From the NCBI RefSeq assembly GCF_021431925.1, contig NZ_CP090371.1, positions 1,860,001-1,924,000 on the forward strand: DNA of 64,000 nt, in the 5' to 3' direction. The DNA comes from Halobaculum sp. CBA1158 (GTDB lineage: Archaea; Halobacteriota; Halobacteria; Halobacteriales; Haloferacaceae). Within the stretch, counting starts at the first letter, position 1, and every line of letters begins with the position of its first letter. Positions 1 to 64,000 of this stretch are shown one piece after another. The notes beneath the pieces are model-generated. The model ran no database searches, was not told the DNA's origin, and saw nothing but the letters and a program-made list of their open reading frames with translations. Both the position numbers and the translations under genes were made by a program.

Positions 1-75
1 CGGACGGAGGTGGGGTCGTTCCTCCGGGACGCGCCGATCTCGCCGCGATTGGTCCGCGGCCGCGTCCGCTCCGTC

Positions 76-624
76 TCAGGCCTCGTGCTTGCGCGCGAGG
101 TCGGCGAACTTCTCGCGGACCTTGCGGATCTTCGGCTCGGCGTTGAACGTGCAGTAGCTGTCCGAGGGGTTCTTCTCGTAGTAGTCCTGGTGGTACTCCT
201 CCGCCTCGTAGAAGACCTCCAGGGGTTCGATCTCGGTGACGATCTCGTCGTCGTACGCGCCCTCGGCCTCGAGCTCGTCGACGAACCCCTCGACGGTCTC
301 GCGCTGCTCGTCGCTCTCGTACAACACGATCGAGCGGTACTGGGTGCCCACGTCCGGGCCCTCTCGGTTCAGCGTCGTCGGGTCGTGGACGGCGAAGAAC
401 ACGCCCAGCAGGTCCGCGTAGGTGACGACCTCGGGATCGAACTCGACGCGCGTCACCTCCGCGTGGCCCGTCTCCTCGCGGCACACGGCCTCGTAGCTGG
501 GGTTCTCGACGTGTCCGCCGGCGTAGCCGGAGGTCACGGTCCGGACGCCCTCGATCTGCTTGAACGCCGCCTCGGTGCACCAGAAGCACCCGCCGCCGAA
601 CGTCGCGGTCTCGGTGTGGCTCAT
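76..624 (-). CDS. msrA: Peptide-methionine (S)-S-oxide reductase MsrA
   Basis: A 182-residue protein of normal MsrA length. It reduces methionine-S-sulfoxide in proteins and free methionine, using a catalytic cysteine that is regenerated by thioredoxin. The catalytic motif GCFWCTE lies at residues 12-18 with Cys13 as the nucleophile; further family segments are GYAGG, GHAEVTRVEFDP, YRSIVLYE and EEYHQDYYEKNP. The open frame extends upstream, but the ATG at 624 gives the family-typical N terminus (MSHTETATFGGGCF), so I chose it. It stands alone on the minus strand, with a zinc-finger gene on the same strand upstream. A YC dipeptide near the C terminus could supply a resolving thiol. Family assignment is secure; cytosolic location is inferred from the absence of a signal peptide. 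Confidence 0.96.
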   Translation of the reverse strand: MSHTETATFGGGCFWCTEAAFKQIEGVRTVTSGYAGGHVENPSYEAVCREETGHAEVTRVEFDPEVVTYADLLGVFFAVHDPTTLNREGPDVGTQYRSIVLYESDEQRETVEGFVDELEAEGAYDDEIVTEIEPLEVFYEAEEYHQDYYEKNPSDSYCTFNAEPKIRKVREKFADLARKHEA

Positions 625-766
625 ACCTGATCGAAGGCGCTTGCCGGGCGTAAGGCTACCGCCGTCAACTCCTCGTCGAGGGGCTCGGGTGACGGGTCGT
701 AACCCACGGCGGGTCGCTCTTCCGTTCGCCGAACTGATGTGCCGGTGCTCCGCGTCGCCGGCGGCG

Positions 767-1141
767 TCAGCCGTCTGTCGTCGACTCCCTCGACCTCCGC
801 GGCTCGACGCCCTCGAAGTAGCGGTCGTAGTGGGACGCACAGCCGGGATTGAACTCGATCCCGCACGCCGGACACGCGAACCCGCAGTCGAGATACGCCC
901 GGACCGAGAGGCGCTCGCCGCAGCCGCCACACAGCACCGCCGGCTCGTCGAACCGCTCTCGCGGCCACGGCTCGGCGGGATGGTCGGCGACCGCGTCGTG
1001 ACACGCCGAACACGGGACGAACGACTCACAGCAGCCGAACCGGAGCGCGATCACGTCGCGCGGGCCGTCGTAGTGGGCACATCGCGTCGCCGAGTCGACG
1101 TCGACGCCCCGAACGAGCGTGCCGTGAACTATCCGTTCCAC
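767..1141 (-). CDS. CHY-type zinc-finger protein
   Basis: A small cysteine- and histidine-rich protein. From the GTG at 1141 it is 124 residues; the frame is open to an ATG at 1207, which would add 22 arginine-rich residues that do not look like family sequence. Zinc-ligand segments in order are TRCAHY, CCESFVPCSACHD, CGGCGERL and CGFACPACGIEFNPGCASH, the arrangement of CHY zinc fingers. In eukaryotes this domain occurs in the ubiquitin ligase RCHY1; in archaea and bacteria it is usually a standalone protein of unknown role, so binding of several zinc ions is the only function I infer. It is on the same strand as msrA but about 140 bp upstream, so co-transcription is possible but not evident. 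Confidence 0.8.
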   Translation of the reverse strand: MERIVHGTLVRGVDVDSATRCAHYDGPRDVIALRFGCCESFVPCSACHDAVADHPAEPWPRERFDEPAVLCGGCGERLSVRAYLDCGFACPACGIEFNPGCASHYDRYFEGVEPRRSRESTTDG

Positions 1142-1886
1142 GACCGGATCGGCGGGTCGAGCCGACAAAATCGTTCGGACAACTCGGGACCCTCGCCGGC
1201 GACCCACGACTCGGAACCGTCACCGCTGACCCACGACCTGATATCGTCGCCGGCGACACCCCCACGAATGGCGATGGCGGTCGGCGACCGTTACCGTCCG
1301 GTTTACTACGTCGACGCGTCCCCTCACGCACGATGCTCGCGAGCGCGATCGCCGGGTGGATCGATCCCGATCTTCATGGACAGTCGTTCGGGAGGCCGTC
1401 GGCGGCGCGCTCGCGACCGACCGCAGCACCCAGTTCCGTCGTCACCGACGCCTCCGGCAGAGTCGTCACTCCCAGCGCCGACCGATCGCCCCTGACGATT
1501 CCGGGGGTCTCATCCGGTATACCCGACGGATAACAATACTCGGCCCCCGTGACGTATCCATCGCTCGCCGACGAGGGTCCGTCGCCGCCCTCGACGCGAG
1601 TGACCCCGACGCGACCCCGCTTCGGTGTCTCACACCGCGGTCGCGGGTCGATCGGGGCGCAGCGGCCTGTCCGGGCGGCTCCCGACCGCCCGTCGCATCA
1701 CACCCCGACCCGGCCGCGCCACCGAGCGCGGCCTCCCCCGACTCCGGTTTCGCCTCCGCGGACGACGCCCCCGTCGTCCGCCTTCCGATTCTTTGACCGG
1801 GCTTCCGACCGATCGATCGCCCGTGGGATCGACGAGCGAGTTCCGAACGGGATAGCTTATTGGTCGCAGGCGGCGAGCCACCCCTA
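1142..1886. other. Intergenic stretch without a convincing gene
   Basis: About 745 bases between the CHY zinc-finger gene and the adenine methylase. Several overlapping frames are open on both strands, but their translations are Arg/Pro/Ser-rich in every frame. That is the usual by-product of high-GC DNA, and no frame has an acidic haloarchaeal composition or a recognisable domain. A TATA-like element for the methylase sits at the right end. Otherwise I see nothing that can be assigned. Confidence 0.6.
1854..1863 (+). promoter_or_regulatory. TATA-like box of the adenine methylase
   Basis: An AT-rich element (AGCTTATTGG) in GC-rich surroundings, centred about 29 bp before the ATG at 1887. That is the spacing of a haloarchaeal leaderless transcript. 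It supports the ATG at 1887 over the upstream in-frame start at 1860. Confidence 0.5.
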
Positions 1887-2828
1887 ATGGCGGATCCCGT
1901 GTTGAAGTGGGCCGGCGGCAAGCGCCAACTGCTCGAGGAGATCTACGCCCGCTTCCCCTCGGAGTTCGCGGAGTATCACGAGCCGTTCCTCGGCGGCGGC
2001 GCGGTCTTCTTCGACATGGAGCCCCGGGGCGGAACGGTCAACGACACGAATCCGCGGCTCGTCAACTGCTATCGAGTGATTCGCGACCGACCCGAGGAAC
2101 TCGCCGACCGACTCGCCGCGTTCGACGACCCGGAGAGCGACCCGGATCCGGAGCTCGCGTTCGCCGCCGAGGACTGGAAGGACAGGTCGGTCGACCAGTA
2201 CTTCTACCAGCAGCGCGCGCGGTTCAACCGACGGGCATACGCCGACGAGACGTGGCCCGACGACGAGCGGTCGCGGATCGAGGAGGCGGCGCTGCTGGTG
2301 TACCTGAACCGGACGTGTTACAACGGCCTCTACCGCGAGAACAGCGACGGCGGCTTCAACGTCCCCATCGGACGGTACGCCGACCCGGACTGGGTCCAGG
2401 CCGATCGGATCCGCGAGGCGAGCGACGCGCTCGCGCGGACCGAGATCCGAAACGAGGACTTCGAGTACGTCCTCGACGCCGCCGCGGAGGGCGACCTGGT
2501 GTACGTCGATCCGCCCTACGAGCCGATGTCCGCGACGGCCGACTTCGCGGAGTACAGCGCCGAGGGGTTCGATCGCGACGATCAGGAACGCCTCCTCCGG
2601 GTGGCGTCCGAGTTGGACGAGCGGGGCGTGAACGTCGTCCTCTCGAACAGCGGCGTGACGTTCGAGCGCTACCGCGAGGCCGGGTTCGACGTGACGAGGG
2701 AGGGCGCGACGCGCAGCATCAACAGCGACGAGACCGCACGCGGCGAGGTCGACGAGATCATCGCGACGAACGTCCCCGAGGAGGAGCGGTCGGAGTCGCC
2801 GGGGCAGGCGTCGATCGCCGACTTCTGA
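1887..2828 (+). CDS. DNA adenine methylase, D12 class (Dam-like)
   Basis: A 313-residue N6-adenine DNA methyltransferase of the D12 (MethyltransfD12) class. It transfers a methyl group from S-adenosylmethionine to adenine in double-stranded DNA. WAGGKR at residues 8-13 is the glycine-rich N-terminal motif, EPFLGGGAVFF follows at about 33-43, and the catalytic DPPY is at 208-211 (VYVDPPYEPM). The ATG at 1887 fits both the family N terminus and the TATA-like box upstream; an in-frame start at 1860 would add nine residues. No restriction endonuclease, specificity subunit or mobile-element gene lies next to it, so it looks like an orphan methylase. Its target sequence cannot be read from the protein. 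Confidence 0.9.
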   Translation: MADPVLKWAGGKRQLLEEIYARFPSEFAEYHEPFLGGGAVFFDMEPRGGTVNDTNPRLVNCYRVIRDRPEELADRLAAFDDPESDPDPELAFAAEDWKDRSVDQYFYQQRARFNRRAYADETWPDDERSRIEEAALLVYLNRTCYNGLYRENSDGGFNVPIGRYADPDWVQADRIREASDALARTEIRNEDFEYVLDAAAEGDLVYVDPPYEPMSATADFAEYSAEGFDRDDQERLLRVASELDERGVNVVLSNSGVTFERYREAGFDVTREGATRSINSDETARGEVDEIIATNVPEEERSESPGQASIADF

Positions 2829-2905
2829 GACGGGATCGGGGGCGATCCGGACGGCTTCGAACCCCTTCCGGGTGCTGTTCGGCCTCGCTTCGCTCGTCCA
2901 GAACA

Positions 2906-2978
2906 GCCGGGGGCGGGATTCGAACCCGCGAAGTCTCGATTACAAGTCGAGTGCATGCACCGCCCATGCTCCCCCGGC
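2906..2978 (-). tRNA. tRNA-Thr (anticodon UGU)
   Basis: On the minus strand this 73-nt segment folds as a tRNA. The acceptor arms GCCGGGG/CCCCGGC pair, the D stem is GCAT/ATGC, the anticodon stem CTCGA/TCGAG encloses the loop CTTGTAA with anticodon TGT (decodes ACA, Thr), and the T arm is GCGGG-TTCGAAT-CCCGC. There is no intron and CCA is not encoded. In this alignment position 8 is G rather than the usual U. It lies in a convergent gap between the methylase and the acetyltransferase gene. Confidence 0.95.
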
Positions 2979-3017
2979 GCGGGGCACCGCGAGGATACTG
3001 TGTCCTCCGGTTAATCG

Positions 3018-3572
3018 CTATCGCTTCGCGTCCTCGACGCGCTTCTGTAACTCGACGCGGTGGGGTTCGTAGCCGTTTCGTCGGTAGAACCGCCGCGCGC
3101 GCTCGTTGTCCGCCATCGCCTCCAGCGCGACCGCGTCCGCGCCGGCGTCGACCAGCGCCGCCTCCCCGCGGGCGAGCAGTCGCGAACCGACGCCGTCGCC
3201 GCGGTACGCCGGTCGGACGTAGAGGTTGTGGACGACCCCCCGGCGGAGCGTCCGCTCGTAGCCGCCGGTCTCGATCCCGCAGGTGAGAAAGCCGACGACG
3301 CCGCGCTCTCGCGCCGAGTCGGGGCCGCCGGCGGCGACATCGCCGGCGACGTGGGCGACGAACAGGCCGCCCGTGACGACCGCGCGGGCGGCGGCCTCGC
3401 GGGCGGCGGCCCGGTTCTCCTCCCCGCGGAGCGTCGTCCCGTGGATCCGCTGGCCCTCCGCGAGCGCGACCCAGAGGTCCGCGACCGCGTCCGCGTCGTC
3501 CATCTCTCCCTCGCGGACGGCGACCGCCTCGTCGCCGGCGCGTTCCCCCGGATCCTCGAAGCCTCCCGTCAC
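3018..3572 (-). CDS. GNAT-family N-acetyltransferase
   Basis: An acetyl-CoA-dependent acetyltransferase of the GNAT superfamily, about 184 residues from the chosen GTG. Family features are an N-terminal DDADAVADLWVAL segment (first strand and helix), VVHNLYVRPAYRGDGVGSRLL (motif A, the pantetheine pyrophosphate loop within RGDGVGSRL) and ADNERARRFYRRNGYEP (motif B). Start choice is uncertain: the frame is open to 3812, and starts at 3572 (GTG) or a little downstream are plausible because GNAT domains begin just before the DDADAV segment. The substrate cannot be inferred. The gene is convergent with the methylase and tRNA-Thr and divergent from the transport cassette to its right. Confidence 0.82.
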   Translation of the reverse strand: MTGGFEDPGERAGDEAVAVREGEMDDADAVADLWVALAEGQRIHGTTLRGEENRAAAREAAARAVVTGGLFVAHVAGDVAAGGPDSARERGVVGFLTCGIETGGYERTLRRGVVHNLYVRPAYRGDGVGSRLLARGEAALVDAGADAVALEAMADNERARRFYRRNGYEPHRVELQKRVEDAKR

Positions 3573-3811
3573 ATCCGATCGTGTGCGTCGACCGGCTTGG
3601 CGTTTGTGCACGTGAGTGACGCAGACGGACGTCCTCCCGTCATCGTCCCGCGGTTCGAAGCGATCGCTGGCGATTCGGTCGAAGATCCGGCGGCGAACGG
3701 GTCGTGGACGTGACGGCTGGGAGGTTCCTGTCGGACTCCCGACGCCGTACGGCGGCGTGAGCGAAGCGTTAAGTGTGTTCGGTGACCCCGAACCCGTGAG
3801 AAGTACCAACA

Positions 3812-4918
3812 ATGGGCATCAGCGAAACGTACACACGCGGGAGGGCACTCGCCGTGGACCGACCGTTCGCGCTCGCCGCGCTGACGGTCGTCGCGCTCCT
3901 GTTTCTCGACGTGATCAGACAGGTGGCGACGCCGGGCGGGCTCACGGGCATTCGCCTTGCCACGTATCTGTGGGACGGCCTCGTCGTCGGCCTGTCGATC
4001 GGAGTCGCGGGCGTGGGGCTCTCGATGACGTACAGCATTCTGAACTTCGCGAACTTCGGCCACGGCGACTACGTCACCTCCGGCGCGTTCGCCGGCTGGG
4101 CCGCCACGTGGGTGGTCGCCGGCGTCGGACAGTTCGACCTCTCGACGCTGCTTTTCATCGGGTCGGTGTCGACGCGGGAGCTCGGCGTCTCGATGCTCGA
4201 GACCCCGCTCGCGATCATCGTCGGGCTGGCCGTGGCGGCGGTCGCGACGATCGTCCTCTCGCTCGTCATCGACCGACTCGTCTATCGGCCGATGCGCGAC
4301 GAGGGAGGGATCACGCTGTTGATCGCGTCGATCGGCGTCGCGCTCGCGCTCCGATACAGCATCTACATCGTCTTCGGACAGCGCACGCGCGGCCTCACCG
4401 ACGCGCAGTCGGTTCCGGAGTTCGCGATCGCGATCGGGGCCGGGTCGCTGGAGATCGGCGGCCACGAGATGACGCTCGTCGTCGTCGCGGCCGCGCTGAT
4501 GCTCGGCGTCCACTTCCTGCTCCAGACGACGAAGCTCGGAAAGGCGATGCGGGCGATGGCGGACAACGAGGACCTCGCGCGCGTCACCGGCATCCCGACC
4601 GAGCGGGTCGTCCGCTTCACGTGGATCATCGGCGGCGGGCTGGCCGGCGCGGGCGGCTTCCTCATCGCGCTGGAGCGCGGCGCGATGAACTTCCAGTTCG
4701 GGTGGATCCTCCTGTTGCTCATCTTCGCGGCGGTCATCCTCGGCGGCATCGGGTCGATCTACGGGGCGATGTTCGGCGGGATCACCATGGGGCTCGCACA
4801 GAGTCTCTCGCTGGTGTGGCTTCCGAGCGAGTTCTCCACGGTCGCGGCGTTCGCGGTGATGATCGTCGTGTTGCTCGTGAAGCCCGACGGGCTGTTCTCG
4901 GGGGTGACGACCGCGTGA
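3812..4918 (+). CDS. livH: Branched-chain amino-acid-type ABC transporter permease, LivH-like
   Basis: A 368-residue membrane protein, one of the two permease subunits of a LivHMGF-type (HAAT) importer. Hydrophobic segments run through the whole length after a short polar N terminus. Family-diagnostic stretches are GLSMTYSILNFANFGHGDYVT near residues 68-88 and GAGGFLIALERG followed by FAAVILGGIGSIYGAMFGG near 285-325. The ATG follows an AT-rich element (GCGTTAAGTG, about 40 bp upstream) and a small inverted repeat TTCGG-N5-CCGAA at 3778-3792. Its stop overlaps the GTG of the next permease (GTGA), so all four transporter genes form one translational unit. Substrates of this family include Leu/Ile/Val, urea and short amides; the substrate here cannot be told. 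Confidence 0.9.
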   Translation: MGISETYTRGRALAVDRPFALAALTVVALLFLDVIRQVATPGGLTGIRLATYLWDGLVVGLSIGVAGVGLSMTYSILNFANFGHGDYVTSGAFAGWAATWVVAGVGQFDLSTLLFIGSVSTRELGVSMLETPLAIIVGLAVAAVATIVLSLVIDRLVYRPMRDEGGITLLIASIGVALALRYSIYIVFGQRTRGLTDAQSVPEFAIAIGAGSLEIGGHEMTLVVVAAALMLGVHFLLQTTKLGKAMRAMADNEDLARVTGIPTERVVRFTWIIGGGLAGAGGFLIALERGAMNFQFGWILLLLIFAAVILGGIGSIYGAMFGGITMGLAQSLSLVWLPSEFSTVAAFAVMIVVLLVKPDGLFSGVTTA

Positions 4919-6588
4919 GCGTCGTCGCCGACGGCGACCGCGAGGTCCCCGGCTGGACGCCGTACCGCGAGTGGTTCCGCGACCGGTGGGCCGAGGGCGG
5001 CGCGGTCGCGTGGGGTACCGCGCTGGGCCACCTGCTCGTGGGGGCCGTGGTGTTCGCGCTCGTGGCCGGCTTCGACCTCGGCACGCTCCCGCTGGGCGGG
5101 AGCCTCATCTGGTTCCTCTATCTGACGATCACGGTCGGGGTGTTGTACGCCGCGACGGCCCCGCCCGCCGAGCCGTACGTGACATGGCTCGAGGACCGCT
5201 GGATGGACTCGGACACGGACAAACTGCTCATCGTCCTGGGCCACGTCGTCGTCGTGTTCTTCGTGTTCGCGGTCGCGCTCGGTCTGCCGTTCAACGGGCT
5301 GATGGGCGCGCTCGCGTCGGTGTTCTTCTTCACCGCCGTCTACGCGATGATGGTGTTGGCGCTCAACCTCCATTGGGGGTACGCCGGGGTGTTCAACATC
5401 GGCGTCGCCGGATTCATGGCCGTCGGCGTGTACGTGATGGCGATCCTGTCCTCGCCGACGGAGGGCGGGGCCGCGTCCGTCCCGGGGTTGGGGCTGCCCC
5501 TCCCGATCGGAATCGCCGGCGGCGTGCTCGCGGCCGCGCTCGTCGGACTGGTCGCAGCGCTGCCGGCGCTGCGACTGCGCGCCGACTACTTCGCGATCGT
5601 CACCGTCGCGCTCTCGGAGATCATCCGCCTGACGCTCAACTCCCGGGCGCTCCAGGAGTTCTCGGTGCCGTGGGTGAGCCTCGAGGGGGGCGTGTCGCTG
5701 ACGAGTCGCGTGACCGGCACCGGCGGCGCGACCGGGATAACGATGCCCGGCAACCCGCTTCGCCTCCTGTTTTACGACGGGTTCGGCGCGGGCGCGGAAC
5801 CCGCGCTGCTCGGGTCGGTGCTGTTCCCGCTGTTCGAGGGGCTCCGGATCGAACTGATCCCGCCGGGGTCGTCGTGGCTCGGGATCGTTCCGCTGCCGGC
5901 GTTCACGCTGGATCTCGCTATCCAGCCGTCGGTCATCAGCAACTGGGCGTACGTGGTCGTGTTGACCGGGTTCGTCGCGCTGTTTTACGTCCTGCTGGCC
6001 CGCACGGGCAACTCCCCGTTCGGGCGCGTCCTCAAGGCGATCCGCGAGGACGAGATCGTCGCGCAGTCGCTCGGCAAGGACACCCGGCGGTTCAAGATCG
6101 TCGCGTTCATGGTCGGCTGCGGGCTGATGGGGCTGGGCGGCATCCTCTGGCAGGGGAGCCAGGGGTTCACCAACCCGGGCGCGTTCCGGCCGATCATCAC
6201 CTTCTACATCTGGGTCGCGCTCATCATCGGCGGGGCCGGGTCCAACACCGGAAGCGTGCTCGGCGGCGCGCTGTTCGCCGGCGCGATCTGGGAGGGGCCC
6301 GTGTACGTCCGCCGAGTCGTCACCAACTACGTCGAGTTCGGAGACACGCCGAGCACCTTCCCGGGCGCGGTCGCGCCGTTCGTCGAGGGCGAGGTGCTCC
6401 CGTTCCTCGCGTTCCTGCTCGACAACGTCTCGGCGCTGCGATTCATCCTGGTGGGCGTCATCCTCGTGTTGCTGATGCAGACGCGCCCCGAGGGGCTGCT
6501 GGGCCACCGCAAGGAGGAGGCCGCTGCGATCTCGCTGGGGCGTCCGTCCGCCGGCGACGACGCCGCGACCGACGGGGGTGAACAATGA
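4915..6588 (+). CDS. livM: Branched-chain amino-acid-type ABC transporter permease, LivM-like
   Basis: The second permease subunit, 557 residues from a GTG at 4915 that overlaps the LivH stop codon. The frame is open far upstream, but the GTGA junction and the LivH coding region rule out an earlier start. It is longer than a typical LivM (roughly 300-420 residues) because of an N-terminal region of about 150 residues with extra hydrophobic segments. The conserved core starts near LNLHWGYAGVFNIGVAGFMAVG and includes LPALRLRADYFAIVTVALSEIIR and, later, GLMGLGGILWQGSQGF. A soluble tail follows. The ATGA overlap with the following ATPase gene indicates coupled translation. Confidence 0.9.
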   Translation: MSVVADGDREVPGWTPYREWFRDRWAEGGAVAWGTALGHLLVGAVVFALVAGFDLGTLPLGGSLIWFLYLTITVGVLYAATAPPAEPYVTWLEDRWMDSDTDKLLIVLGHVVVVFFVFAVALGLPFNGLMGALASVFFFTAVYAMMVLALNLHWGYAGVFNIGVAGFMAVGVYVMAILSSPTEGGAASVPGLGLPLPIGIAGGVLAAALVGLVAALPALRLRADYFAIVTVALSEIIRLTLNSRALQEFSVPWVSLEGGVSLTSRVTGTGGATGITMPGNPLRLLFYDGFGAGAEPALLGSVLFPLFEGLRIELIPPGSSWLGIVPLPAFTLDLAIQPSVISNWAYVVVLTGFVALFYVLLARTGNSPFGRVLKAIREDEIVAQSLGKDTRRFKIVAFMVGCGLMGLGGILWQGSQGFTNPGAFRPIITFYIWVALIIGGAGSNTGSVLGGALFAGAIWEGPVYVRRVVTNYVEFGDTPSTFPGAVAPFVEGEVLPFLAFLLDNVSALRFILVGVILVLLMQTRPEGLLGHRKEEAAAISLGRPSAGDDAATDGGEQ

Positions 6589-7487
6589 GCGCCGACGCCG
6601 ACTCCGATACTGACGCCAACGTCGACGCCGATCCGGCGACGGGAGACGCGACGCCGACGGAGACGACGGACGGCGAGGAGGTCGACGCCGCGGGGGCCGG
6701 GCGCGTCGCCGCCGACGCCGCCCACCCGCTGGTCGTGGAGGACCTCCACAAGACGTTCGGCGGGATCAAAGCCGTCGACGGCGCGAGTTTCTCGGTCGCC
6801 GAGGGGTCGCTGACGGGACTCATCGGCCCGAACGGCGCGGGCAAGTCGACGACGTTCAACTGCATCACGGGCGTCCACACGCCGACCTCGGGGACCGTGA
6901 CGTTCCGCGGGCAGGACATCACCGGAATGTCCCCCCATCGGGTCGCCCAGCAGGGGCTCGTGCGGACGTTCCAGATCGCTCGCGAGCTGCCCGAAATGAC
7001 CGTCCTCGAGAACATGATGCTCGCGCGGCAGGGACAGACCGGCGAGCGTCTGATCCACTCGGTGTTGCCGGGGCTGCGCGACCGCGTCGTTCGCGAGGAG
7101 GAGGAGCTGCTGGAGCGGGCCTGGCAGCAGCTGGAGTTCTTCGAGATCGATCACCTCGCCGACGAGTACGCGGGCACCCTCTCGGGCGGACAGCGCAAGC
7201 TGCTGGAGATGGCGCGCGCGCTGATGACCGACCCCGAGATGGTGCTGCTGGACGAACCGCTCGCCGGCGTCAATCCGACGCTCGAGGAGAAGCTGCTCGA
7301 CCGGATCCACGAACTTCGCGAGCGGGGCAACACGTTCCTGCTCGTGGAACACGACATGGACGTCATCATGAACAACTGCGAACACGTCATCGTCATGCAC
7401 CAGGGGCAGGTGCTCGCGGAGGGTACTCCCGAACAGATCACCGGCAACGAACGCGTCGTCGAGGCGTATCTCGGAGGCGACGTATGA
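6585..7487 (+). CDS. livG: Branched-chain amino-acid-type ABC transporter ATP-binding protein, LivG-like
   Basis: A 300-residue ABC ATPase that, with LivF, powers the LivHM permeases from the cytoplasmic face. Walker A is GPNGAGKST at residues 81-89, the signature LSGGQ is at 199-203, Walker B (MVLLDEP) follows, and the H-loop lies in LLVEHDMDVIM. LivG-specific features are the VRTFQIARELPEMTVLENMMLA segment and the C-terminal ...NERVVEAYLGGDV. An acidic, Thr/Asp-rich extension of roughly 45 residues precedes the domain, a common haloarchaeal addition. Its start overlaps the LivM stop, and its stop overlaps the LivF start (ATGA at 7484). Confidence 0.93.
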   Translation: MSADADSDTDANVDADPATGDATPTETTDGEEVDAAGAGRVAADAAHPLVVEDLHKTFGGIKAVDGASFSVAEGSLTGLIGPNGAGKSTTFNCITGVHTPTSGTVTFRGQDITGMSPHRVAQQGLVRTFQIARELPEMTVLENMMLARQGQTGERLIHSVLPGLRDRVVREEEELLERAWQQLEFFEIDHLADEYAGTLSGGQRKLLEMARALMTDPEMVLLDEPLAGVNPTLEEKLLDRIHELRERGNTFLLVEHDMDVIMNNCEHVIVMHQGQVLAEGTPEQITGNERVVEAYLGGDV

Positions 7488-8779
7488 GCGGTGCGGGACA
7501 CGAACGGAGTGAGGGTTCCGGTGAATCGAGCGGGGAGCAGCCCGAACCGCGAGAAAGCGAGGCCGACCGAAGGAAGGCCTCGAATCGAGCGGGGAGTGAA
7601 ACGACCCGCGAAACAAGCGAGGCCGACCGAAGGAAGGCCTCGAATCGAGCGGGGAGTGAAACGACCCGCGAAACAAGCGAGGCCGACCGAAGGAAGGCCT
7701 CGAATCGAGCGGGGAGTGAAACGACCCGCGAAACAAGCGAGGCCGACCGAAGGAAGGCCTCGAATCGAGCGGGGAGTGAAACGACCCGCGAAACAAGCGA
7801 GGCCGACCGAAGGAAGGCCTCGAATCGAGCGGGGAGTGAAACGACCCGCGAAACAAGCGAGGCCGACCGAAGGAAGGCCTCGAATCGAGCGGGGAGTGAA
7901 ACGACCCGCGAAACAAGCGAGGCCGACCGAAGGAAGGCCTCGAATCGAGCGGGGAGTGAAACGACCCGCGAAACAAGCGAGGCCGACCGAAGGAAGGCCT
8001 CGAATCGAGGTCCGCCCGTCGCCGACGGCGGGACCGCGCCGGCGACGCGCGCGGCCGAGGCGACGCTGCCCGAGGAGAGCCTCCTGCAGGTGCGCGACCT
8101 CGACGCGGGCTACGGCGACCTCCAGATCCTGACGGACGTGGACCTGGACGTGGACGACGGCGAGTACGTCACCATCGTCGGCCCGAACGGCGCGGGGAAG
8201 TCGACCGTGATGAAGTCCGTGTTCGGGCTGACGACCTACATGGGCGGCTCCGTCGAGTTCGCCGGCTCGGCGATCCACGGACGCAACCCCGAGGAGATCA
8301 TCCACGAGGGAATCGGCTACGTCCCGCAGAACGACAACATCTTCGAGAGCCTCTCCGTGCGCGAGAACTTGGAGATGGGCGCGTACATCCTCGACGAGGT
8401 GCCCGAGGAGCAGATCGAGGTGATCTACGACCGCTTCCCGATCCTCCGGGAGCGCTCGGACCAGCGCGCCGGGTCGATGTCGGGCGGCCAACGACAGATG
8501 CTCGCGATGGGGCGGGCGCTCATGCTCGATCCGGATCTCCTCTTGCTCGACGAGCCCAGCGCCGGCCTCGCGCCGGACCTCGTCGCCGAGATGTTCGACC
8601 GTATCGACCGCATCAACGACGACGGGACGGCGGTGCTCATGGTCGAGCAGAACGCCAAGGAGGCGCTGGGCCGCTGCGACCGCGGCTACGTCCTCGTCAA
8701 CGGCGAGAACGCCTACGTCGACTCCGGCGAGGCGCTGTTGAACGACGAACAGGTCCGCAAGGACTTCCTCGGCGGCTGA
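7484..8779 (+). CDS. livF: LivF-like ABC ATPase with an N-terminal array of seven 20-residue repeats
   Basis: The second ATPase of the LivHMGF-type importer, 431 residues, against about 235-250 for a normal LivF. The ABC domain starts near residue 197: Walker A GPNGAGKST at 233-241, signature SGGQRQ from 333, Walker B (LLLLDEPSAG) and the LivF-like C terminus (LLNDEQVRKDFLGG). The excess is N-terminal: about 25 polar residues, then residues 26-165 as seven identical 20-residue units beginning EADRRKASNRAG and ending SETTRETS, then a partial unit to residue 176. The repeat is hydrophilic, rich in Arg, Glu, Ser and Thr, with no predicted fold. The ATGA overlap with LivG fixes the start before the repeats, so they should be translated. 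A start codon after the array giving a normal-length LivF is not obvious. Confidence 0.9.
   Translation: MSGAGHERSEGSGESSGEQPEPRESEADRRKASNRAGSETTRETSEADRRKASNRAGSETTRETSEADRRKASNRAGSETTRETSEADRRKASNRAGSETTRETSEADRRKASNRAGSETTRETSEADRRKASNRAGSETTRETSEADRRKASNRAGSETTRETSEADRRKASNRGPPVADGGTAPATRAAEATLPEESLLQVRDLDAGYGDLQILTDVDLDVDDGEYVTIVGPNGAGKSTVMKSVFGLTTYMGGSVEFAGSAIHGRNPEEIIHEGIGYVPQNDNIFESLSVRENLEMGAYILDEVPEEQIEVIYDRFPILRERSDQRAGSMSGGQRQMLAMGRALMLDPDLLLLDEPSAGLAPDLVAEMFDRIDRINDDGTAVLMVEQNAKEALGRCDRGYVLVNGENAYVDSGEALLNDEQVRKDFLGG
7558..8009 (+). repeat. Seven perfect 60-bp tandem repeats plus partial copies, inside livF
   Basis: Copies 1-7 occupy 7561-7980 and are base-for-base identical; a 29-bp partial eighth copy ends at 8009. 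The preceding 40 bases (7521-7560) look like a diverged ancestral unit, sharing GAATCGAGCGGGGAG and a GAAA..AGCGA ending. Each unit holds two inverted repeats: CGAGGCC-N11-GGCCTCG (7558-7582 in the first unit) and GCGGG-N11-CCCGC (7589-7609). The period is a multiple of three, so gain or loss of units keeps the livF frame. There are no spacers, so it is not CRISPR. Confidence 0.98.
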
Positions 8780-8872
8780 CCGCGACGCCGTCGCGCGCGC
8801 CGTTGCAACTCCTCGGTGGCCGGAACGACCGGGTCGCCGTCGCCCTCCGGCTCAGGCCTTACGACGCGTACC

Positions 8873-9118
8873 TCACGCCAGGGCGTACCGACCCTCGGCC
8901 TTCTCGACGTGCCCGGCCTCACGCAGCGTCCGCAGAATGGAGTACAGCGAGATCCGCTTCATCGACAGCCCGTCACAGAGGTTCTCCTCACACACAGCGC
9001 CGTGGGTCGCGAGATACAGGTAGACTAGCTTCGCCCGCGGGGAGGAAACCCCGTCGGGCAACCGCGTCATCGGCGTCTCCGGTTCCGTCTCGACTGCGTC
9101 CGCGTGCGTCGTGGTCAT
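8873..9118 (-). CDS. Small winged-helix (MarR/TrmB-like) DNA-binding protein
   Basis: An 81-residue protein with a single winged helix-turn-helix: SPRAKLVYLYLATHG, then EENLCDGLSMKRISLYSILRTLREAGHVEKAEGRYAL, the usual helix-turn-recognition-helix followed by a beta wing. The ATG at 9118 is preferred over one 20 codons upstream because a TATA-like element (minus-strand GTTTTACGTA, 9145-9154) lies about 31 bp before it, fitting a leaderless message. It is downstream of sdhA on the same strand, separated by about 210 bp, and convergent with livF. It could regulate either neighbour; nothing in the sequence decides. Confidence 0.75.
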   Translation of the reverse strand: MTTTHADAVETEPETPMTRLPDGVSSPRAKLVYLYLATHGAVCEENLCDGLSMKRISLYSILRTLREAGHVEKAEGRYALA

Positions 9119-9331
9119 CGTGTCTCCACCGATTGCTTCGACATACGTAAAACTACTGTACGACATTCGTCGAAACAACCGAGACAGTCGCGATCGGGGC
9201 GGCGAGTCGGTGTACGACGCGGATCCGAGATCGAGTGGCGGTTCGAGAGAGCGGTCGGCAGACGGCGTTTCGACTCCTGACGGGAATCGAACGGGAGAAA
9301 CGGGGCGGCGCGGACGCGCGGTCGTGCCGGA

Positions 9332-11185
9332 TCAGTACGAGCGGATCTTCGGCTCGTACTCCTTGTCCTCGCCCTCGAGGATGACCGGCTTGTACCAGAT
9401 CTCGGGCGAGCCGTCGTTCCACGACAGCATCGTGTGTTTGAGCCACTCGTCGTCCTTGCGCTCCTGGTGCTCCGCGCGCCAGTGGGCACCGCGGAACTCG
9501 TCGCGCGCGAGCGCGCCCAGGGTGATCGCCTCCGCCAGGTCGAGGATGTTGCGCGTCTCGATCGTCTGGATGAGGTCCGTGTTGAAGGTGCGCGAGGGGT
9601 CCTTCACGAACACGTTCTGATACCGCTCACGCGCCTCCGCGATGTCCTCGAGCGCCTGCTTGAGGCCATCCTCCTCGCGGAATACGTTCACGTGCTCGGT
9701 CATCGTCTCCTGTACGTCCGAGCGGATCTCGGCGTGCTGGACGCCGTCGTCCTTCTCCATGAGCGACTGCACGCGCTCGCGTTCGCGGGTGACGGCGCGC
9801 TCGACGATGTCGAGCCCGTCGCCGGAGCCGGTCTCGGCGGCCACCCCGCCGTCGGCGACCGCGTCGCCCTCGCCGCCGGCGGGTTCGACCTCGCCGGGCC
9901 GGACGGGAGTGTCGATCTCGCCGGGTTCGTACTCGCCGCGCTGGCCGGTCTCGATCTCGGCGGTGCCGAGGTCCTTGCCGGCGGCGTGTGCGCCGGCGCG
10001 CTTGCCGAAGACGATGAGCTCCGGGAGCGCGTTGCCGCCGAGGCGGTTCGATCCGTGCACCGAGGCGCAGGCGCACTCGCCGGCGGCGTACAGCCCGCCG
10101 ATACACGTCTCGCCGTTCTCGTCGGTCTCGATCCCGCCCATCGCGTAGTGCTGGCCGGGCTTGACCGGCATCGGCTCCTCCAGGCCGTCGACGCCCTCGA
10201 AGTCCTTGGCGAGGTGGAGGATGTTCTCCAGCCGGTCGACGATGCGTTCGTCGCCGAGGTGGCGCATGTCGAGGTGGACGTACTCGTCGTCGATGCCGCG
10301 TCCCTCGCCCACCTCGTTCAGCTCCGCGCGGGCGACGACGTCGCGGGAGGCGAGCTCCCCGTCGTTGCTCGCGTAGCCGTACTCGTACATGAACCGCTCG
10401 CCCTCGGCGTTGTAGAGGATCCCGCCCTCGCCGCGGACGCCCTCGGAGATGAGCACGCCCGTGCTGGGCAGGCTCGTCGGGTGGAACTGGATGAACTCCA
10501 TGTCCTCGATCGGGACGCCCGCGCGGTAGGCCATCGCCACCCCGTCGCCGGTGTTGGCGACGGCGTTGGTGGTGTGATCGAACACCTGTCCGAGGCCGCC
10601 GGTCGCGAGGATGACGCCCTCCTTCGCCCGGAAGCCGGACAGCTCGCCGGTCTGAATGTCGTAGGCGACGACGCCGTGGCAGGTGCGGTCCTCGGGACGC
10701 TCCTCGTCAGTAACCGCCAGGTCCGAGACGTACCACTCGTCGTAGACGGTGACGCCGCGCTTGACGAGCTGCTCGTACATCGTGTGGAGCAGCTGGTGGC
10801 CCGTCTCCGCGCCCGCGTAGGTGGTCCGCGGGAACGAGAGCCCGCCGAACGGGCGCTGAGAGACGCGGCCGTCCTCCTCGCGGGAGAACGCCATCCCCCA
10901 GTGTTCGAGCTGGATGACCTCCTTCGGCGAGTCCTTGCAGAGCGTCTCGATGGCGGGGGCGTCGCCGAGGTAGTCCGACCCCTTCATCGTGTCGTATGCG
11001 TGGTCCTCCCACGAGTCCCCCTCGCGCAGGGCCGCGTTGATGCCGCCCTCCGCGGCCCCGGTGTGGCTGCGCACCGGGTGGAGCTTCGAGACGATCGCCA
11101 CGTCCGCGCCTTCCTCTTGGGCGGCGATGGCCGCGCGGAGTCCCGCGCCGCCTGCGCCGACCACGATGACGTCGTGTTCGTACAT
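9332..11185 (-). CDS. sdhA: Succinate dehydrogenase flavoprotein subunit
   Basis: The 617-residue FAD-binding catalytic subunit of succinate:quinone oxidoreductase (complex II), which oxidises succinate to fumarate in the citric acid cycle. Seen: the dinucleotide fold VIVVGAGGAGLRAAIAAQE, the covalent-flavin segment HPVRSHTGAAEGGINAAL with its histidine, FIQFHPTSLPSTGVLISEGVRGEGG, and GGNALPELIVFGKRAG. A Gly/Asp/Glu-rich insertion near residues 430-460 separates the capping region from the C-terminal helical domain, a haloarchaeal surface addition. It is the last gene of the minus-strand order sdhC-sdhD-sdhB-sdhA, 119 bp after sdhB, a gap that could hold an internal promoter or processing site. 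Confidence 0.97.
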   Translation of the reverse strand: MYEHDVIVVGAGGAGLRAAIAAQEEGADVAIVSKLHPVRSHTGAAEGGINAALREGDSWEDHAYDTMKGSDYLGDAPAIETLCKDSPKEVIQLEHWGMAFSREEDGRVSQRPFGGLSFPRTTYAGAETGHQLLHTMYEQLVKRGVTVYDEWYVSDLAVTDEERPEDRTCHGVVAYDIQTGELSGFRAKEGVILATGGLGQVFDHTTNAVANTGDGVAMAYRAGVPIEDMEFIQFHPTSLPSTGVLISEGVRGEGGILYNAEGERFMYEYGYASNDGELASRDVVARAELNEVGEGRGIDDEYVHLDMRHLGDERIVDRLENILHLAKDFEGVDGLEEPMPVKPGQHYAMGGIETDENGETCIGGLYAAGECACASVHGSNRLGGNALPELIVFGKRAGAHAAGKDLGTAEIETGQRGEYEPGEIDTPVRPGEVEPAGGEGDAVADGGVAAETGSGDGLDIVERAVTRERERVQSLMEKDDGVQHAEIRSDVQETMTEHVNVFREEDGLKQALEDIAEARERYQNVFVKDPSRTFNTDLIQTIETRNILDLAEAITLGALARDEFRGAHWRAEHQERKDDEWLKHTMLSWNDGSPEIWYKPVILEGEDKEYEPKIRSY

Positions 11186-11304
11186 TGTGTCGTGTGTTGT
11201 GTGTCGCGTGTTCCGTTCGTCCGCGCGGTCGCCGTTCCCCGTCGGCCGTCGTGGATCCCGCTTGGGGTTCGGTCTACTTCAATCGAGTGCTGGCGGGGTC
11301 GTCC

Positions 11305-12210
11305 CTACCAGAACTTGAGGTTGTTCTTGACGGCCTCCCGCTTGAGCTCCTGAATGTGCTCGGTCAGCGGGATGTCCTTCGGGCACACCTCTGTGCACGA
11401 GAACTGGGTCTGACACCGCCAGACCCCGTGTTCCTGTTCGAGGATGTTCAGCCGCTGTTGCTTCCGGTTCTCGCCCTCGCGCTCGTCCATGGCGAACCGG
11501 TACGCCTTGTTGATCGCGGCGGGGCCGAGATACTCGTTGTCGCCGGCGGCGACGTTGCACGAGGACATGCACGCGCCACACCAGATACAGCGCGTGGACA
11601 TCTTCACCTTCTCGCGGTTTTCTCGCGTCTGGCGCTGCTCCTCCAGTTCGCCGTCCGGAAGCTCGTCGGCGTCGAAGTACGGCTCGACGGCCTCCATCTG
11701 CTCGTAGAAGTGCTCCATGTCGACGACGAGGTCCTTCTCCACGTCCGCGTGCGGAAGCGGCTCGACGCGAACCGGCTGGTCCAGGTCCGACAGCTGCGTC
11801 TTACAGCCGAGGCGCTGGCGACCGTTGATGAACAGCGCGTCCGACCCGCAGATCGCCTGCCGACAGGAGTGTCGGAACGTGAGCGAGGAGTCGAACGTGT
11901 CCCGCGCGTGGATGAGCGCGTCGAGGACGGTCATCCCCTTCTCGAAGGGGACGTGGAAGTCGTCGAAGCGCGGCTCCTGTTTCCCCTCGACCTCGGGGTC
12001 GAAGCGGAACACCTTGAGGTGGTAGGTGTCCTCCTCGGCGTTCGCGCGCTCTTCGGCCTCTCGACGGGCGCGCTCCTCGCGGTCGGCGCGACCCTCCGCC
12101 TTCTTGCGCATTCGCTCCTGCTGTGCGGGCGCGAGCGACTCCTCGTGCTCGACGCCGGTCTCCTCGTCGGCCTCCGTCTCCGTCTCGGTCTCCGGAACTT
12201 GCGTGCTCAT
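11305..12210 (-). CDS. sdhB: Succinate dehydrogenase iron-sulfur subunit
   Basis: The 301-residue electron-transfer subunit with three Fe-S clusters. The [2Fe-2S] site is CRQAICGSD...LGC, in which Asp replaces the third cysteine as in the E. coli enzyme. The [4Fe-4S] and [3Fe-4S] sites are supplied by CIWCGACMSSCN and CQTQFSCTEVCPKD. The first ~85 residues are a charged Glu/Arg-rich extension absent from bacterial SdhB. The ATG at 12210 is two bases after the sdhD stop, so the genes are translationally linked; the open frame upstream of this ATG belongs to overlapping sdhD sequence. The C-terminal ELKREAVKNNLKFW is typical. Confidence 0.97.
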   Translation of the reverse strand: MSTQVPETETETEADEETGVEHEESLAPAQQERMRKKAEGRADREERARREAEERANAEEDTYHLKVFRFDPEVEGKQEPRFDDFHVPFEKGMTVLDALIHARDTFDSSLTFRHSCRQAICGSDALFINGRQRLGCKTQLSDLDQPVRVEPLPHADVEKDLVVDMEHFYEQMEAVEPYFDADELPDGELEEQRQTRENREKVKMSTRCIWCGACMSSCNVAAGDNEYLGPAAINKAYRFAMDEREGENRKQQRLNILEQEHGVWRCQTQFSCTEVCPKDIPLTEHIQELKREAVKNNLKFW

Positions 12211-12212
12211 TG

Positions 12213-12584
12213 TCAGAAGGTGGGGAACCCCGCCCAGGCGTTCGCGGTGCGGATCCCCTGCACGACGAGCACCAGGCTCGCCGCGATCAGCGTGTACTTG
12301 ACGACCCGCTTCTTCGTGCCGGTGAGGCCCTGATTGACCAGCGCGTTGTAGACGCCGTTGACGCCGTGGAACGTCGCGGTGATCAGGAACAACACCATCA
12401 GCGAGTAGTAGGTGAGGTCCTGCATGCGCGCGCTCGACAGCGCGAACGTCACCTCGTCGGCGTGATTGACGAAGTGCAGCAGGAAGAAGTGGAACGCGAG
12501 CACCACCACGAGGAACGCGGCGGTGATGCGCTGCCACAGCCACCGGCGACCGCCTCGCTCGAACGAGGAGTAGCGCTCGGCCAT
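12213..12584 (-). CDS. sdhD: Succinate dehydrogenase membrane-anchor subunit SdhD
   Basis: A 123-residue integral membrane anchor of complex II with three hydrophobic helices (WLWQRITAAFLVVVLAFHFFLLHFV; DLTYYSLMVLFLITATFHGVNGVYNAL; VKYTLIAASLVLVVQGI). Histidines in the helices (FHFFLLHFVNHAD, ATFHGVNG) are candidates for heme or quinone-site ligands. Its ATG overlaps the sdhC stop (ATGA), and sdhB starts two bases after its own stop. The C/D letters follow gene order and could be swapped under another naming scheme. Confidence 0.88.
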   Translation of the reverse strand: MAERYSSFERGGRRWLWQRITAAFLVVVLAFHFFLLHFVNHADEVTFALSSARMQDLTYYSLMVLFLITATFHGVNGVYNALVNQGLTGTKKRVVKYTLIAASLVLVVQGIRTANAWAGFPTF

Positions 12585-13012
12585 CAGCCGAACACCCCCG
12601 CGAGGAACGTCGGCACCGACGCGACGACGATGGCCCCCGTCAACACGAGCGACGCGTAGAAGCTCTTGTCCTGACTGTCGAGGCCGATTCCCAGGTCGAC
12701 CAGCAGCAGCCGACAGCCGTTCAGGATGTGGAAGACGGCCACGGCAAGCAGACCGACCTCGAGGATTCTGACGACCAGCAGGCTCTCCAGGTTCTGGATG
12801 ACCATCGTGTACACGTCGCTCTCGCTGGCGATGGTCGACTGCGCCTGCCCGGCCGCGGAGATGGCGGTACTCAACACCGCGATGTGGGTGAACAGGTAGC
12901 CCACGAGCACCCAGCCCGTGAACTTGTGGAACACCCAGGCCCACATCCCGGCCGAGAACTCCCGCCACCGGCCGAAGTCCTCGACGAGGCCCCTGTCATA
13001 CGACTGGCTCAT
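12584..13012 (-). CDS. sdhC: Succinate dehydrogenase cytochrome b subunit SdhC
   Basis: A 142-residue membrane subunit, first gene of the sdhCDBA operon. Family pattern: [25 protein letters not shown] (the HKxTG motif, followed by a helix whose histidine is a likely heme b ligand) and [20 protein letters not shown] (second helix with the FHxxNGxR motif). A third helix ends the protein. An ATG 18 codons upstream exists, but MSQSYDRG is the family-like N terminus and fits the promoter: a TATA-like element at 13041-13050 lies about 33 bp before it. A perfect palindrome sits between the two. Confidence 0.92.
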
Positions 13013-13016
13013 ACGT

Positions 13017-13037
13017 ACCGTGGCTCGGTTCCACGGT
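13017..13037. promoter_or_regulatory. Palindrome between TATA box and start of sdhC (operator candidate)
   Basis: ACCGTGG-N7-CCACGGT is a perfect 7-bp inverted repeat with a 7-nt spacer, 5-25 bp upstream of the sdhC ATG and immediately downstream of a TATA-like element (minus-strand TAACTACTAT, 13041-13050). A dimeric repressor bound there would block initiation of the sdh operon. The divergent regulator gene starts at 13158, so the same site could also serve it. No other copy of this palindrome was noticed in the window by eye. Confidence 0.55.
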
Positions 13038-13125
13038 GGTATAGTAGTTACGTGACGCTCTCGCACAGCCGACCGAGATCGGGGCGTTCCGCCGGGTCGA
13101 GTCGGTGGGACTCGCCCATAGATGA

Positions 13126-13135
13126 GTTTTTATGT
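13126..13135 (+). promoter_or_regulatory. TATA-like box of the zinc-ribbon HTH regulator
   Basis: The T-rich run GTTTTTATGT lies about 27 bp before the in-frame GTG at 13158. It overlaps the alternative upstream ATG start at 13122, which would place the promoter inside the coding sequence; that is why I prefer the GTG start and a leaderless message. Confidence 0.5.
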
Positions 13136-13157
13136 CGAAGGGGGTGAATTTTCGGGT

Positions 13158-14087
13158 GTGAGTCATCATCCCGGCTTCGGACCGGAGGACGCCGAGGCGG
13201 CGTTCTCGTTCCTCGGCGACGGACTCAGACTGTCTATCCTCCGTTCGCTCGCCGACCACGCACGCGACGCCGGGCCGGCGGCCGAGGCGATGGCGTACAG
13301 CGACCTCCGACGCGCCGTCGACGAGGAGGACAGCGGGAAGTTCAGCTACCACCTCGGCAAGCTCACCGGCCGGTTCGTCGAGCAGGTCCCCGGCGGCTAC
13401 CGCCTCCGCGAACCCGGGCGCGAGGCGATCCGCTTGTTGGAGCGCGGTGCGGTCTCCGGGGACGCGTCGCTGTCGCCGACGACGCTCGACCGGGAGTGTC
13501 CGCTGTGCGGTGCGTCGGTCCGCGTCGTCTACGGCGACCACCACCTGTACACGACGTGCACCGACTGCGCCGGGCTGTTCGGAGAGGGCTGTCCGGAGGG
13601 GACGCTGACCGGGATCGCGGTGCCGCCGGCGACTGTCGGGGGTCGAGAGCCCGACGAGCTGTTCGTGCGCGCACACCGGCTGTTCGAGCGTCGCCTCTGG
13701 TCGATGTTCGACGGGCTCTGCGTCGAATGCGGCGGGGACGTACACCGCCGGCTGGACCGCTGTGACTCCCACGAGCACCCGAACGACGGCGTCTGTCCCG
13801 CCTGCAACGCCGGGTACCCGGCGCTCGCGTCGCTGGTGTGTGACACCTGCGGTCGCGGGCGCGTGTCACACCCGCTGTTCGGCCGGACGGACGCCCCCCG
13901 CCTCCACGACCTGCTCGCCGCGGCGGGCACGGACGACGCCTGGGAGCGGTTCGCCGTCGCGCTGTCGTGGGAGCCCATCGACCGCGAGGACGGCGCGGTG
14001 GCGTTTCGGCCGCCCGACGGCGTCCGCGTCGGCGACGACCGAGCCGCGACGCCGATCGTCGATCCGGATCTGACGCTGCGCTGGTAG
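13158..14087 (+). CDS. ArsR-like winged-helix protein with C-terminal zinc ribbons
   Basis: A 309-residue protein from the GTG at 13158 (an ATG at 13122 would add 12 residues). Residues ~5-100 form an ArsR-type winged helix (AAFSFLGDGLRLSILRSLAD; YSDLRRAVDEEDSGKFSYHLGKLTGRFVEQVPGGYRL). The rest carries several CxxC pairs: CPLC...CTDC, CVECGG, CPAC and CDTCGRG, likely two or more structural zinc ribbons. This architecture is common in haloarchaeal regulators of unknown ligand. It is divergent from sdhC and shares its promoter region, including the palindrome at 13017-13037, so control of the sdh operon is a testable inference, not something the sequence proves. Confidence 0.82.
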   Translation: MSHHPGFGPEDAEAAFSFLGDGLRLSILRSLADHARDAGPAAEAMAYSDLRRAVDEEDSGKFSYHLGKLTGRFVEQVPGGYRLREPGREAIRLLERGAVSGDASLSPTTLDRECPLCGASVRVVYGDHHLYTTCTDCAGLFGEGCPEGTLTGIAVPPATVGGREPDELFVRAHRLFERRLWSMFDGLCVECGGDVHRRLDRCDSHEHPNDGVCPACNAGYPALASLVCDTCGRGRVSHPLFGRTDAPRLHDLLAAAGTDDAWERFAVALSWEPIDREDGAVAFRPPDGVRVGDDRAATPIVDPDLTLRW

Positions 14088-14129
14088 GTTCAACACCACC
14101 GATCGCGGGGGAACGCGTCCCCGCTGTCC

Positions 14130-15173
14130 TCACGTCCCCCGACGCGACGGTCGCGTCGGGGGGCTCGGCGGGCTCTGGGTCATCTCGACCACGCGCCGCG
14201 TCCGCTCGTCCAACTCGACGAGGTGACACAGCGGGTTCCCGGGGTAGACGACCGGGTTCTCGAGCACGCCGACGAGCAGGCCGGTGAACGGTGCCTCCAC
14301 GGAGCTGTTGTCGTTTTTGAACGGGTTCGTGATCGTGCAGACGGCGTCCCCCTCGTGGACCAGCGACCCGCGTTCGAAGTGCATGTCGACGATCCCGCCG
14401 GCGTCGGCGCGCAGCCAGGTCTTCTCGCGCTCGTCGGTGATGACCGTGCGCCACCCCGGCCACCGGACCCGCTCGGCGTCGAGGAGTCCGTACTCCGCGA
14501 ACACCGAGCGGACGCCCGCCAAGGCCTCGTCGATGAGCGGGCGCTGGAAGCGGTGCGCCTCGCCCATCTCGACTGTGATCGCGGCGACGCCGTCGGCGCT
14601 CGCCTCGGTACGAAGCATGCCCGAGGAGCCCTCGCTGTCGATGATGACGTTCGTGCCGTAGGCGCGTGCGAGGCGACCGACGGCCGGATCGCCCATGTCG
14701 GCGCGGGCGTGGATCATGTTGGTTCGCCCCCGCGTCGACGTGTGGAAGTCGATTCCGAGGTCGCACGGCTCGATGAAGTTCGCGTAGATGCGCGCGGCCA
14801 TCCGCTTGGCGCTGGTGGAGTCGGCCGAGCCGGGGAACGAGCGGTTCAGGTCGCGGTCGTACACCGGGAGGTAGCGCTGCTGGGCGAGGAAGCCCGGGAC
14901 GTTCAACACGGGCAGGCAGATCACTGTGCCGCGAAGCCCCGAGAGGTCCCACTCGTGGGCGACCTCGCGGACCACCTCGATGCCGTTGAGTTCGTCGCCG
15001 TGGGCGGCCGCAGAGAGGAACGCCGTCGGCCCCGGCTCCTCGCCGTTGACGATCGTCACCGGGATCCGGACCGGGTCGCCGAGGTAGGTCTCCGACACCA
15101 CGAACCGGAGGTTCTGTCGTTCGCCGGGGGCGACCCGTCCCCCGTCGTAGGTGAAGGAGTCGTCGTCGGTCAT
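14130..15173 (-). CDS. Succinylglutamate desuccinylase/aspartoacylase-family (M14) zinc amidohydrolase
   Basis: A 347-residue zinc enzyme of the AstE/ASPA branch of the M14 carboxypeptidase fold, which hydrolyses N-acyl amino acids or amino-acid amides. Zinc ligands are visible: His58 and Glu61 in AAHGDELNG, and His144 in GIDFHTST. DRDLNRSFPG supplies the substrate-binding Asn-Arg. A C-terminal beta-barrel (GGIVDMHFERGSLVHEGDAVCTITNPF; PFTGLLVGVLENPVVYPGNPLCHLV) completes the family architecture. It is divergent, 212 bp away, from a RimK-type ligase fused to a protease domain; such neighbours suggest removal or recycling of a ligated amino acid or peptide. The substrate itself is unknown. Confidence 0.88.
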   Translation of the reverse strand: MTDDDSFTYDGGRVAPGERQNLRFVVSETYLGDPVRIPVTIVNGEEPGPTAFLSAAAHGDELNGIEVVREVAHEWDLSGLRGTVICLPVLNVPGFLAQQRYLPVYDRDLNRSFPGSADSTSAKRMAARIYANFIEPCDLGIDFHTSTRGRTNMIHARADMGDPAVGRLARAYGTNVIIDSEGSSGMLRTEASADGVAAITVEMGEAHRFQRPLIDEALAGVRSVFAEYGLLDAERVRWPGWRTVITDEREKTWLRADAGGIVDMHFERGSLVHEGDAVCTITNPFKNDNSSVEAPFTGLLVGVLENPVVYPGNPLCHLVELDERTRRVVEMTQSPPSPPTRPSRRGT

Positions 15174-15270
15174 GTCGAGCGGTGGGCGGCCCGCGGTGAT
15201 AAACTACCCCTCGGCGGCGACCGTGACGATCGCGCCCGGATCCGCGTCTGAGTCGCCGTCGGCCCCCCAC

Positions 15271-15312
15271 GCGTCGTCGGCCACCTCCCGCGCGTCGTCG
15301 GCCACCTCCCGC
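15271..15312. repeat. Two direct copies of a 21-bp unit
   Basis: The unit beginning GCGTCGTCGGCCACC occurs twice, head to tail and identical, in the divergent gap between the aspartoacylase-like gene and the RimK-like gene. It is probably slippage; no regulatory meaning is evident. Confidence 0.8.
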
Positions 15313-15385
15313 GCGTGCGAGACCCGCTCTCTCACGCCCTCGGACGGACCGAGACACTTTCACCGGACCACCGAGTCATACCACC

Positions 15386-16744
15386 ATGACCGAATCACCC
15401 GTCCGCGTCGGCGTCCTCTCGCTACACACGAGCAAGGAGTCGAAGGCCATCTGCAACGCGATCGAGGCACTCGGCCACGAGCCGGAGTGGATCCGCCGCG
15501 AGAACGCCGCCGTCTCCGTCGACGGGGGAGCGGTCACGATCGAACCGGACGTCGACGTGGTCGCCAACCGGATGCTCCTCTCGAACGTCGAACAGCCGGC
15601 CGAGGGGCTCGGGCTGGCGCACACGTTCGGTCGCGCGCGTCCGATCCTCAACGACCCCTCCGCCGTGCTGACGGCGATGCACAAGTTCGCCTCCGCGGTC
15701 GCGCTGGCGGAGGCGGGGGTACGCGTCCCCGACGCCCTGCTGGCGCTGTCGAACGACCGGCTGAACCGCGACCGCGACCGCTTCGGCGAGGAGGGCGTGT
15801 ACAAGACGGCCATCGGCACCCACGGCGGCGGCACCTGGAAGGTCGACCTCACCGAGCCGGTGAACCCGATGGTCGGCAACCGTCAGGCGTTCCTCCAGCA
15901 GCTGATCGACCGCGACGACGCGCGCCACCACGACACCCGCGTCTACGTCGTCGGCGACGAGATCGTCGGCGCGATGAACCGCTACGCGCCCGAGGGCGAC
16001 TGGCGCACCAACGTCGCGCTCGGCGGCGACGTGGAGGACGCGGCCGACTCGCTCGACGACGAGGCCCGCGAGATGGCCCTCGCCGCCACCGAGACGATCG
16101 GGCTCGATTACGCCGGCGTCGACCTCGTCGAGGGGTACGACGGCTGGTACGTGTTGGAGGTCAACCCCACCGCGGGGTTCAAGGGCCTGTTCGCGGCGAC
16201 CGGTCGGTCGCCCGCGCCGCACATCGCCCGGCTCGCGATCGAGCGCGCCGGCGGGAGCGTGGACGACGACCGCGTCGCCAAACTCGCGTCGACGCTCGAC
16301 GACTCGACGCCGGCGTGCATGCCCCCCGAGCGGCGCATCAACGACGGCGAGACGCCGATCATCGGGTACATCGAGGACGTGCACGTCGCCGGAACGCAGG
16401 GGTCGACGCAGGCGTACGCCAAGTCCGACACCGGGGCGACGCGCTCGTCGATCGACACGAAGCTGGCCGCGCGGATCGGTGCCGGGCCGATCAAGAGCAT
16501 GACCCGGGTCAAGTCCGGGTCGATGAAGTCCGGGAAGGCCCGCCCCGTCGTCGACCTCGTCGTCGGCATCGGGGGCGAGCAGCACACCGTCACCGCCAGC
16601 GTCGAGGACCGCTCGCACATGGAGTATCCCCTGCTGCTCGGCCGCGACATCCTCCAGCACTACCGCGTCGACGTGGGCCGACGCGCCGACGAGGGCGCGG
16701 CCGGCGAGCGCGACGAGGAGGAGGAAGAGGGAACGGAAGAGTGA
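15386..16744 (+). CDS. RimK-type ATP-grasp ligase fused to a C-terminal retropepsin-like (RimB-like) domain
   Basis: A 452-residue fusion. Residues ~1-300 are a RimK-like ATP-grasp ligase: pre-ATP-grasp domain (VGVLSLHTSKESKAICNAIE), glycine-rich loop GTHGGGTWKV, and metal/nucleotide residues in GLDYAGVDLVEG and YVLEVNPTAGF. Such enzymes form amide bonds using ATP, for example adding glutamate to a protein tail. Residues ~325-435 resemble the RimB/putative ATP-dependent zinc protease family, a retropepsin-like fold: active-site DTGAT at 348-352, GKARPVVDLVVGIGG, and the second signature YPLLLGRDIL. The tail is acidic. Joining bond-forming and bond-cleaving domains in one chain, beside a divergent aspartoacylase-like enzyme, suggests a modification cycle. 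Target and donor amino acid are unknown. Confidence 0.86.
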   Translation: MTESPVRVGVLSLHTSKESKAICNAIEALGHEPEWIRRENAAVSVDGGAVTIEPDVDVVANRMLLSNVEQPAEGLGLAHTFGRARPILNDPSAVLTAMHKFASAVALAEAGVRVPDALLALSNDRLNRDRDRFGEEGVYKTAIGTHGGGTWKVDLTEPVNPMVGNRQAFLQQLIDRDDARHHDTRVYVVGDEIVGAMNRYAPEGDWRTNVALGGDVEDAADSLDDEAREMALAATETIGLDYAGVDLVEGYDGWYVLEVNPTAGFKGLFAATGRSPAPHIARLAIERAGGSVDDDRVAKLASTLDDSTPACMPPERRINDGETPIIGYIEDVHVAGTQGSTQAYAKSDTGATRSSIDTKLAARIGAGPIKSMTRVKSGSMKSGKARPVVDLVVGIGGEQHTVTASVEDRSHMEYPLLLGRDILQHYRVDVGRRADEGAAGERDEEEEEGTEE

Positions 16745-17098
16745 GTCGGACGGAGGAGTGAGTCAGACGGAAGGAACCGGAAAGTGAGTTCTCGCGGAAC
16801 GAACGGCGCACGCGGGTTTTAACTCCCTCCGGCGGTGGCTCCGAACCGGAACGACGACGTGTGGACCGATCGCCCGTGTCGCGATCGGCTGTGGCGGCCC
16901 GTCGGACGCGGGCGCGAACCGGTCCTGCGATCGGCGTTCCGAACCGGCCAGCCCCGACGGACGGACCGACGCGAACGGGTTGGGGCGAGACGCCGGACGG
17001 CCCCGGACCGGGGGCGCGTTCGCCCCGAGCCCCGATCGGCATGGGTCGCGGCGCTCGGGTCCGGACGCTTTTTCCCTCTCGGCCGCGCGGGTCTCGGT
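16745..17098. other. Intergenic stretch, no gene seen
   Basis: About 350 bases between the RimK fusion and the small DUF5786-type gene. It opens with two near-identical 16-bp units (GAGTGAGTC-A/G-rich, 16739-16754 and 16756-16771), the first overlapping the end of the preceding gene. Frames open here on the minus strand are Arg/Pro-rich and unconvincing. No clear TATA box. Confidence 0.55.
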
Positions 17099-17308
17099 AT
17101 GGGCTTTGGGAGCTACGACGAGTCCGAGCAGGAACGTCAACAGAACGACGGCGGCGAGGCGGGCGACGGATCGACCGTCGACGCCCACGAGAACGACCAC
17201 GACGGCCGTGCGAGCTTCGAGGCCGGTGCCTCGACCGACGACCTCGTCTCCCAGCTTCAGGAGATGAAAGACGAGGACGACGAGGACGCCGACGCGGACG
17301 CCGCCTGA
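17099..17308 (+). CDS. Small acidic haloarchaeal protein (DUF5786-like)
   Basis: A 69-residue, strongly acidic protein starting MGFGSYDESEQERQQ and ending in an Asp/Glu/Ala tail. I recognise this start as that of a conserved haloarchaeal family of unknown function (DUF5786, from memory). The middle segment DDLVSQLQEMKDEDDEDA looks helical. The acidic composition is that of a genuine halophilic protein, unlike the arginine-rich shadow frames around it, and this supports the ATG at 17099 although the frame is open further upstream. No motif points to an activity. Confidence 0.72.
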   Translation: MGFGSYDESEQERQQNDGGEAGDGSTVDAHENDHDGRASFEAGASTDDLVSQLQEMKDEDDEDADADAA

Positions 17309-17389
17309 TCGGCGGACTCCGTTCGGTCGAGACGGAAGCCGACGCTCGGACCACACTTGGCTATCTGTTCTGAAAACTGGCGGCCAAGG

Positions 17390-17396
17390 TATATCA
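17390..17396 (+). promoter_or_regulatory. TATA-like box upstream of the archaellin gene
   Basis: TATATCA in GC-rich surroundings, about 70 bp before the archaellin start at 17461. Initiation about 27 bp downstream would leave a 5' leader of roughly 40 nt. Moderate match only. Confidence 0.4.
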
Positions 17397-17460
17397 TCCG
17401 CTACGTCGCCGTTGGAGACACGCCCGGTTCGTTCGACGCGAACGGGTGGGAGCAAACACA

Positions 17461-18072
17461 GTGTTCGAGTTCATCACGGACGAGGAGGAGCGCGGGCAAG
17501 TGGGGATCGGGACGCTCATCGTGTTCATCGCGATGGTGCTGGTGGCGGCGATCGCCGCCGGCGTCCTGATCAACACCGCCGGCTTCCTCCAGTCCAAGTC
17601 ACAGGAAACGGGACAACAGAGCAGCAAGCAGGTCAGCGACCGCCTCCAGGAGGTCGCGACCGTCGGCAACGTCACCGGTGACGAGGTCGACGTCGTGAAC
17701 GTGACGGTCACGCAGGCACCGGGTGCCGGCGAGATCGACGTCCACAACGCGACCGTGACCTGGATCGGGCCGACGGGCACCTATCAGTTGCAGGCGAACT
17801 CCAGCGGAACGTACGACAGTCTCGCCGCCGGGCTGGAGAGCGACGAGTACTCCTACTACCCGGTGAAGAACGCCGCGGGCAGCGACAACGTCCTCAACGA
17901 CCCCGACGATCGGCTGAACCTCGTCTTCGAGGTCGACACGATCACGGGCGGCACGAACCTACAGGAGGGCGACGAGGTGACGGTCAAGATCAACACGATG
18001 GCCGGCGCGACGACGCAGATCAGGTTCAGCGTCCCCGAGTCGCTGGACCAGAAGGAAGCCGTCGAGCTGTAA
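17461..18072 (+). CDS. Archaellin (archaeal flagellin), FlaB/ArlB type
   Basis: A 203-residue major-filament-type archaellin. The prepilin-like leader [12 protein letters not shown] is followed by [20 protein letters not shown], with the expected cleavage after RG by the FlaK/PibD-type peptidase and Gly at mature position 3. The hydrophobic helix [28 protein letters not shown] forms the filament core. The exposed outer domain contains several N-x-S/T sequons (NVTG, NVTV, NATV, NSSG), candidate N-glycosylation sites. A GTG at 17446 would add five residues; the GTG at 17461 gives the textbook start. No arl motor, peptidase or second archaellin gene is near, so it is an isolated copy, possibly a variant filament subunit. 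Confidence 0.92.
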
Positions 18073-18152
18073 GCCGGCGCTCCCTCTTCTCTCACGTTTT
18101 CCCCCGACAGCGACGCGTCCGTGCCGAGGACGGCGCGACGGCCCGCCGTCGG

Positions 18153-18815
18153 CTACGCCGAGCCGTCCACGACCTCGTCGACGCTCTCGGCGATGTCCTC
18201 CTTCGCGCGCCACAGGTACAGCGAGGCGTAGCTCCGGTAGGGGGCCCATCGCCGGGCCTCCTCGACCATCTCGGACCGGCTCATCTCGCGGTCGTACAGC
18301 GTCGTCATTCCCTTTCGGATCCCGAGGTCGCCGACGGGGAACACGTCGGGGCGCGCAAGCGAGAACAGCAGCTGCATGTTCGCGGTCCACGCACCGACGC
18401 CGGTGATCGCGGTGAGTTCCTCGCGCACCTCGTCGTCGGTCATCGCCGCGAACGCCTCGCGGTCCCAGCCGTTCTCCGCGAACGCCTCGGCGACGTTGCG
18501 GACGTACCGGGTCTTCTGCCTGGAGAGGCCGGCGTCCTTCAGCGTCGACTCCTCGGCCGCGAGCAGGCCCTCGGGCGTCACCTCGACCGCGTCGAACAGG
18601 CGCTCGCGCGTCGCCGCCGCGGAGGCCATCGACACCTGCTGGCGGAGGATCGAGACGACGAGTCGCTCGAAGGGGTCGCTCGCGGGGTCGATCGTCAGCG
18701 GACCGTGTCGCTCCACGACCGGGCCGAGGAGGTCGTCGCCGCGGAGCGCATCGAGCGCCTCGCGGTCGGCCGGGTCGAGGTCGGCGAACGCCTCGGCGTC
18801 GGAGTCGACTGGCAT
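18153..18815 (-). CDS. DNA-3-methyladenine glycosylase, AlkA-type HhH-GPD
   Basis: A 220-residue base-excision-repair glycosylase of the helix-hairpin-helix-GPD superfamily, which cuts the N-glycosidic bond of alkylated purines. Seen: FERLVVSILRQQVSMASAA (AlkA-like substrate-pocket helix), the hairpin LTAITGVGAWTANMQLL, and PVGDLGIRKGM, where Asp is the expected catalytic residue. There is no Fe-S cluster motif, which argues against an endonuclease III type. It starts at the ATG at 18815; the longer open frame upstream is the antisense of the beta-oxidation gene and is rejected. Divergent from that gene, with about 135 bp between. Confidence 0.92.
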   Translation of the reverse strand: MPVDSDAEAFADLDPADREALDALRGDDLLGPVVERHGPLTIDPASDPFERLVVSILRQQVSMASAAATRERLFDAVEVTPEGLLAAEESTLKDAGLSRQKTRYVRNVAEAFAENGWDREAFAAMTDDEVREELTAITGVGAWTANMQLLFSLARPDVFPVGDLGIRKGMTTLYDREMSRSEMVEEARRWAPYRSYASLYLWRAKEDIAESVDEVVDGSA

Positions 18816-18950
18816 GGCCGTCTCTGGGGACCCGGGCGAGAAACGGCTTTCGGCGACGACCGCGGGCAACGGGAACTCCGGGAAACGGGCGACGTGTTGG
18901 CGTCGGGACGGAGGGAAACGTTGAATCGGGGGCGTTGCGACGCTTTGGAC

Positions 18951-20930
18951 ATGGACGTTGATGACGTAGAGACGGTGGCTGTGCTCGGAGCCGGAAACAT
19001 GGGCCACGGGATCGCTGAGGTGGCCGCGCTGGCGGGCTTCGACGTGAACATGCGGGACATCAACGAGGAGTTCGTCCAGAACGGCTACGACCAGATCGAG
19101 TGGTCGCTCGGGAAGCTCGCGGAGAAAGACCAGATCTCCGAGGACGAAGCCGACGCGGCGTTGGAGCGCGTCTCGGCGGTCGTCCCTGTCGAGGACGCCG
19201 TCGCCGACGCCGACCTGGTGATCGAGGCGGTGCCCGAGAAGATGGACATCAAGAAGGACGTGTACGCCGAGGTCGAGGAGTTCGCGCCCGACCGCGCGGT
19301 GTTCGCCTCGAACACGTCGAGCCTCTCGATCACGGAGCTGTCGGAGGTGACCGAGCGCGAGGAGCGCTTCTGCGGGATGCACTTCTTCAATCCGCCGGTG
19401 CGTATGCAACTCGTCGAGGTCATTTCCGGGGCGCACACGTCGGCGGAGACGATGGATATGGTCGAGGACGTGGCCGAACGGATGGGCAAGACGCCGGTGC
19501 GCGTCCGCAAGGACTCGCCGGGCTTCATCGTCAACCGCGTGCTCGTCCCGCTGATGAACGAGGCCGCGTGGCTCGTCCACGAGGGCGAGGCGACCGTCGC
19601 GGAGATCGACTCCACGACGAAGTACGACATGGGGCTCCCGATGGGGAGCTTCGAGCTGGCCGACCAGGTCGGCATCGACGTGGGCGTCCACGTGCTCGAG
19701 TACATGCACGAGGTGCTCGGCGACGCCTACGAGCCGTGTCCGCTACTCACCGAGAAGGTCGAAAACGAGAACCTCGGCAAAAAGACCGGGAAGGGCTTCT
19801 ACGACTACGAGGACGGCCCCGGCGCGGACGTTCCCTCCGACGAGGCCGACGAGGGGGTCAAGAACGCCCTGCTCGCGGTCATGGCCAACGAAGTCGCGGG
19901 CCTGATCGGTACCGACGTCGCCGACGCCGCCGACATCGATCAGGCGGTGAAGCTCGGCGCGGGCTTCCCGGACGGCCCCGCGAAGATGGCCGACGCCGCC
20001 GGCCTCGACACCCTGGTCGAGACGCTCGACGAACGGCACGAGGAGACCGGAGCCGAGCGCTACGAGGCCGTCGAGTACCTCCGCGATCTCGCGGCGTCTG
20101 GTGAGGGCTTCCGCGGCGGCGACACCGACGCCCACGGCGACGACCGCGAGTTCGAGACGATCGCCGTCGAGCGCGACGGGCGGGTCGGCCACATCGAACT
20201 CGACCGGCCCCACCGGATGAACACCATCTCCGGCGAACTCCTCGAGGAACTGAGCGAGGCGATCGACGCCCTCGACGGCGACGAGGAGGTCCGCGCGGTG
20301 CTGGTCACCGGCGCGGGCGAACGGGCCTTCTCCGCGGGGGCCGACGTGCAGACGATGGCCGCCGGCGGCGGCGACCCGATCGAGACCGTCGAGCTGTCGC
20401 GGAAGGGGCAGGCCACCTTCGGGAAGTTCGAGGCGGCCGACGTGCCCGTCGTCGCCGGCATCGACGGCTACTGCCTCGGCGGCGGCATGGAGTTCGCGAC
20501 CTGCGCCGACATGCGGGTGGCCTCCGAGCGCTCGGAGTTCGCCCAGCCCGAATTCAACATCGGGATCATGCCCGGCTGGGGCGGCACCCAGCGGCTCCGC
20601 GGGATCGTCGGCGAGGGTCGCGCCAAGGAGATCATCTTCACCGCCGAGCGCTACGACGCGGAGACGATGGAACGGTACGGCTTCGTCAACGAGGTCGTCG
20701 AGAACGGCGAACTGAAGGATCGCGCGATGGAACTGGCGAAAGACCTGGCCGCGGGACCGCCGGTGGCCCAGCGGTACACGAAACGCGCGATGCTCGCCGG
20801 GCGCGACGACACCGACGCCGGCCTGGAGATCGAGGCACAGGCGTTCGGTCAGCTGATGAGCACGGACGACGTGATGGAGGGCGTGATGGCGTTCATGTCC
20901 GACGAGGAACCCGAGTTCGAAGGCAAGTAA
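18951..20930 (+). CDS. Bifunctional 3-hydroxyacyl-CoA dehydrogenase / enoyl-CoA hydratase
   Basis: A 659-residue fusion acting on two successive steps of beta-oxidation. Residues 1-~290 are an NAD-dependent 3-hydroxyacyl-CoA dehydrogenase (GAGNMGHGIA at 13-22; FFNPPVRMQLVEVI; GFIVNRVLVPLMNEA), followed by a second dehydrogenase-type C-terminal repeat, and residues ~395-659 are a crotonase-fold hydratase (AFSAGADVQTM; GYCLGGGMEFATCADMRVA; EFNIGIMPGWGGTQRL). The order dehydrogenase-then-hydratase is opposite to bacterial FadB and matches archaeal fusions, including crotonyl-CoA hydratase/3-hydroxybutyryl-CoA dehydrogenases. The frame is open 82 codons upstream, but MDVDDVETVAVLGAG is the natural start. 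No thiolase or acyl-CoA ligase is adjacent. Confidence 0.94.
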   Translation: MDVDDVETVAVLGAGNMGHGIAEVAALAGFDVNMRDINEEFVQNGYDQIEWSLGKLAEKDQISEDEADAALERVSAVVPVEDAVADADLVIEAVPEKMDIKKDVYAEVEEFAPDRAVFASNTSSLSITELSEVTEREERFCGMHFFNPPVRMQLVEVISGAHTSAETMDMVEDVAERMGKTPVRVRKDSPGFIVNRVLVPLMNEAAWLVHEGEATVAEIDSTTKYDMGLPMGSFELADQVGIDVGVHVLEYMHEVLGDAYEPCPLLTEKVENENLGKKTGKGFYDYEDGPGADVPSDEADEGVKNALLAVMANEVAGLIGTDVADAADIDQAVKLGAGFPDGPAKMADAAGLDTLVETLDERHEETGAERYEAVEYLRDLAASGEGFRGGDTDAHGDDREFETIAVERDGRVGHIELDRPHRMNTISGELLEELSEAIDALDGDEEVRAVLVTGAGERAFSAGADVQTMAAGGGDPIETVELSRKGQATFGKFEAADVPVVAGIDGYCLGGGMEFATCADMRVASERSEFAQPEFNIGIMPGWGGTQRLRGIVGEGRAKEIIFTAERYDAETMERYGFVNEVVENGELKDRAMELAKDLAAGPPVAQRYTKRAMLAGRDDTDAGLEIEAQAFGQLMSTDDVMEGVMAFMSDEEPEFEGK

Positions 20931-20990
20931 GCGGGACCAGAGTCTCGCGAACAACGAGGCCCTCGCGTCCCCGTCGGCGACGCCGTCGGG

Positions 20991-21608
20991 TCAAACGATC
21001 CGGAACGCCCGGAAGGTGTCGCGGTCGCTGGGCTCTCTGGTCACCTGCACGGTACCCAACTCCGAGAACACCGCCTTCCAGTCGCGGTGATACAGCGGGA
21101 ACTCCCCGTTGACGTAGCTCACCTCGTTGCCGTCGCGGCCGCGGCGCGCGCCGTTCCCCTCGTTCTCGACGGTGATCAGCAGGTCCGAGCAGACGCGAAC
21201 CACCTCCTCGAACACCCACGTGTCGTCGGGGTGGACGTGCTGGAGCGTCTCGACCGAATAGACGACGTCGAAGGCGTCGTCGTCGAACTCCGGGAGCACC
21301 GCCTCGATCGCCCCCGTGTGGAACGTCCCGACATCGGCGAGGTCGGGGAAGAACTCTCCCATCACGTCGAACGACTCGTCGTTGATGTCGACGCCGGCGA
21401 GGCGGTCGAGGCCGTCGCGCCGGAGCCGTTCGAGGTGGCGGCCGGAGCCGCACCCGACCTCGAGCACGCGGGCGTCGTCGCCGGCGTAGAACTCCACGGC
21501 CGCCCGGATCGACTCGCTGGTCTCGTCCGGGCCCTTCGCGGCGTAGTACCGCGGGGAGAACTCCCCCTCGCGGTCGGCCCAGTCGGCGCGAACCTCCTCG
21601 GGATCCAT
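20991..21608 (-). CDS. Class I SAM-dependent methyltransferase
   Basis: A 205-residue methyltransferase with the Rossmann-type SAM-binding fold. Motif I is VLEVGCGSGRHLERL near residue 50, motif II is LAGVDINDES, and the post-motif-III segment FDVVYSVETLQHVHPD includes the Met/Leu-type HVHPD typical of small-molecule or UbiE-like methyltransferases. The substrate cannot be inferred. It is on the minus strand, convergent with the beta-oxidation gene; a gene of unknown function lies about 100 bp upstream on the same strand, with tandem 18-bp repeats between. Confidence 0.85.
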   Translation of the reverse strand: MDPEEVRADWADREGEFSPRYYAAKGPDETSESIRAAVEFYAGDDARVLEVGCGSGRHLERLRRDGLDRLAGVDINDESFDVMGEFFPDLADVGTFHTGAIEAVLPEFDDDAFDVVYSVETLQHVHPDDTWVFEEVVRVCSDLLITVENEGNGARRGRDGNEVSYVNGEFPLYHRDWKAVFSELGTVQVTREPSDRDTFRAFRIV

Positions 21609-21659
21609 ACGCGAGGGACGACCTCCGAGGATAAACGTTCCGCGGAGTCGAGCGATACC

Positions 21660-21710
21660 GACCGCGACGCCTACCGCGACCGCGACGCCTACCGCACCGG
21701 CGACGCCTAC
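21660..21710. repeat. Three imperfect copies of an 18-bp unit
   Basis: GACCGCGACGCCTACCGC occurs twice in tandem (21660-21677, 21678-21695), followed by a related 15-base copy. It fills the gap between the methyltransferase start and the end of the upstream gene, slightly overlapping the latter's 3' end. Confidence 0.8.
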
Positions 21711-22084
21711 GCCTCCGCGCGCGACTCGAGTTCGCGAAGGCGCTCGACAAGCGCTCGCACGGTCTCGACGACCGCCTCGGGATCGTCGGGGCCACCGAGA
21801 AACGACTGCTCGGTGGTGAACGACACCCAGTCGTCGCGGGGGCCCCACACCTCGTGGGCGATCGGGAGGTCCCATCGGCTGGCTCGCCCCTCCATCGAGG
21901 TGGTGGTGAAGCCGCGGAAGAAGGTCGAGCAGGGAGCGTCGTCGCCGGCGACGCAGTCCGCGAGGGGCGAGGCGTCCGCGCCCAGAGCCGCCGGGGGCCC
22001 GGCGACGACTACTGGCCGGCCGCGGTGCTCCGCCTCGACGAGGATCTCGTCCGGGAGCACCTGCGGCGGTCGGCGTGTACTCAC
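21707..22084 (-). CDS. Conserved haloarchaeal hypothetical protein
   Basis: A 125-residue protein from a GTG (MSTRRPPQVLPDEILVEAEHRGRP). I do not recognise a family. It is soluble with moderate acidity. A central DDAPCSTFFRGFTTTSMEGRASRWDLPIAHEVWGPRDDWVSFTTEQ segment is rich in aromatic and polar residues, followed by a C-terminal helix (PEAVVETVRALVERLRELESRAE). Codon third positions are GC-rich as in neighbouring genes, and composition is unlike the shadow frames, supporting a real gene. An AT-rich element lies just before the GTG. It may be co-transcribed with the methyltransferase downstream. Confidence 0.6.
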   Translation of the reverse strand: MSTRRPPQVLPDEILVEAEHRGRPVVVAGPPAALGADASPLADCVAGDDAPCSTFFRGFTTTSMEGRASRWDLPIAHEVWGPRDDWVSFTTEQSFLGGPDDPEAVVETVRALVERLRELESRAEA

Positions 22085-22216
22085 TTATCGTATAAGCGTG
22101 GTCGCCGGCATAAGCGTGACGACCGTTTCCGGCGGTCTCCTCCCAGTTTTGACCGTTCTCCGGACGACGCCGTGCCGGTTCGATGGTCATTTGAATGCAC
22201 CGGCGAATCCGGAGAC

Positions 22217-23473
22217 GTGAGCGACTCTGAGCCCTCTCGCCTCCAGTTCTGGACGCTGTACCTCTCGCGGTTCGCGGGCGGCTTCGGCAGCATCGCGCTC
22301 GTGGTCCTGTTCCCGAAGCTCGCGGCCACCCTCGGCATCGAGGGCGTCGGTGCGGGACTGTTCTACACCGTGTTCACGCTCGCACAGACCGTCATGGTCG
22401 TGCCGCTCGCGTGGGCCGGTGACCGCTACGACAAGCGGATCGTCCTGCTCGGGACGCTCTTCGTCGGGATCGCGACCTACGCGGCGTTCGGCTTCGTCAC
22501 GACCGAGCCGGGGTTGCTCGCGGTTCGCGCGGCACAGGGGATCGTCTTCACCGGGATGGGGCTCATGACGTTGGGACTCGTCGGCGAACTCGCCGCCCGC
22601 GGCACCCGTGCGAACCGGATCGGGCGGGCGAACGCGGCGGCGTTCGCGGCGTCGATCCTCGGCGGGCTCTCGGCCGGGTACCTGTACGACTTCTTCGGGG
22701 GCGCTCGGGAGGTGTTCCTCCTGATATCCGGGCTGTACGTCCTCACCTTCGGCGCGACTGCGATGTTGCTTTCCGCGGACGACACCCGGATCTCGGGGTT
22801 CCCCTTCGCCGACCTCGCCGTCAACCGGCGAATCCTCACGCTCACCTCCTTCAGAGCCCAGTACGCCGTCGCCGTCACGCTGGTCCGCAACTGGATCCCC
22901 TTCTTCGCCGGCTACGCGGCCGTCAACGGCGGCCTCGCGTACCCCGCGTTCGCGGTCGCCGTGATCACCGTCTCCGAGAAGTTCACCAACATGGTCCTCC
23001 AGCCGCTCACGGGTCGGCTGTCGGACTCGGCCGGCCGGGCGCTGTTCGTGTTCGCCGGCGGGGGCGCGTACGGACTCGTCGCGATCGTCGTGCCGTTCAC
23101 GCCGCGGGTCGGCAGCGCCCTCGGGCTCCCCGAGTCGTACCCGATCGTCGGCGCGGTGTCGGCGGCGTTCCTCCCGTTGGTCGCGCTCAACTGCGGGCTG
23201 GGGATCGCCGACAGCTTCCGCGAGCCGGCGAGCATGGCCCTGTTCGCCGACGAGGGCAGCGACGGCGACGGCGTCGCCTCCAGCTTCGGGATTCGCGAGT
23301 TGGTCTGGCGGCCGGGTTCGGTGATCGCGCCGGTCGTCGGCGGCTGGCTCATGGGCAACGTGGGGATGGGCTCGGTGTTCTACCTCGGCGGCGGATTCGC
23401 TGTGCTCGGGGCGCTCACGTTCCTCGGGGTGTTGTGGCGCTTCCACGGCGCGAACGCGCTCGGGGAGTGGTAG
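22217..23473 (+). CDS. Major facilitator superfamily transporter
   Basis: A 418-residue, about 12-helix membrane transporter of the MFS fold, starting at GTG 22217 (VSDSEPSRLQFWTLYLSRFAGGFGS). The loop after helix 2 carries the MFS signature in a variant form (WAGDRYDKRIVLL), and the mirror-image loop in the second half is LTGRLSDSAGRALF. A conserved-looking FREPASMALFADEG motif lies between helices 10 and 11. Substrate and direction are not deducible. It is monocistronic and divergent from the hypothetical gene to its left; a direct repeat begins at its stop codon. Confidence 0.88.
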   Translation: MSDSEPSRLQFWTLYLSRFAGGFGSIALVVLFPKLAATLGIEGVGAGLFYTVFTLAQTVMVVPLAWAGDRYDKRIVLLGTLFVGIATYAAFGFVTTEPGLLAVRAAQGIVFTGMGLMTLGLVGELAARGTRANRIGRANAAAFAASILGGLSAGYLYDFFGGAREVFLLISGLYVLTFGATAMLLSADDTRISGFPFADLAVNRRILTLTSFRAQYAVAVTLVRNWIPFFAGYAAVNGGLAYPAFAVAVITVSEKFTNMVLQPLTGRLSDSAGRALFVFAGGGAYGLVAIVVPFTPRVGSALGLPESYPIVGAVSAAFLPLVALNCGLGIADSFREPASMALFADEGSDGDGVASSFGIRELVWRPGSVIAPVVGGWLMGNVGMGSVFYLGGGFAVLGALTFLGVLWRFHGANALGEW

Positions 23474-23539
23474 CGATGGCGCGAGGAACGGAAGCGGGGA
23501 TTCGGAGAACGGAAGCGATGGCGCGAGGAACGGAAGCGG
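23472..23539. repeat. 26-bp direct repeat, 42-bp period
   Basis: The 26-bp sequence beginning AGCGATGGCGCGAGG occurs identically at 23472-23497 and 23514-23539, with a shorter related piece between. The first copy overlaps the stop codon of the MFS gene. Probably slippage-derived; in the convergent gap it could also fold near the transcript end. Confidence 0.85.
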
Positions 23540-23572
23540 TGACGGGGCGGCGATCGGCCGCGGAACCGCCGG

Positions 23573-24106
23573 TCACGCGATCGGCTCTCCGGACGCGATC
23601 GGATCGCCCGCCTCGTCGACCGGCGTCTTCACGACGAGCACGGGCCGTTCGATCAGCCGGACGATCTTCTCTGTGACGCTACCGACGAGGCTCCGGTACT
23701 CGTCCGGGCGGCGCTGGCTCCCGGCGACGACGAGGTCGGCGTCGACCTCGTCGGCGACATCGAGGATCGTCTCGTGGGGGCGGCCGTGACGGAGGTACGT
23801 CTCGACGTTCACGCCCGCGCCACCGGCACCGCCCGCCCGGTCGCGCACGTCTGCGAGGGTTTCCCGACCGAGTTCCTCGAAGCCGTACTCGGGCCCCTCG
23901 TGGCCGTCGACGTACTCGTCGCCCGAGTAGGTCGTGATCGCCGCCTCGTCGACGACGAACAGCGCGTGCAGCGTCGCCTCGCGCTCGACGGCCACGTCGA
24001 GGTCGTCGAGCAGGCGCGCGCGGTCGGCCGCCAGCTCCAGCGCGTGCTCCGTGGCGCGAATCGACGCGACGCCGCCGTTCGTCGCCAGCAGGATGTCCTC
24101 GTACAT
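23573..24106 (-). CDS. Universal stress protein (UspA family)
   Basis: A 177-residue single-domain Usp. The N terminus MYEDILLATNGG is the first strand of the fold; the C-terminal VVAGSQRRPDEYRSLVGSVTEKIVRLIERPVLVVK contains the glycine-spaced nucleotide-binding motif (G-x2...G...G-S). A GTG three codons upstream is possible, but the ATG at 24106 fits the family. Usp proteins bind ATP or dimerise in stress responses; the specific role here is unknown. Convergent with the MFS gene. Confidence 0.9.
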   Translation of the reverse strand: MYEDILLATNGGVASIRATEHALELAADRARLLDDLDVAVEREATLHALFVVDEAAITTYSGDEYVDGHEGPEYGFEELGRETLADVRDRAGGAGGAGVNVETYLRHGRPHETILDVADEVDADLVVAGSQRRPDEYRSLVGSVTEKIVRLIERPVLVVKTPVDEAGDPIASGEPIA

Positions 24107-24239
24107 TCGTGCCACACGCTACCGTGCGATGCGGTAAAAGCGGTCCCCCGCCGGCGGCACCGGACGGCGGCTCGCCGAGGCGGATCGACGAATCGGCGCG
24201 TCGGGAAATGTGTCGGTCGGTTGTCGCCCCTGTCGTCGT

Positions 24240-24467
24240 TCAGCCGAACAGTTCCGCGAACTCGAGCAGGAGTTGCGGGACCGTCGCCAGGAGGATCCCG
24301 ACGGCGATCGCCAGAGCCGGGAGCCACAGCAGGCCCGCCTCGGTGAGGAGCCACGCCCCCACGCCGGCGAGGACGAGCAGGATCCCGACGATGCGGAACA
24401 GCCAGACGACGGCACCTTCCAGCTCCGAGTCCGCGACGATCTCGGCCGCGTCGAGTACCTCGTCCAT
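24240..24467 (-). CDS. Small two-helix membrane protein
   Basis: A 75-residue protein with a short acidic N terminus (MDEVLDAAEIVADSELEG), then two hydrophobic helices (VVWLFRIVGILLVLAGVGAWLL and LWLPALAIAVGILLATVPQLLLEF). Likely a cytoplasmic-membrane protein; no functional family recognised. Its acidic head and clean hydrophobic helices make it more convincing than shadow frames. It lies between UspA and the aminotransferase, all on the minus strand. Confidence 0.65.
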   Translation of the reverse strand: MDEVLDAAEIVADSELEGAVVWLFRIVGILLVLAGVGAWLLTEAGLLWLPALAIAVGILLATVPQLLLEFAELFG

Positions 24468-24559
24468 GGCACCGAGCGTATCGATGGGCGAGCCACTTCA
24501 GCGCGGCGGCCGATCGGTCGTTCCACGCGGCGGCCGATCGATCGGTATCGGTCGCCGAC

Positions 24560-25762
24560 CTACAGCCGCGAGGCGGTCGTCTCGACGCCCGCACCCACGT
24601 CCACGTCCGCGCCGTGCTCGGAGAGCGTCTGTCCGAGCGCCGAGACGAGCAGCGAGACGTTCGCGGGTCGCGCTGAGTGGCCCATACAGCCGATCCGGAA
24701 GATCTCCCCGTCGAGGTCTCCGAGTCCGGAGGCGATCTCCAGGTCGTAGCCGTCGAGGAGGTCCGAGATGACAGCGCCGTCGTCGACGCCGCTCGGAACC
24801 CGGACGGCGTTGAGACTCGGCAGCCAGTACTCGTCGGCCGCGTTCATCTCCAGCCCCATCGCCTCCACCCCGGCCTTCAGCGCCCCGGCGGCCTCGCGAT
24901 GGCGCGCCCACCGCGACTCGATCCCCTCCTCGGCGACGAGCCGCAGCGCCTCACGCAGCGCGTAGACGTTCGTGATCGGCGCTGTGTGGTGGTACGCGCG
25001 CTCCTCGCCCCAGTACCCTTCCAGCAGCGAGAGGTCGAGATACCACGACCGCGCGGGCTCCTCCCGGGAGAGCACCTTGTCCATCGCGCGGTCGTTGAGC
25101 GTCAGCGGTGACGCGCCCGGCGGACACGAGAGGCACTTCTGGGGCCCGGAGTACGCGGCGTCGACGTCCCACTCGTCGACCTTCAGCGGGACGCCACCCA
25201 GCGACGTGACGCAGTCCGCGATCACGTACGCGTCGTGAGCGTGGGCGATGCTCGTCAGCTCGGAAACGTCCGGCTGGCGGACGCCGGTGGACGTTTCGGC
25301 GTGAACGAACCCGAACACGTCGGGCTGGTGCTCGTTGAACGCGGCCCGCACGTCGACCGGGTCGAGCGGCTCGCCCCAGGGCGCGTCGACCTCGACCACG
25401 TCGCCGCCGGCGCGACGGGCCATCTCGGCCATCCGACCCCCGAAGTAGCCGTTCGTCGGGACGAGCATCGTCTCGCCCGGCTCGAGGAGGTTGCCGATGG
25501 CGGCCTCCATCGACGCCGAGCCTGTGCCCGAGACGGGGATCGTCCACTTGTTGTCGGTGCGGAACGCGTACCGGAGTAGCTCCTGCGTCTCGTCCATGAT
25601 ATCGACGAACGAGGGGTCGAGGTGGCCGACGAGCGGCGTGCTCATCGCACGGAGGACTCGCGGGTGTACGTCGCTCGGGCCGGGACCCATCAGCGTCCGA
25701 TCGGGCGGCGTGAGTTCGTCCACCTCGGGGGCTTCAGCGTCGCCGAGTTCGGGCTGGTGCAT
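24560..25762 (-). CDS. Class V aminotransferase (alanine-glyoxylate / serine-pyruvate type)
   Basis: A 400-residue pyridoxal-phosphate enzyme of fold type I, class V, resembling alanine-glyoxylate aminotransferase and relatives. Seen: RTLMGPGPSDVHPRVLRAM at the N terminus, SGTGSASMEAAIGNLLEPGE, HAETSTGVRQPD, VIADCVTSLGGVPL (the Asp that contacts the pyridine nitrogen) and AYSGPQKCLSCPPG with the Schiff-base lysine; C-terminal FRIGCMGHSA. Likely role: glycine/serine or glyoxylate metabolism. The ATG at 25762 is chosen; the open frame runs far upstream over the divergent nop5 start and is not credible there. Divergent from nop5, about 100 bp. Confidence 0.92.
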   Translation of the reverse strand: MHQPELGDAEAPEVDELTPPDRTLMGPGPSDVHPRVLRAMSTPLVGHLDPSFVDIMDETQELLRYAFRTDNKWTIPVSGTGSASMEAAIGNLLEPGETMLVPTNGYFGGRMAEMARRAGGDVVEVDAPWGEPLDPVDVRAAFNEHQPDVFGFVHAETSTGVRQPDVSELTSIAHAHDAYVIADCVTSLGGVPLKVDEWDVDAAYSGPQKCLSCPPGASPLTLNDRAMDKVLSREEPARSWYLDLSLLEGYWGEERAYHHTAPITNVYALREALRLVAEEGIESRWARHREAAGALKAGVEAMGLEMNAADEYWLPSLNAVRVPSGVDDGAVISDLLDGYDLEIASGLGDLDGEIFRIGCMGHSARPANVSLLVSALGQTLSEHGADVDVGAGVETTASRL

Positions 25763-25864
25763 ACCCGTGAGGTCCCGGGGCGCGTGCAAATGCCTCTCGA
25801 TTCGGCCGTCGTCGCCGCGGCCGCGGAGACAACGCTCAAGAACGGTCGCGGGAAACACGCGGGC

Positions 25865-26740
25865 ATGACCACAGACGACGCCGGACCAGCGGACGACGCC
25901 TCCCCGGCGTGGTTCGTCGCTCGCGACGCCGAGTCGCCGACCGACCGAATCCGCGACGGGGCGGCCGACGCGCCCGAGGACTGGCCCGCGCTCGCGGTCG
26001 AATCCGGCTTCGCCGACCACGAGGACGACTACTACGCGACGCTCCGGGAGGCGACAGTCGAGGCCGCCCGCGCGGCCGTCGACGAGCGCGAACGCGCCGA
26101 CGACCGCCAGTTGCTCCACGCTGTGCGGGCGATGGACGACGCCGACCGCGTCGCGAACGAACTCGCCGAGCGCGTCGCCGAGTGGGCAGGCACGCTGTTT
26201 CCCGACGCCGGAACCGGCGTCGACGGCTGTCGCGACATCGCCGAGCGCGATCCGGACGGGCCGGCCAAGAAGCGCGTCGTCTCGCTGGCGACCCGCGTCG
26301 CCGACCTCGACCGCGAGGCCGACGAACTGGAGGCGTTCATCGAGTCGCGCGCGCCGGTCGCGGCACCCAACATGGCGGCGATCGCGGGACCGGTGCTGGC
26401 GGCGCGGCTCATCTCGCTGGCGGGCGGATTGGAGACGCTCGCGAAGAAGCCGTCAGGGACCCTGCAGGTGCTCGGGGCGGAGGACGCGCTGTTCGCACAC
26501 CTGCGCGGCCACGGCTCCTCGCCGAAACACGGCGTCATCTACACCCACGAGTACGTCCGCGGCACGCGACCCGAGGACCGCGGCTCGGCCTCGCGCGCGC
26601 TCGCCGGGAAGCTCACCATCGCCGCCCGCATCGACCACTACTCGGGCGACTACCGCCCCGAGTTGGAGGCCGAGTTGGACGAGCGCATGCGGACGATCCG
26701 CGCTCGTGCCGAGACGGCCGACGGCGGTGAGGCGGAATGA
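25865..26740 (+). CDS. nop5: Nop5/Nop56-family C/D box RNP protein
   Basis: A 291-residue archaeal Nop5, scaffold of the C/D box RNP that guides 2'-O-methylation of rRNA and tRNA. A short haloarchaeal N-terminal domain and a coiled-coil region lead to the Nop domain: MAAIAGPVLAARLISLAGGLETLAKKPSGTLQVLGAEDALFAHLRGHGSSPKHGVIYTHEYVRG, including the GAEKALF-like motif (GAEDALF) and PKHG. It is tightly coupled to fibrillarin: its TGA overlaps the ATG of the next gene. Transcribed divergently from the aminotransferase. Confidence 0.96.
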   Translation: MTTDDAGPADDASPAWFVARDAESPTDRIRDGAADAPEDWPALAVESGFADHEDDYYATLREATVEAARAAVDERERADDRQLLHAVRAMDDADRVANELAERVAEWAGTLFPDAGTGVDGCRDIAERDPDGPAKKRVVSLATRVADLDREADELEAFIESRAPVAAPNMAAIAGPVLAARLISLAGGLETLAKKPSGTLQVLGAEDALFAHLRGHGSSPKHGVIYTHEYVRGTRPEDRGSASRALAGKLTIAARIDHYSGDYRPELEAELDERMRTIRARAETADGGEAE

Positions 26741-27384
26741 CCGACGCTCCCGACGCATCGCTTCCAGCGGGCGTCGAGCGCCGAGATATCGACGGACGTG
26801 AGCGCCTCTGTACGCGCGGTGAGCCGGTGTACGGGGAGCCGACCGACGGAGACTGGCGCGCATGGGACGCCGGCCGCTCGAAGCTCGGCGGGATGCTCGA
26901 ACTCGGCATGGAGACGGGACTGGCCGGCGGAGAGACCGTCCTGTATCTCGGGGCGGCAAACGGGACCACCGTCAGCCACGTCGCCGACTTCGCCGGCCCG
27001 ACCTACGCCGTGGAGTTCTCGCCGCGGCCCGTTCGCGACCTGCTCGACGCCTGTGCGTCCCGGCCGAACCTGTTCCCGCTGCTCAAGGACGCCCGCCGTC
27101 CCGAGACGTACGCCCACGTCGTCGAGGCGGACTGCGACGTGCTCGTGCAGGACGTCGCCACCCGCGGACAGGCGAACGTCGCCGTCAGTAACCGGCAGTT
27201 CCTCGCGGACGACGGTCGGCTGTTGCTGGCGGTGAAAGCTCGGTCGGAGGACGTGGCCGCCGCTCCCGAGGACGTGTTCGACGATGTGCTCGGAGAACTG
27301 CGGGAGACGTACGAGGTGCTCGAGACCTCCCGTCTCGATCGCTTCCACGAGGATCACTTCGGCGTCGTCGCGACGCCGCGGTAG
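26737..27384 (+). CDS. flpA: Fibrillarin-like rRNA/tRNA 2'-O-methyltransferase
   Basis: A 215-residue SAM-dependent methyltransferase that, bound to Nop5 and guide RNA, 2'-O-methylates rRNA/tRNA. Seen: SKLGGMLELGMETGLAGGETVLYLGAANGTTVSHVADFAG (family N-lobe and motif I), YAVEFSPRPVRDLL (motif II) and DVLVQDVATRGQANVAV (motif III region with catalytic Asp). It overlaps nop5 by ATGA, the classic archaeal pairing. It carries no arginine-glycine-rich tail, as expected for archaea. Confidence 0.97.
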   Translation: MTDAPDASLPAGVERRDIDGRERLCTRGEPVYGEPTDGDWRAWDAGRSKLGGMLELGMETGLAGGETVLYLGAANGTTVSHVADFAGPTYAVEFSPRPVRDLLDACASRPNLFPLLKDARRPETYAHVVEADCDVLVQDVATRGQANVAVSNRQFLADDGRLLLAVKARSEDVAAAPEDVFDDVLGELRETYEVLETSRLDRFHEDHFGVVATPR

Positions 27385-27856
27385 CGCCGTCGCGTGCGGT
27401 GTCGTCCCCGCGGTCGTCGCCGCGGTCGTCGCCGCCGCCGTCCTCGTGGTCGTCGCCGCCGCTGTCCCCGCGGTCGCCGCCGCCGTCGGCGACGATGTCA
27501 ACGCCGTCGCTGTCGCTGACACAGTCACGTCTCGCCGCCGACTCACGTTGCCGTCAGCGATCCGATGCTCGTCGTCGTGTGCTCGGCCGCTCACGCGCCG
27601 CCGCGAGCGACTACTCGGACTAGGGGTTCCCCGCCGGTTCCGCCGCCGTCTGTCGTTCGTTCGGGGTACCCGCGCCGCGTCCGCGACGGTCTGTGTTCGG
27701 TATCCGTCTTGAACGTTCGCTCGAGTCGGTTCCCGGTGCGGCGCTTCGGACGCCCAAACGACTACTCGCCCGGACGATTCCTCGCACGGTATCGGCGACC
27801 GCGACGGGGAGCCGGTTTCCCGAGATATATACCGATACACGTCGAAGCCGTCGGCG
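27385..27856. other. Intergenic stretch with GTCGCCGCC-type simple sequence
   Basis: About 470 bases between fibrillarin and the glutamate-cysteine ligase gene. The left half is low-complexity, with repeated GTCGTCGCCGC-like words; frames open through it translate to Val/Ala/Arg runs and are not convincing. The right end carries a clear TATA box. No RNA gene recognised. Confidence 0.55.
27825..27831 (+). promoter_or_regulatory. TATA box of the glutamate-cysteine ligase gene
   Basis: ATATATA centred about 29 bp before the ATG at 27857, the geometry of a leaderless haloarchaeal transcript. One of the clearest TATA boxes in the window. Confidence 0.65.
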
Positions 27857-28969
27857 ATGGACACGGGTTCGGCTGCGGCGTTCGACCGGATGGGTACCCT
27901 CGGGGTCGAGGAGGAGTTCTACGTGGTCGACGGCGAGGGCCGCCCGACCGCCGGGAGCGACGAACTCGTCTACGGCGACCGCGAGCCGCCGGAGCCGCTG
28001 TCGGGGCGGATCGACCACGAGCTGTTCAAGTTCGTCGTCGAGACGCAGACCCCGCTCATCGAGGACGCCGACGCGGTCCGCGACCGCGTCGTCGCGGTCC
28101 GGGAAGCGCTCGTGGAGCACGCTGACTCGTACGGGCTGCAGATCGCGGGAGCCGGACTGCACCCGGCGGCCGTCTGGCGCGAGCTGGATCACGCCGAGAA
28201 GCCGCGCTACCGATCGCAGTTGGACCGCATCCAGTACCCGCAACACCGCAACACGACCGCCGGACTCCACGTTCACGTCGGCGTCGACGACGCGGACAAG
28301 GCGACGTGGATCGCTAACGAGGTGCGGTGGTTCCTGCCGCCGATGCTCGCGCTGTCGGCTAACTCACCGTTCTGGAACGGCTTCGACACCGGGCTCGCCT
28401 CCGCCCGGGCGAAGGTGTTCGAGAACCTCCCGAACACGGGGATGCCCGGGCGCTTCGAGAGCTTCGCGGCCTACCGCGACTTCGAGCGCCGAATGGTGGA
28501 ACACGGCTCGATCGAGGACCGCGGCGAGCTGTGGTTCGACGTGCGCCCCCACACCGGTCACGGCACCGTCGAGGTCCGCACGCCCGACGGGCAGTCGGAC
28601 CCGGACGTGGTGTGTGCGTTCGTCGAGTACGTCCACGCGCTCGTGACGGACCTGGCGGAGCGGTACGATGACGAGGCGGATCCCGGTGTCGACGCCGGAG
28701 GCGACGGCGGCCTCCGACGGGAACTGCTCGACGAGAACAAGTGGCGGGCGATGCGTCACGGACGCGACGCCGACTTCGTCGACCGCGACGGCGACTCCGT
28801 GGTCGATCTCGCGACCGTGGTCGAGCGCGAGTGCGACCGCCTCGGCGTCGACGGACCGCGCCGGCTGCTCGACCGCGAGTCGGGGGCGCGTCGCCAACGG
28901 CGGCTCCGCGACGAGCGGGGTCTCGACGGGCTGTGCCGGGACCTGCTACTCGCCGAGCACGACGCCTGA
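27857..28969 (+). CDS. gshA: Glutamate-cysteine ligase (GCS2/YbdK-type)
   Basis: A 370-residue carboxylate-amine ligase of the GCS2 family, making gamma-glutamylcysteine from Glu, Cys and ATP. Haloarchaea are known to use gamma-glutamylcysteine as their main low-molecular-weight thiol instead of glutathione. Signature segments: [12 protein letters not shown] (metal-binding Glu cluster), [58 protein letters not shown] and [19 protein letters not shown]. An acidic Gly/Asp insertion precedes the C-terminal helices. The strong TATA box supports the ATG at 27857. No glutathione synthetase gene lies beside it. Confidence 0.92.
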
Positions 28970-29019
28970 TCCGGCGACGGGGTTTTCCCTGCGGAGTTCT
29001 GACCGCCGAAACACGACAC

Positions 29020-29571
29020 ATGGCTACCGAGGAGTCGAGCGACGGCGGCGAGGCGAACGAGCCCGCCGAGGACGAAGAGTCGGCTCGCGGCGACCTCCGG
29101 GAGGCCGCCGAACGGCTCGAACAGGAGGCGACGGAGGTCGCAGACGGCTTCGACGAGCGTATCATCGACCTGCTCTCGTGGCTACTCGACACGGAGACGC
29201 GCGCTCGGATCTACGTCCACCTGCGCGAGCACCCGGGGTCCACGAGCGAGGAGATCGCCGACGGAACCGGCCTGTATCCGAGCACGGTCCGTGAGGCGCT
29301 GGCGGAACTCAACGACGAGGGGACCGTGACGAGACGCAAGCGCGAGTCCGCCGGCGCGGGCAACAACCCCTACGAGTACGAAGCGATCGACCCGTCGGCG
29401 CTCGTCGAGGACGCCGTCGGACAGGTTCAGTCGCAGCTGAACACCGTGTTCACTCTCGATTCGTATCTCGACGGCGACGGCGACGACCCCGTCGGCGGCG
29501 ACGCTCCCACCGATCCCGTCAGCATCTCCGTGGAGACGGCCGACGCCGACCCTGCCGACGAGGAACGGTAA
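29020..29571 (+). CDS. TrmB/ArsR-like winged-helix transcriptional regulator
   Basis: A 183-residue regulator. An acidic N terminus and short helix (GDLREAAERLEQEATEVADGFDERIIDLLSWLL) precede a winged helix: TRARIYVHLREHPGSTSEEIADGTGLYPSTVREALAELNDEGTVTRRKRESAGAGNNPYEYEAI, with recognition helix PSTVREALAELNDEG. A Gly/Asp-rich tail ends it. I chose the ATG at 29020, which follows a T-rich element by about 35 bp. It lies 50 bp after gshA on the same strand, so it could share its message or have its own promoter. Ligand unknown; no sensor domain seen. Confidence 0.82.
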   Translation: MATEESSDGGEANEPAEDEESARGDLREAAERLEQEATEVADGFDERIIDLLSWLLDTETRARIYVHLREHPGSTSEEIADGTGLYPSTVREALAELNDEGTVTRRKRESAGAGNNPYEYEAIDPSALVEDAVGQVQSQLNTVFTLDSYLDGDGDDPVGGDAPTDPVSISVETADADPADEER

Positions 29572-29607
29572 CGTCGGTTTTACGTTCCGGGGTCACGTCC
29601 GCCGGGT

Positions 29608-30117
29608 ATGAACGTCGCGCTGGGTGGGACATTCGATCCGGTCCACGACGGCCATCGGGCGCTGTTCGAGCGCGCCTTCGAGCTGGGGGATCTCACGGTC
29701 GGGCTCACGTCCGACGAGTTGGCCCCCGCGACGCGCCACGAGGAGCGGTACGTTCGCCCGTTCACCGAACGAAAGCGCGACCTCGACGCCGAACTCGCGC
29801 CGCTGGCCGAGAAACACGATCGCCAGTACGAGATCCGCGAGCTCACCGAACCCACGGGGATCGCCGTCGAGCCGGGGTTCGACGCGCTGATCGTCTCGCC
29901 CGAGACGCGCGACGGTGCCGAGCGAGTCAACGAGATCCGCGAGGAGAAGGGCCTCCCCAGTCTCCGGATCGAGGTCGTCGACCACGTGCCCGCCGAGGAC
30001 GGCGACCGGATCTCCTCGACGCGCATCGTCAAGGGCGAGATCGACCGACACGGCAACCTCACGCCCGAGCGGGAGGGACGCGGGACGACGCCGCCCGGCT
30101 CCTCCGGCACGGAGTGA
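29608..30117 (+). CDS. coaD: Phosphopantetheine adenylyltransferase, archaeal type
   Basis: A 169-residue nucleotidyltransferase catalysing ATP + 4'-phosphopantetheine to dephospho-CoA, the penultimate step of CoA synthesis. Signature motifs: VALGGTFDPVHDGHRALF (the T/HxGH nucleotide-binding loop in TFDP-VHDGH) and DGDRISSTRIVKGEID (ISSTxI). Archaeal PPATs are of the eukaryote-like family rather than bacterial CoaD, so the symbol is by function. The short tail is Gly/Pro-rich. A 71-residue membrane-protein gene starts one base after its stop. Confidence 0.93.
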   Translation: MNVALGGTFDPVHDGHRALFERAFELGDLTVGLTSDELAPATRHEERYVRPFTERKRDLDAELAPLAEKHDRQYEIRELTEPTGIAVEPGFDALIVSPETRDGAERVNEIREEKGLPSLRIEVVDHVPAEDGDRISSTRIVKGEIDRHGNLTPEREGRGTTPPGSSGTE

Positions 30118-30118
30118 G

Positions 30119-30334
30119 ATGACCGTCGTCGGGTGGCTGTCGAACCGCTCGCGCGCGACGCAACTGCTTTCGCTCGGCGGTCTCGCGCTGCTGGTGGGCT
30201 ATCAGTCGATCCGGGTCGCCGGGCGCGATCCCGACAGCCTCCTCGCGTACGTCGGCGGCGCGCTGTTTCTCCTGGGACAGGTGGGCGTCTTGGCCGGGTT
30301 GGGGCTCCTCGCGTACCGAGTGCTCGCGGCGTAG
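30119..30334 (+). CDS. Small two-helix membrane protein
   Basis: A 71-residue protein starting MTVVGWLSNRSRATQLLSLGG, with two hydrophobic helices (LLSLGGLALLVGYQSI and LLAYVGGALFLLGQVGVLAGLGLLAYRVL) joined by a short charged loop. It begins one base after the PPAT stop, which indicates co-translation and supports it as a real gene. No function can be assigned. Confidence 0.68.
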   Translation: MTVVGWLSNRSRATQLLSLGGLALLVGYQSIRVAGRDPDSLLAYVGGALFLLGQVGVLAGLGLLAYRVLAA

Positions 30335-30350
30335 CCGGCCCCGCCCGCCG

Positions 30351-30659
30351 TCACCACGTCGGGGCGCGAAAGCCCGCGTCCTCCAGGACGGTCTTCCAGC
30401 GTTGCTGGACCGACAGCCGGGTCACGTCCATCGCGTCGGCGACGGCGGTCTGAGAGCGTTCGTCGCCGGCGATCAGCGCGCCGGCGTACAGCGCGGCCGC
30501 GGCCATGGCGGGCTTCGAGCGGTCCTCCTCGGGGACGCCCGAGAGGAAGAGGTCGGTCGCGTTCGAGCGCGCCTCCGGCGACAGCTCCAGCGACTCGGCG
30601 GCCCGGCGCAGTCGCGCGAGCCACTCCTCGTGTTCGACCTCGTCGCTGGCGCGGTACAT
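30351..30659 (-). CDS. Single-cyclin-fold TFIIB-like protein
   Basis: A 102-residue protein matching one TFIIB-type cyclin repeat: WLARLRRAAESLELSPEARSNATDLFLSG, then RSKPAMAAAALYAGALIAGDERSQTAVADAMDVTRLSVQQRWKTVLEDAGF, whose second half corresponds to the helix-turn-helix part of a TFB core. It lacks the N-terminal zinc ribbon, the B-finger and the second cyclin repeat, so it cannot be a full initiation factor. It may act as a modulator binding TBP/DNA or RNA polymerase, or be a diverged repeat with another role. Convergent with the small membrane gene; upstream lies tRNA-Leu. Confidence 0.72.
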   Translation of the reverse strand: MYRASDEVEHEEWLARLRRAAESLELSPEARSNATDLFLSGVPEEDRSKPAMAAAALYAGALIAGDERSQTAVADAMDVTRLSVQQRWKTVLEDAGFRAPTW

Positions 30660-30744
30660 CGATGCGGCGTTCGCGGCCGGTGGTGATAAATCGTCGCCTC
30701 CGGTCCGACAGCTACTTACACGGATTCGGGATACTGTGGGGCGA

Positions 30745-30829
30745 GCGCGGGTAGCCAAGCCAGGCCAACGGCGCAGCGCTTAGGACGCTGTCCTGTAGAG
30801 GTCCGCCGGTTCGAATCCGGTCCCGCGCA
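30745..30829 (+). tRNA. tRNA-Leu (anticodon UAG)
   Basis: An 85-nt class II tRNA. Acceptor GCGCGGG/CCCGCGC with discriminator A; anticodon stem CAGCG/CGCTG around the loop CTTAGGA gives anticodon TAG (decodes CUA and, by wobble, other CUN Leu codons); long variable arm TCCTGTAGAGGT; T arm CCGG-TTCGAAT-CCGG. No intron. It is followed within 125 bp by two tRNA-like fragments. Confidence 0.95.
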
Positions 30830-31131
30830 GTAAGGAGCGAAGCGACGAACGAGCAGGCACGGATTCGAACCCTGGAAGTCGCAGCCCGGCAGCCCGCTAC
30901 TGCAGGTACCCCGGACCGCCTTCCTCCGGTTCGAATCCGGTCCCCCGCAGTTCGCGGTCGATCAGAGTGAGGCCTCAACGGGCAAACGGGATGCGTAGTG
31001 ACCCGTGTTCGGGGCTGAGCGAAGCACCGAGCGACCGGAACGGGAAGCGGCGAACGTCCTACGTCGGAACCGTACGACGAGCGCATGACGCTGTCGAAAC
31101 CGATATGCGTCAGCCACGAGACCCTTCGGGT
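30830..31131. other. Gap after tRNA-Leu with two tRNA T-arm-like fragments
   Basis: About 300 bases between tRNA-Leu and dacZ. At 30926-30949 the plus strand repeats the tRNA-Leu 3' end almost exactly (CCGGTTCGAATCCGGTCCC then CCGCA, against CGCGCA in the tRNA). At 30860-30875 the minus strand shows another T-arm-like word (CCAGGGTTCGAATCCG). Neither has a full cloverleaf. They may be relics of a decayed tRNA or of integration at the tRNA 3' end. The remainder shows no gene. Confidence 0.6.
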
Positions 31132-31941
31132 ATGACAGCCTCCGCCGACCTCCTCGCCGACATCGTCTCGGACGTCGACGGGGTGTTCCTGTTCTCGCCG
31201 ACCGGATCGATGTACGACGAGTACTGCGAGGCGGAGGACGCTCCCGTCGTCGTGGCCTCCGAGAACGACCACGACGCCGAGCGCTACGTCGATCTCCCGC
31301 TGGAGTTCGACAACGTCCGCGACCGGATCCGCTTCGGGATCGAGGGGGCGATGGACCAGGACTACTGCGCCGAGGGCGACGTGATCGCGTGCGCGGTCGG
31401 CGTGTTCGACGACCCGATCGACGGGGTGATCCGGACCCCCGTCACCGAGTCGATTCACACGGGGATCTACGACCTGTTCGCCAACTCGCGGGCTGACCCG
31501 AACGTCGTGCGCGACGTGTTCGACGTGGCGATCGAGTTGGGCAAGAAGGGCCAGAAGGGCAAGCCCGTGGGCGCGCTGTTCGTCGTCGGCGACGCGGGCA
31601 AGGTGATGAACAAGTCGCGGCCGCTGAGCTACAACCCCTTCGAGAAGAGCCACGTCCACGTCGGCGACCCCATCGTGAACGTGATGCTCAAGGAGTTCTC
31701 CCGGCTCGACGGCGCGTTCGTCATCAGCGACTCCGGAAAGATCGTCTCGGCGTACCGCTACCTCGAACCCGGTGCGGAGGGCGTCGACATCCCGAAGGGA
31801 CTGGGCGCACGCCACATGGCCGGCGGCGCGATCACGCGCGACACGAACGCCATCGCCATCGTGCTCTCGGAGTCGGACGGACTCGTCCGAGCCTTCAAGG
31901 GCGGGTCGCTCATTCTGGAACTGGACCCGGAGGAGTACTGA
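31132..31941 (+). CDS. dacZ: Diadenylate cyclase (DacZ-type, DisA-N domain)
   Basis: A 269-residue cyclase making cyclic di-AMP from two ATP. The DAC domain occupies the C-terminal half: EFSRLDGAFVISDSGKIVSAYRYL contains the DGA motif, and GARHMAGGAITRDTNAIAIVLSES corresponds to the (G)xRHRxA motif, with Met replacing the second Arg as in other haloarchaeal DacZ sequences I remember. The N-terminal domain (SADLLADIVSDVDGVFLFSP...) is the archaeal DacZ-specific region. No membrane or DisA DNA-binding domain. The ATG at 31132 is chosen; upstream in-frame codons are Arg-rich. A MscS-type channel gene starts three bases after the stop, so the two are almost certainly one operon linking c-di-AMP to osmotic control. 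Confidence 0.93.
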   Translation: MTASADLLADIVSDVDGVFLFSPTGSMYDEYCEAEDAPVVVASENDHDAERYVDLPLEFDNVRDRIRFGIEGAMDQDYCAEGDVIACAVGVFDDPIDGVIRTPVTESIHTGIYDLFANSRADPNVVRDVFDVAIELGKKGQKGKPVGALFVVGDAGKVMNKSRPLSYNPFEKSHVHVGDPIVNVMLKEFSRLDGAFVISDSGKIVSAYRYLEPGAEGVDIPKGLGARHMAGGAITRDTNAIAIVLSESDGLVRAFKGGSLILELDPEEY

Positions 31942-31944
31942 CCC

Positions 31945-32820
31945 ATGTTCGAAGTCGCCCTCGCGTCGACCGGCGAGCGCGTGCCGGCGGCCGTCTCGAC
32001 GCTGATGGCGTCGGCGACGACGGGAGTCCCGCTGCAGTCGCCGGGAGGTCTCGTCGAGTCGGCGCTGACCAGCATCACAGCGCGGCTGTGGCTCGCGCTC
32101 GGTGTCATCCTGTTCGCGGCGTTTCTCGGCTACCTCGTCGTCCGTGTGAACCGTCGAATCCTCGAGAGCGCCGGCGTTCCCGAGACCATCGAAGGGACCG
32201 CCTTCGAACGAACGGCCCACGAGTTCGGCACGTCGACGGTGTCGCTCGTGGCGAACCTCTCGGGGTACTTCATCTTCATTCTCGGCGTCATCGTCGCGCT
32301 GACGATCGCCCGAGTGCAGTACATCTCGACGTTCTGGAACCGGACGGCCGGGTTCCTTCCCTCGCTGTTTCTCGCCGTGCTCGTGCTCATCGTCGGACTC
32401 GTCGTCGGCGACAAGGTCGAACTCCTCGTCGACGACCGCCTCAGCGGGGTGAAGCTCCCGCAGACCGCCGTCGTTCCCGCGCTGGCGAAGTGGTCCGTCG
32501 TGTTCGTCGCCGTCCTCGTCGCGCTCGGCCAAGTCGGCGTCAACACCGGCGCGCTGGTCGTGCTCCTCGGCACGTACGGCTTCGGGCTGGTCCTGTTCGG
32601 GGGACTCGCCTTTCGCGACCTGCTCGCCTCCGGTGCCGCCGGCTTCTACCTCCTGCTCGAACAGCCGTACAGCATCGGCGACCGCGTCCGAATCGGAGAC
32701 ACCGACGGCATCGTCCAGGAGGTGAACGTGTTCGTCACGCACGTCGAAAACGACGGCGCGGAGTACATCGTCCCGAACCGCCGGGCGTTCACCGAGGGTA
32801 TCGTCCGGATCCGCGAGTGA
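31945..32820 (+). CDS. Small-conductance mechanosensitive channel (MscS family, short form)
   Basis: A 291-residue membrane channel. Hydrophobic segments: LWLALGVILFAAFLGYLVV, STVSLVANLSGYFIFILGVIVALTI, FLPSLFLAVLVLIVGLVVG, WSVVFVAVLVALGQVG and the pore-like helix GALVVLLGTYGFGLVLFGGLAFRDLLASGAAGF. The beta domain follows (EQPYSIGDRVRIGDTDGIVQEVNVFVTHVENDGAEYIVPNRRAF), but the protein ends there: the C-terminal alpha/beta cage domain of E. coli MscS is missing. It sits three bases after dacZ; channels of this type release solutes on hypo-osmotic shock, and c-di-AMP commonly governs osmolyte balance. Confidence 0.9.
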   Translation: MFEVALASTGERVPAAVSTLMASATTGVPLQSPGGLVESALTSITARLWLALGVILFAAFLGYLVVRVNRRILESAGVPETIEGTAFERTAHEFGTSTVSLVANLSGYFIFILGVIVALTIARVQYISTFWNRTAGFLPSLFLAVLVLIVGLVVGDKVELLVDDRLSGVKLPQTAVVPALAKWSVVFVAVLVALGQVGVNTGALVVLLGTYGFGLVLFGGLAFRDLLASGAAGFYLLLEQPYSIGDRVRIGDTDGIVQEVNVFVTHVENDGAEYIVPNRRAFTEGIVRIRE

Positions 32821-32841
32821 GATCGGTCGCCCCGCTCGCGC

Positions 32842-33501
32842 TCACCGCCGATCCGGGTCCGCCGGCCCGTGCGCGCCATCGCCGCCGTCCTCGCTATCGC
32901 CGCCGTCCTCGCCATCGCCACCGCGTTCGACCGGCCTCGCGGGCACCCCCGCGACGGTCTCGCCCGCGGGCACGTCGTCGGCGACGAGCGAGTTCGCCGC
33001 CACCTGCGCGTCGTCGCCGATCTCGACGCCCGGGAGGACCGTCACCTTCGCGCCCAACATCGCACGGTCCCCGACGACCACGTCGCCGAGGCGGTACTCG
33101 TCCTGGAGGAATTCGTGACACAGCAGCACCGAGTCGTAGCCGACGATCGCGTCCTCGCCGACCTCGATCCGCTCGGGCCAGAACACGTCAGGGGTGGCCT
33201 CCAGCCCCCACGAGACGCCCGAACCGACCGTCGCGCCGAGCCGACGGAGCAGCCAGTTCCGAAGCCTGAGGCTCGGCGAGATCCGGATCAACCACACGGC
33301 GAGGTAGTTGAGAGCGACCCGGATCGGCGATTTCGCGTCCGTCCAGTAGCGCAGGGAGTTGCGACCGCCGGGCGTCGGGTGCCGATCCAGTCGGTCGTAG
33401 CGTGCCGGCGGACCGCCGTCGGTGCCCGACTCATCGCCGGCGGTATCGGCGTCCCCACCGGCTGCGGACCGGCCCGAGTCGCTTGCGTCGTCGGTGCTCA
33501 C
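32842..33501 (-). CDS. Left-handed beta-helix (LbH) acyltransferase
   Basis: A 219-residue acyl/acetyltransferase with hexapeptide repeats. After a low-complexity acidic head (VSTDDASDSGRSAAGGDADT) comes a helical part (RVALNYLAVWLIRISPSLRLRNWLLRRLGATVGSGVSW), then hexapeptide turns (VFWPERIEVGEDAIVGYDSVLLCHEF; YRLGDVVVGDRAMLGAKVTVLPGVEIGDDAQVAANSLVADDVPAGETVAGVPARPV). A Gly/Asp/Glu tail ends it. GTG at 33501 is preferred to the ATG at 33558 because the intervening residues are Arg-rich. Possible substrates include sugars or amino-sugar nucleotides; none can be specified. Confidence 0.8.
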   Translation of the reverse strand: MSTDDASDSGRSAAGGDADTAGDESGTDGGPPARYDRLDRHPTPGGRNSLRYWTDAKSPIRVALNYLAVWLIRISPSLRLRNWLLRRLGATVGSGVSWGLEATPDVFWPERIEVGEDAIVGYDSVLLCHEFLQDEYRLGDVVVGDRAMLGAKVTVLPGVEIGDDAQVAANSLVADDVPAGETVAGVPARPVERGGDGEDGGDSEDGGDGAHGPADPDRR

Positions 33502-33733
33502 GGTGGAGACTGCGCTCCGACGGGTAATCAAACTCGTGCGTCGCGGGCGGCGATCCACCGCGCGATCGCCGTCCGCGACCGGTCCGAAGGTTCATCACCG
33601 ATGCCGCGACCAGCGCCCCCGTGCGGTGACAGCCGTTCCGGAGCGCTCCGCGAAATCGTGGCGCGAACGGTCCGGACTCGACCAGCGAGGCGCGCGCCAC
33701 GTGTCAGCCCCCGAACCCCGTGGCGAGCGACGC

Positions 33734-35020
33734 CTACTCGCCGCGTAGTTCAGCCATGTGGTCGATCCGCGACTGCACTAACTCCGCCGTGCCGATGTCG
33801 TGGCGCACGTGGAAGCCGTCGCCGACGATCGACAGCGCCGCCTCAGCGTCCGCCTCCGCGTCGGCGATGGAGTCGCCGAGGCCCACGACCGCGAACGAGC
33901 GCGACGTAGTCGTGAACAGCCCGTCCTCGCGCTGGTCGACGCTGGCGTAGAACAGCAGCGCGTCGCCGACGCTGGCCTCGTTTACTTCGATTCGCGCGCC
34001 CGCGTCCGGGTCGACCGGGTAGCCCGCCGGGACGGCGTACTTGCAGACGGTCGCCTCACCGGAGAACGACAGCTCCGGCAGCGGATCACCGTCGCGTGCG
34101 GCCGTGAGCACGTCGATGAACGGCGTCGAGAGCACCGGCAGCGTGTTCATCGCCTCGGGGTCGCCGAAGCGGGCGTTGAACTCCACCACCTTCGGTCCCT
34201 CGGCGGTGAGCATGAACTGGCCGTAGAGGACGCCCTTGTACTCGGGGAGGGCGTCGACCACGGCCTCGACGATCTCGACCGCGTCGGCATACTCCTCGTC
34301 GGTCATGAACGGGAGCGTCAGGTCCGTGTCGGTGTAGCTCCCCATCCCGCCGGTGTTCGGGCCCTCGTCGCCCTCGTAGGCGCGCTTGTGGTCCTGTACC
34401 GCCGGCGTCGTCCGGACCTCGCCGTTCGCGACGAACGCCTGGACTGTGAACTCCTCGCCGACGAGGCGCTCCTCGACGACCCAGTCGTCCCACTCGGTGT
34501 CGAGGACGTAGTCGACGGTCGCTTCGGTCGTGAGCTGATCGCCCGTCACGCGAACTCCCTTGCCGCCGGTGAGTCCGACCGGCTTGACCGCGACGTCGCC
34601 GTCGTACGCCGAGACGTAATCGGCGGCCGCCTCCGCCGAGTCGAACGTCTCGAAGTCGGGGTTCCCCGGGATGTCGTGTTCGGCCATGAACCGCCGCTGG
34701 AACGCCTTGTCCGTCTCGATCCGGGCCTCGTCGGCGCGCGGGCCGAAGGTGTACACGCCGGCGTCGTCGAGCGCGTCGGCGACGCCCGCGTCCAGGGCGG
34801 ACTCGGGGCCGATGACCGCCAGGTCGGCACCGACCTCCTCGGCGTAACTGACGATGTTCGTCGCGTCGCGCTCGCCGATCTGCTCGAAGCCGGCCGTGAG
34901 CGATGCGATTCCAGGGTTTCGGTTGCTCGCGCAGGCGTACAGCGTGCAGTCGTCGGCGAGCGCGCGGGCGATGGCGTGCTCGCGACCGCCGCCGCCGACC
35001 AGGAGAACGGTCTCCGTCAT
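33734..35020 (-). CDS. purD: Phosphoribosylamine-glycine ligase (GAR synthetase)
   Basis: A 428-residue ATP-grasp enzyme of de novo purine synthesis: phosphoribosylamine + glycine + ATP to GAR. Seen: N-terminal VLLVGGGGREHAIARAL, VIGPESALDAGVADAL, ATP-grasp segment DVAVKPVGLTGGKGVRV, the conserved DHKRAYEGDEGPNTGGMGSYTDT, and VVEFNARFGDPEAMNTLPVL with metal-binding Glu/Asn. The family-typical GxGGREHA start fixes the ATG at 35020. It is alone; no other pur gene is adjacent. Divergent from the YyaL-like gene. Confidence 0.97.
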   Translation of the reverse strand: MTETVLLVGGGGREHAIARALADDCTLYACASNRNPGIASLTAGFEQIGERDATNIVSYAEEVGADLAVIGPESALDAGVADALDDAGVYTFGPRADEARIETDKAFQRRFMAEHDIPGNPDFETFDSAEAAADYVSAYDGDVAVKPVGLTGGKGVRVTGDQLTTEATVDYVLDTEWDDWVVEERLVGEEFTVQAFVANGEVRTTPAVQDHKRAYEGDEGPNTGGMGSYTDTDLTLPFMTDEEYADAVEIVEAVVDALPEYKGVLYGQFMLTAEGPKVVEFNARFGDPEAMNTLPVLSTPFIDVLTAARDGDPLPELSFSGEATVCKYAVPAGYPVDPDAGARIEVNEASVGDALLFYASVDQREDGLFTTTSRSFAVVGLGDSIADAEADAEAALSIVGDGFHVRHDIGTAELVQSRIDHMAELRGE

Positions 35021-35197
35021 ACACGACGGAACCGTACACGGGCGTGTAATGGTTCCGGTACTTGCGACGTTTGGTACCCACGATCACGTATTGTTCTGAT
35101 GAGGACGGTCGCCGAAGGTCACCGCGGTCACGTCCATCGGATCGCAGTCCGACACGCGGCCGCCTCGCTTATCCCTCGCGGCGACAACTCGAAGACA

Positions 35198-37435
35198 ATG
35201 AGCGATCCGACGGCGCGAAACCGGCTGGACGAGGAGGCCAGCCCGTATCTGCGCCAGCACGCGGACAACCCGGTCGACTGGCAGCCGTGGGACGAGGAGG
35301 CGCTCGCTGCCGCCCGCGAGCGCGACGTGCCGATCTTCCTGTCGGTCGGGTACTCGGCGTGCCATTGGTGTCACGTGATGGAGGAGGAGTCGTTCGAGGA
35401 CGAGGCCGTCGCCGAGGTGCTGAACGACGAGTTCGTCCCCGTCAAGGTCGACCGCGAGGAACGACCGGATCTCGACCGCGTGTACCAGACGGTGAACCGG
35501 CTCGTGAACGGTCGCGGCGGGTGGCCGCTGTCGGTGTGGCTCACCCCCGAGGGGAAGCCGTTCTACGTGGGCACGTACTTCCCGCGCGACGGCCGCCAGG
35601 GGATGCCCGGGTTCCTCGAGGTGTGCCGCAACCTCGCGAACTCCTGGGGCGACCCCGACCAGCGGGCTGACATGGAGTCGCGGGCCGAACAATGGACGGC
35701 CGCCGCCCGCGACGAACTGGAGTCGACCGGCGAGGACACCGCCTCGGCCGGCGTCGACGGCGGAGGCGACGCGGTCGTCGGATCGGACGTCACCGATGGC
35801 GACGGTTCCGGGGGCGACGCGGACGGTGACGGACCCTCCGGACTGCCGGACACCGCGCTCTCGGATGCGGTGACGGCGGCGCTTCGAAGCGCAGACCGCG
35901 AGCACGGCGGGTTCGGGAGACAGGGACCCAAGTTCCCACAGACCGGTCGGATCGACCTGCTCATGGAGGCATACGCCCGTAGCGGACGCGAGGAGCCGCT
36001 GAACGTCGCCGTCGAGACGCTCGATGCGATGGCCGACGGCGGCCTGTACGACCACGTCGGCGGCGGCTTCCACCGCTACTGTACCGACCGCGAGTGGGTC
36101 GTGCCTCACTTCGAGAAGATGCTGTACGACAACGCCGAGCTGGCGCGCGTCTACCTCGACGCCTACCGGCTACTCGGCCGGCCGCGGTACGCGCTCGTGG
36201 CACAGGAGACGTTCGCGTTCCTCGACCGAGAGCTGTCCCACCCCGACGGCGGCTTCTACGGCACGCTCGACGCCGACTCCGGCGAGGGTGAGGGGGAATT
36301 CTACGTGTGGACTCCCGAGACGGTCGCCGACGCGCTCGCGGCCGCGGGGATCGACGACGGCTCGACCGTCGAACTGACGTGCGACCGCTTCGGGGTCACC
36401 GACGACGGCAACTTCGAGGGCGGCACCACCGTCCTCACGGCCGGCGCAACCGTCGATACGCTCGCCGATCGATACGATCTGACCGTCGAGGCGGTCCGCG
36501 AGCGAGTGATGGCCGCTCGGTCGGCGCTGTTCAGCTACCGGGAGCGCGAACGCGAGCGCCCGCCGCGGGACGAGAAGGTACTCGCGGGGTGGAACGGACT
36601 CGCCGTCTCGGCGCTGGCCGACGGCGCGCGCACGCTCGATACGTCGCTGGCGGGTCGCGGGGCTGACGCGCTCGACTTCGTCCGCGAGCATCTCTGGGAC
36701 GATGATCGCCTCGCGCGTCGGTACATCGAACGCGAGGACGACGCCGTCGGCGACGGCGACGTGAAGGGAGTCGGCTACCTGGAGGACTACGCGTACCTCG
36801 GGAGGGGAGCGCTCGACCTGTACGGCGTCACCGGCGACGTGGACCACCTGTCGTTCGCGCTCGATCTCGCGCGGACGATCGTCGACGCGTTCTACGACGA
36901 CGCCGACGGCACGATCTACGCCACGCCCGAGGACGGCGAGGACCTGGTCGTCCGCCCGCAGGAGCCGACCGACGACTCGACGCCGTCGAGCCTCGGCGTC
37001 GCGACGCGGCTCCTGCTCGACGTGGCCGTGTTCGCCCCCGACGAGGGGTTCGAGTCGGTCGCGCGCGACGTGCTCGCGACACACGCCGACGCCGTCCGCG
37101 CGTCTCCCCTCGAACACGTGACGCTGGCGCTGGCGGCCGCGCGCGCCGAGAGCGGTCCGTTCGAGCTCACGCTCGCGTGCGAGACGATGCCCGAGGAGTG
37201 GTGGGACACCCTCGCCGGCCGGTATCTCCCGGGGGTCGTCCTCGCACCGCGGCCGCCGACCGAGGAGGGGCTCGCGGCGTGGGTCGAGACGCTCGGCCTG
37301 TCGGAGGCCCCGCCGGTCTGGCGCGGGCGGGAGGCGCGCGAGGGCGCGCCGACGGCGTACGCCTGTCGCGATCGGACCTGCTCGCCGCCGGATCACGACC
37401 TCCGGGCGGCGCTGGAGTGGGCCGCCGGGGAGTGA
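35198..37435 (+). CDS. Thioredoxin-domain protein, YyaL/DUF255 (spermatogenesis-associated protein 20-like)
   Basis: A 745-residue protein of normal family length. Residues ~1-165 are a DUF255 thioredoxin-like domain: RNRLDEEASPYLRQHADNPVDWQPW, GYSACHWCHVMEEESFED (active-site CHWC) and VKVDREERPDLDRVYQ. The rest is an (alpha/alpha)6 glycosidase-like barrel (GGFGRQGPKFPQTGRIDLL; GGGFHRYCTDREWVVPHFEKMLYDNAEL; DEKVLAGWNGLAVSAL). An acidic Gly/Asp linker of ~40 residues (from about 185) joins them. Cellular role is unresolved; a redox or cellobiose-epimerase-like function is sometimes suggested. The start follows an AT-rich CTTATCC about 28 bp upstream. Confidence 0.93.
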   Translation: MSDPTARNRLDEEASPYLRQHADNPVDWQPWDEEALAAARERDVPIFLSVGYSACHWCHVMEEESFEDEAVAEVLNDEFVPVKVDREERPDLDRVYQTVNRLVNGRGGWPLSVWLTPEGKPFYVGTYFPRDGRQGMPGFLEVCRNLANSWGDPDQRADMESRAEQWTAAARDELESTGEDTASAGVDGGGDAVVGSDVTDGDGSGGDADGDGPSGLPDTALSDAVTAALRSADREHGGFGRQGPKFPQTGRIDLLMEAYARSGREEPLNVAVETLDAMADGGLYDHVGGGFHRYCTDREWVVPHFEKMLYDNAELARVYLDAYRLLGRPRYALVAQETFAFLDRELSHPDGGFYGTLDADSGEGEGEFYVWTPETVADALAAAGIDDGSTVELTCDRFGVTDDGNFEGGTTVLTAGATVDTLADRYDLTVEAVRERVMAARSALFSYRERERERPPRDEKVLAGWNGLAVSALADGARTLDTSLAGRGADALDFVREHLWDDDRLARRYIEREDDAVGDGDVKGVGYLEDYAYLGRGALDLYGVTGDVDHLSFALDLARTIVDAFYDDADGTIYATPEDGEDLVVRPQEPTDDSTPSSLGVATRLLLDVAVFAPDEGFESVARDVLATHADAVRASPLEHVTLALAAARAESGPFELTLACETMPEEWWDTLAGRYLPGVVLAPRPPTEEGLAAWVETLGLSEAPPVWRGREAREGAPTAYACRDRTCSPPDHDLRAALEWAAGE

Positions 37436-37497
37436 CCGGACGGTGGATCCCCCCGACAGAGCGTAACCGCTTTGCCTGACGGGGGTGATCTCCGGGT

Positions 37498-37953
37498 ATG
37501 ACCACGGTCTGTCTCGTCGGCGACGCCGAGACGGACCTGCGGTACGAACTGCTCTCGCGCGAGACCGCCCGCGACGCGCTCGCCACCTACGACCTCCGCT
37601 CCCCGTTCGAGAACTCCGTCGCGCTCGACACGGTCAGCCTCGGCGCGGCCGTCTCGCTGTGCAACGATCTCAACTGGTATCTGGTCCGGTTCGTCGAGGA
37701 GACGCTGATCCGCGAGCCGTCGATCTCGACCGACGAGTGGCTCTCTCGCGACCTCGCGACCGCCGTTCGCACCGACAAGATCCGCCGCGAAGAGACCGAC
37801 CGCTTCCTGAAGCTGTACGGCGTCGACGACGGCCGACTGGTCGAGCCGATGTATCTCGCGCGAAGCGACGGAGCCGACCTCCCGACGTACGACCTCCGCG
37901 ACGTGGACGAGACGGTCCGCGTCAGAGTCACCCGCGGGGAGTTCGAGCGCTGA
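37498..37953 (+). CDS. Conserved haloarchaeal hypothetical protein
   Basis: A 151-residue soluble protein: MTTVCLVGDAETDLRYELLSRETARDALATYDLR at the start, a middle segment SLCNDLNWYLVRFVEETLIREPSIS and a C-terminal YDLRDVDETVRVRVTRGEF. I recall a haloarchaea-restricted family like this (possibly DUF5804) but cannot assign a function. The acidic composition and GC-rich third codon positions support a real gene. It starts 62 bp after the YyaL-like gene on the same strand. Confidence 0.7.
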   Translation: MTTVCLVGDAETDLRYELLSRETARDALATYDLRSPFENSVALDTVSLGAAVSLCNDLNWYLVRFVEETLIREPSISTDEWLSRDLATAVRTDKIRREETDRFLKLYGVDDGRLVEPMYLARSDGADLPTYDLRDVDETVRVRVTRGEFER

Positions 37954-38062
37954 GTATCGATCCTCCCTCCGCGATCCGATCCGGTTCAGTCCGGTATCGT
38001 TCGGTCCAGTCCGGTCCAGTCCCCTCCGGCATAGTTCGGCCCGGACGGGCCGGATCCCGCGC

Positions 38063-39028
38063 TCAGCCGTACAGGCCGGTCGACATGTATCGCTCGCCGG
38101 AGTCCCAGAACACCGTGAGCACGAGCGGGTCGTCGCCGGCGACCCCGGCGTCCGGCCGCGGCTCCCATCCGTCGACGGCGATGGGATCGTAGTCGGGATC
38201 GTCGCCGGCGACGAACGCCTCCGCAACGTCGCGAGCGCGGACGTTCGATCCTCCCGACGACTGCCCGACGAGGATCCCCTCCTCGCGGGCGAGGCGTCGA
38301 CACTCCGCCTCCGCCTCGTCGACGCCGACGGTGAGGACGCCGTCGAGCAGGTCCGCGTCGAGGTTCGGACTCACGAACCCCGGTCCCATCCCCTGAAAGC
38401 TGTCCGCGGTCGGCTCCTCGCCCGACAGCACCGCCGAGTCCTCGGGCTCGACCGCAACCACGTCCATCGCGGGGAACTCCTCGCGGAGCCGCCGCCCGAT
38501 TCCGGTGATCGTGCCGCCCGTGCCGACGCCGGCGACGAGCGCGTCCGGCGTCCGCTCGTCGAGTTGGTCGAGGATCTCGACGGCCGTCGTCTCGTAGTGG
38601 GCCTCGGGGTTGGCGCGGTTCTCGAACTGGCGGAGCTGGACCATCCCCTCGGCCTCCAACTCGTCGGCGCGGGCCTTCGCGTCGTCGATGTCGCCGTCGA
38701 CGAGTTCCAGGTCCGCGCCGTAGGCGGCCATGATCTGCCGGCGCTCCTGGCTCTTCGAGGCGGGCATCACGACCGTCACGTCGTACCCCTTCGCTGCACC
38801 GACCATCGCCAACCCGATGCCGGTATTGCCGGAGGTCGGCTCGACGAGCGCGTCGCCCGGTTCGATCTCTCCGGCCGCCTCCGCCCGCTCGATCATCCGC
38901 AGGGCCGGTCGGTCCTTCGCGGAGCCGCCCGGGTTGCGCGACTCCAGTTTCACCGCGACCGTCGCACCGGCCGGCGAATCGACTCGGACCAGCGGCGAGC
39001 CGATGGTGTCGAGTACCGAATCGTCCAT
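38063..39028 (-). CDS. cysK: Cysteine synthase / PLP-dependent beta-substituting enzyme
   Basis: A 321-residue fold-type II PLP enzyme making cysteine from O-acetylserine (or O-phosphoserine) and sulfide. Seen: VKLESRNPGGSAKDRPALRMIE with Schiff-base lysine in GSAKDR, VEPTSGNTGIGLAMVGAAKGYDVTVVMP (substrate loop TSGNTG), VAGVGTGGTITGIGRRL (phosphate-binding Gly-rich loop) and GQSSGGSNVRA. The start at 39028 matches the family N terminus. The region 3' to it holds short GGTCCAGTCC-like repeats. It is near thioredoxin-like and MAT genes, on the opposite strand to thioredoxin. Confidence 0.94.
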   Translation of the reverse strand: MDDSVLDTIGSPLVRVDSPAGATVAVKLESRNPGGSAKDRPALRMIERAEAAGEIEPGDALVEPTSGNTGIGLAMVGAAKGYDVTVVMPASKSQERRQIMAAYGADLELVDGDIDDAKARADELEAEGMVQLRQFENRANPEAHYETTAVEILDQLDERTPDALVAGVGTGGTITGIGRRLREEFPAMDVVAVEPEDSAVLSGEEPTADSFQGMGPGFVSPNLDADLLDGVLTVGVDEAEAECRRLAREEGILVGQSSGGSNVRARDVAEAFVAGDDPDYDPIAVDGWEPRPDAGVAGDDPLVLTVFWDSGERYMSTGLYG

Positions 39029-39218
39029 GGACGGGATAGTCGCCGCCCGCCTAAAGCCACCCGCGTCGCCGGCAAGCCCTCGGGCGGACGCGACGCACGA
39101 GCGCGGGTGTGCCGTCACGGTCCGAGGGGCCCGCCGGTCCGGCGGTCGATCGGTACGACGGCCTCGCCGTCGCTGCCGGCGACGCCGCGCTTAAGCCCGA
39201 AACGCCCCAACCCGGGGC

Positions 39219-39593
39219 ATGAGCACGACGCTCGCGACGATGGATCCCGAGACCAGATCCGACGTCGACGTGGACGCCGAGACGCTCGACGTTCTCGGGG
39301 CTGAGGGACTGACGTACAAGGTGTGGGGCGGTGACTGGTGTCCCGACTGCACCGGCCAACTGCCGCGGTTCGCGGCCGCCCTCGAGGCCGCGGGCGTCGA
39401 CGCCGATCGGATCGAGCAGTACCCCGTCGAGAAGGTAGACGGCCGGAAGGAGGGCCCCGGAATGGACGAATACGCCGTCGAGTACATTCCGACGGTGATC
39501 GCGTTTCGCGACGGCGAGGAGGTCGCTCGGTTCGTCGAGTCCGCGGACACCGACATCGCGACGTACCTCGCTCGCGAACTCACGGACGTCTGA
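39219..39593 (+). CDS. Thioredoxin-family protein (WCPDC motif)
   Basis: A 124-residue thioredoxin-like protein. After an acidic head come GLTYKVWGGDWCPDCTGQLPRFAAALEAAG (active-site CPDC after Trp), VEKVDGRKEGPGMDEYAVEYIPTVIAFRDGEEVARFVES, including the cis-proline segment YIPTVIAF. Lacking a signal peptide, it is likely cytosolic. The atypical CPDC motif suggests a dedicated disulfide partner rather than general thioredoxin. Flanked by cysK (divergent) and MAT (convergent). Confidence 0.88.
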   Translation: MSTTLATMDPETRSDVDVDAETLDVLGAEGLTYKVWGGDWCPDCTGQLPRFAAALEAAGVDADRIEQYPVEKVDGRKEGPGMDEYAVEYIPTVIAFRDGEEVARFVESADTDIATYLARELTDV

Positions 39594-39771
39594 GACGGGC
39601 TCAGTTGATCGTGACGAGCGGCGAACTTTCTTATCGGAACACGGGACCAGCCACCGCGTGGTCTGACGACGACCGCGCGACGGGCGGCGAAACTCCCGGC
39701 GACCCCGCCGCGCGCGACGCGAGTCACCGGGTGTCAGCCAAGCGAGATCCGTGGGTAGCGGCGGCCTCGGC

Positions 39772-40986
39772 TCAGAACGTCGAGAGGTCGCCCTCGATGA
39801 CGCGGCGGGTCACGTCCGTCACGTTCGCCAGTCGGTCGTCGATGATCGCCGTGGCCTCGCTCTCGATGTCGTCGACATCGACGCCCTCCTCGGTGACGAC
39901 CTGCGCGTCCGCGACGTGCGGCTCGTCGATGGGGCGGCCGATCTGCGAGAGCAGGCGGACCTGCAGGTCGCGGATGCCGTCGGCCTCCTCGACGACGGCC
40001 TCGGCGATGTCCGTCGAGAGGAGGTTGTAGATCTTTCCGATGTGGTTGACGGGGTTCTTCCCCGAGGTGGCTTCCATGCTCATCGGGCGGTTCGGCGTGA
40101 TGAGCCCGTTCGCGCGGTTGCCGCGGCCGACGGAGCCGTCGTCTCCCTGTTCGGCCGAGGTGCCGGTCGTCGTGAGGTAGATCGAGCCCTCGTCGAGGTC
40201 GTCGGCGGTGTTCACCTCGACGCTGACCTCGCGGTCGGTGTAGTCGGTCGCCAACTCCGTGACGAACGTCTCGACGCGCTCGGTCGCCTCACGGTAGTCG
40301 TCGATGTCGTCGACGTACGTGTCCACCATCGCCGCGGCGACGGTGATGTCGATCGTGTCGCCCTCGCGCTTGCCCATGATCTTGATGTCCTGTCCGATCT
40401 CGGGATGATCGGCTCCGAACGGGCCGTTGAGCTCTCGCTCGGCGTCGAGGACGATCCGTTCGGTCTCGGTCAGCGGCGCGTGGCCGACGCCGAAGGAGGT
40501 GTCGTTGGCCATCGGGACCTGTGCGCCGTCCTCGCCGAAGACGTCCTGGAGATCGCCGGAGCCCTCGCCCAGGTCCACGTCCAAGATCAGGTCGCTGCCG
40601 AGTTCCAGTTCCGGGAGGTTCGCCTCCAGGTACGCGCGAGCCGACTCCAGGGCGGTGCGCTCGACCGGGAACGTCAGCTCGGTGCCGTCCTCGAGTTCGT
40701 ACGTCTTGGTCGCTCGACCGACGATGAGCACGTAGATCGGATCGAGCGTCTCGCCGCCGCCGAACGCGGGCGCGGCCCGGCCGGCGACCAGCTGCGTCTC
40801 GTCGGTATTGTAGTGGAGCACCTTCCCCACGCGGTCGAGATACAACTGCGAGAGCCCGCGAGAGACCGCCTCCGCGATCCCGTCGCAGATCGAGTCGGGA
40901 TGTCCGAGCCCCTTGCGTTCGACGATCTCTACCTCCTGATCTTCGACCGCTCGGCGGTCGAGTTCGGAGACCTGAATGTTCCTCAT
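39772..40986 (-). CDS. mat: S-adenosylmethionine synthetase, archaeal type
   Basis: A 404-residue archaeal methionine adenosyltransferase, making SAM from Met and ATP. Motifs: [91 protein letters not shown]-type [32 protein letters not shown] and [13 protein letters not shown]. The length is that of the archaeal family, unrelated at high similarity to bacterial MetK. A TATA-like element (minus-strand AGTTATAGTT, 41011-41020) lies about 30 bp before the ATG, indicating a leaderless transcript. Feeds the SAM-dependent methylases in this window among others. Confidence 0.96.
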
Positions 40987-41010
40987 TGGTCGCGGTGAGG
41001 AGACCCGCCG

Positions 41011-41020
41011 AACTATAACT
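41011..41020 (-). promoter_or_regulatory. TATA-like box of the SAM synthetase gene
   Basis: AGTTATAGTT on the minus strand, about 25-34 bp before the ATG at 40986. It is AT-rich in a GC-rich region and at leaderless spacing. Confidence 0.6.
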
Positions 41021-41046
41021 TGCGAAAACAGATACGGACGGCTGGA

Positions 41047-41637
41047 TTACCGCGAGCTATTATTTGGCGAATCTTGCGAGTCTAACAGGAGACCGAGGTA
41101 GGAGGTACGGATCTGATCTGTGGGGTCGAGTCCCAGGTCGACGAGCGTCGCCGTCGCGCCCTCCCGTGCGGACTCGATGTCGTCGGCCGTCGCCTCGGTC
41201 TCGACCTCGACGAACTCGCCCAAGCCCGACACGTCGTCGAGCGTGACGGTGTAGCCGTCGAGTCGGTGGAACTCGCGGTCCTTCTCGACGGTCGCGGCCG
41301 GTTCGAAGCCGAGTCCCGCGAAGATTCCCGCGGTGGCGTCCGCATCGTCGACGGCGGTCTCGCGTTCCTCGCGGGTCTTCGATTCGGCCTCGACGAGCGG
41401 TCCCTTGTAGGTGAGTTTCGTCTCGGTTCTCGTCTCCTCGGGCCCGAGGTCGTCCGCCTCGACGACCGTCTCGCTGCGGACCCGAAGCGCCTCGTCGGTC
41501 TCCGCGAAGTCACGGTGAGGCGCGTCGTAGTAGGTGTCGACCTGTCGGACGGTCGCGACCCGCTCGGCCCCCGCGGCGTCGAGTCGGTCGCGGACCGCGT
41601 CGTGGTCCGCCCGAGTCTTCAGTTCGACCTCGAACAC
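41047..41637 (-). CDS. CYTH-domain protein (CyaB/thiamine-triphosphatase-like)
   Basis: A 196-residue CYTH-fold protein. The N-terminal EVELK (residues 3-7) is the ExExK phosphate/metal-binding motif; further strand motifs are RQVDTYYDAPHRDF, EALRVRSETV, TKLTYKGPLVEAESKTREERE and YTVTLDDVSGLGEFVEVETEA. The family includes class IV adenylate cyclases and triphosphatases; in archaea the activity is generally unknown, tripolyphosphate hydrolysis being as likely as cyclisation. It is downstream of no obvious partner; MAT lies further on the same strand. Confidence 0.9.
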   Translation of the reverse strand: MFEVELKTRADHDAVRDRLDAAGAERVATVRQVDTYYDAPHRDFAETDEALRVRSETVVEADDLGPEETRTETKLTYKGPLVEAESKTREERETAVDDADATAGIFAGLGFEPAATVEKDREFHRLDGYTVTLDDVSGLGEFVEVETEATADDIESAREGATATLVDLGLDPTDQIRTSYLGLLLDSQDSPNNSSR

Positions 41638-41809
41638 GTGGCGAACGTCGATCGGCCGGGTGAAAAGCGTGCCGCGAACCGACGGAAGTCGCCGGATCGG
41701 ATGATCCCGTCGATTCGAGTCGATCCCGACGCTTGCGGGCGATCATCGCGAGGTATCGACGCCCGACCGAAACGTGACTGTTAAGAAGCGCACGAGCGAC
41801 GGTGCGCAC

Positions 41810-42826
41810 ATGAGCGAAGAAGAGCAGGCGGAGGCGGCCGAGGCCGCCGACGCCGGCGATGAGGCGAGCGAGGAGGTCGACGACGAGGAGTCGACCGACG
41901 ATGGAATCCAGAACGGCGACTTCGTCCGACTGGAGTACACCGTCCGCACCGTTCCCGGCGAGGACGAGGATGAGGGCCGCGTCGTCGACACGACCTCCCA
42001 GGAGGTCGCCGAGGAGGCCGGCATCGACGACGACGAGTACGACTTCTCCCCGCGAACGATCGTCGTCGGCGAGGGCCACGTGTTCGCCTCCGTCGACGAC
42101 GACCTGATCGGTCGCGAGGTCGGCGACAGCAACGTCGTCGCCGTGCCCGCCGACGAGGCGTTCGGCGAGTTCGACCCCGACGACGTGCGCACCGTCAGCG
42201 CCGAGAAGATCCCGGAGGACGACCGCTACCCCGGCGCGCAGGTCACCATCGACGGCGATCAGGGCTACGTCGAGACGGTCATCGGCGGGCGCTCGCGCGT
42301 CGACTTCAACCACCCGCTGGCCGGCGACGACCTCGAGTACGACTACGAGATCCTCGACCTCGTCGACGACGACGAGGAGAAGGCGGCCGCCATGATCGGG
42401 ATGTACCTCCAGGAGACGCCCGACGTTCGCATCGAGGAGGAGACCGTCGAGGAGGAAGTCCCCGTCGAGGTCCACGAGGACGAGGAGACCGGCGAGGTCG
42501 ACAAGGAGATGGAACTGCAGGAGGTGACCAAGCGCTCGCTGTACATCGAGGCGACGCCGATGATGCAGATGAACCAGCAGTGGATGTTCTCCAAGCAGCA
42601 GATCGCTCAGGACATCATGGGCCGTCTCGGCCTCGACCGCGTCGTCATCGAGGAGGTCATCGACGGCTCCGGCGGCGGCATGATGGGCGGTATGGGCGGC
42701 ATGATGGGCGGCATGGGCGGTATGGGCGGCGGCGACGTGGAGGAGGCGCTCGACGACGTCGACATGGACGACGTAGACGTCGACGCCGACGAACTCGTCG
42801 AGGAGCTCGAGGACGCCGAAGAGTAA
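41810..42826 (+). CDS. FKBP-type peptidyl-prolyl isomerase, SlyD-like, with GGM-rich tail
   Basis: A 338-residue FKBP of the archaeal long/SlyD-like type. An acidic head (MSEEEQAEAAEAADAGDEASEEV) precedes the FKBP domain (IQNGDFVRLEYTVRTV; GEGHVFASVDDDLIGREVGDSNVVAVPADEAFGEFDPDDV), with the IF (insert-in-flap) chaperone domain including RVDFNHPLAGDDLEYDYEILDL. A C-terminal domain (SLYIEATPMMQMNQQWMFSKQQIAQDIMGRLGLDRVVIEEVIDG) leads to a Gly/Met-rich run (GGGMMGGMGGMMGGMGGMGG) and an acidic helix. The ATG at 41810 follows TTAAGA by about 27 bp. Likely a folding helper; the methionine-rich run could bind clients or soft metals. Confidence 0.92.
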   Translation: MSEEEQAEAAEAADAGDEASEEVDDEESTDDGIQNGDFVRLEYTVRTVPGEDEDEGRVVDTTSQEVAEEAGIDDDEYDFSPRTIVVGEGHVFASVDDDLIGREVGDSNVVAVPADEAFGEFDPDDVRTVSAEKIPEDDRYPGAQVTIDGDQGYVETVIGGRSRVDFNHPLAGDDLEYDYEILDLVDDDEEKAAAMIGMYLQETPDVRIEEETVEEEVPVEVHEDEETGEVDKEMELQEVTKRSLYIEATPMMQMNQQWMFSKQQIAQDIMGRLGLDRVVIEEVIDGSGGGMMGGMGGMMGGMGGMGGGDVEEALDDVDMDDVDVDADELVEELEDAEE

Positions 42827-42904
42827 CGGACTCGCGCAACTCCCGTTCGCACCGGTCGTCCCGAACCGACACCAATTACTCCGACGGATTCGTCCCCACC
42901 ACCG

Positions 42905-43165
42905 ATGGATCTGGCCGACGTTCGCGAGGATCTGATCGTCGCCGGGACGGCCGCCCTCGGGGCGGTCGTCCTGGCCGTCGGGGTCGACCTGCTCGCCGGG
43001 ATTCCCGTGTCGACGCCGGCGCGACTCGCGCCGCTTGTCGTCTATTTCGCGTACCTCTTCACGCGCAAGGGCGGCCCCTACGCCGCCGTCGACACCCCGC
43101 GAAACTGGACCGTGCTCGTCGTGCTCGTCACCGTCGGTGCGGCCGCGTACGCCGTGTTCGTGTGA
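42905..43165 (+). CDS. Small two-to-three-helix membrane protein
   Basis: An 86-residue protein: short acidic start (MDLADVREDLI), then hydrophobic helices VAGTAALGAVVLAVGVDLLAGI, LAPLVVYFAYLF and WTVLVVLVTVGAAAYAVFV, separated by a loop FTRKGGPYAAVDTPRN. I recognise the pattern as a conserved haloarchaeal membrane protein but no function. It lies 78 bp after the FKBP gene on the same strand. Confidence 0.7.
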   Translation: MDLADVREDLIVAGTAALGAVVLAVGVDLLAGIPVSTPARLAPLVVYFAYLFTRKGGPYAAVDTPRNWTVLVVLVTVGAAAYAVFV

Positions 43166-43231
43166 GGGCCGTCGAATACGAGCGGGTTCGCCGGTCGCGA
43201 CCCTTAACAGCATCCGGGCACTACGCCGGGT

Positions 43232-43630
43232 ATGAGCATCGAGACCGACGCCACGGAGGCCGCGACGGACGATCAGGTCGAGGCGCTGGCGTCCCGTCTC
43301 GGCGACGCGATCGCCGACATCCCGGAGTACCGTCGGTTCGAGGAGGCGCAAGCCGCCGTCCAAGCCGACGATGAGGCCCAGGAGCGCATCTCGGAGTTCG
43401 AGCGACTCCGACAGGAGTTCGCGATGGCCCGACAGGCCGGCCGCGCGGACCAGGAGACGATGCGGAAGGTCCAGGAGGCCCAGCGCGACCTGCACTCGCT
43501 GCCGGTCATGGAGGAGTACGTCGACGCACAGGACGAGCTTCAGGACCGACTCGAAACCCTCAACGAGGCCGTCTCCGCGCCGCTCGAGGTCGACTTCGGC
43601 GGCGAGGCCGGCGGCTGCTGTCAGGACTGA
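43232..43630 (+). CDS. YlbF/YmcA-family protein
   Basis: A 132-residue helical protein of the YlbF (DUF964, Com_YlbF) family: ALASRLGDAIADIPEYRRFEEAQAAVQADDEAQERISEFERLRQEFAMARQAG, then EVQRDL-type VQEAQRDLHSLPVMEEYVDAQDELQDRLETLNEAVS and a C terminus with adjacent cysteines (GGEAGGCCQD). In Bacillus, YlbF forms an Fe-S-containing complex with YmcA and YaaT that tunes RNase Y; no such partners are visible here and the archaeal role is unknown. The C-terminal Cys pair is compatible with metal or Fe-S binding. Confidence 0.85.
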   Translation: MSIETDATEAATDDQVEALASRLGDAIADIPEYRRFEEAQAAVQADDEAQERISEFERLRQEFAMARQAGRADQETMRKVQEAQRDLHSLPVMEEYVDAQDELQDRLETLNEAVSAPLEVDFGGEAGGCCQD

Positions 43631-43721
43631 TCGACGAGCGACGGCGTCGCCGACGCGGTCCCGCGACCGTTACCGTTGAACTCGACCCGAAGTTGAAACC
43701 CGATAGCGACGCAGCCGCCCC

Positions 43722-44453
43722 ATGCTCGCGGTCACCGGCGGCAAGGGCGGAACGGGGAAGACGACGACCACGCTGGGTGTAGCCGCCGCGCTGGCCCGGC
43801 GCGGGGTCGAGACGGTAGCGGTCGACGCCGACTGGGACCTCCCGGATCTGGGCGCGCTCGCCGGCGTTCCGAGGCGGTCCGAGTCGATCGTGTCAATCGA
43901 GTCGATCGGACCCGTCGACGCGGACGACCCGACGGACGCCGTCGAGCCGGTCGTCGACCCCGGCGTCGAGTCCCGTTCGTTCCCGGGGGTTCGCGTGGTT
44001 CCGGCCCCGACGGATCCGGCCGACCGCGACCCCGGGCGGTCCCTTCGCGCGGTCCGGTCGTCGCTGGCGACCGGGATCGCCGGCCTCCTCGACTGTCCCG
44101 CCGGCGCTGGCCCGGACGCGGTCGCGCCGCTGCGGGTCGCCGACGCCGCCCTGCTCGTGACCGAGCCGTGTGCCGCGTCCCTGCGGGACGCCGCCAAGGC
44201 GGGCGAGATGGCACGGGCGCTCGACGCCCCCGTGGTCGGCGCGGTCCTCACGCGCGCCCGGTTCGTCCCCCCGGGAGTCGCCGACCTGCTGGGCTGCTCG
44301 GTGCTCGCGTGCGTCCCCCGAGCCGACTCGCCCGTGCTGTCCGCGGAGCCCGTGCGCGCCAGCTACGACGACGCCGCGGCCGCGCTCGCGGAGACGCCGG
44401 CGGCGAACGTGCCGCTCGAGCGTGAGAAACCGTTAAATCCCGGAGGGTCGTGA
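43722..44453 (+). CDS. MinD/ParA-like P-loop ATPase
   Basis: A 243-residue SIMIBI ATPase. The deviant Walker A KGGTGKTT is at residues 8-15, followed by VAAALARRGVETVAVDADWDLPDLGALAGV (Walker A'/switch region with the DAD motif). GLLDCPAGAGPDAVAPLRVADAALLVTEPCAASLRDAAKAGEMARAL corresponds to Walker B/switch II and the following helix. It is shorter than typical MinD and lacks an obvious C-terminal amphipathic membrane helix. The 3' neighbour, nine bases downstream, is a RecA-fold protein without a P-loop. Function may be spatial positioning of a membrane or polar complex; cell division is only one option. Confidence 0.88.
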   Translation: MLAVTGGKGGTGKTTTTLGVAAALARRGVETVAVDADWDLPDLGALAGVPRRSESIVSIESIGPVDADDPTDAVEPVVDPGVESRSFPGVRVVPAPTDPADRDPGRSLRAVRSSLATGIAGLLDCPAGAGPDAVAPLRVADAALLVTEPCAASLRDAAKAGEMARALDAPVVGAVLTRARFVPPGVADLLGCSVLACVPRADSPVLSAEPVRASYDDAAAALAETPAANVPLEREKPLNPGGS

Positions 44454-44462
44454 CGTATTGAC

Positions 44463-45089
44463 ATGGCTGAGCGGCTCCCGACCGGCATCGAGGTGCTCGA
44501 TCGCCGGCTCGACGGCGGGATCCCCGCGGGCAGCATCGTGCTGTTCTCGGCGGATCCGGCGAGCCAGTCGGAGCTGCTGTTGTACGAGCTCACGGCCGCG
44601 CGCGCCACGCTGTACCTCACGACGCTGCGCTCGGATCAGGCGGTGAGCGACGCGCTCGACCGGACGCGCTCGCGGGTCGGCGACCCGACCGTCCGCGACG
44701 TCGGCGGCGACGCCCCGCTCGACGCCGCGAACCGGCTCGTCGGCGCGCTCCCCGAGGGTGCGAACCTCGTGATCGACGCGCTCGATCCGCTGGAGCGGAG
44801 CGAGCGAGCGCGCTACCGGCGGTTCCTCTCGGAACTCCAGACGGCGATGGTCAACACCGGCAGCGTCGCGTTCCTCCACGCGATGAAGGGCGGCGACGAG
44901 CCGGCCAACCGCGCGGTCACCGAGCACGTCGCGGACGTGGTGTGGGACCTCGACACCCAGATCCGCGGCAGCGACGTGGTCAACCGCCTCGCTATCCCGA
45001 AGTTCCGCGGCGGCCGCGCGCTCGATGAGACGGTGAAGCTGAAACTGGAGGAGCGCGTCGCCATCGACACCTCCCGCGACATCGCGTAG
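44463..45089 (+). CDS. RecA/KaiC/RAD55-fold protein with degenerate Walker A
   Basis: A 208-residue RecA-superfamily protein: LPTGIEVLDRRLDGGIPAGSIVLFSADPASQSELLLYELTAARATLYLTTLRSD. The family opening (TGIxxLDxxLxGGIPxGS) is intact, but where GxxxxGK(S/T) should follow there is SADPASQSE, with no lysine at the phosphate position. Walker B survives (EGANLVIDALDPLERSE), as do later family segments (AVTEHVADVVWDLDTQIRGSDVVNRLAIPKFRGG). It therefore probably cannot hydrolyse ATP by itself and may serve as a scaffold or regulator for the MinD-like ATPase encoded nine bases upstream. Confidence 0.82.
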   Translation: MAERLPTGIEVLDRRLDGGIPAGSIVLFSADPASQSELLLYELTAARATLYLTTLRSDQAVSDALDRTRSRVGDPTVRDVGGDAPLDAANRLVGALPEGANLVIDALDPLERSERARYRRFLSELQTAMVNTGSVAFLHAMKGGDEPANRAVTEHVADVVWDLDTQIRGSDVVNRLAIPKFRGGRALDETVKLKLEERVAIDTSRDIA

Positions 45090-45161
45090 CCGGCGGCGAC
45101 GCCGCGGTCGTCGGCCGGCGCGTTCCGCCCCGCTTTTGGTCCCCGCGGCCGCCGCTCGCGT

Positions 45162-46181
45162 ATGGTGTCGCTACTGCCTGCAGTCGGGCTGGCCGTCGTC
45201 GGAACAGCGATCGTGTGGGTCGCCGGCGGCAGGCTCGAGGCGGCGAGCGAACGCCTCGGCGCACACTACGGCCTGCCGGCGGTCGTTCAGGGGGCCGTCA
45301 TCGCCGCGATCGGCTCGTCGTTCCCGGAGCTGACCAGCGTCGTGGTGTCGGTGCTGCTCCACGGCGACTTCGATCTCGGCGTGGGCGCGATCGTCGGCTC
45401 GGCGGTGTTCAACGTCCTCGTCATCCCCGGGTGGAGCGCGCTCCGGGGCCGCGGGCTGGAGGCCGATCGCGACGTGGTGTACAAGGAGACGCAGTTCTAC
45501 ATGCTCGCGGTCGCGGTCCTCCTGCTCACCTTCTCGCTGGGCGTGATCTACGCGCCGCAGCCGACCGGCGAGGGCCTCACCGCGACGCTCACGCGTCCGC
45601 TGGCGCTGATCCCCCTCGCGCTGTACGGCGTCTACCTGTTCATTCAGTCGCAGGACGTCTCCGACCACGACGCCCCCGGCGTGGACGACGTGAACCCGGT
45701 GCGCCAGTGGGCGCTGCTCGCGGGGTCGCTCGTCGCCATCCTCGTCGGCGTCGAGGCGCTCGTGCAGGCGGCGCTCGCGTTCGAGACGGCGCTTGGCGTT
45801 CCCTCCGCCGTCTGGGGGCTCACCGTCGTCGCCGCAGGGACGAGCCTCCCCGACACCGTCGTCTCTGTGCGCGCCGCGGAGGCCGGCCGCGGCCCCACCA
45901 GCCTCGCGAACGTCCTCGGAAGCAACACGTTCGACCTGCTGGTCGCCATCCCCGTCGGCGTCCTGCTCGTGCCCGGCGGCACGGTCGACCTGAACTTCGG
46001 GACGGCCGTCCCGATGATGGGCTTTCTCACCGTCGCGACGCTCGGCTTCCTCGTGGTGACGCGCACGGACCTCGAACTGAACCGACCCGAGGCGGTCGGC
46101 CTCCTGAGCCTGTACGGCGTGTTCCTCGTCTGGATGGTGCTCGAGTCGCTCGGCGTCACCGCGCTGGTGCCCGGCATCTGA
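45162..46181 (+). CDS. Sodium/calcium exchanger family (CaCA) membrane protein
   Basis: A 339-residue antiporter of the CaCA superfamily with about ten helices in two inverted halves. Alpha-1 repeat: GAVIAAIGSSFPELTSVVVSVLLHGDFDLGVGAIVGSAVFNVLVIPG; alpha-2 repeat: WGLTVVAAGTSLPDTVVSVRAAEAGRGPTSLANVLGSNTFDLLVAIP. The GSSFPE and GTSLPD motifs are cation-binding; Asp in place of Glu in the second half is seen in some subfamilies and may alter ion preference. Convergent with the PhzF gene with only six bases between stops. Confidence 0.92.
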   Translation: MVSLLPAVGLAVVGTAIVWVAGGRLEAASERLGAHYGLPAVVQGAVIAAIGSSFPELTSVVVSVLLHGDFDLGVGAIVGSAVFNVLVIPGWSALRGRGLEADRDVVYKETQFYMLAVAVLLLTFSLGVIYAPQPTGEGLTATLTRPLALIPLALYGVYLFIQSQDVSDHDAPGVDDVNPVRQWALLAGSLVAILVGVEALVQAALAFETALGVPSAVWGLTVVAAGTSLPDTVVSVRAAEAGRGPTSLANVLGSNTFDLLVAIPVGVLLVPGGTVDLNFGTAVPMMGFLTVATLGFLVVTRTDLELNRPEAVGLLSLYGVFLVWMVLESLGVTALVPGI

Positions 46182-46187
46182 GCCGAG

Positions 46188-47213
46188 CTACAGCACCCGC
46201 CCCTCCGCGACCGGCACGACCGCCCCGCCGACCTCGACGACCGGGTCGCCGGCGGCGTCTCGCTCGGCGCGCAGTCGAAGCCTCGACGGGCGACCCATCT
46301 CGTAGCCCTGCTCGACCGTCGCCGACACCGGGCCGTCGCCGAGGAACCGGTGTTCGAGCAGCCACCCCGCGAGACAGCCCGCCGCCGATCCCGTCGCGGG
46401 GTCCTCCGGGACGCCGGCGTAGTCGGCGAACACCCGGGCGTGGAGGTCGCCGCCGTCGACGCCGCCGCGTGCGACGACGAGCACGTTGTGTTCGCCGAAC
46501 GCGTCGATGAACTCGGCGTACTCCGGTTCGGTCGTCGCGGCCCGCCCGACGGCGTCGACGGACGCGAGCGGCACCACCAGCGTCGGGAGCCCGGTCGACA
46601 CCGCCTGCACGGGCACCGACTCGTCGACGTCGGCGGTATCGAGGCCGAGCACGGGCGCGATCACGTCGGCGGGCACCGTCTCGCCGAACTCCGGCGGGAC
46701 CTGGCGCATCCAGTACTCCTCGTGGCCGGATTGCCCGTCGTCTGGCGTCTCGTCGTTGCCGTCGGTCCCGTCGCCGACCTCGTCGCCGTCGACCCCGTCG
46801 CCGTCAGCGGTCCGTTCCTCCACCCACACGTCGATCGGGCCGACCCCGAGGTTCAGAGTGAGGCGATCGGATTCGTCGTCGCCGATCAGCTCGCGCTGGA
46901 CGGCCGCGGTGCCGAGCGTCGGATGACCCGCGAACGGGATCTCCTCGGCCGGGTCGAAGATCCGCACGGCGCGGCCGTCGTCGGTCTCGTCGCCGACGAA
47001 CGTGCACTCGGAGAAGTTGGTCTCGCGGGTGAGCGCGAGCGCCTCCTCGGCGTCGACGTCAGCGGCGTCGTGGAAGACGGCGAGCTGGTTTCCGGTGAAT
47101 CGCTCGCCGTCGCGGGCGAACACGTCGACGACGTGGTACCGAAGTCCCCGGATCGACGGGGAGCCGCCGTCGGCGACGCGAGGTCGACGGTCGCGGGTCG
47201 GACGATCGTCCAT
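46188..47213 (-). CDS. PhzF-family isomerase/epimerase-like protein
   Basis: A 341-residue protein of the PhzF family (diaminopimelate-epimerase fold). Seen: YHVVDVFARDGERFTGNQLAVFHDA, TRETNFSECTFVGDE with the family catalytic Glu, IFDPAEEIPFAGHPTLGTAAV, and the C-terminal FADYAGVPEDPATGSAAGCLAGWLL. A very acidic insertion (GDGVDGDEVGDGTDGNDE and on) lies between the halves. Start at 47213 (MDDRPTRDRR) chosen; an in-frame codon nine residues upstream is less likely. Physiological substrate unknown. Divergent from the diphthamide gene. Confidence 0.9.
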   Translation of the reverse strand: MDDRPTRDRRPRVADGGSPSIRGLRYHVVDVFARDGERFTGNQLAVFHDAADVDAEEALALTRETNFSECTFVGDETDDGRAVRIFDPAEEIPFAGHPTLGTAAVQRELIGDDESDRLTLNLGVGPIDVWVEERTADGDGVDGDEVGDGTDGNDETPDDGQSGHEEYWMRQVPPEFGETVPADVIAPVLGLDTADVDESVPVQAVSTGLPTLVVPLASVDAVGRAATTEPEYAEFIDAFGEHNVLVVARGGVDGGDLHARVFADYAGVPEDPATGSAAGCLAGWLLEHRFLGDGPVSATVEQGYEMGRPSRLRLRAERDAAGDPVVEVGGAVVPVAEGRVL

Positions 47214-47324
47214 GTCTCGGAATCCGCGTGCCGGCGTCAAGGGCGTATCGGCGGCGTGACAGCGACTCTCGCGGGGCCTGCCGGAGCGGGTCTCTTAACC
47301 GCCTCGGGGAGCTACCGGTGCGCA

Positions 47325-48362
47325 ATGAGTCAGCGGAGCGAGGGCGACCTCACCAACACGGGGATGTCGCTCAAACACGACCGCGAGTGGGACTACGAAC
47401 TCGACCGCATCGTCGAAGCGGTCGAGGAGCGCGACGCCGACAAGGTCGGCCTCCAGTTCCCCGAGGGGCTGAAGCGCCGCGCGCCCGCGGTCGCCGACGA
47501 CCTCCGAGAGCTGACCGACGACGTGACGTACCTCATCTCGGGACAGCCGTGTTACGGCGCGTGCGACCTCGACACCTTCCTGATGCGCCGGTGCGACGTG
47601 TTCGTCCACTTCGGTCACTCGCCGATGAAGGAGTCGGACAAGATCATCTACGTCCCCCTGTTCTCCAACGTCGACCCCTTCCCGATCATGGAGGAGTCCC
47701 TCGAGGAGCTCGCCGATCCCGACGACGACCCCGACGTGGGACTGGTGACGACCGCCCAGCACATGAACCTCTTCGGCGACATGGTGGACTGGCTGGAAGA
47801 GCGCGGCTACGAGGTCCACACCCGCCGCGGCGACGACCGCCTCACCCACGAGGGGCAGGTGCTCGGCTGCAACTACGCCAGCGCCGACATCGACGCCGAC
47901 CAGGTCCTCTACGTCGGCGGGGGGAAGTTCCACCCGCTCGGACTCGCGATGGAACACCCCGAAAAGACGGTCGTCATCGGCGACCCCGTCAACAACGTCG
48001 TCACGATCGCCGACACCGAGAAGTTCCTGAAGCAGCGCTACGGCGCGGTTCACCGCGCGATGGACGCCGACACCTTCGGCGTCATCTTCTGTACGAAGAT
48101 CGGGCAGGGACGGTGGGACCAGGCCGAGGAGATCGTCGAGAACAACGACAACGCCCACCTCATCACGATGGACGAGGTGACGCCCGACCGCCTCCGCAAC
48201 TTCGACTTCGACGCGTTCGTCAACACCGGCTGTCCGCGCATCACGACCGACGACGGCCCGCAGTTCCACAAGCCGATGCTCACCCCCGGCGAGTACGAGA
48301 TCGCCGTCGGTAACAAGCCGCTCGAGGACCTGGAGTTCGACACGTTCCACGGGACGTGGTGA
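47325..48362 (+). CDS. dph2: Diphthamide biosynthesis Dph2 (3-amino-3-carboxypropyl transferase)
   Basis: A 345-residue radical-SAM-like [4Fe-4S] enzyme that attaches the 3-amino-3-carboxypropyl group of SAM to a histidine of elongation factor 2, the first step of diphthamide formation. The three cluster cysteines are in SGQPCYGACDLD, LGCNYASAD and NTGCPRITTDD, at the usual spacing across the three repeated domains. Starts at 47325 (MSQRSEGDLT); MSLKHDREW 13 codons downstream is an alternative. TCTTAAC about 30 bp before the ATG may be the TATA box. Archaea use a homodimer, so no Dph1 is expected. Confidence 0.95.
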   Translation: MSQRSEGDLTNTGMSLKHDREWDYELDRIVEAVEERDADKVGLQFPEGLKRRAPAVADDLRELTDDVTYLISGQPCYGACDLDTFLMRRCDVFVHFGHSPMKESDKIIYVPLFSNVDPFPIMEESLEELADPDDDPDVGLVTTAQHMNLFGDMVDWLEERGYEVHTRRGDDRLTHEGQVLGCNYASADIDADQVLYVGGGKFHPLGLAMEHPEKTVVIGDPVNNVVTIADTEKFLKQRYGAVHRAMDADTFGVIFCTKIGQGRWDQAEEIVENNDNAHLITMDEVTPDRLRNFDFDAFVNTGCPRITTDDGPQFHKPMLTPGEYEIAVGNKPLEDLEFDTFHGTW

Positions 48363-48417
48363 GCTGACCCGCACGCGGATCACAAGCTATTCGTCGTCGG
48401 CGCGGGCGTCTCCGACG

Positions 48418-48984
48418 ATGCCCTCCACACGCTCGATCCCCCGAGCCGTCGGCGCGTGCGTCGCGCTCGCGTTCGTCGGCACGGTCACGGCACAGTCCGG
48501 CGTCGGCGACCCGGGATCCGGGAGCGTCGCCGTCGATCTGACGTTCAGCTTCGTCGGCGGCGTCGTCGTGAACCTCGTCCTGGCGGGGATCCTCGTCGCG
48601 GTCGCGCCCGAGTACGCCGGAGATACGATCGCGGAGATCCGCGACGATCCCGGCGATGCCGTCGTCTGGGGGCTCCTCGTGAGCATCGGCGGCCTCGTCG
48701 CCGTCGTCGTGCTCGCGATCACGATCATCGGGATACTGGTCGCGATTCCGCTGGCGCTCGTCCTCGCGGCGGTCAGCGTCGCCGGCACCGCGGTCGCGGT
48801 GGTCCTCGTCGGCGCGCTCCTCACCGACTCCGAGCGTCCGTCGGGAACCGCCGTGCTCGCCGGATCACTCGCGGTGGGGCTGATGGGCGCGATCCCGGTG
48901 ATCGGCGGGCTCGCGACCTGGGTCGTCACCCTCCCCGGCGTCGGCGTCGTCGGTCACGACCTCTATCGGTCCGTCCGCGGGTGA
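48418..48984 (+). CDS. Multi-pass membrane protein with signal-like N terminus
   Basis: A 188-residue membrane protein. A signal-like segment (RAVGACVALAFVGTVTAQSG) precedes a short acidic loop and about four hydrophobic helices: SFVGGVVVNLVLAGILVAVA, VVWGLLVSIGGLVAVVVLAITIIGILVAIPLALVLAAVSVAGTAVAVVLVGALL, and TAVLAGSLAVGLMGAIPVIGGLATWVVTLPGVGVVG. The IGILVAIPL and GxIPVIGG elements resemble the membrane part found in some polymer-forming (bactofilin-linked) bacterial proteins, but no such domain is here. Function unknown. Starts 55 bp after dph2. Confidence 0.75.
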   Translation: MPSTRSIPRAVGACVALAFVGTVTAQSGVGDPGSGSVAVDLTFSFVGGVVVNLVLAGILVAVAPEYAGDTIAEIRDDPGDAVVWGLLVSIGGLVAVVVLAITIIGILVAIPLALVLAAVSVAGTAVAVVLVGALLTDSERPSGTAVLAGSLAVGLMGAIPVIGGLATWVVTLPGVGVVGHDLYRSVRG

Positions 48985-49047
48985 GGGTCCGACCGGGTCG
49001 CCGCCGGGTGTGAACCGGACCTCGTCAGTTCGCTCGTGTGGCCCGCC

Positions 49048-49179
49048 TCAACTCGGTCGCTCGAACGTCTGCGCGTCCACTCTGTCGACGTACTCGGCGA
49101 TGTTGTCGCGCATGGTCGCGAACCACAGCGTTCGATCGACTCTCGCGTCCATGCTCTCCCCGTTCGTGCTCTCGGGCAT
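49048..49179 (-). CDS. Possible 43-residue small protein
   Basis: From the ATG at 49179 the reading is MPESTNGESMDARVDRTLWF, then a helical-looking ATMRDNIAEYVDRVDAQTF and a short basic end. It is acidic with a plausible amphipathic helix, unlike the Arg/Pro-rich shadow frames around it, and lies in a 355-bp gap with no other candidate. There is no homologue I recognise and the TATA-like element upstream is weak. Low confidence. Confidence 0.35.
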   Translation of the reverse strand: MPESTNGESMDARVDRTLWFATMRDNIAEYVDRVDAQTFERPS

Positions 49180-49339
49180 ATGCTTTCGGGACACGATACC
49201 ACGGGTGATAGTTACACGCTCGTTTCCGGCCTCGACGGAGTCGGGCCACGGACCGGGTCGGTCGCCACCGCCGGGAAGTCGGTCGCTACCGCGGGAGCGA
49301 GCCGACAAGGCTTACCCGGTGCTCTCGGAACCGGGCCGT

Positions 49340-50200
49340 ATGAGCGACGAGCGCGACCCGAGCGACCCGCGGATCGCTTCCGACTGGGGCGAGTGGCTCC
49401 CGCGAACGATCGAGGCGGCCGAGCCGGACGGGCTCGCCGTGTGGTATCTGGGCTGTAACGGCTTCGTATTGAAGGCGAGCGACGATACGAGCGTCTGGAT
49501 AGATCCGTACGTCGGGCTCGGGGACCCGCCGCGGACGGTCCGGATGATCCCGGTGCCGTTCGACCCGCACGACGTGTACGACGCCGACGCCGTGCTGGCC
49601 ACCCACGAGCACACCGACCACACGCACGGCCCCTCGCAGGCACCGATCCTCGCGAACTCCGGGGCCGACTTCTACGCGGCCGACGACTCGCTTTCGGTGA
49701 CCGACGAGGAGGCGTGGACCGACGGGTGGGACGTGACCGACGACCAACTGCACGAGGTCGCGGAGGGCGACAGCTTCGCGGTCGGCGGCGTGGAGGTCGA
49801 CGTGGTCCGCGTCAACGACCCCGACGCCACCCACCCCGTCGGGTACGTGCTCCGCCACGGCGACGTGACCGTCTTCCACGGCGGCGACACGAAGCCGCGG
49901 GACGGGTTCGACGACCTCGGCGAGTCGTACGACATCGACCTGGCGGTCGTCGCGTTCGGCTCCGTCGGACGCGTCCCCGACAAGCGGACCCGCGAGCCCG
50001 AGCGGACGCGGTGGTACTGCGACGAGAACCAGGCCGTCGAGGTCGCCGAGGCGCTGCGGGCCGACCGCCTGCTCCCGAGCCACTGGGACATGTGGAAGGG
50101 CCTCACCGCCGACCCGACCGCGCTCCACGAACACGTCCGGGGGTTCGAGTACCCCCGTCGGCTGGACGTCGTCGAGATCGGCGACCGACTCGACCTCTGA
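49340..50200 (+). CDS. Metallo-beta-lactamase-fold hydrolase (UlaG-like)
   Basis: A 286-residue MBL-fold protein resembling L-ascorbate-6-phosphate lactonase UlaG and related metal hydrolases. Metal-binding motif ATHEHTDHTHG (HxHxDH), later FHGGDTKPRDGFDDLG (Asp bridging metal) and LLPSHWDMWKGL (His). GCNGFVLKASDDTSVWIDPYVGLGDP is the family opening. The ascorbate pathway is not evident in the window, so the substrate is unknown. ATG at 49340 chosen; upstream in-frame sequence is Arg/Ser-rich. A UspA gene follows 80 bp downstream. Confidence 0.88.
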   Translation: MSDERDPSDPRIASDWGEWLPRTIEAAEPDGLAVWYLGCNGFVLKASDDTSVWIDPYVGLGDPPRTVRMIPVPFDPHDVYDADAVLATHEHTDHTHGPSQAPILANSGADFYAADDSLSVTDEEAWTDGWDVTDDQLHEVAEGDSFAVGGVEVDVVRVNDPDATHPVGYVLRHGDVTVFHGGDTKPRDGFDDLGESYDIDLAVVAFGSVGRVPDKRTREPERTRWYCDENQAVEVAEALRADRLLPSHWDMWKGLTADPTALHEHVRGFEYPRRLDVVEIGDRLDL

Positions 50201-50280
50201 GGGGCGTCGTCCGCGACGACATCGGCGACACCGGCGACGGACCCTCAGGATTTTTCACCCATTCACGACAGACGGAGCAT

Positions 50281-50727
50281 ATGGATCACGCGTTGGCAGT
50301 TGTCGGTCCGACGGAGACGGCGAAGGCGCTGACGCGGGAGGCGGGAGAGCTCGCCGCCGGCGTCGACGCCGAGTTGACGCTGTTGCACGTCACCGACGAG
50401 GACGTGTACGACGAGGAGCGCGAGGAGCTCGCGCGCATCTCCCGGGGCGACTCGACGTACAGCGTGGGACAGGCCGTCGAGGGCGCACGGTCGTACGCCT
50501 CCGACATCGGACGGGAGGTGCTCTCGGACGTGGACATCGACTACGACGCCGTCGGCACGGTCGGCGACCGCGCGGAGACCGTGCTCGCGGAGGCGGACCG
50601 GCGCGGCTGCGATCACCTGTTCGTCGCCGGTCGAAAGCGCTCGCCCACCGGGAAGGCGCTGTTCGGCGACGACACCCAGAAGATCATCCTCGACGCCGAG
50701 ATGGCCGTCACCGTGATCACCGAGTGA
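50281..50727 (+). CDS. Universal stress protein (UspA family)
   Basis: A 148-residue single-domain Usp: MDHALAVVGPTETAKALTREAGELAAGVDAELTLLHVTDEDVYDEEREELARISRG at the start, and HLFVAGRKRSPTGKALFGDDTQKIILDAEMAVTVI at the end with the glycine-spaced nucleotide-binding region. The inner helix insert (ARISRGDSTYSVGQAVEGARSYASDIG) is typical of haloarchaeal Usp proteins. The ATG at 50281 follows an AT-rich GGATTTTTCACC by about 30 bp. Confidence 0.9.
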   Translation: MDHALAVVGPTETAKALTREAGELAAGVDAELTLLHVTDEDVYDEEREELARISRGDSTYSVGQAVEGARSYASDIGREVLSDVDIDYDAVGTVGDRAETVLAEADRRGCDHLFVAGRKRSPTGKALFGDDTQKIILDAEMAVTVITE

Positions 50728-50862
50728 CGAACCGATTCCGGGACCGGCGGAACCTACCCCGGCGACTGAGCCGCCGTCGCCGCCGGAATCGCCCACGTCC
50801 CGGCCACAGAAGTCGATAATCGGCCCGGTGGCTTTTTATCCCACCTGCGGCTGCGTGTACCC

Positions 50863-52590
50863 ATGAGCCAAGGGTCGGACGTCCACGACACCGTGACCGT
50901 CGAGGGTGACGGTGTCGCCGTCGAGAAACGTTTCACCGCCGACGAGTTCCCCGTCCCCGCAGTCGAGTTCACCCTCCGATCGGACCGCGAAGAGGAGGTG
51001 GAGTTCAGACTCGTCGACGAGATCCCGGAGGACTTCCCGATGGACCGGATCGGTTTCCATCCGGAGTACGAGTCCGAGCATTGGACGGCCTATCAGGACC
51101 ACCGCGTCGAGTACCGCCGCCGGCTCGCCCCCGGCGAAGAGGTGGTGACCGTCTACGGGATCCGAACCGACGACCCGGACGAGGGCGAGCGATTCTTGGG
51201 CGACCCGACGATCGCGGAGGTGACCGAAGACGACGACCCCGTCGGCGACGTGGCCGACGTGATCGGCGACGACTCCTCGCAGGCCGTTCGCGACGTGCTC
51301 GCGGGCGACGACGCCGTCGACGAGGGAGAGGACGACGCCGACGGACTCGACCTCGCGGCCGCCGAGGACGACCTCGACGCCGGCGACCCCGACCCGCTGG
51401 CGACCGACGACGAGGATGCTGACGAGTCCGCCGACGAGCGCGACGCGCTCGCGGACGACCCGCTCGACGACGGCCCGCTCGACGACGATCCGCTCGGGCT
51501 CGAGGACCCCGGTGACGCCGACGGTGTTGACGACGACGACCCACTCGCCGCGAGCGAGGACGAAGCCGACGACCTCGCGAGCGAGGCCGACGCCGCTGAG
51601 ACCGGGGCGGACGAGGGCGACGGGGTCGATGCCGACGAGGGCGACGGCGACGAGATCGACATCGACGACCCGCTCGCCGGGGACGAGGACGATTCCGGTA
51701 CCGCGGACGCAGACGAGACCGACCTCGACGAGGCGGACGGATCGGACGAGCCGCCGGAACCGGCGGCGGCCGCTGGAGTTGCCGGAGCCGCCGGAACCGC
51801 CGGAACCACCGGCGTCGCCGCCGCGTTGGCCGAGGAGCTTCGCGCGGGCGACGTCTCGGCTGCCGACCGCGAGACGCTGACCGAGGAGCTCGAACTCGAC
51901 CACTCGACGAGCGTCGACGCGCGGATCGCCCGGCTCCAGTCGAAAGTCGAGGACGTGGCGGCGTACTCGGACGCGCTCGAGGAGTTCATCGACGAGAACG
52001 GCACGGCCGAGGAGTGGATGGACGGGCTGCAGGCCGACCTGGAGGAACTGGACGAGTCCGTCGAGGAGACGTGGACGGAACTCGACGACGCCGCCGACGA
52101 GCGCGAGTCGATCCGTGCGGAGGCGGAGACAGCGCGCTCGGCTGCTGACGCCGCCAGCGAAGAGATTGACTCCGTCAGTAATGAGGTCGACTCCGTCAGC
52201 GATGAGGTCGACTCTATCCGCGGGACGGTCGACGACCTGGGGGAGGACCTCGAGGAGACGACTGACGACCTGGAGTCGTCGCTGGCCGACGTGCGCGCCG
52301 AACTCGACGAGCTGGCCGAGGAGGTCGCCGACGACGACGAGGCGGTCGCGGAGGTGCGCGAGGAGCTCGGCGACCTCGCCGACGAGATGGAGTCCGTCTC
52401 GGCGATGGTCGACGACGAGATCTCCGAGATGCGCGCCGAGATGGAGGCCGTCCACGACGAACTCGCGGAGTTCGAGCAGTTCCGCGAGCGGCTCTCGTCG
52501 GTGTTCGGGCCGGGGGGAGCGGGCGGGGCGGGTGAGAGCGACGCGGACGACGCGGACGAGAACGATGCGGACGGCGCGGACGACAACTGA
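50863..52590 (+). CDS. Large acidic protein with C-terminal coiled coil, unknown function
   Basis: A 575-residue protein in three parts. Residues ~1-115 look like a beta-rich domain (HDTVTVEGDGVAVEKRFTADEFPVPAVEFTLRS; LVDEIPEDFPMDRIGFHPEYESEHW; YRRRLAPGEEVVTVYGIRTDDPDE). Residues ~115-300 are an Asp/Glu/Ala-rich linker, followed by a hydrophobic-small patch (AAAGVAGAAGTAGTTGVAAAL). Residues ~345-550 are a long coiled coil with heptad-like repeats (IDSVSNEVDSVSDEVDSI and similar), ending in an acidic tail. No enzymatic motif, no signal peptide. The N-terminal domain could bind a partner and the coiled coil mediate assembly, as in structural or chemotaxis-adaptor proteins; this is only inference. 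Confidence 0.75.
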   Translation: MSQGSDVHDTVTVEGDGVAVEKRFTADEFPVPAVEFTLRSDREEEVEFRLVDEIPEDFPMDRIGFHPEYESEHWTAYQDHRVEYRRRLAPGEEVVTVYGIRTDDPDEGERFLGDPTIAEVTEDDDPVGDVADVIGDDSSQAVRDVLAGDDAVDEGEDDADGLDLAAAEDDLDAGDPDPLATDDEDADESADERDALADDPLDDGPLDDDPLGLEDPGDADGVDDDDPLAASEDEADDLASEADAAETGADEGDGVDADEGDGDEIDIDDPLAGDEDDSGTADADETDLDEADGSDEPPEPAAAAGVAGAAGTAGTTGVAAALAEELRAGDVSAADRETLTEELELDHSTSVDARIARLQSKVEDVAAYSDALEEFIDENGTAEEWMDGLQADLEELDESVEETWTELDDAADERESIRAEAETARSAADAASEEIDSVSNEVDSVSDEVDSIRGTVDDLGEDLEETTDDLESSLADVRAELDELAEEVADDDEAVAEVREELGDLADEMESVSAMVDDEISEMRAEMEAVHDELAEFEQFRERLSSVFGPGGAGGAGESDADDADENDADGADDN

Positions 52591-52714
52591 CCAGACTCTC
52601 TCGGACTCGATCCCGATCTGACCGGGTCGGCCGTACCGGACCGGCGGAACCGGACCGCCGGAAGCGCTCGGACGAAACGCGCCGCTTTTGCACGGGGACC
52701 TCGACGGTTCGCCA

Positions 52715-53614
52715 ATGAGCGATCCCGTCTCCGTTGCCGTCCCCCGCAAGGGGCGTCCGCTGGAGGCCGCCCTCGAACGACTCGCGGCGGTCGCCGGCGA
52801 CGACGCGGCGACGCTCGCCGACGACATCTCCTCGACGTTGCGCTACGAGAAGGCGGTGACCAAGGGAGTGAAGACCGCCGCAGACGGCGTCTACGACCGT
52901 CTCGCCGCCTACAGCGACACCGCGGGCGGCGGCCCGGAGTACACGCTGGTTCGCGACGACCGCGAGGGCCACCCCCGGCGGATCGTCCTCGACTCGGCGA
53001 CCGTCGTCGTCGACGGCACCGAGGTACGCCTCGTCGGCCGCGAGGAGCCGTTCCGCGCGCTTCGCACGCACGAGTTCGCGCTGGGGTTCGATTCCGCGGA
53101 CCTCGTGTTGGAGGAGGTCGTCGGCATCGAGTCCGCGGGGCTGTCCGATCTGGCCGACGTGAACGCCCGGATCGACCCCCGTGACACCGACGTTCGTATC
53201 GCAACCGGTCTGGGCGACACCGTCCGCCACACGCTGATGGCCACCCCCGAGGTCGCTCCCGCGGGGACGGCCCTCGATCGCGCGTTCCTCGCCGACTACG
53301 AGGGACCGCTGTGTATCTCCCCGCGCTACGAGCGACTCGTCGAGGCGATCCTCGGCACCGACGTGCTCGCGGACGTGTCGTTCGTCTACCCCGACCCGGG
53401 CCAGGAGGAGGAGGCGGCGATCAGCGAGGCCGGGATCGGCGTCTACCTCACAGTCACCGGCGGGACCGCGCGCGAGCACGGACTCGTGCTCGGGGAGGAC
53501 CTGTTCCCCAGCGAGACGGTGCTCCTGGAGAACGAAGCGGAGGCGACGCGCACGACGCGCTCGCTGGAGATCGCACTCGCGGAGGGCGTCGAGACGGCGC
53601 TCTCGCCGGAGTAG
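52715..53614 (+). CDS. HisG-like (ATP phosphoribosyltransferase-related) protein
   Basis: A 299-residue protein that resembles HisG in outline without matching it closely. It opens VSVAVPRKGRPLEAALERLAAVAGD (HisG: IRIAVPNKGRL...), has GPLCISPRYERLVEAIL (HisG: ATKYPNLTREY) and EAGIGVYLTVTGGTAREHGLVLGEDLFPSETVLLEN, which parallels the PRPP-binding STGTTLRENGL loop plus the following strand. The HisG D-x-GI(V/T)GxD-type segment may be DLVLEEVVGIES. The differences suggest a paralogue with altered function rather than the histidine enzyme; no his gene is near. ATG at 52715 chosen; a BtpA gene follows about 300 bp on. Confidence 0.65.
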   Translation: MSDPVSVAVPRKGRPLEAALERLAAVAGDDAATLADDISSTLRYEKAVTKGVKTAADGVYDRLAAYSDTAGGGPEYTLVRDDREGHPRRIVLDSATVVVDGTEVRLVGREEPFRALRTHEFALGFDSADLVLEEVVGIESAGLSDLADVNARIDPRDTDVRIATGLGDTVRHTLMATPEVAPAGTALDRAFLADYEGPLCISPRYERLVEAILGTDVLADVSFVYPDPGQEEEAAISEAGIGVYLTVTGGTAREHGLVLGEDLFPSETVLLENEAEATRTTRSLEIALAEGVETALSPE

Positions 53615-53910
53615 TCGGAGGCCGTCGCGGCTCCGCTCGGCGCTCGCCAGTCGCTCCGTTTCCCGGTCACCACTCGCCCAGGTTCCTCAGTCACCCCTCG
53701 CCGTCTCACGTCGGAATTTGCCGAAGCAGCAGCTGCGATCCCCGTTCTCGCGTGTCGCGCTCGAACCGATCGCGCAAGAGCCGTGTCGTCCCACCTGTCC
53801 GGTTTCATATCGCGAAATGGAGTTTAAACGACTGCGTTCCGTTGACCACGCGGACGACCGACACGGCCGCGAACCGTCAGAGCTACCCCCGAACCCCCGA
53901 ATCGGCGGGT

Positions 53911-54720
53911 ATGTTCGATTCGCTGTTCCCCGAGGGGACGCAGCCGGTGGTCGGAATGGTCCACCTCCCGGCGCTGCCGGGCGCGCCGAGGTTCGACGGC
54001 GACCGGGATGCGATCGTCGAGGCGGCCGAGCGCGACGCCCGCCGACTCGCCGCCGGCGGCGTCGACGCGATCATGGTCGAGAACTTCGGCGACGCGCCGT
54101 TCTACCCTGACGACGTTCCGAAACACGTCGTCGCGAGCATGACTCGCGCCACCCGAGCGGTCGTCGAGGCGGTAGACGTACCCGTGGGCGTGAACGTCCT
54201 CCGCAACGACGGCGACGCCGCTGTGTCGGTCGCGGCCGCCGCCGGGGGCGACTTCGTCAGGATCAACATCCACACGGGGGCGCGCGTGACCGACCAGGGC
54301 GTCATCGACGGGACCGCACACGAGACCATGCGCCTGCGCGAGCGCCTCGACGCCGACGTGGCCGTGCTCGCCGACCACGACGTGAAACACTCCGCGCCGA
54401 TCGCCGCCCGGGGGTTCACTGCCGAGTCCGTCGCCGACGGCGTCGAGCGCGGCCTCGCGGACGCCGTCGTCGTCAGCGGCACCGGCACCGGTCACGAGAC
54501 GGACCGCTCCGACCTCGCTCACGCCGTCGAGCGCCGCGACGCGAACGACCTCGACACGCCGATCCTCGTCGGTAGCGGCGTCACCGCCGATACTGTCGGG
54601 GAGATCCTCGAGCTCGCCGACGGCGTCATCGTCGGCACGGCGTTGAAGCAGGACGGCGACGTCGGAAATCCCGTTTCGGAGGACAGGGTGCGGGAACTCG
54701 TCACGTCCGCTCGCTCGTAG
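53911..54720 (+). CDS. BtpA/SgcQ-family protein
   Basis: A 269-residue TIM-barrel protein of the BtpA family: VVGMVHLPALPGAPRFDGDRDAIVEAAERDARRLAAGGVDAIMVENFGDAPFYPDDVPKHVVASM, VGVNVLRNDGDAAVSVAAAAGGDFVRINIHTGARVTDQGVIDG and VLADHDVKHSAPIAARG; C-terminal DTPILVGSGVTADTVGEILELADGVIVGTALKQDGDVGNPV (phosphate-binding GSGV...GT). BtpA was first implicated in photosystem I stability in cyanobacteria, which cannot be its role here; a phosphosugar or nucleotide-derived substrate is plausible. Convergent with a PfkB kinase. ATG at 53911 chosen over the long upstream frame. Confidence 0.85.
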   Translation: MFDSLFPEGTQPVVGMVHLPALPGAPRFDGDRDAIVEAAERDARRLAAGGVDAIMVENFGDAPFYPDDVPKHVVASMTRATRAVVEAVDVPVGVNVLRNDGDAAVSVAAAAGGDFVRINIHTGARVTDQGVIDGTAHETMRLRERLDADVAVLADHDVKHSAPIAARGFTAESVADGVERGLADAVVVSGTGTGHETDRSDLAHAVERRDANDLDTPILVGSGVTADTVGEILELADGVIVGTALKQDGDVGNPVSEDRVRELVTSARS

Positions 54721-54749
54721 AGAAGCCGAGAGGGCGCGGCGAATCGGAG

Positions 54750-55763
54750 CTACCGGTTCGCGAGGAACGATTCGATCTCCGTCCGGGTCGCCAGCCCGCC
54801 CCGTGCGCCGTTTTCCGTCACGTTCAGCGCGCCGGCGGCCGCGGCGAACCGGCCGGCCTCGCGGGCGGGAGCGTCCGCGAGGATCCACCGATCCACGAGC
54901 GCTGCGACGTAGGCGTCGCCCGCACCCGTCTCGTCGACGACGGACACGTCGAACGCCGGGAGGTCGTACAGCCCGTCAGCGTCCGCAAGCACAGCGCCGT
55001 CCTCGCCGCTCGTCACCGCCACTCGCGATGCGCCGCGTTCACGCAGCGTCTCGGCCGCCTCCCCGCCGGTACAGCCCAGATACGACTCGGCCGCTACCTC
55101 GCCGACGACGAACAGCGCGGCCGACTCGACCCACCTGTCGACGGTCTCCTCGCGGGCACCGCGGCCCGAGAGCTCCGCCAACGGCCCGGAGAGGTCGAAC
55201 ACGAACGGCGGCGCTTCGGCGCGGTCCGCGATATCGAGCGCCTCGCGGTGAACCGAATCAGGGTTGTACGCCGTGAGGAAGGCGGCGTCAGCGTCTGCGA
55301 GGTAGCCCCGGTCGGCGTCGTCGAGGCGAAGACGCCTGGCGGATTCACCCGCGGTGACGATGCTCCGTTTCCCGTCGCCGTCACGGAGTATCACGCAATG
55401 TGTGCTCGTTCCGTCTCGCCGCCGGATGCGGGCGTCGTTCACCGGAAGCGCCGCGAGGTTTTCGGCGACGCGTGCGCCGACTTCGTCGTCGCCGAGGCGG
55501 GCGATCAGCCCGGCCGACCGATCGAGTCGGGCGCACGCGAACGCGACGTTCGCGCCGACGCCGCCGAACGACTCCTCCACGGCGGGGGCGTACGCGCCGC
55601 CGTCGGCCGCCGGGAGGTTCGTCACCGGGTACGTACGGTCGACGGTGGCCGCGCCGACGCTCACGACGGCAGGGGTGTCGCCGGATGCGGGGATGTCACC
55701 GGAGTCGGGAGTGTCACCGGAACCGACGGCGTCGCCGTCGCCGGCGTCATCGGACGCGACCAT
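54750..55763 (-). CDS. PfkB-family carbohydrate/nucleoside kinase
   Basis: A 337-residue ribokinase-like kinase. Seen: VSVGAATVDRTYPVTNLPAADGG, EESFGGVGANVAFACARLDRSAGLIARLGDDEVG (substrate-binding GGxGAN), THCVILRDGDGKRSIVTAGES, and the catalytic/anion-hole motif VDETGAGDAYVAALVDRW (GAGD). An acidic Gly/Asp/Ser head of ~35 residues precedes the domain. Substrate could be a sugar, nucleoside or sugar-1-phosphate. It begins three bases after the metallophosphoesterase stop, so they form an operon, and it is convergent with BtpA. Confidence 0.9.
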   Translation of the reverse strand: MVASDDAGDGDAVGSGDTPDSGDIPASGDTPAVVSVGAATVDRTYPVTNLPAADGGAYAPAVEESFGGVGANVAFACARLDRSAGLIARLGDDEVGARVAENLAALPVNDARIRRRDGTSTHCVILRDGDGKRSIVTAGESARRLRLDDADRGYLADADAAFLTAYNPDSVHREALDIADRAEAPPFVFDLSGPLAELSGRGAREETVDRWVESAALFVVGEVAAESYLGCTGGEAAETLRERGASRVAVTSGEDGAVLADADGLYDLPAFDVSVVDETGAGDAYVAALVDRWILADAPAREAGRFAAAAGALNVTENGARGGLATRTEIESFLANR

Positions 55764-55766
55764 CGC

Positions 55767-56687
55767 TCACTCCTCAACGAGCGGGAACTGCGCGAGTCGC
55801 GCGGCCGCCATCGCCGTGAGTCCGCGAGCCGTCACCGAGTCCGACGAGCGCTCGCGGTGGCCGACGACCATCCCATCGAAGTCCGCGACCGGGACGAACC
55901 GGACCTCGGTCCCCTCGGGCCCCACGTCGACGAGGCAGTACCCCTGCGGGAACGAGCACGTCGTCGGCATCATCAGCTCGCGGGTCGGCCCCTGTCTCGC
56001 CGCGGAGGGCATGTGGAGGTGACCGGTGAGCAGCAGCGGCACGTCGTGGCGGGTCAGCGTCTCGACGAACGGCTCCGGGTCGTCCATCTCCGGGGGGACG
56101 AACATGTCGGGCTCGGCCAGGTCGCGGTGCTCGTGGACCTGCTCGGACATCGCGGGGAGGTTGTGGTGTGCGAGCACGACCGGCGCGTCCGCCGACGGAA
56201 GCGTCTCCTCGAGCCAGTCGATCTGTTCGTCGGTGACGCGACCCTCGTGAGAGTCGTACAGCCACTCCTCGGTACCGGCGGTGTTGAGCCCGAGCACGTC
56301 GACTCCGCCGATCTCCACGTGAAAGGGGAACCCCTCGCCCTCGGGCGTGTAGCGCTCGGCGAACTCCGCCATGGGGAGGTTCTCGTGGTCGTACCCCTCC
56401 TTGGGTACGTCGTGGTTGCCGGGAATCGAATAGAAGGGGGCGTCGAGACCCGTCGCCAGCTCGTCGAACCGGTCGAAGTTCCACGGTTCGCCGTCTTTCG
56501 TGATGTCGCCGACGCACAGCGTCGCGTCCACGTCGCGTTCGGCGATGTCGGCGACCGCGTTGGCGACGTGCGTCTCGGTGTGCTCGAACAGCTTCGAGGT
56601 CCCGGACTCCCGCGTCGAGAGGTGCGGGTCGGCGATGACTGCGAGCCGCGTGCGTTCGTCCGCGGTCGGCCGAGAGAGGCTGGCCAT
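55767..56687 (-). CDS. Metallophosphoesterase (calcineurin-like)
   Basis: A 306-residue binuclear metal phosphoesterase. Metal-binding motifs in order: LAVIADPHLST (D-x-H), LCVGDITKDG (GDxxxxG), SIPGNHDV (GNHD), VLAHHNLPA (H) and LLTGHLHMPS (GHxH). Such enzymes hydrolyse phosphomono- or diesters, including cyclic nucleotides. The start at 56687 (MASLSRPTADERTRLAVIADP) is preferred over an ATG further up. The PfkB kinase gene follows three bases downstream, which suggests paired control of phosphorylation and dephosphorylation on a sugar or nucleotide substrate. Confidence 0.9.
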   Translation of the reverse strand: MASLSRPTADERTRLAVIADPHLSTRESGTSKLFEHTETHVANAVADIAERDVDATLCVGDITKDGEPWNFDRFDELATGLDAPFYSIPGNHDVPKEGYDHENLPMAEFAERYTPEGEGFPFHVEIGGVDVLGLNTAGTEEWLYDSHEGRVTDEQIDWLEETLPSADAPVVLAHHNLPAMSEQVHEHRDLAEPDMFVPPEMDDPEPFVETLTRHDVPLLLTGHLHMPSAARQGPTRELMMPTTCSFPQGYCLVDVGPEGTEVRFVPVADFDGMVVGHRERSSDSVTARGLTAMAAARLAQFPLVEE

Positions 56688-56901
56688 GAGCGATCCGGAC
56701 GGCGATCCGTCGCGATCGAGGGGAGCGACCATATCGCCCCGTGGGACACCCGGACCAAAACGCCCCCGGTCGCGGTCGCCGAGTCCCACGCCGACGGGAT
56801 CAGGCTCAATCGGCCGATCAGTAACTGACGTTCATGTCGAATGCATAGACGTGGATTATAGAGGGATACGTAGTACTGGATACCACCACATGGACGCGGA
56901 T

Positions 56902-56917
56902 GACAAGTTATTTTGTC
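56902..56917. promoter_or_regulatory. Inverted repeat overlapping the TATA region of the peptide ABC operon
   Basis: GACAA-N6-TTGTC, a perfect 5-bp inverted repeat; its spacer GTTATT and right arm form a TATA-like element (GTTATTTT, 56907-56914) about 29 bp before the ATG at 56940. A protein bound here would cover the TATA box. A longer pair, ACGTGGAT at 56849-56856 and ATCCACGT at 56931-56938, brackets it. Confidence 0.5.
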
Positions 56918-56939
56918 CATCACCATTCGTATCCACGTG

Positions 56940-59093
56940 ATGTCCGAGGACACCACTCGGCGACGCTTCCTCACGGCGGCAGGCTCGGGCGTGGCGGCCG
57001 CGCTCGCGGGTTGCTCCGGGAACCAACCGAACGAACAATCGACCGATACCGCGGCCGACACACCCAGTTCGACGGACACGGCGACAGCGACGCCGGAATC
57101 CGAGCGGGAGTACACCGGCGGAACCCTCCAGTTGGCCTCCAACGGTCCGGTCCAGACGCTCGACCCGATAAACGCCAAGGGGTCGGGCGCTGGCTATAAC
57201 CAGTACAACGGCACGCTCATGGCGTTCGAGAACGGCGACCTCCCGCCGGTCGCCGGGCTCGCGACGGACTACGAGGTCTCAGACGACGGGCTTACCTACA
57301 CCTTCCAGCTCCGGGAGGGAGTCCAGTTCCACAACGGCGACGAACTGACGGCGCAGGACTTCGTCTACTCGTGGGAGCGGCTCGCGGGTGCCGAGGAGAC
57401 CCGCAACGCCGACGACATCGTCGGCGACACGTTCGCCATCGACCACGAGAAGCAGGACGACTTGGACGGCGTCTCGGCGTACATCCCCGGGACCCTCGCC
57501 GTCGAGGCGGTGGACGACTACACCTTCGAGTTCACGATGGCGACCCCGTTCACGGGCACGATGTCGCAGATCGCCAGCGGCACGTTCGCCCCGATCCCCG
57601 AGGGCGCGGTCGCGTACCCGAAGGACTACGAGGACCACGAGGGCGTCGACGGCCTGATGTGGGAGGGTGAGTACGAGTACAACGAGTACTTCTCCACGTC
57701 GGGTGACGGCCCGTTCTTCGCGGGTACGGGGGCGTTCCAGATCGACGCCTGGAGCAAGGGCGACCAGATCCGTCTGTCGGCGTTCGAGGACTACTACGGC
57801 GAGGGGCCGTACATCGACGAAATCGTCTACACCGTGATCGGGAACCAGCAGACGCGGTTCTCCCGGTTCAAGAACGGGAACCTCGACATCCTCCTAGAGG
57901 GAATGCCGACGGCGGCGTTCAACTCGGATCGGCGGTCCATCGACCGCGACCGCGGTACCTATCGCACGGGCACCTACGAACTCGACAACGGAACCACCGT
58001 CAACTACGGGGAGGCTCCGACGCTGTCGACGGATTACCTCGTCTTCAACGCCGCGCGGACCCCGAAGCCGGTCCGGCAGGCGATCGCCCACCTGATCAAC
58101 CAGGAGCGCATCTCCCAGGACGTGTACAAGGGGCTCCAGCCCGCGGCGTACCACCTCACGCCGCCGGGCGCGTTCATGGCCCGGGAGGGCGAGAACCCCG
58201 GCGAGAACTACAACAAACACTACCAGGACGGGCACCGCAACCGGATGGATCAGTTCTCGGACGGCTATCCCTACGGCGTCGGCGAAGCACGGATCGACGA
58301 GGCCCGGCGCATCATGGAGGAGGCCGGCTACAGCGAGGACGACCCCTACGAGGTCGAGTTCACCGTGTTCTCCGGTGACGGCGCTTGGGACTCCATCGCT
58401 CAGACGCTGCGCGACAAGGCGACGGCCGCCTACATCGACATCAACATCGTCAAGGCCGACTTCGGGACGATCATCGGACAGGCCCTCGACGGGGCGATGG
58501 ACATGTTTTCGCTGGGCGACGGGATGGAGTGGCCGGAGTCGGACAACTTCCTCCGGTTCATCCCGCCGTACGACAACCCCAGCGGGATGTTCACTCGGTG
58601 GACCTACCAGGTGGTCTGCTCGGACGTCGACTTCGACGGCGACGACGGCGACACCGTCGGTTCGAACGTCTACGCGGAGCTCGACGGCGACTTCCCCGAG
58701 GACCACGTGAAGGTCGACACCGAAAACAACGAGGTCCGAGTCGCGATCGAGGACGTCACTCCCGACGAGTTGGAATCAGCGATCAACGACGCCGGCTACA
58801 ACTACGGCGAGGCCGAGTCCACGCAGGCGGAGTTCGACCCGCTGATGCCGGAGTCGGACCGCGAGTGGGACACGTACCTCGAGAACCGCGGACCGGGCGA
58901 GGATGCGGTCCGTGCACGCGACGAGGTCTACTACTTCCAGGAGGAGGTCAACTGGGCCGCCGTCCAGGAACTCCCGCTCGTTCACTCCGTCTCCCAGCGG
59001 CTCTGGCAGGATCGGGTGAACGTCCGCATGGCCGGGACCATGGAGAACCAGACGTTCAACACCCTCACGCTCCAGGACCAGGACGGCAACTGA
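56940..59093 (+). CDS. Peptide ABC transporter substrate-binding lipoprotein
   Basis: A 717-residue SBP_bac_5-family binding protein, longer than usual (about 500-600). A Tat signal (TTRRRFLTAAGSG) and lipobox LAGC with Cys25 predict a Tat-exported lipid-anchored protein. After a Thr/Ser/Asp linker come the family segments GGTLQLASNGPVQTLDPINAKGSG, EGVQFHNGDELTAQDFVYSWERL and VNYGEAPTLSTDYLVFNAARTPKPVRQAIAHLINQERI. Residues ~560-625 form an insertion that resembles an HMA ferredoxin-like domain lacking its metal cysteines. It is the first gene of a peptide-import operon. It starts at 56940 beside a TATA-overlapping inverted repeat. Confidence 0.93.
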   Translation: MSEDTTRRRFLTAAGSGVAAALAGCSGNQPNEQSTDTAADTPSSTDTATATPESEREYTGGTLQLASNGPVQTLDPINAKGSGAGYNQYNGTLMAFENGDLPPVAGLATDYEVSDDGLTYTFQLREGVQFHNGDELTAQDFVYSWERLAGAEETRNADDIVGDTFAIDHEKQDDLDGVSAYIPGTLAVEAVDDYTFEFTMATPFTGTMSQIASGTFAPIPEGAVAYPKDYEDHEGVDGLMWEGEYEYNEYFSTSGDGPFFAGTGAFQIDAWSKGDQIRLSAFEDYYGEGPYIDEIVYTVIGNQQTRFSRFKNGNLDILLEGMPTAAFNSDRRSIDRDRGTYRTGTYELDNGTTVNYGEAPTLSTDYLVFNAARTPKPVRQAIAHLINQERISQDVYKGLQPAAYHLTPPGAFMAREGENPGENYNKHYQDGHRNRMDQFSDGYPYGVGEARIDEARRIMEEAGYSEDDPYEVEFTVFSGDGAWDSIAQTLRDKATAAYIDINIVKADFGTIIGQALDGAMDMFSLGDGMEWPESDNFLRFIPPYDNPSGMFTRWTYQVVCSDVDFDGDDGDTVGSNVYAELDGDFPEDHVKVDTENNEVRVAIEDVTPDELESAINDAGYNYGEAESTQAEFDPLMPESDREWDTYLENRGPGEDAVRARDEVYYFQEEVNWAAVQELPLVHSVSQRLWQDRVNVRMAGTMENQTFNTLTLQDQDGN
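58617..58810 (+). other. HMA-like segment inserted in the peptide-binding protein
   Basis: Residues ~560-625 of the binding protein. The run NVYAELDGDFPEDHVKVDTEN, then NEVRVAIEDVTPDELESAIN and DAGY, follows the helix-strand-strand-helix-strand pattern of heavy-metal-associated domains (compare the usual ...LEALDGV...V..D...GTVTVEG...P..L..A..DAGY). The CxxC metal site is absent; a lone Cys560 lies just before. Suggests a fold similarity, not metal binding. By-eye comparison only. Confidence 0.4.
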
Positions 59094-59180
59094 CACGACC
59101 GAGCGCCGGCCTCCTCGATTCAACAGTATTTTTGTAGTGCGATCGAAGTGACCAACGAGACCCCCTGACCTCCGAAACAC

Positions 59181-60227
59181 ATGAACCGGCTGAAATACAT
59201 CGTCAAGCGCGTCCTCATGTCCGTCCCGGTCCTGTGGTTGGGAACCAGTATGACCTGGTTCATCATCTACCAGGGTCCCGTGGACCCCGCCGCCAACCTC
59301 CTGAGCGGAAACGAACGACTCACGGAGGCGAAGTACGAGGCGGCCCGGACCGAACTCGGCCTCGATCAACCCCCGTTACAGCACTACGTCGACTGGATGT
59401 GGAACCTGTTCACGCTTGATCTCGGACAGACGTGGCTGGTGTACACCGGCTCTAACGTCGGCGCGCTGGTGCTCGATTTCCTGCCGCGGACCGTCTGGCT
59501 CGGCTTCTGGTCGGTGCTCATCGCGATCTGCATCGGCGTACCGCTGGGCTTCTACGCCGGGATCCGCTCGAACTCCGTCGCCGACTACATCGCCTCCGTT
59601 TCGGGGATCGTCTGGCGCGCGATGCCGAACTTCTGGCTCGCGGTGATCCTCCTCGCGCTGCTGGTCGGCTCGGAGTCGCTGTTCGGCTTCGACTGGGACA
59701 CCTTCTTGATCGACTTGCCCTCCGGTGTGACCGGGAACCCCGGACTCTCGTACATGGCCGGCGACCCGCTCGCCCTCTTCACGCAGCCGCGAGAGACGCT
59801 CGCGGCGATCAAGAAGATCCTGCCGGCCGCGCTCGTGTTGGGCTCGGCGTCGATGGGCAACGAGATGCGTATCGGGCGGACCGCGGTCCTCGAGACGAAG
59901 AACGAACAGTACGTCGACTTCGCTCGTGCACGCGGCGTTCCCGGACGAGCGATCGTCTGGAAGCACGTGTTCAGGAACGCGCTCGTCCCGCTGGTTCCGG
60001 TGATCACCACGGAGGCGTTCCTCCTCATCGGCGGCAGCGTCCTCGTCGAGTCCGTGTTCGGGATCAACGGGATGGGGAAGCTGTTCTTCGACGCCGCGAT
60101 ACAGGGCGACCTCCCGCTGGTCGGGTCGCTGATGTTCGTGTTCATCGTGCTCATGCTCACCATCAACATCGCACAGGACATCCTCTACACCTTGATCGAC
60201 CCCCGCGTGGGCTACGACGGGACCTGA
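59181..60227 (+). CDS. dppB: Peptide ABC transporter permease, DppB-like
   Basis: A 348-residue inner-membrane permease of the binding-protein-dependent transport family. Short cytoplasmic start then MNRLKYIVKRVLMSVPVLWLGTSMTWFIIY, the DppB signature. The EAA cytoplasmic loop is DFARARGVPGRAIVWKHVFRNALVPLVPVITTEAFLLIGGSVLVESVFGINGMG. About six helices. Starts 87 bp after the binding-protein gene, ATG fixed by the helix. A six-base gap separates it from DppC, so they are co-translated. Confidence 0.93.
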   Translation: MNRLKYIVKRVLMSVPVLWLGTSMTWFIIYQGPVDPAANLLSGNERLTEAKYEAARTELGLDQPPLQHYVDWMWNLFTLDLGQTWLVYTGSNVGALVLDFLPRTVWLGFWSVLIAICIGVPLGFYAGIRSNSVADYIASVSGIVWRAMPNFWLAVILLALLVGSESLFGFDWDTFLIDLPSGVTGNPGLSYMAGDPLALFTQPRETLAAIKKILPAALVLGSASMGNEMRIGRTAVLETKNEQYVDFARARGVPGRAIVWKHVFRNALVPLVPVITTEAFLLIGGSVLVESVFGINGMGKLFFDAAIQGDLPLVGSLMFVFIVLMLTINIAQDILYTLIDPRVGYDGT

Positions 60228-60233
60228 TATCAT

Positions 60234-61688
60234 ATGGCGACACCAACCAGAACCCTCACCGATGGCGAGGCCGCACCGCTTCGAGATCGAATCACCGCGA
60301 ACCCCCGCCCTGCGGCGACCTGGCTGGCCGTGGCCGCCGTGCTGTTCGCGCTCCAGGCCGGAGCAATTGCGCAGTTCCTGGCGGCGGCGCTCGCTGACGC
60401 CGCGGCCGCGCTGCCGGGGGTCGCCGCCCCTGCGGCCGTGCTCGCGCTCGAACGGGCGGCCGACGCCGTCCCGACGCTGCTCTCCCGCGAGACGATCCCG
60501 AACCGAGGGTACTACGACGGGAGCGGTTACGTCGGGACGTTCCTCGGGTTATCGCCGGACCTGGCGTGGCTGCTTCGGGCGGGGCTCATCTACGCGTACT
60601 CGTTCGCGACGCTGGGCTGGCTGTGGGTCGGTTACGAGCGGTACCGTACCCACTACCGGATCGCCGACTGGACCCCGCGTGACGACGTGATCGACCGGTT
60701 CCGGAGCCACAAGTGGGGGCTGTTCGGCGTCGCCGTCGTCGCGATGTTCTTCGTGATGGTCCTGTTCGCGCCGGCGCTCAGTCCCACGACGACGGCGGCG
60801 AACCTGGAGAACCCCTACCAGCACGAGGTGACCTACTGGGCAGACGGGGGCACGCAGACGGTCACCGTCGGGCAGGCGAACTTGGGATCGCAGTCCCAGG
60901 GAACGCCACAGGAGAACGTCGGTCCGATGCAGTACGACGACTACGGCCGGATCCACCCGTTCGGGACGCTACCGAGTGGAAAGGACCTGTTCACGTTCAT
61001 CGCCCACGGGTCGCGGATCTCGTTGATCATCGGTTTGGTGTCGGTCGGCCTCTCCGTGTCGATCGCGATCGTCCTCGCGCTGGTGACGGCGTACTACCGG
61101 GGGAAGATAGACCTCGGCGCAGTACTCGTCTCTGACGCCGTGATGGGGATGCCGCAGTTGCTCCTGCTCATCATGCTGTCCGTGATCCTCTCCGGGACGT
61201 GGGTCGGGAAGATATACTCGGGGGCGTTCGTGCTCGCGTTGATCTTCGCGGGCACGGGCTGGCCGGCGATGTGGCGGTCGTTCCGCGGCCCGGCGTTGCA
61301 GGTGTCGAACCGCGAGTGGGTCGACGCCGCGAAGTCGTTCGGACAGACGCCCACGGCGATCATGCGAAAACACATGCTCCCGTACATCACCGGCTACGTG
61401 CTCGTGTACGGGTCGATGACGTTGGGCGGGGCGATCATCGCCATCGCCGGGCTCTCGTTCCTCGGGCTGGGTGTCAACCCGCCCACGCCCGAGTGGGGAC
61501 GAGCGGTCAACGCGGGGCAGGACTACGTGACGACCGCCTCGTGGCACATCTCGCTCATCCCGGGAATCCTGATCACGCTCGTGGTGACGGGGTTCAACGC
61601 CCTCGGCGACGGCGTTCGCGACGCTATCGACCCCGAGTCCGACGCCGAAAGCGAGAACGCCGCGAGCGGTCGCGGGGGTGGTGCCTGA
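60234..61688 (+). CDS. dppC: Peptide ABC transporter permease, DppC-like, with N-terminal extension
   Basis: A 484-residue permease, longer than DppC (about 300) because of an N-terminal region of about 145 residues with extra hydrophobic helices (TWLAVAAVLFALQAGAIAQFLAAALADAAA; LLRAGLIYAYSFATLGWLWVG). The DppC core starts near FRSHKWGLFGVAVVAMFFVMVLFAPALS, then a large polar outer loop, then GLVSVGLSVSIAIVLALVTAYYRG and the EAA loop DAAKSFGQTPTAIMRKHMLPYITGYVLVYGSMTLGGAIIAIAGLSFLGLG. Stop and the next ATG overlap (TGATG). Confidence 0.93.
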   Translation: MATPTRTLTDGEAAPLRDRITANPRPAATWLAVAAVLFALQAGAIAQFLAAALADAAAALPGVAAPAAVLALERAADAVPTLLSRETIPNRGYYDGSGYVGTFLGLSPDLAWLLRAGLIYAYSFATLGWLWVGYERYRTHYRIADWTPRDDVIDRFRSHKWGLFGVAVVAMFFVMVLFAPALSPTTTAANLENPYQHEVTYWADGGTQTVTVGQANLGSQSQGTPQENVGPMQYDDYGRIHPFGTLPSGKDLFTFIAHGSRISLIIGLVSVGLSVSIAIVLALVTAYYRGKIDLGAVLVSDAVMGMPQLLLLIMLSVILSGTWVGKIYSGAFVLALIFAGTGWPAMWRSFRGPALQVSNREWVDAAKSFGQTPTAIMRKHMLPYITGYVLVYGSMTLGGAIIAIAGLSFLGLGVNPPTPEWGRAVNAGQDYVTTASWHISLIPGILITLVVTGFNALGDGVRDAIDPESDAESENAASGRGGGA

Positions 61689-62752
61689 TGCGACCGAACG
61701 GGGCCGACGGCGGCGACGCGCTCCTCGAGGTCGAGGGGCTGACGACGGTCTTCCACACCGACAAGGAGACGATACGCGCGGTCGACGACGTCTCCTTCGC
61801 CGTCGGGGAGGGCGAAACCCTCGGGATCGTCGGCGAGTCCGGCTCGGGCAAATCGGTCACGGCACGGTCGATCCTCGGGTTGATCGACTCCCCCGGCGTC
61901 ATCGAGTCCGGCTCGATCCGGTTCCGCGGGAACGAGCTGACCGACGACAACTGGGACACGCACCGCGGCGACATCTCGATCGTGTTCCAGGACCCGAGCA
62001 ACTCGCTCAACCCGGTGTACACCGTCGGGAATCAGATCCGCGAGACGCTGCGGATCCACCAGGGGCTGCGGGGCCAGGAGGCCCGCGATGAGGCCGTCCA
62101 GTTGCTCGAGTCGGTCGGGATCCCCGACGCCAGACGACGGGTTACCGAGTACCCGCACCAGTTCTCCGGCGGGATGCGCCAGCGGGCGGTCATCGCCGTC
62201 GCGCTGGCGTGCGATCCGGACCTGCTCGTGTGTGACGAGCCGACGACCGCGCTCGACGTGACGATCCAAGCGCAGATCCTGGAGCTGCTCGACGACCTAC
62301 AAGACCGAGAAGACCTCGCGATCGTGTTCATCACCCACGACATGGGCGTCATCGAGGAGACCGCCGATCGGGTGAACGTCATGTACGCCGGCGAGATCGT
62401 GGAGTCGGCTCCCGTCGACGAACTGTACGACGGGCCACAGCACCCGTACACGCGAGGGCTGCTCGCGTCGATCCCCGGCCGGACGGTCTCCGGCGACCGG
62501 CTGCCGACGATCGGCGGCGAGGTCCCCACCCCGACAACCGAGCCGACCGACTGTCGGTTCGCCGATCGCTGTCCGGAGGCGTTCGATGCCTGCGACCGCG
62601 TCCATCCGGAGCCGATCCGGGTCGGTCCCGACCATACTGCCGCGTGTCTGCTCCACGAGGAGGAGTACGATCGCGACCTCGACGCCGGCGATCCCCGGGA
62701 AGAGGGAACCCCTGACGGCGACGCCGTCGCCGATGGAGGTGATCGCGTGTGA
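61688..62752 (+). CDS. dppD: Peptide ABC transporter ATP-binding protein, DppD-like
   Basis: A 354-residue ATPase of the oligopeptide importer. Walker A GESGSGKS near residue 50, Q-loop [19 protein letters not shown], signature FSGGMRQRA, Walker [15 protein letters not shown]-loop [20 protein letters not shown]. The C-terminal oligo/HPY domain ([17 protein letters not shown]) is followed by a cysteine set [17 protein letters not shown], seen in DppD/DppF and thought to hold an Fe-S cluster in some. Acidic tail. Starts inside the DppC stop (TGATG) and ends in GTGA with DppF. Confidence 0.94.
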
Positions 62753-64000
62753 GCCACAACGACGCGGCGGCGGAGTCGGAGACGGCGAGCGAGTTCAACG
62801 CGAGTCGATCTGTCGAGTCGACCGTCGGGACCGACTCGGACGTCACGGCCGACGACCCTCTCGTCGAGGTCCGTGACCTGAAGAAGTACTACGACAACGA
62901 CGGATTCCTCGGCGACGACCCGGTCAAGGCGGTCGACGGCGTCTCGTTCGACATCCGCCGCGGCGAGACGCTGGGGCTCGTCGGCGAGTCCGGCTGCGGG
63001 AAGACGACGCTCGGCCGGACGATCCTCGGCCTCGAGGACGCGACCGACGGCGAGGTCGTCTCGGACGGGCGCAACGTGGCGCGCCTCTCGGGGAAACAGC
63101 TCCGCGAGTGGCAGCGGGACGCACAGATGGTGTTTCAGGACCCCGAGGCGAGCCTGAACGACCGGATGACGGTCGGCGAGATCGTCCGGGAGCCGCTGGA
63201 CGCCCACGACTGGGGGACCCCCGACGAGCGGAAACGACGCGTGTTCGAGCTGCTCGATCTCGTCGGCCTCAACGAAGAGCACTACTACCGCTACCCGCAC
63301 CAGTTCTCGGGCGGGCAGCGTCAGCGCGTCGGGATCGCGCGCGCGCTCGCGCTCGAACCGGAGTTCATCGTGCTCGACGAGCCTGTGTCGGCGCTCGACG
63401 TGAGCGTTCAGGCCCGAGTGATCAACCTCCTGGAAGACCTGCAGGAGGAACTCGGTCTCACCTACCTGTTCATCGCGCACGACCTCAGCGTCGTCCGGCA
63501 CATCGCCGACCGGGTCGCCGTGATGTACCTCGGCGAGGTGGTCGAGTTGGGCGACACGGAGTCGGTGTACGACGACCCGTCTCACCCGTACACGGTGTCG
63601 TTGCTGTCGGCGATTCCGGGGAGCCACACCGGCGTGGACCGCGACCGCGTGACGCTGCAGGGGACGCCGCCCTCGCCGCGGGACCCGCCCCAGGGCTGTC
63701 GGTTCTCCACACGCTGTCCGGCGAAGGTCCGTCCAGACGAGTTCGAGGACCTCTCACAGGACGCGTGGGAGCGCATCGACGCGCTTCATTCGGTGTTGCG
63801 TCAGCGGACGAACGCCGAGACGGGCGTCACCGAACGGCTGAAGCAGCGACTCGGGCTCGCGGCCGACGCGGCCGACGTCGACGAGGTGGTCGCCGATCTG
63901 TTCGGCTGGCATCCGGGCGACGACGAGGTCGAAGCCGGTCCCGACGACTCGCTGCTCACCGACGACGCCCGAACGGCCCTCAAAGACGCGATACAGTTCG
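62749..64000 (+). CDS. dppF: Peptide ABC transporter ATP-binding protein, DppF-like (partial, runs off the right edge)
   Basis: The second ATPase of the importer, from a GTG at 62749 overlapping the DppD stop. 417 codons are in the window with no stop. The head is polar and acidic (~45 residues), then [52 protein letters not shown] (Walker [10 protein letters not shown]), [50 protein letters not shown] and [26 protein letters not shown]. The HPY segment and [12 protein letters not shown] follow. After this family end, a further ~90 residues continue, so the protein is larger than usual DppF. The frame was traced by hand because it lacks a stop in the window. Confidence 0.92.

Follow-up and report, generated by a model that had tools for sequence, protein, structure and literature searches.

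The RimB-RimK(-RimA) system of Pseudomonas, in which RimK adds C-terminal glutamate to its target, RpsF (bS6), and RimB removes it, is encoded by separate genes (PMC7343187, PMC10092738). In bacteria RimB, a retropepsin, cleaves poly-glutamate and also stimulates RimK (PMC11957791). A fusion of the two enzymes is, as an idea, already known: the protease half of the RimBK hybrid DP2392 from Desulfotalea psychrophila is active on poly-glutamate (PMC11957791). RimK homologues are found widely among organisms that lack a modifiable S6, and the question of what their targets might be has been raised (PMC11957791). A retropepsin of the same fold also occurs with an ATP-grasp protein in the Pseudomonas RloA/RloB/RloC locus (PMC12239564).

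The DNA considered here, referred to as the window, is a stretch of 64,000 nucleotides from Halobaculum sp. CBA1158 (NZ_CP090371.1, forward strand, positions 1,860,001 to 1,924,000). It encodes a RimK-type ligase fused to a RimB-type retropepsin, divergent from a gene for an AstE/ASPA-type zinc enzyme. The write/erase logic would be that of the Pseudomonas system, but the haloarchaeal host lacks S6. As in the RimBK hybrid, ligase and retropepsin are in one chain, but RimB is N-terminal in the hybrid and C-terminal here, and thus the fusion falls outside the published definition of the hybrid. The hybrid survey covered bacteria only, with S6 as the bacterial target (PMC11957791), whereas the haloarchaeal fusion is found in another domain of life. 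The RloA/RloB/RloC locus differs in that it is unfused and has a secreted protease and an inactive transglutaminase membrane protein. Judged by its domains, the fusion would work like a RimB-RimK system, yet it is neither an S6-ligase equivalog nor a RimBK hybrid as defined in the literature. What is new is the reversed domain order, the separate RimK lineage, the missing S6, and the variable tails that end in Glu-Glu. No description of the archaeal fusion was found in the open-access literature, where absence is not proof of absence.

We consider it somewhat better than an even bet (roughly 55%) that the two genes are a haloarchaeal form of a RimK/RimB/AstE module for reversible glutamylation, with the fusion's own Glu-Glu tail as the most economical acceptor candidate. 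The RimK domain, using ATP, would add glutamate at a carboxyl terminus; the fused retropepsin, as a dimer, would trim poly-glutamate back; and the AstE-type enzyme would hydrolyze what the protease leaves over, either by trimming the final residues or by acting on the product that was released. The sequence-only reading had proposed such a write/erase cycle. It stands as the best hypothesis, supported by co-inheritance of the genes, the retropepsin fold, and RimK-RimB-AstE neighborhoods elsewhere. The glutamate substrate, the direction and order of the steps, the role of the AstE-type enzyme, and the tail as acceptor are what we infer.

RESULTS AND DISCUSSION

Locus and promoters

Inspection of sequence and translation placed both open reading frames where the sequence-only reading had them (Table 1). 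Chance open reading frames are excluded because the pair is conserved across genera at 50 to 89% identity. The two genes have a 212-bp intergenic region in common, which had been described as a shared promoter region, but a single shared promoter fits less well. An AT-rich peak lies at -33 to -25 on the AstE side (45 homologous upstream regions) and at -28 to -24 on the rimK-rimB side (60 homologous upstream regions). Both start codons are thus preceded by a TATA-like peak of their own (about -24 to -30), an arrangement better explained by two leaderless promoters placed back to back than by a common one.

Two other features were noted around the pair. A 21-bp unit (GCGTCGTCGGCCACCTCCCGC), spotted by eye, is present as two direct copies between the genes (positions 15271 to 15312). 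A regulator gene with DUF7347 (HTH-like) and DUF7351 domains is adjacent (13122 to 14087, plus strand), beside a succinate dehydrogenase cluster, and it showed no sign of belonging to the ligase-protease/AstE module.

TABLE 1 Features of the rimK-rimB/AstE locus, numbered by position in the window
Feature	Position	Strand	Remarks
AstE/ASPA-type zinc-dependent amidohydrolase or carboxypeptidase-like enzyme	14130-15173	-	347 aa; PF24827
RimK-RimB fusion gene	15386-16744	+	452 aa; full-length in 131/145 halobacterial genomes
RimK-type ATP-grasp ligase domain, residues 1-295	15386-16270	+	PF08443/TIGR00768
RimB/RloA-type retropepsin domain, residues 312-438	16319-16699	+	PF05618 and fold model
DTGA catalytic aspartate motif, residues 348-351	16427-16438	+	D348 in 116/121 homologues
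Second retropepsin motif LLLGRD, GRD at residues 419-421	16640-16648	+	GRD in 120/121, one gap
Variable acidic tail ending in Glu-Glu (...ERDEEEEEGTEE), candidate S6-like acceptor	16682-16741	+	Terminal Glu statistics
Predicted zinc ligands His58 (15000-15002), Glu61 (14991-14993), His144 (14742-14744)	14742-15002	-	98/98 homologues
TATA-like element of AstE gene, TAGTTTAT, about 29 bp 5' of ATG	15199-15206	-	AT-rich peak
TATA-like element of rimK-rimB gene, ACTTTC, about 27 bp 5' of ATG	15356-15361	+	AT-rich peak

The C-terminal domain has a retropepsin fold

PF05618 (Zn_protease/RimB) matched residues 370 to 433 with 42.9 bits against a cutoff of 27 and was detected in 27 of 29 members; weaker aspartyl-protease matches (PF13975 and PF13650) span the DTGA to GRD motifs. 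The score, the DTG and hydrophobic-GRD motifs, and the fold all assign the domain to the RimB/PF05618 retropepsins. In the full-length AlphaFold2 model the ligase half was good and residues 319 to 452 were unfolded (pLDDT of about 25). When residues 312 to 438 were modeled by themselves from 29 natural sequences, the domain folded with a pLDDT of 78. The best solved match of this domain model was Pseudomonas RloA2 (9g59; Foldseek E value of 4.5e-8), which superposed with a Z score of 12.4 and an rmsd of 2.1 over 95 residues at 36% identity. RloA and DUF785 followed, and then Ddi1 and retroviral proteases. BLAST found no match between the haloarchaeal domain and the RimB of the unfused rimB-rimK-astE triads described below; a profile alignment of the two gave an E value of 3.5e-5 and a probability of 72%. 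These results support the earlier proposals that the plus-strand gene joins a ligase to a retropepsin with an intact DTGA motif and that its C-terminal region has a retropepsin fold.

The Glu-Glu terminus and the absence of S6

The tail beyond the retropepsin domain is 13 to 36 residues long and poorly conserved. It ends in Glu in 116 of 120 distinct fusion homologues and in Glu-Glu in 99. The loci had been collected for their similarity to the window, and the resulting over-representation of Halorubrum was reduced by clustering. Of 20 representatives of clusters at 70% identity, Glu is terminal in 17 and Glu-Glu in 14. The fraction of Glu is 0.85 at -1, 0.75 at -2, and 0.10 at -3, and Asp is never terminal. 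By comparison, 9.8% of 543 other open reading frames of the same loci end in Glu and 1.3% in Glu-Glu, and among the acidic-tailed ones the counts are 8 and 2 of 21. No such general Glu-Glu end was seen in the AstE protein or in the RimK and RimB proteins of unfused operons. The RimBK-like protein of Thioclava, the only one of its kind compared, ends in RVVGLA.

S6 (PF01250) was not found in the host genome by a search that was positive in 10 bacterial controls and in 0 archaeal controls. The acceptor must therefore differ from the bacterial one. The fusion in the window ends in EGTEE, and the unmodified C termini of E. coli and Pseudomonas S6 are GDSEE and DNADE, respectively (PMC11957791). 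Bacterial RimK extends ends of this kind. The simplest reading of the tail is that the fusion may carry its own acceptor, a Glu-Glu end that resembles that of E. coli S6. An extension of this idea is that the fusion would be its own substrate, with writer, eraser, and acceptor in one chain that serves as an auto-glutamylation switch or as a poly-glutamate primer, the AstE-type enzyme finishing the product. We hold this extension only tentatively and regard it as on the unlikely side. Pseudomonas RimB requires five or six contiguous Glu (PMC11957791), and most tails here, before any extension, carry fewer, which would count against the glutamylation reading.

The alternative that comes closest is that the Glu-Glu end serves for autoinhibition, as a mimic of the product, or for solubility. 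It is compatible with the rest of the glutamylation reading, and although we favor the acceptor, it has a substantial, if lesser, chance of being correct. Product-like tails could occupy the ligase or protease site, and a product-mimicking inhibitor would give the same terminal pattern. Haloarchaeal tails are often acidic, and this general acidity, reflected in the acidic-tailed open reading frames that end in Glu, weighs against the acceptor reading. On the other hand, the lack of Asp at the last position and the fall in Glu at -3 count against this alternative.

Six fusion paralogues bear on the kind of inhibition that would be possible. Most belong to Natronococcus or other Natrialbaceae, and one is carried by a plasmid of Natronosalvus. 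The six have lost the catalytic Asp or the motif Gly, with DTG replaced by EPV, EPI, or DPT, and all six have all eight of the ligase residues that were checked. The change is from Asp to Glu in five of them and is expected to be inactivating because the D31E variant of Pseudomonas RimB is inactive (PMC11957791). The six are thus expected, from their motifs, to be natural pseudoproteases. AstE was not found in the locus DNA beside any of them. The Glu-Glu end persists in five of the six, and because these protease-decayed paralogues mostly keep the tail, the terminus tracks the ligase more than the protease. This disfavors a role as protease inhibitor and leaves a role as ligase inhibitor unaffected.

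Ligase and AstE-type enzyme: which substrate?

The N-terminal half of the fusion belongs to the RimK family. PF08443 (RimK ATP-grasp) matched residues 98 to 272 (E value of 1.2e-25), and the score with TIGR00768 (rimK_fam), 145.5 bits, is barely above the cutoff of 143.4. The AlphaFold2 pLDDT of the domain is mostly above 80. R62, K140, R185, R199, and R207 are invariant in 121 sequences, and D246, E258, and N260 are present in all 120 that are ungapped there. Of the seven residues of Pseudomonas RimK that contact poly-glutamate (S7, R8, S14, R64, S68, R189, and N262) (PMC10092738), S7, R64, R189, and N262 align with haloarchaeal S12, R62, R185, and N260. R211, near the poly-glutamate site, aligns with R207, the equivalent of which is missing from MptN proteins and from the LysX of locus L189. 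The positions aligned with R8, S14, and S68 are not conserved, and this loss of three of the seven contacts would count against glutamylation.

Identity of the haloarchaeal RimK domain to the RimK of bacterial and methanogen triads is 25 to 28%. In the RimK tree the haloarchaeal proteins form a deep clade apart from triad RimK; the clade joins LysX through long branches, a join that is not trusted. The score with the equivalog model for 30S ribosomal protein S6-L-glutamate ligase (NF007764) is 70.5 bits against a cutoff of 331. Because of this low score and the separate deep lineage, glutamate is a likely but not assured substrate of the ligase.

The divergent gene had been described as a zinc amidohydrolase with intact His58, Glu61, and His144, and this identification held. 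The protein belongs to the catalytic family PF24827 (AstE_AspA_cat; E value of 4.5e-43; 147.5 bits against a cutoff of 25), and these three residues and Glu202 (VEMG) are invariant among 98 homologues. Among solved structures, 3na6 and the DoeB deacetylases 6twl and 6twm are closest to it. It has the fold family and zinc ligands of the DoeB/AstE/ASPA deacylases but differs from DoeB (96.1 against 402.7 bits) and AstE (18.0 against 305.65 bits) in scoring far under both equivalog cutoffs, which makes a substrate other than theirs likely. The AstE tree gave no resolved branching because distant paralogues sit on very long branches. The role of the AstE-type enzyme is the weakest part of the module interpretation.

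These assignments leave some room for a ligase that acts on a small molecule, such as a coenzyme or an N-acyl amino acid like N-acetyl-aspartyl-glutamate, with the AstE-type enzyme deacylating or de-amidating the same compound and the retropepsin only regulating the ligase. Archaeal relatives of RimK make coenzymes (MptN and CofF) and lysine precursors (LysX), AstE relatives use N-acyl amino acids, DoeB deacetylases are among the closest solved structures, and RimB modulates RimK (PMC11957791). However, the fusion scores far under the equivalog cutoffs for MptN (NF040720; 111.5 against 350 bits), LysX (TIGR02144; 100.8 against 275.6 bits), and CofF (TIGR04443; 48 against 300 bits), and the host genome encodes a separate LysX. 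A small-molecule ligase would also have no need for a conserved protease site or a peptide-like Glu-Glu end. We therefore regard this possibility as rather unlikely.

Related loci outside Halobacteria

Within the phylum sample, only Halobacteria yielded the fusion; among the matches listed elsewhere, the ligase part alone was covered. PF05618 domains outside Halobacteria are mostly in short open reading frames of about 160 to 220 residues. The earlier statement that RimB and AstE are genomic partners of bacterial RimK agrees with the rimB/rimK/astE trios, in varied gene order, that are annotated on plasmids of Salinivibrio, Phaeobacter, Acaryochloris, and two Vibrio species. A tight unfused rimB-rimK-astE operon was also found in a family of methanogens, probably Methanosarcinaceae because the same search was positive in Methanosarcina acetivorans. 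These operons have the same three enzyme families per locus as the haloarchaeal module but differ from it in having separate genes, a true RimK equivalog, and no Glu-Glu tail. The methanogen RimK (462.7 bits with the equivalog model) shares 74% identity with its Salinivibrio counterpart, and this closeness suggests that the gene moved between bacteria and methanogens. S6 was undetected in the M. acetivorans control, although these methanogens carry an S6-ligase equivalog RimK.

Two distinct RimK lineages have thus retained or assembled the combination of ligase, retropepsin, and AstE; the RimK tree would allow an old divergence or separate assembly alike. The presence of the combination in two lineages argues that the three enzymes act on one chemistry.

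That chemistry might in principle be the making and degradation of free poly-alpha-glutamate, as a polymer or osmolyte without a protein target. The protease would then determine chain length, and AstE would recycle the short products. Bacterial RimK does make free poly-alpha-glutamate, stimulated by RimB (PMC11957791), and the module is in halophilic archaea, with the bacterial records that were read mostly marine or saline. Nevertheless, a free polymer leaves the Glu-Glu end unexplained unless the end is a primer, in which case the idea merges with reversible glutamylation. As a separate explanation it is improbable.

Co-inheritance of the two genes in Halobacteria

The pair had been expected to be conserved among relatives, and it is. 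With the fusion counted as full-length at an E value of <1e-100, 131 of 145 halobacterial genomes have both genes, 13 have neither, 1 has AstE only, and none has the fusion only (Fisher P value of 1.2e-17, phylogeny not taken into account). AstE orthologues, 62 to 89% identical, are accordingly in 132 genomes. The one genome with AstE only has an intact AstE gene beside a remnant of the fusion that retains just RimK residues 6 to 69, which looks like a recent loss of the ligase-protease gene. Both genes are jointly missing within four genera whose other members keep both, and because such joint absences recur inside these genera, the absence pattern is not one event. Where a genome has extra copies, these too are divergent RimKB-AstE pairs, found on two contigs of one genome and one contig of another.

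In 86 genomes the genes are divergent and no more than 500 bp apart; another 35 genomes, of which 32 are from one family (f4), have them divergent within 10 kb. They are far apart in 6 genomes and on other contigs in 2. A third module gene between the pair was considered for the gap of about 3 kb in 31 genomes of family f4. The gap is probably an insertion, as most other families do not have it. In the two such loci that were read (L157, positions 5190 to 8035, and L165, positions 4253 to 7731) the gap is occupied by genes which, judged by eye, encode a GNAT acetyltransferase and a flippase-like membrane protein. In a separate observation, a fusion copy on a Haladaptatus pallidirubidus plasmid adjoins a more distant AstE-like gene and a gene of the glutamate-cysteine ligase family.

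Divergent genes are not co-transcribed, and each of these has its own TATA-like element, but the co-occurrence counts, the linked extra copies, and the operons of the same three families elsewhere make it very improbable that the genes work separately and are neighbors by chance or regional synteny, a reading that the genome distribution and pairing largely refute.

Implications

The module occurs almost throughout an archaeal class that includes genetically tractable species and places ligase and eraser in one gene. The PF05618 search was also positive in Haloferax volcanii, a laboratory strain. With a candidate acceptor residue named and natural protease-dead paralogues available as controls, the target of a RimK in an organism without S6 becomes directly testable.
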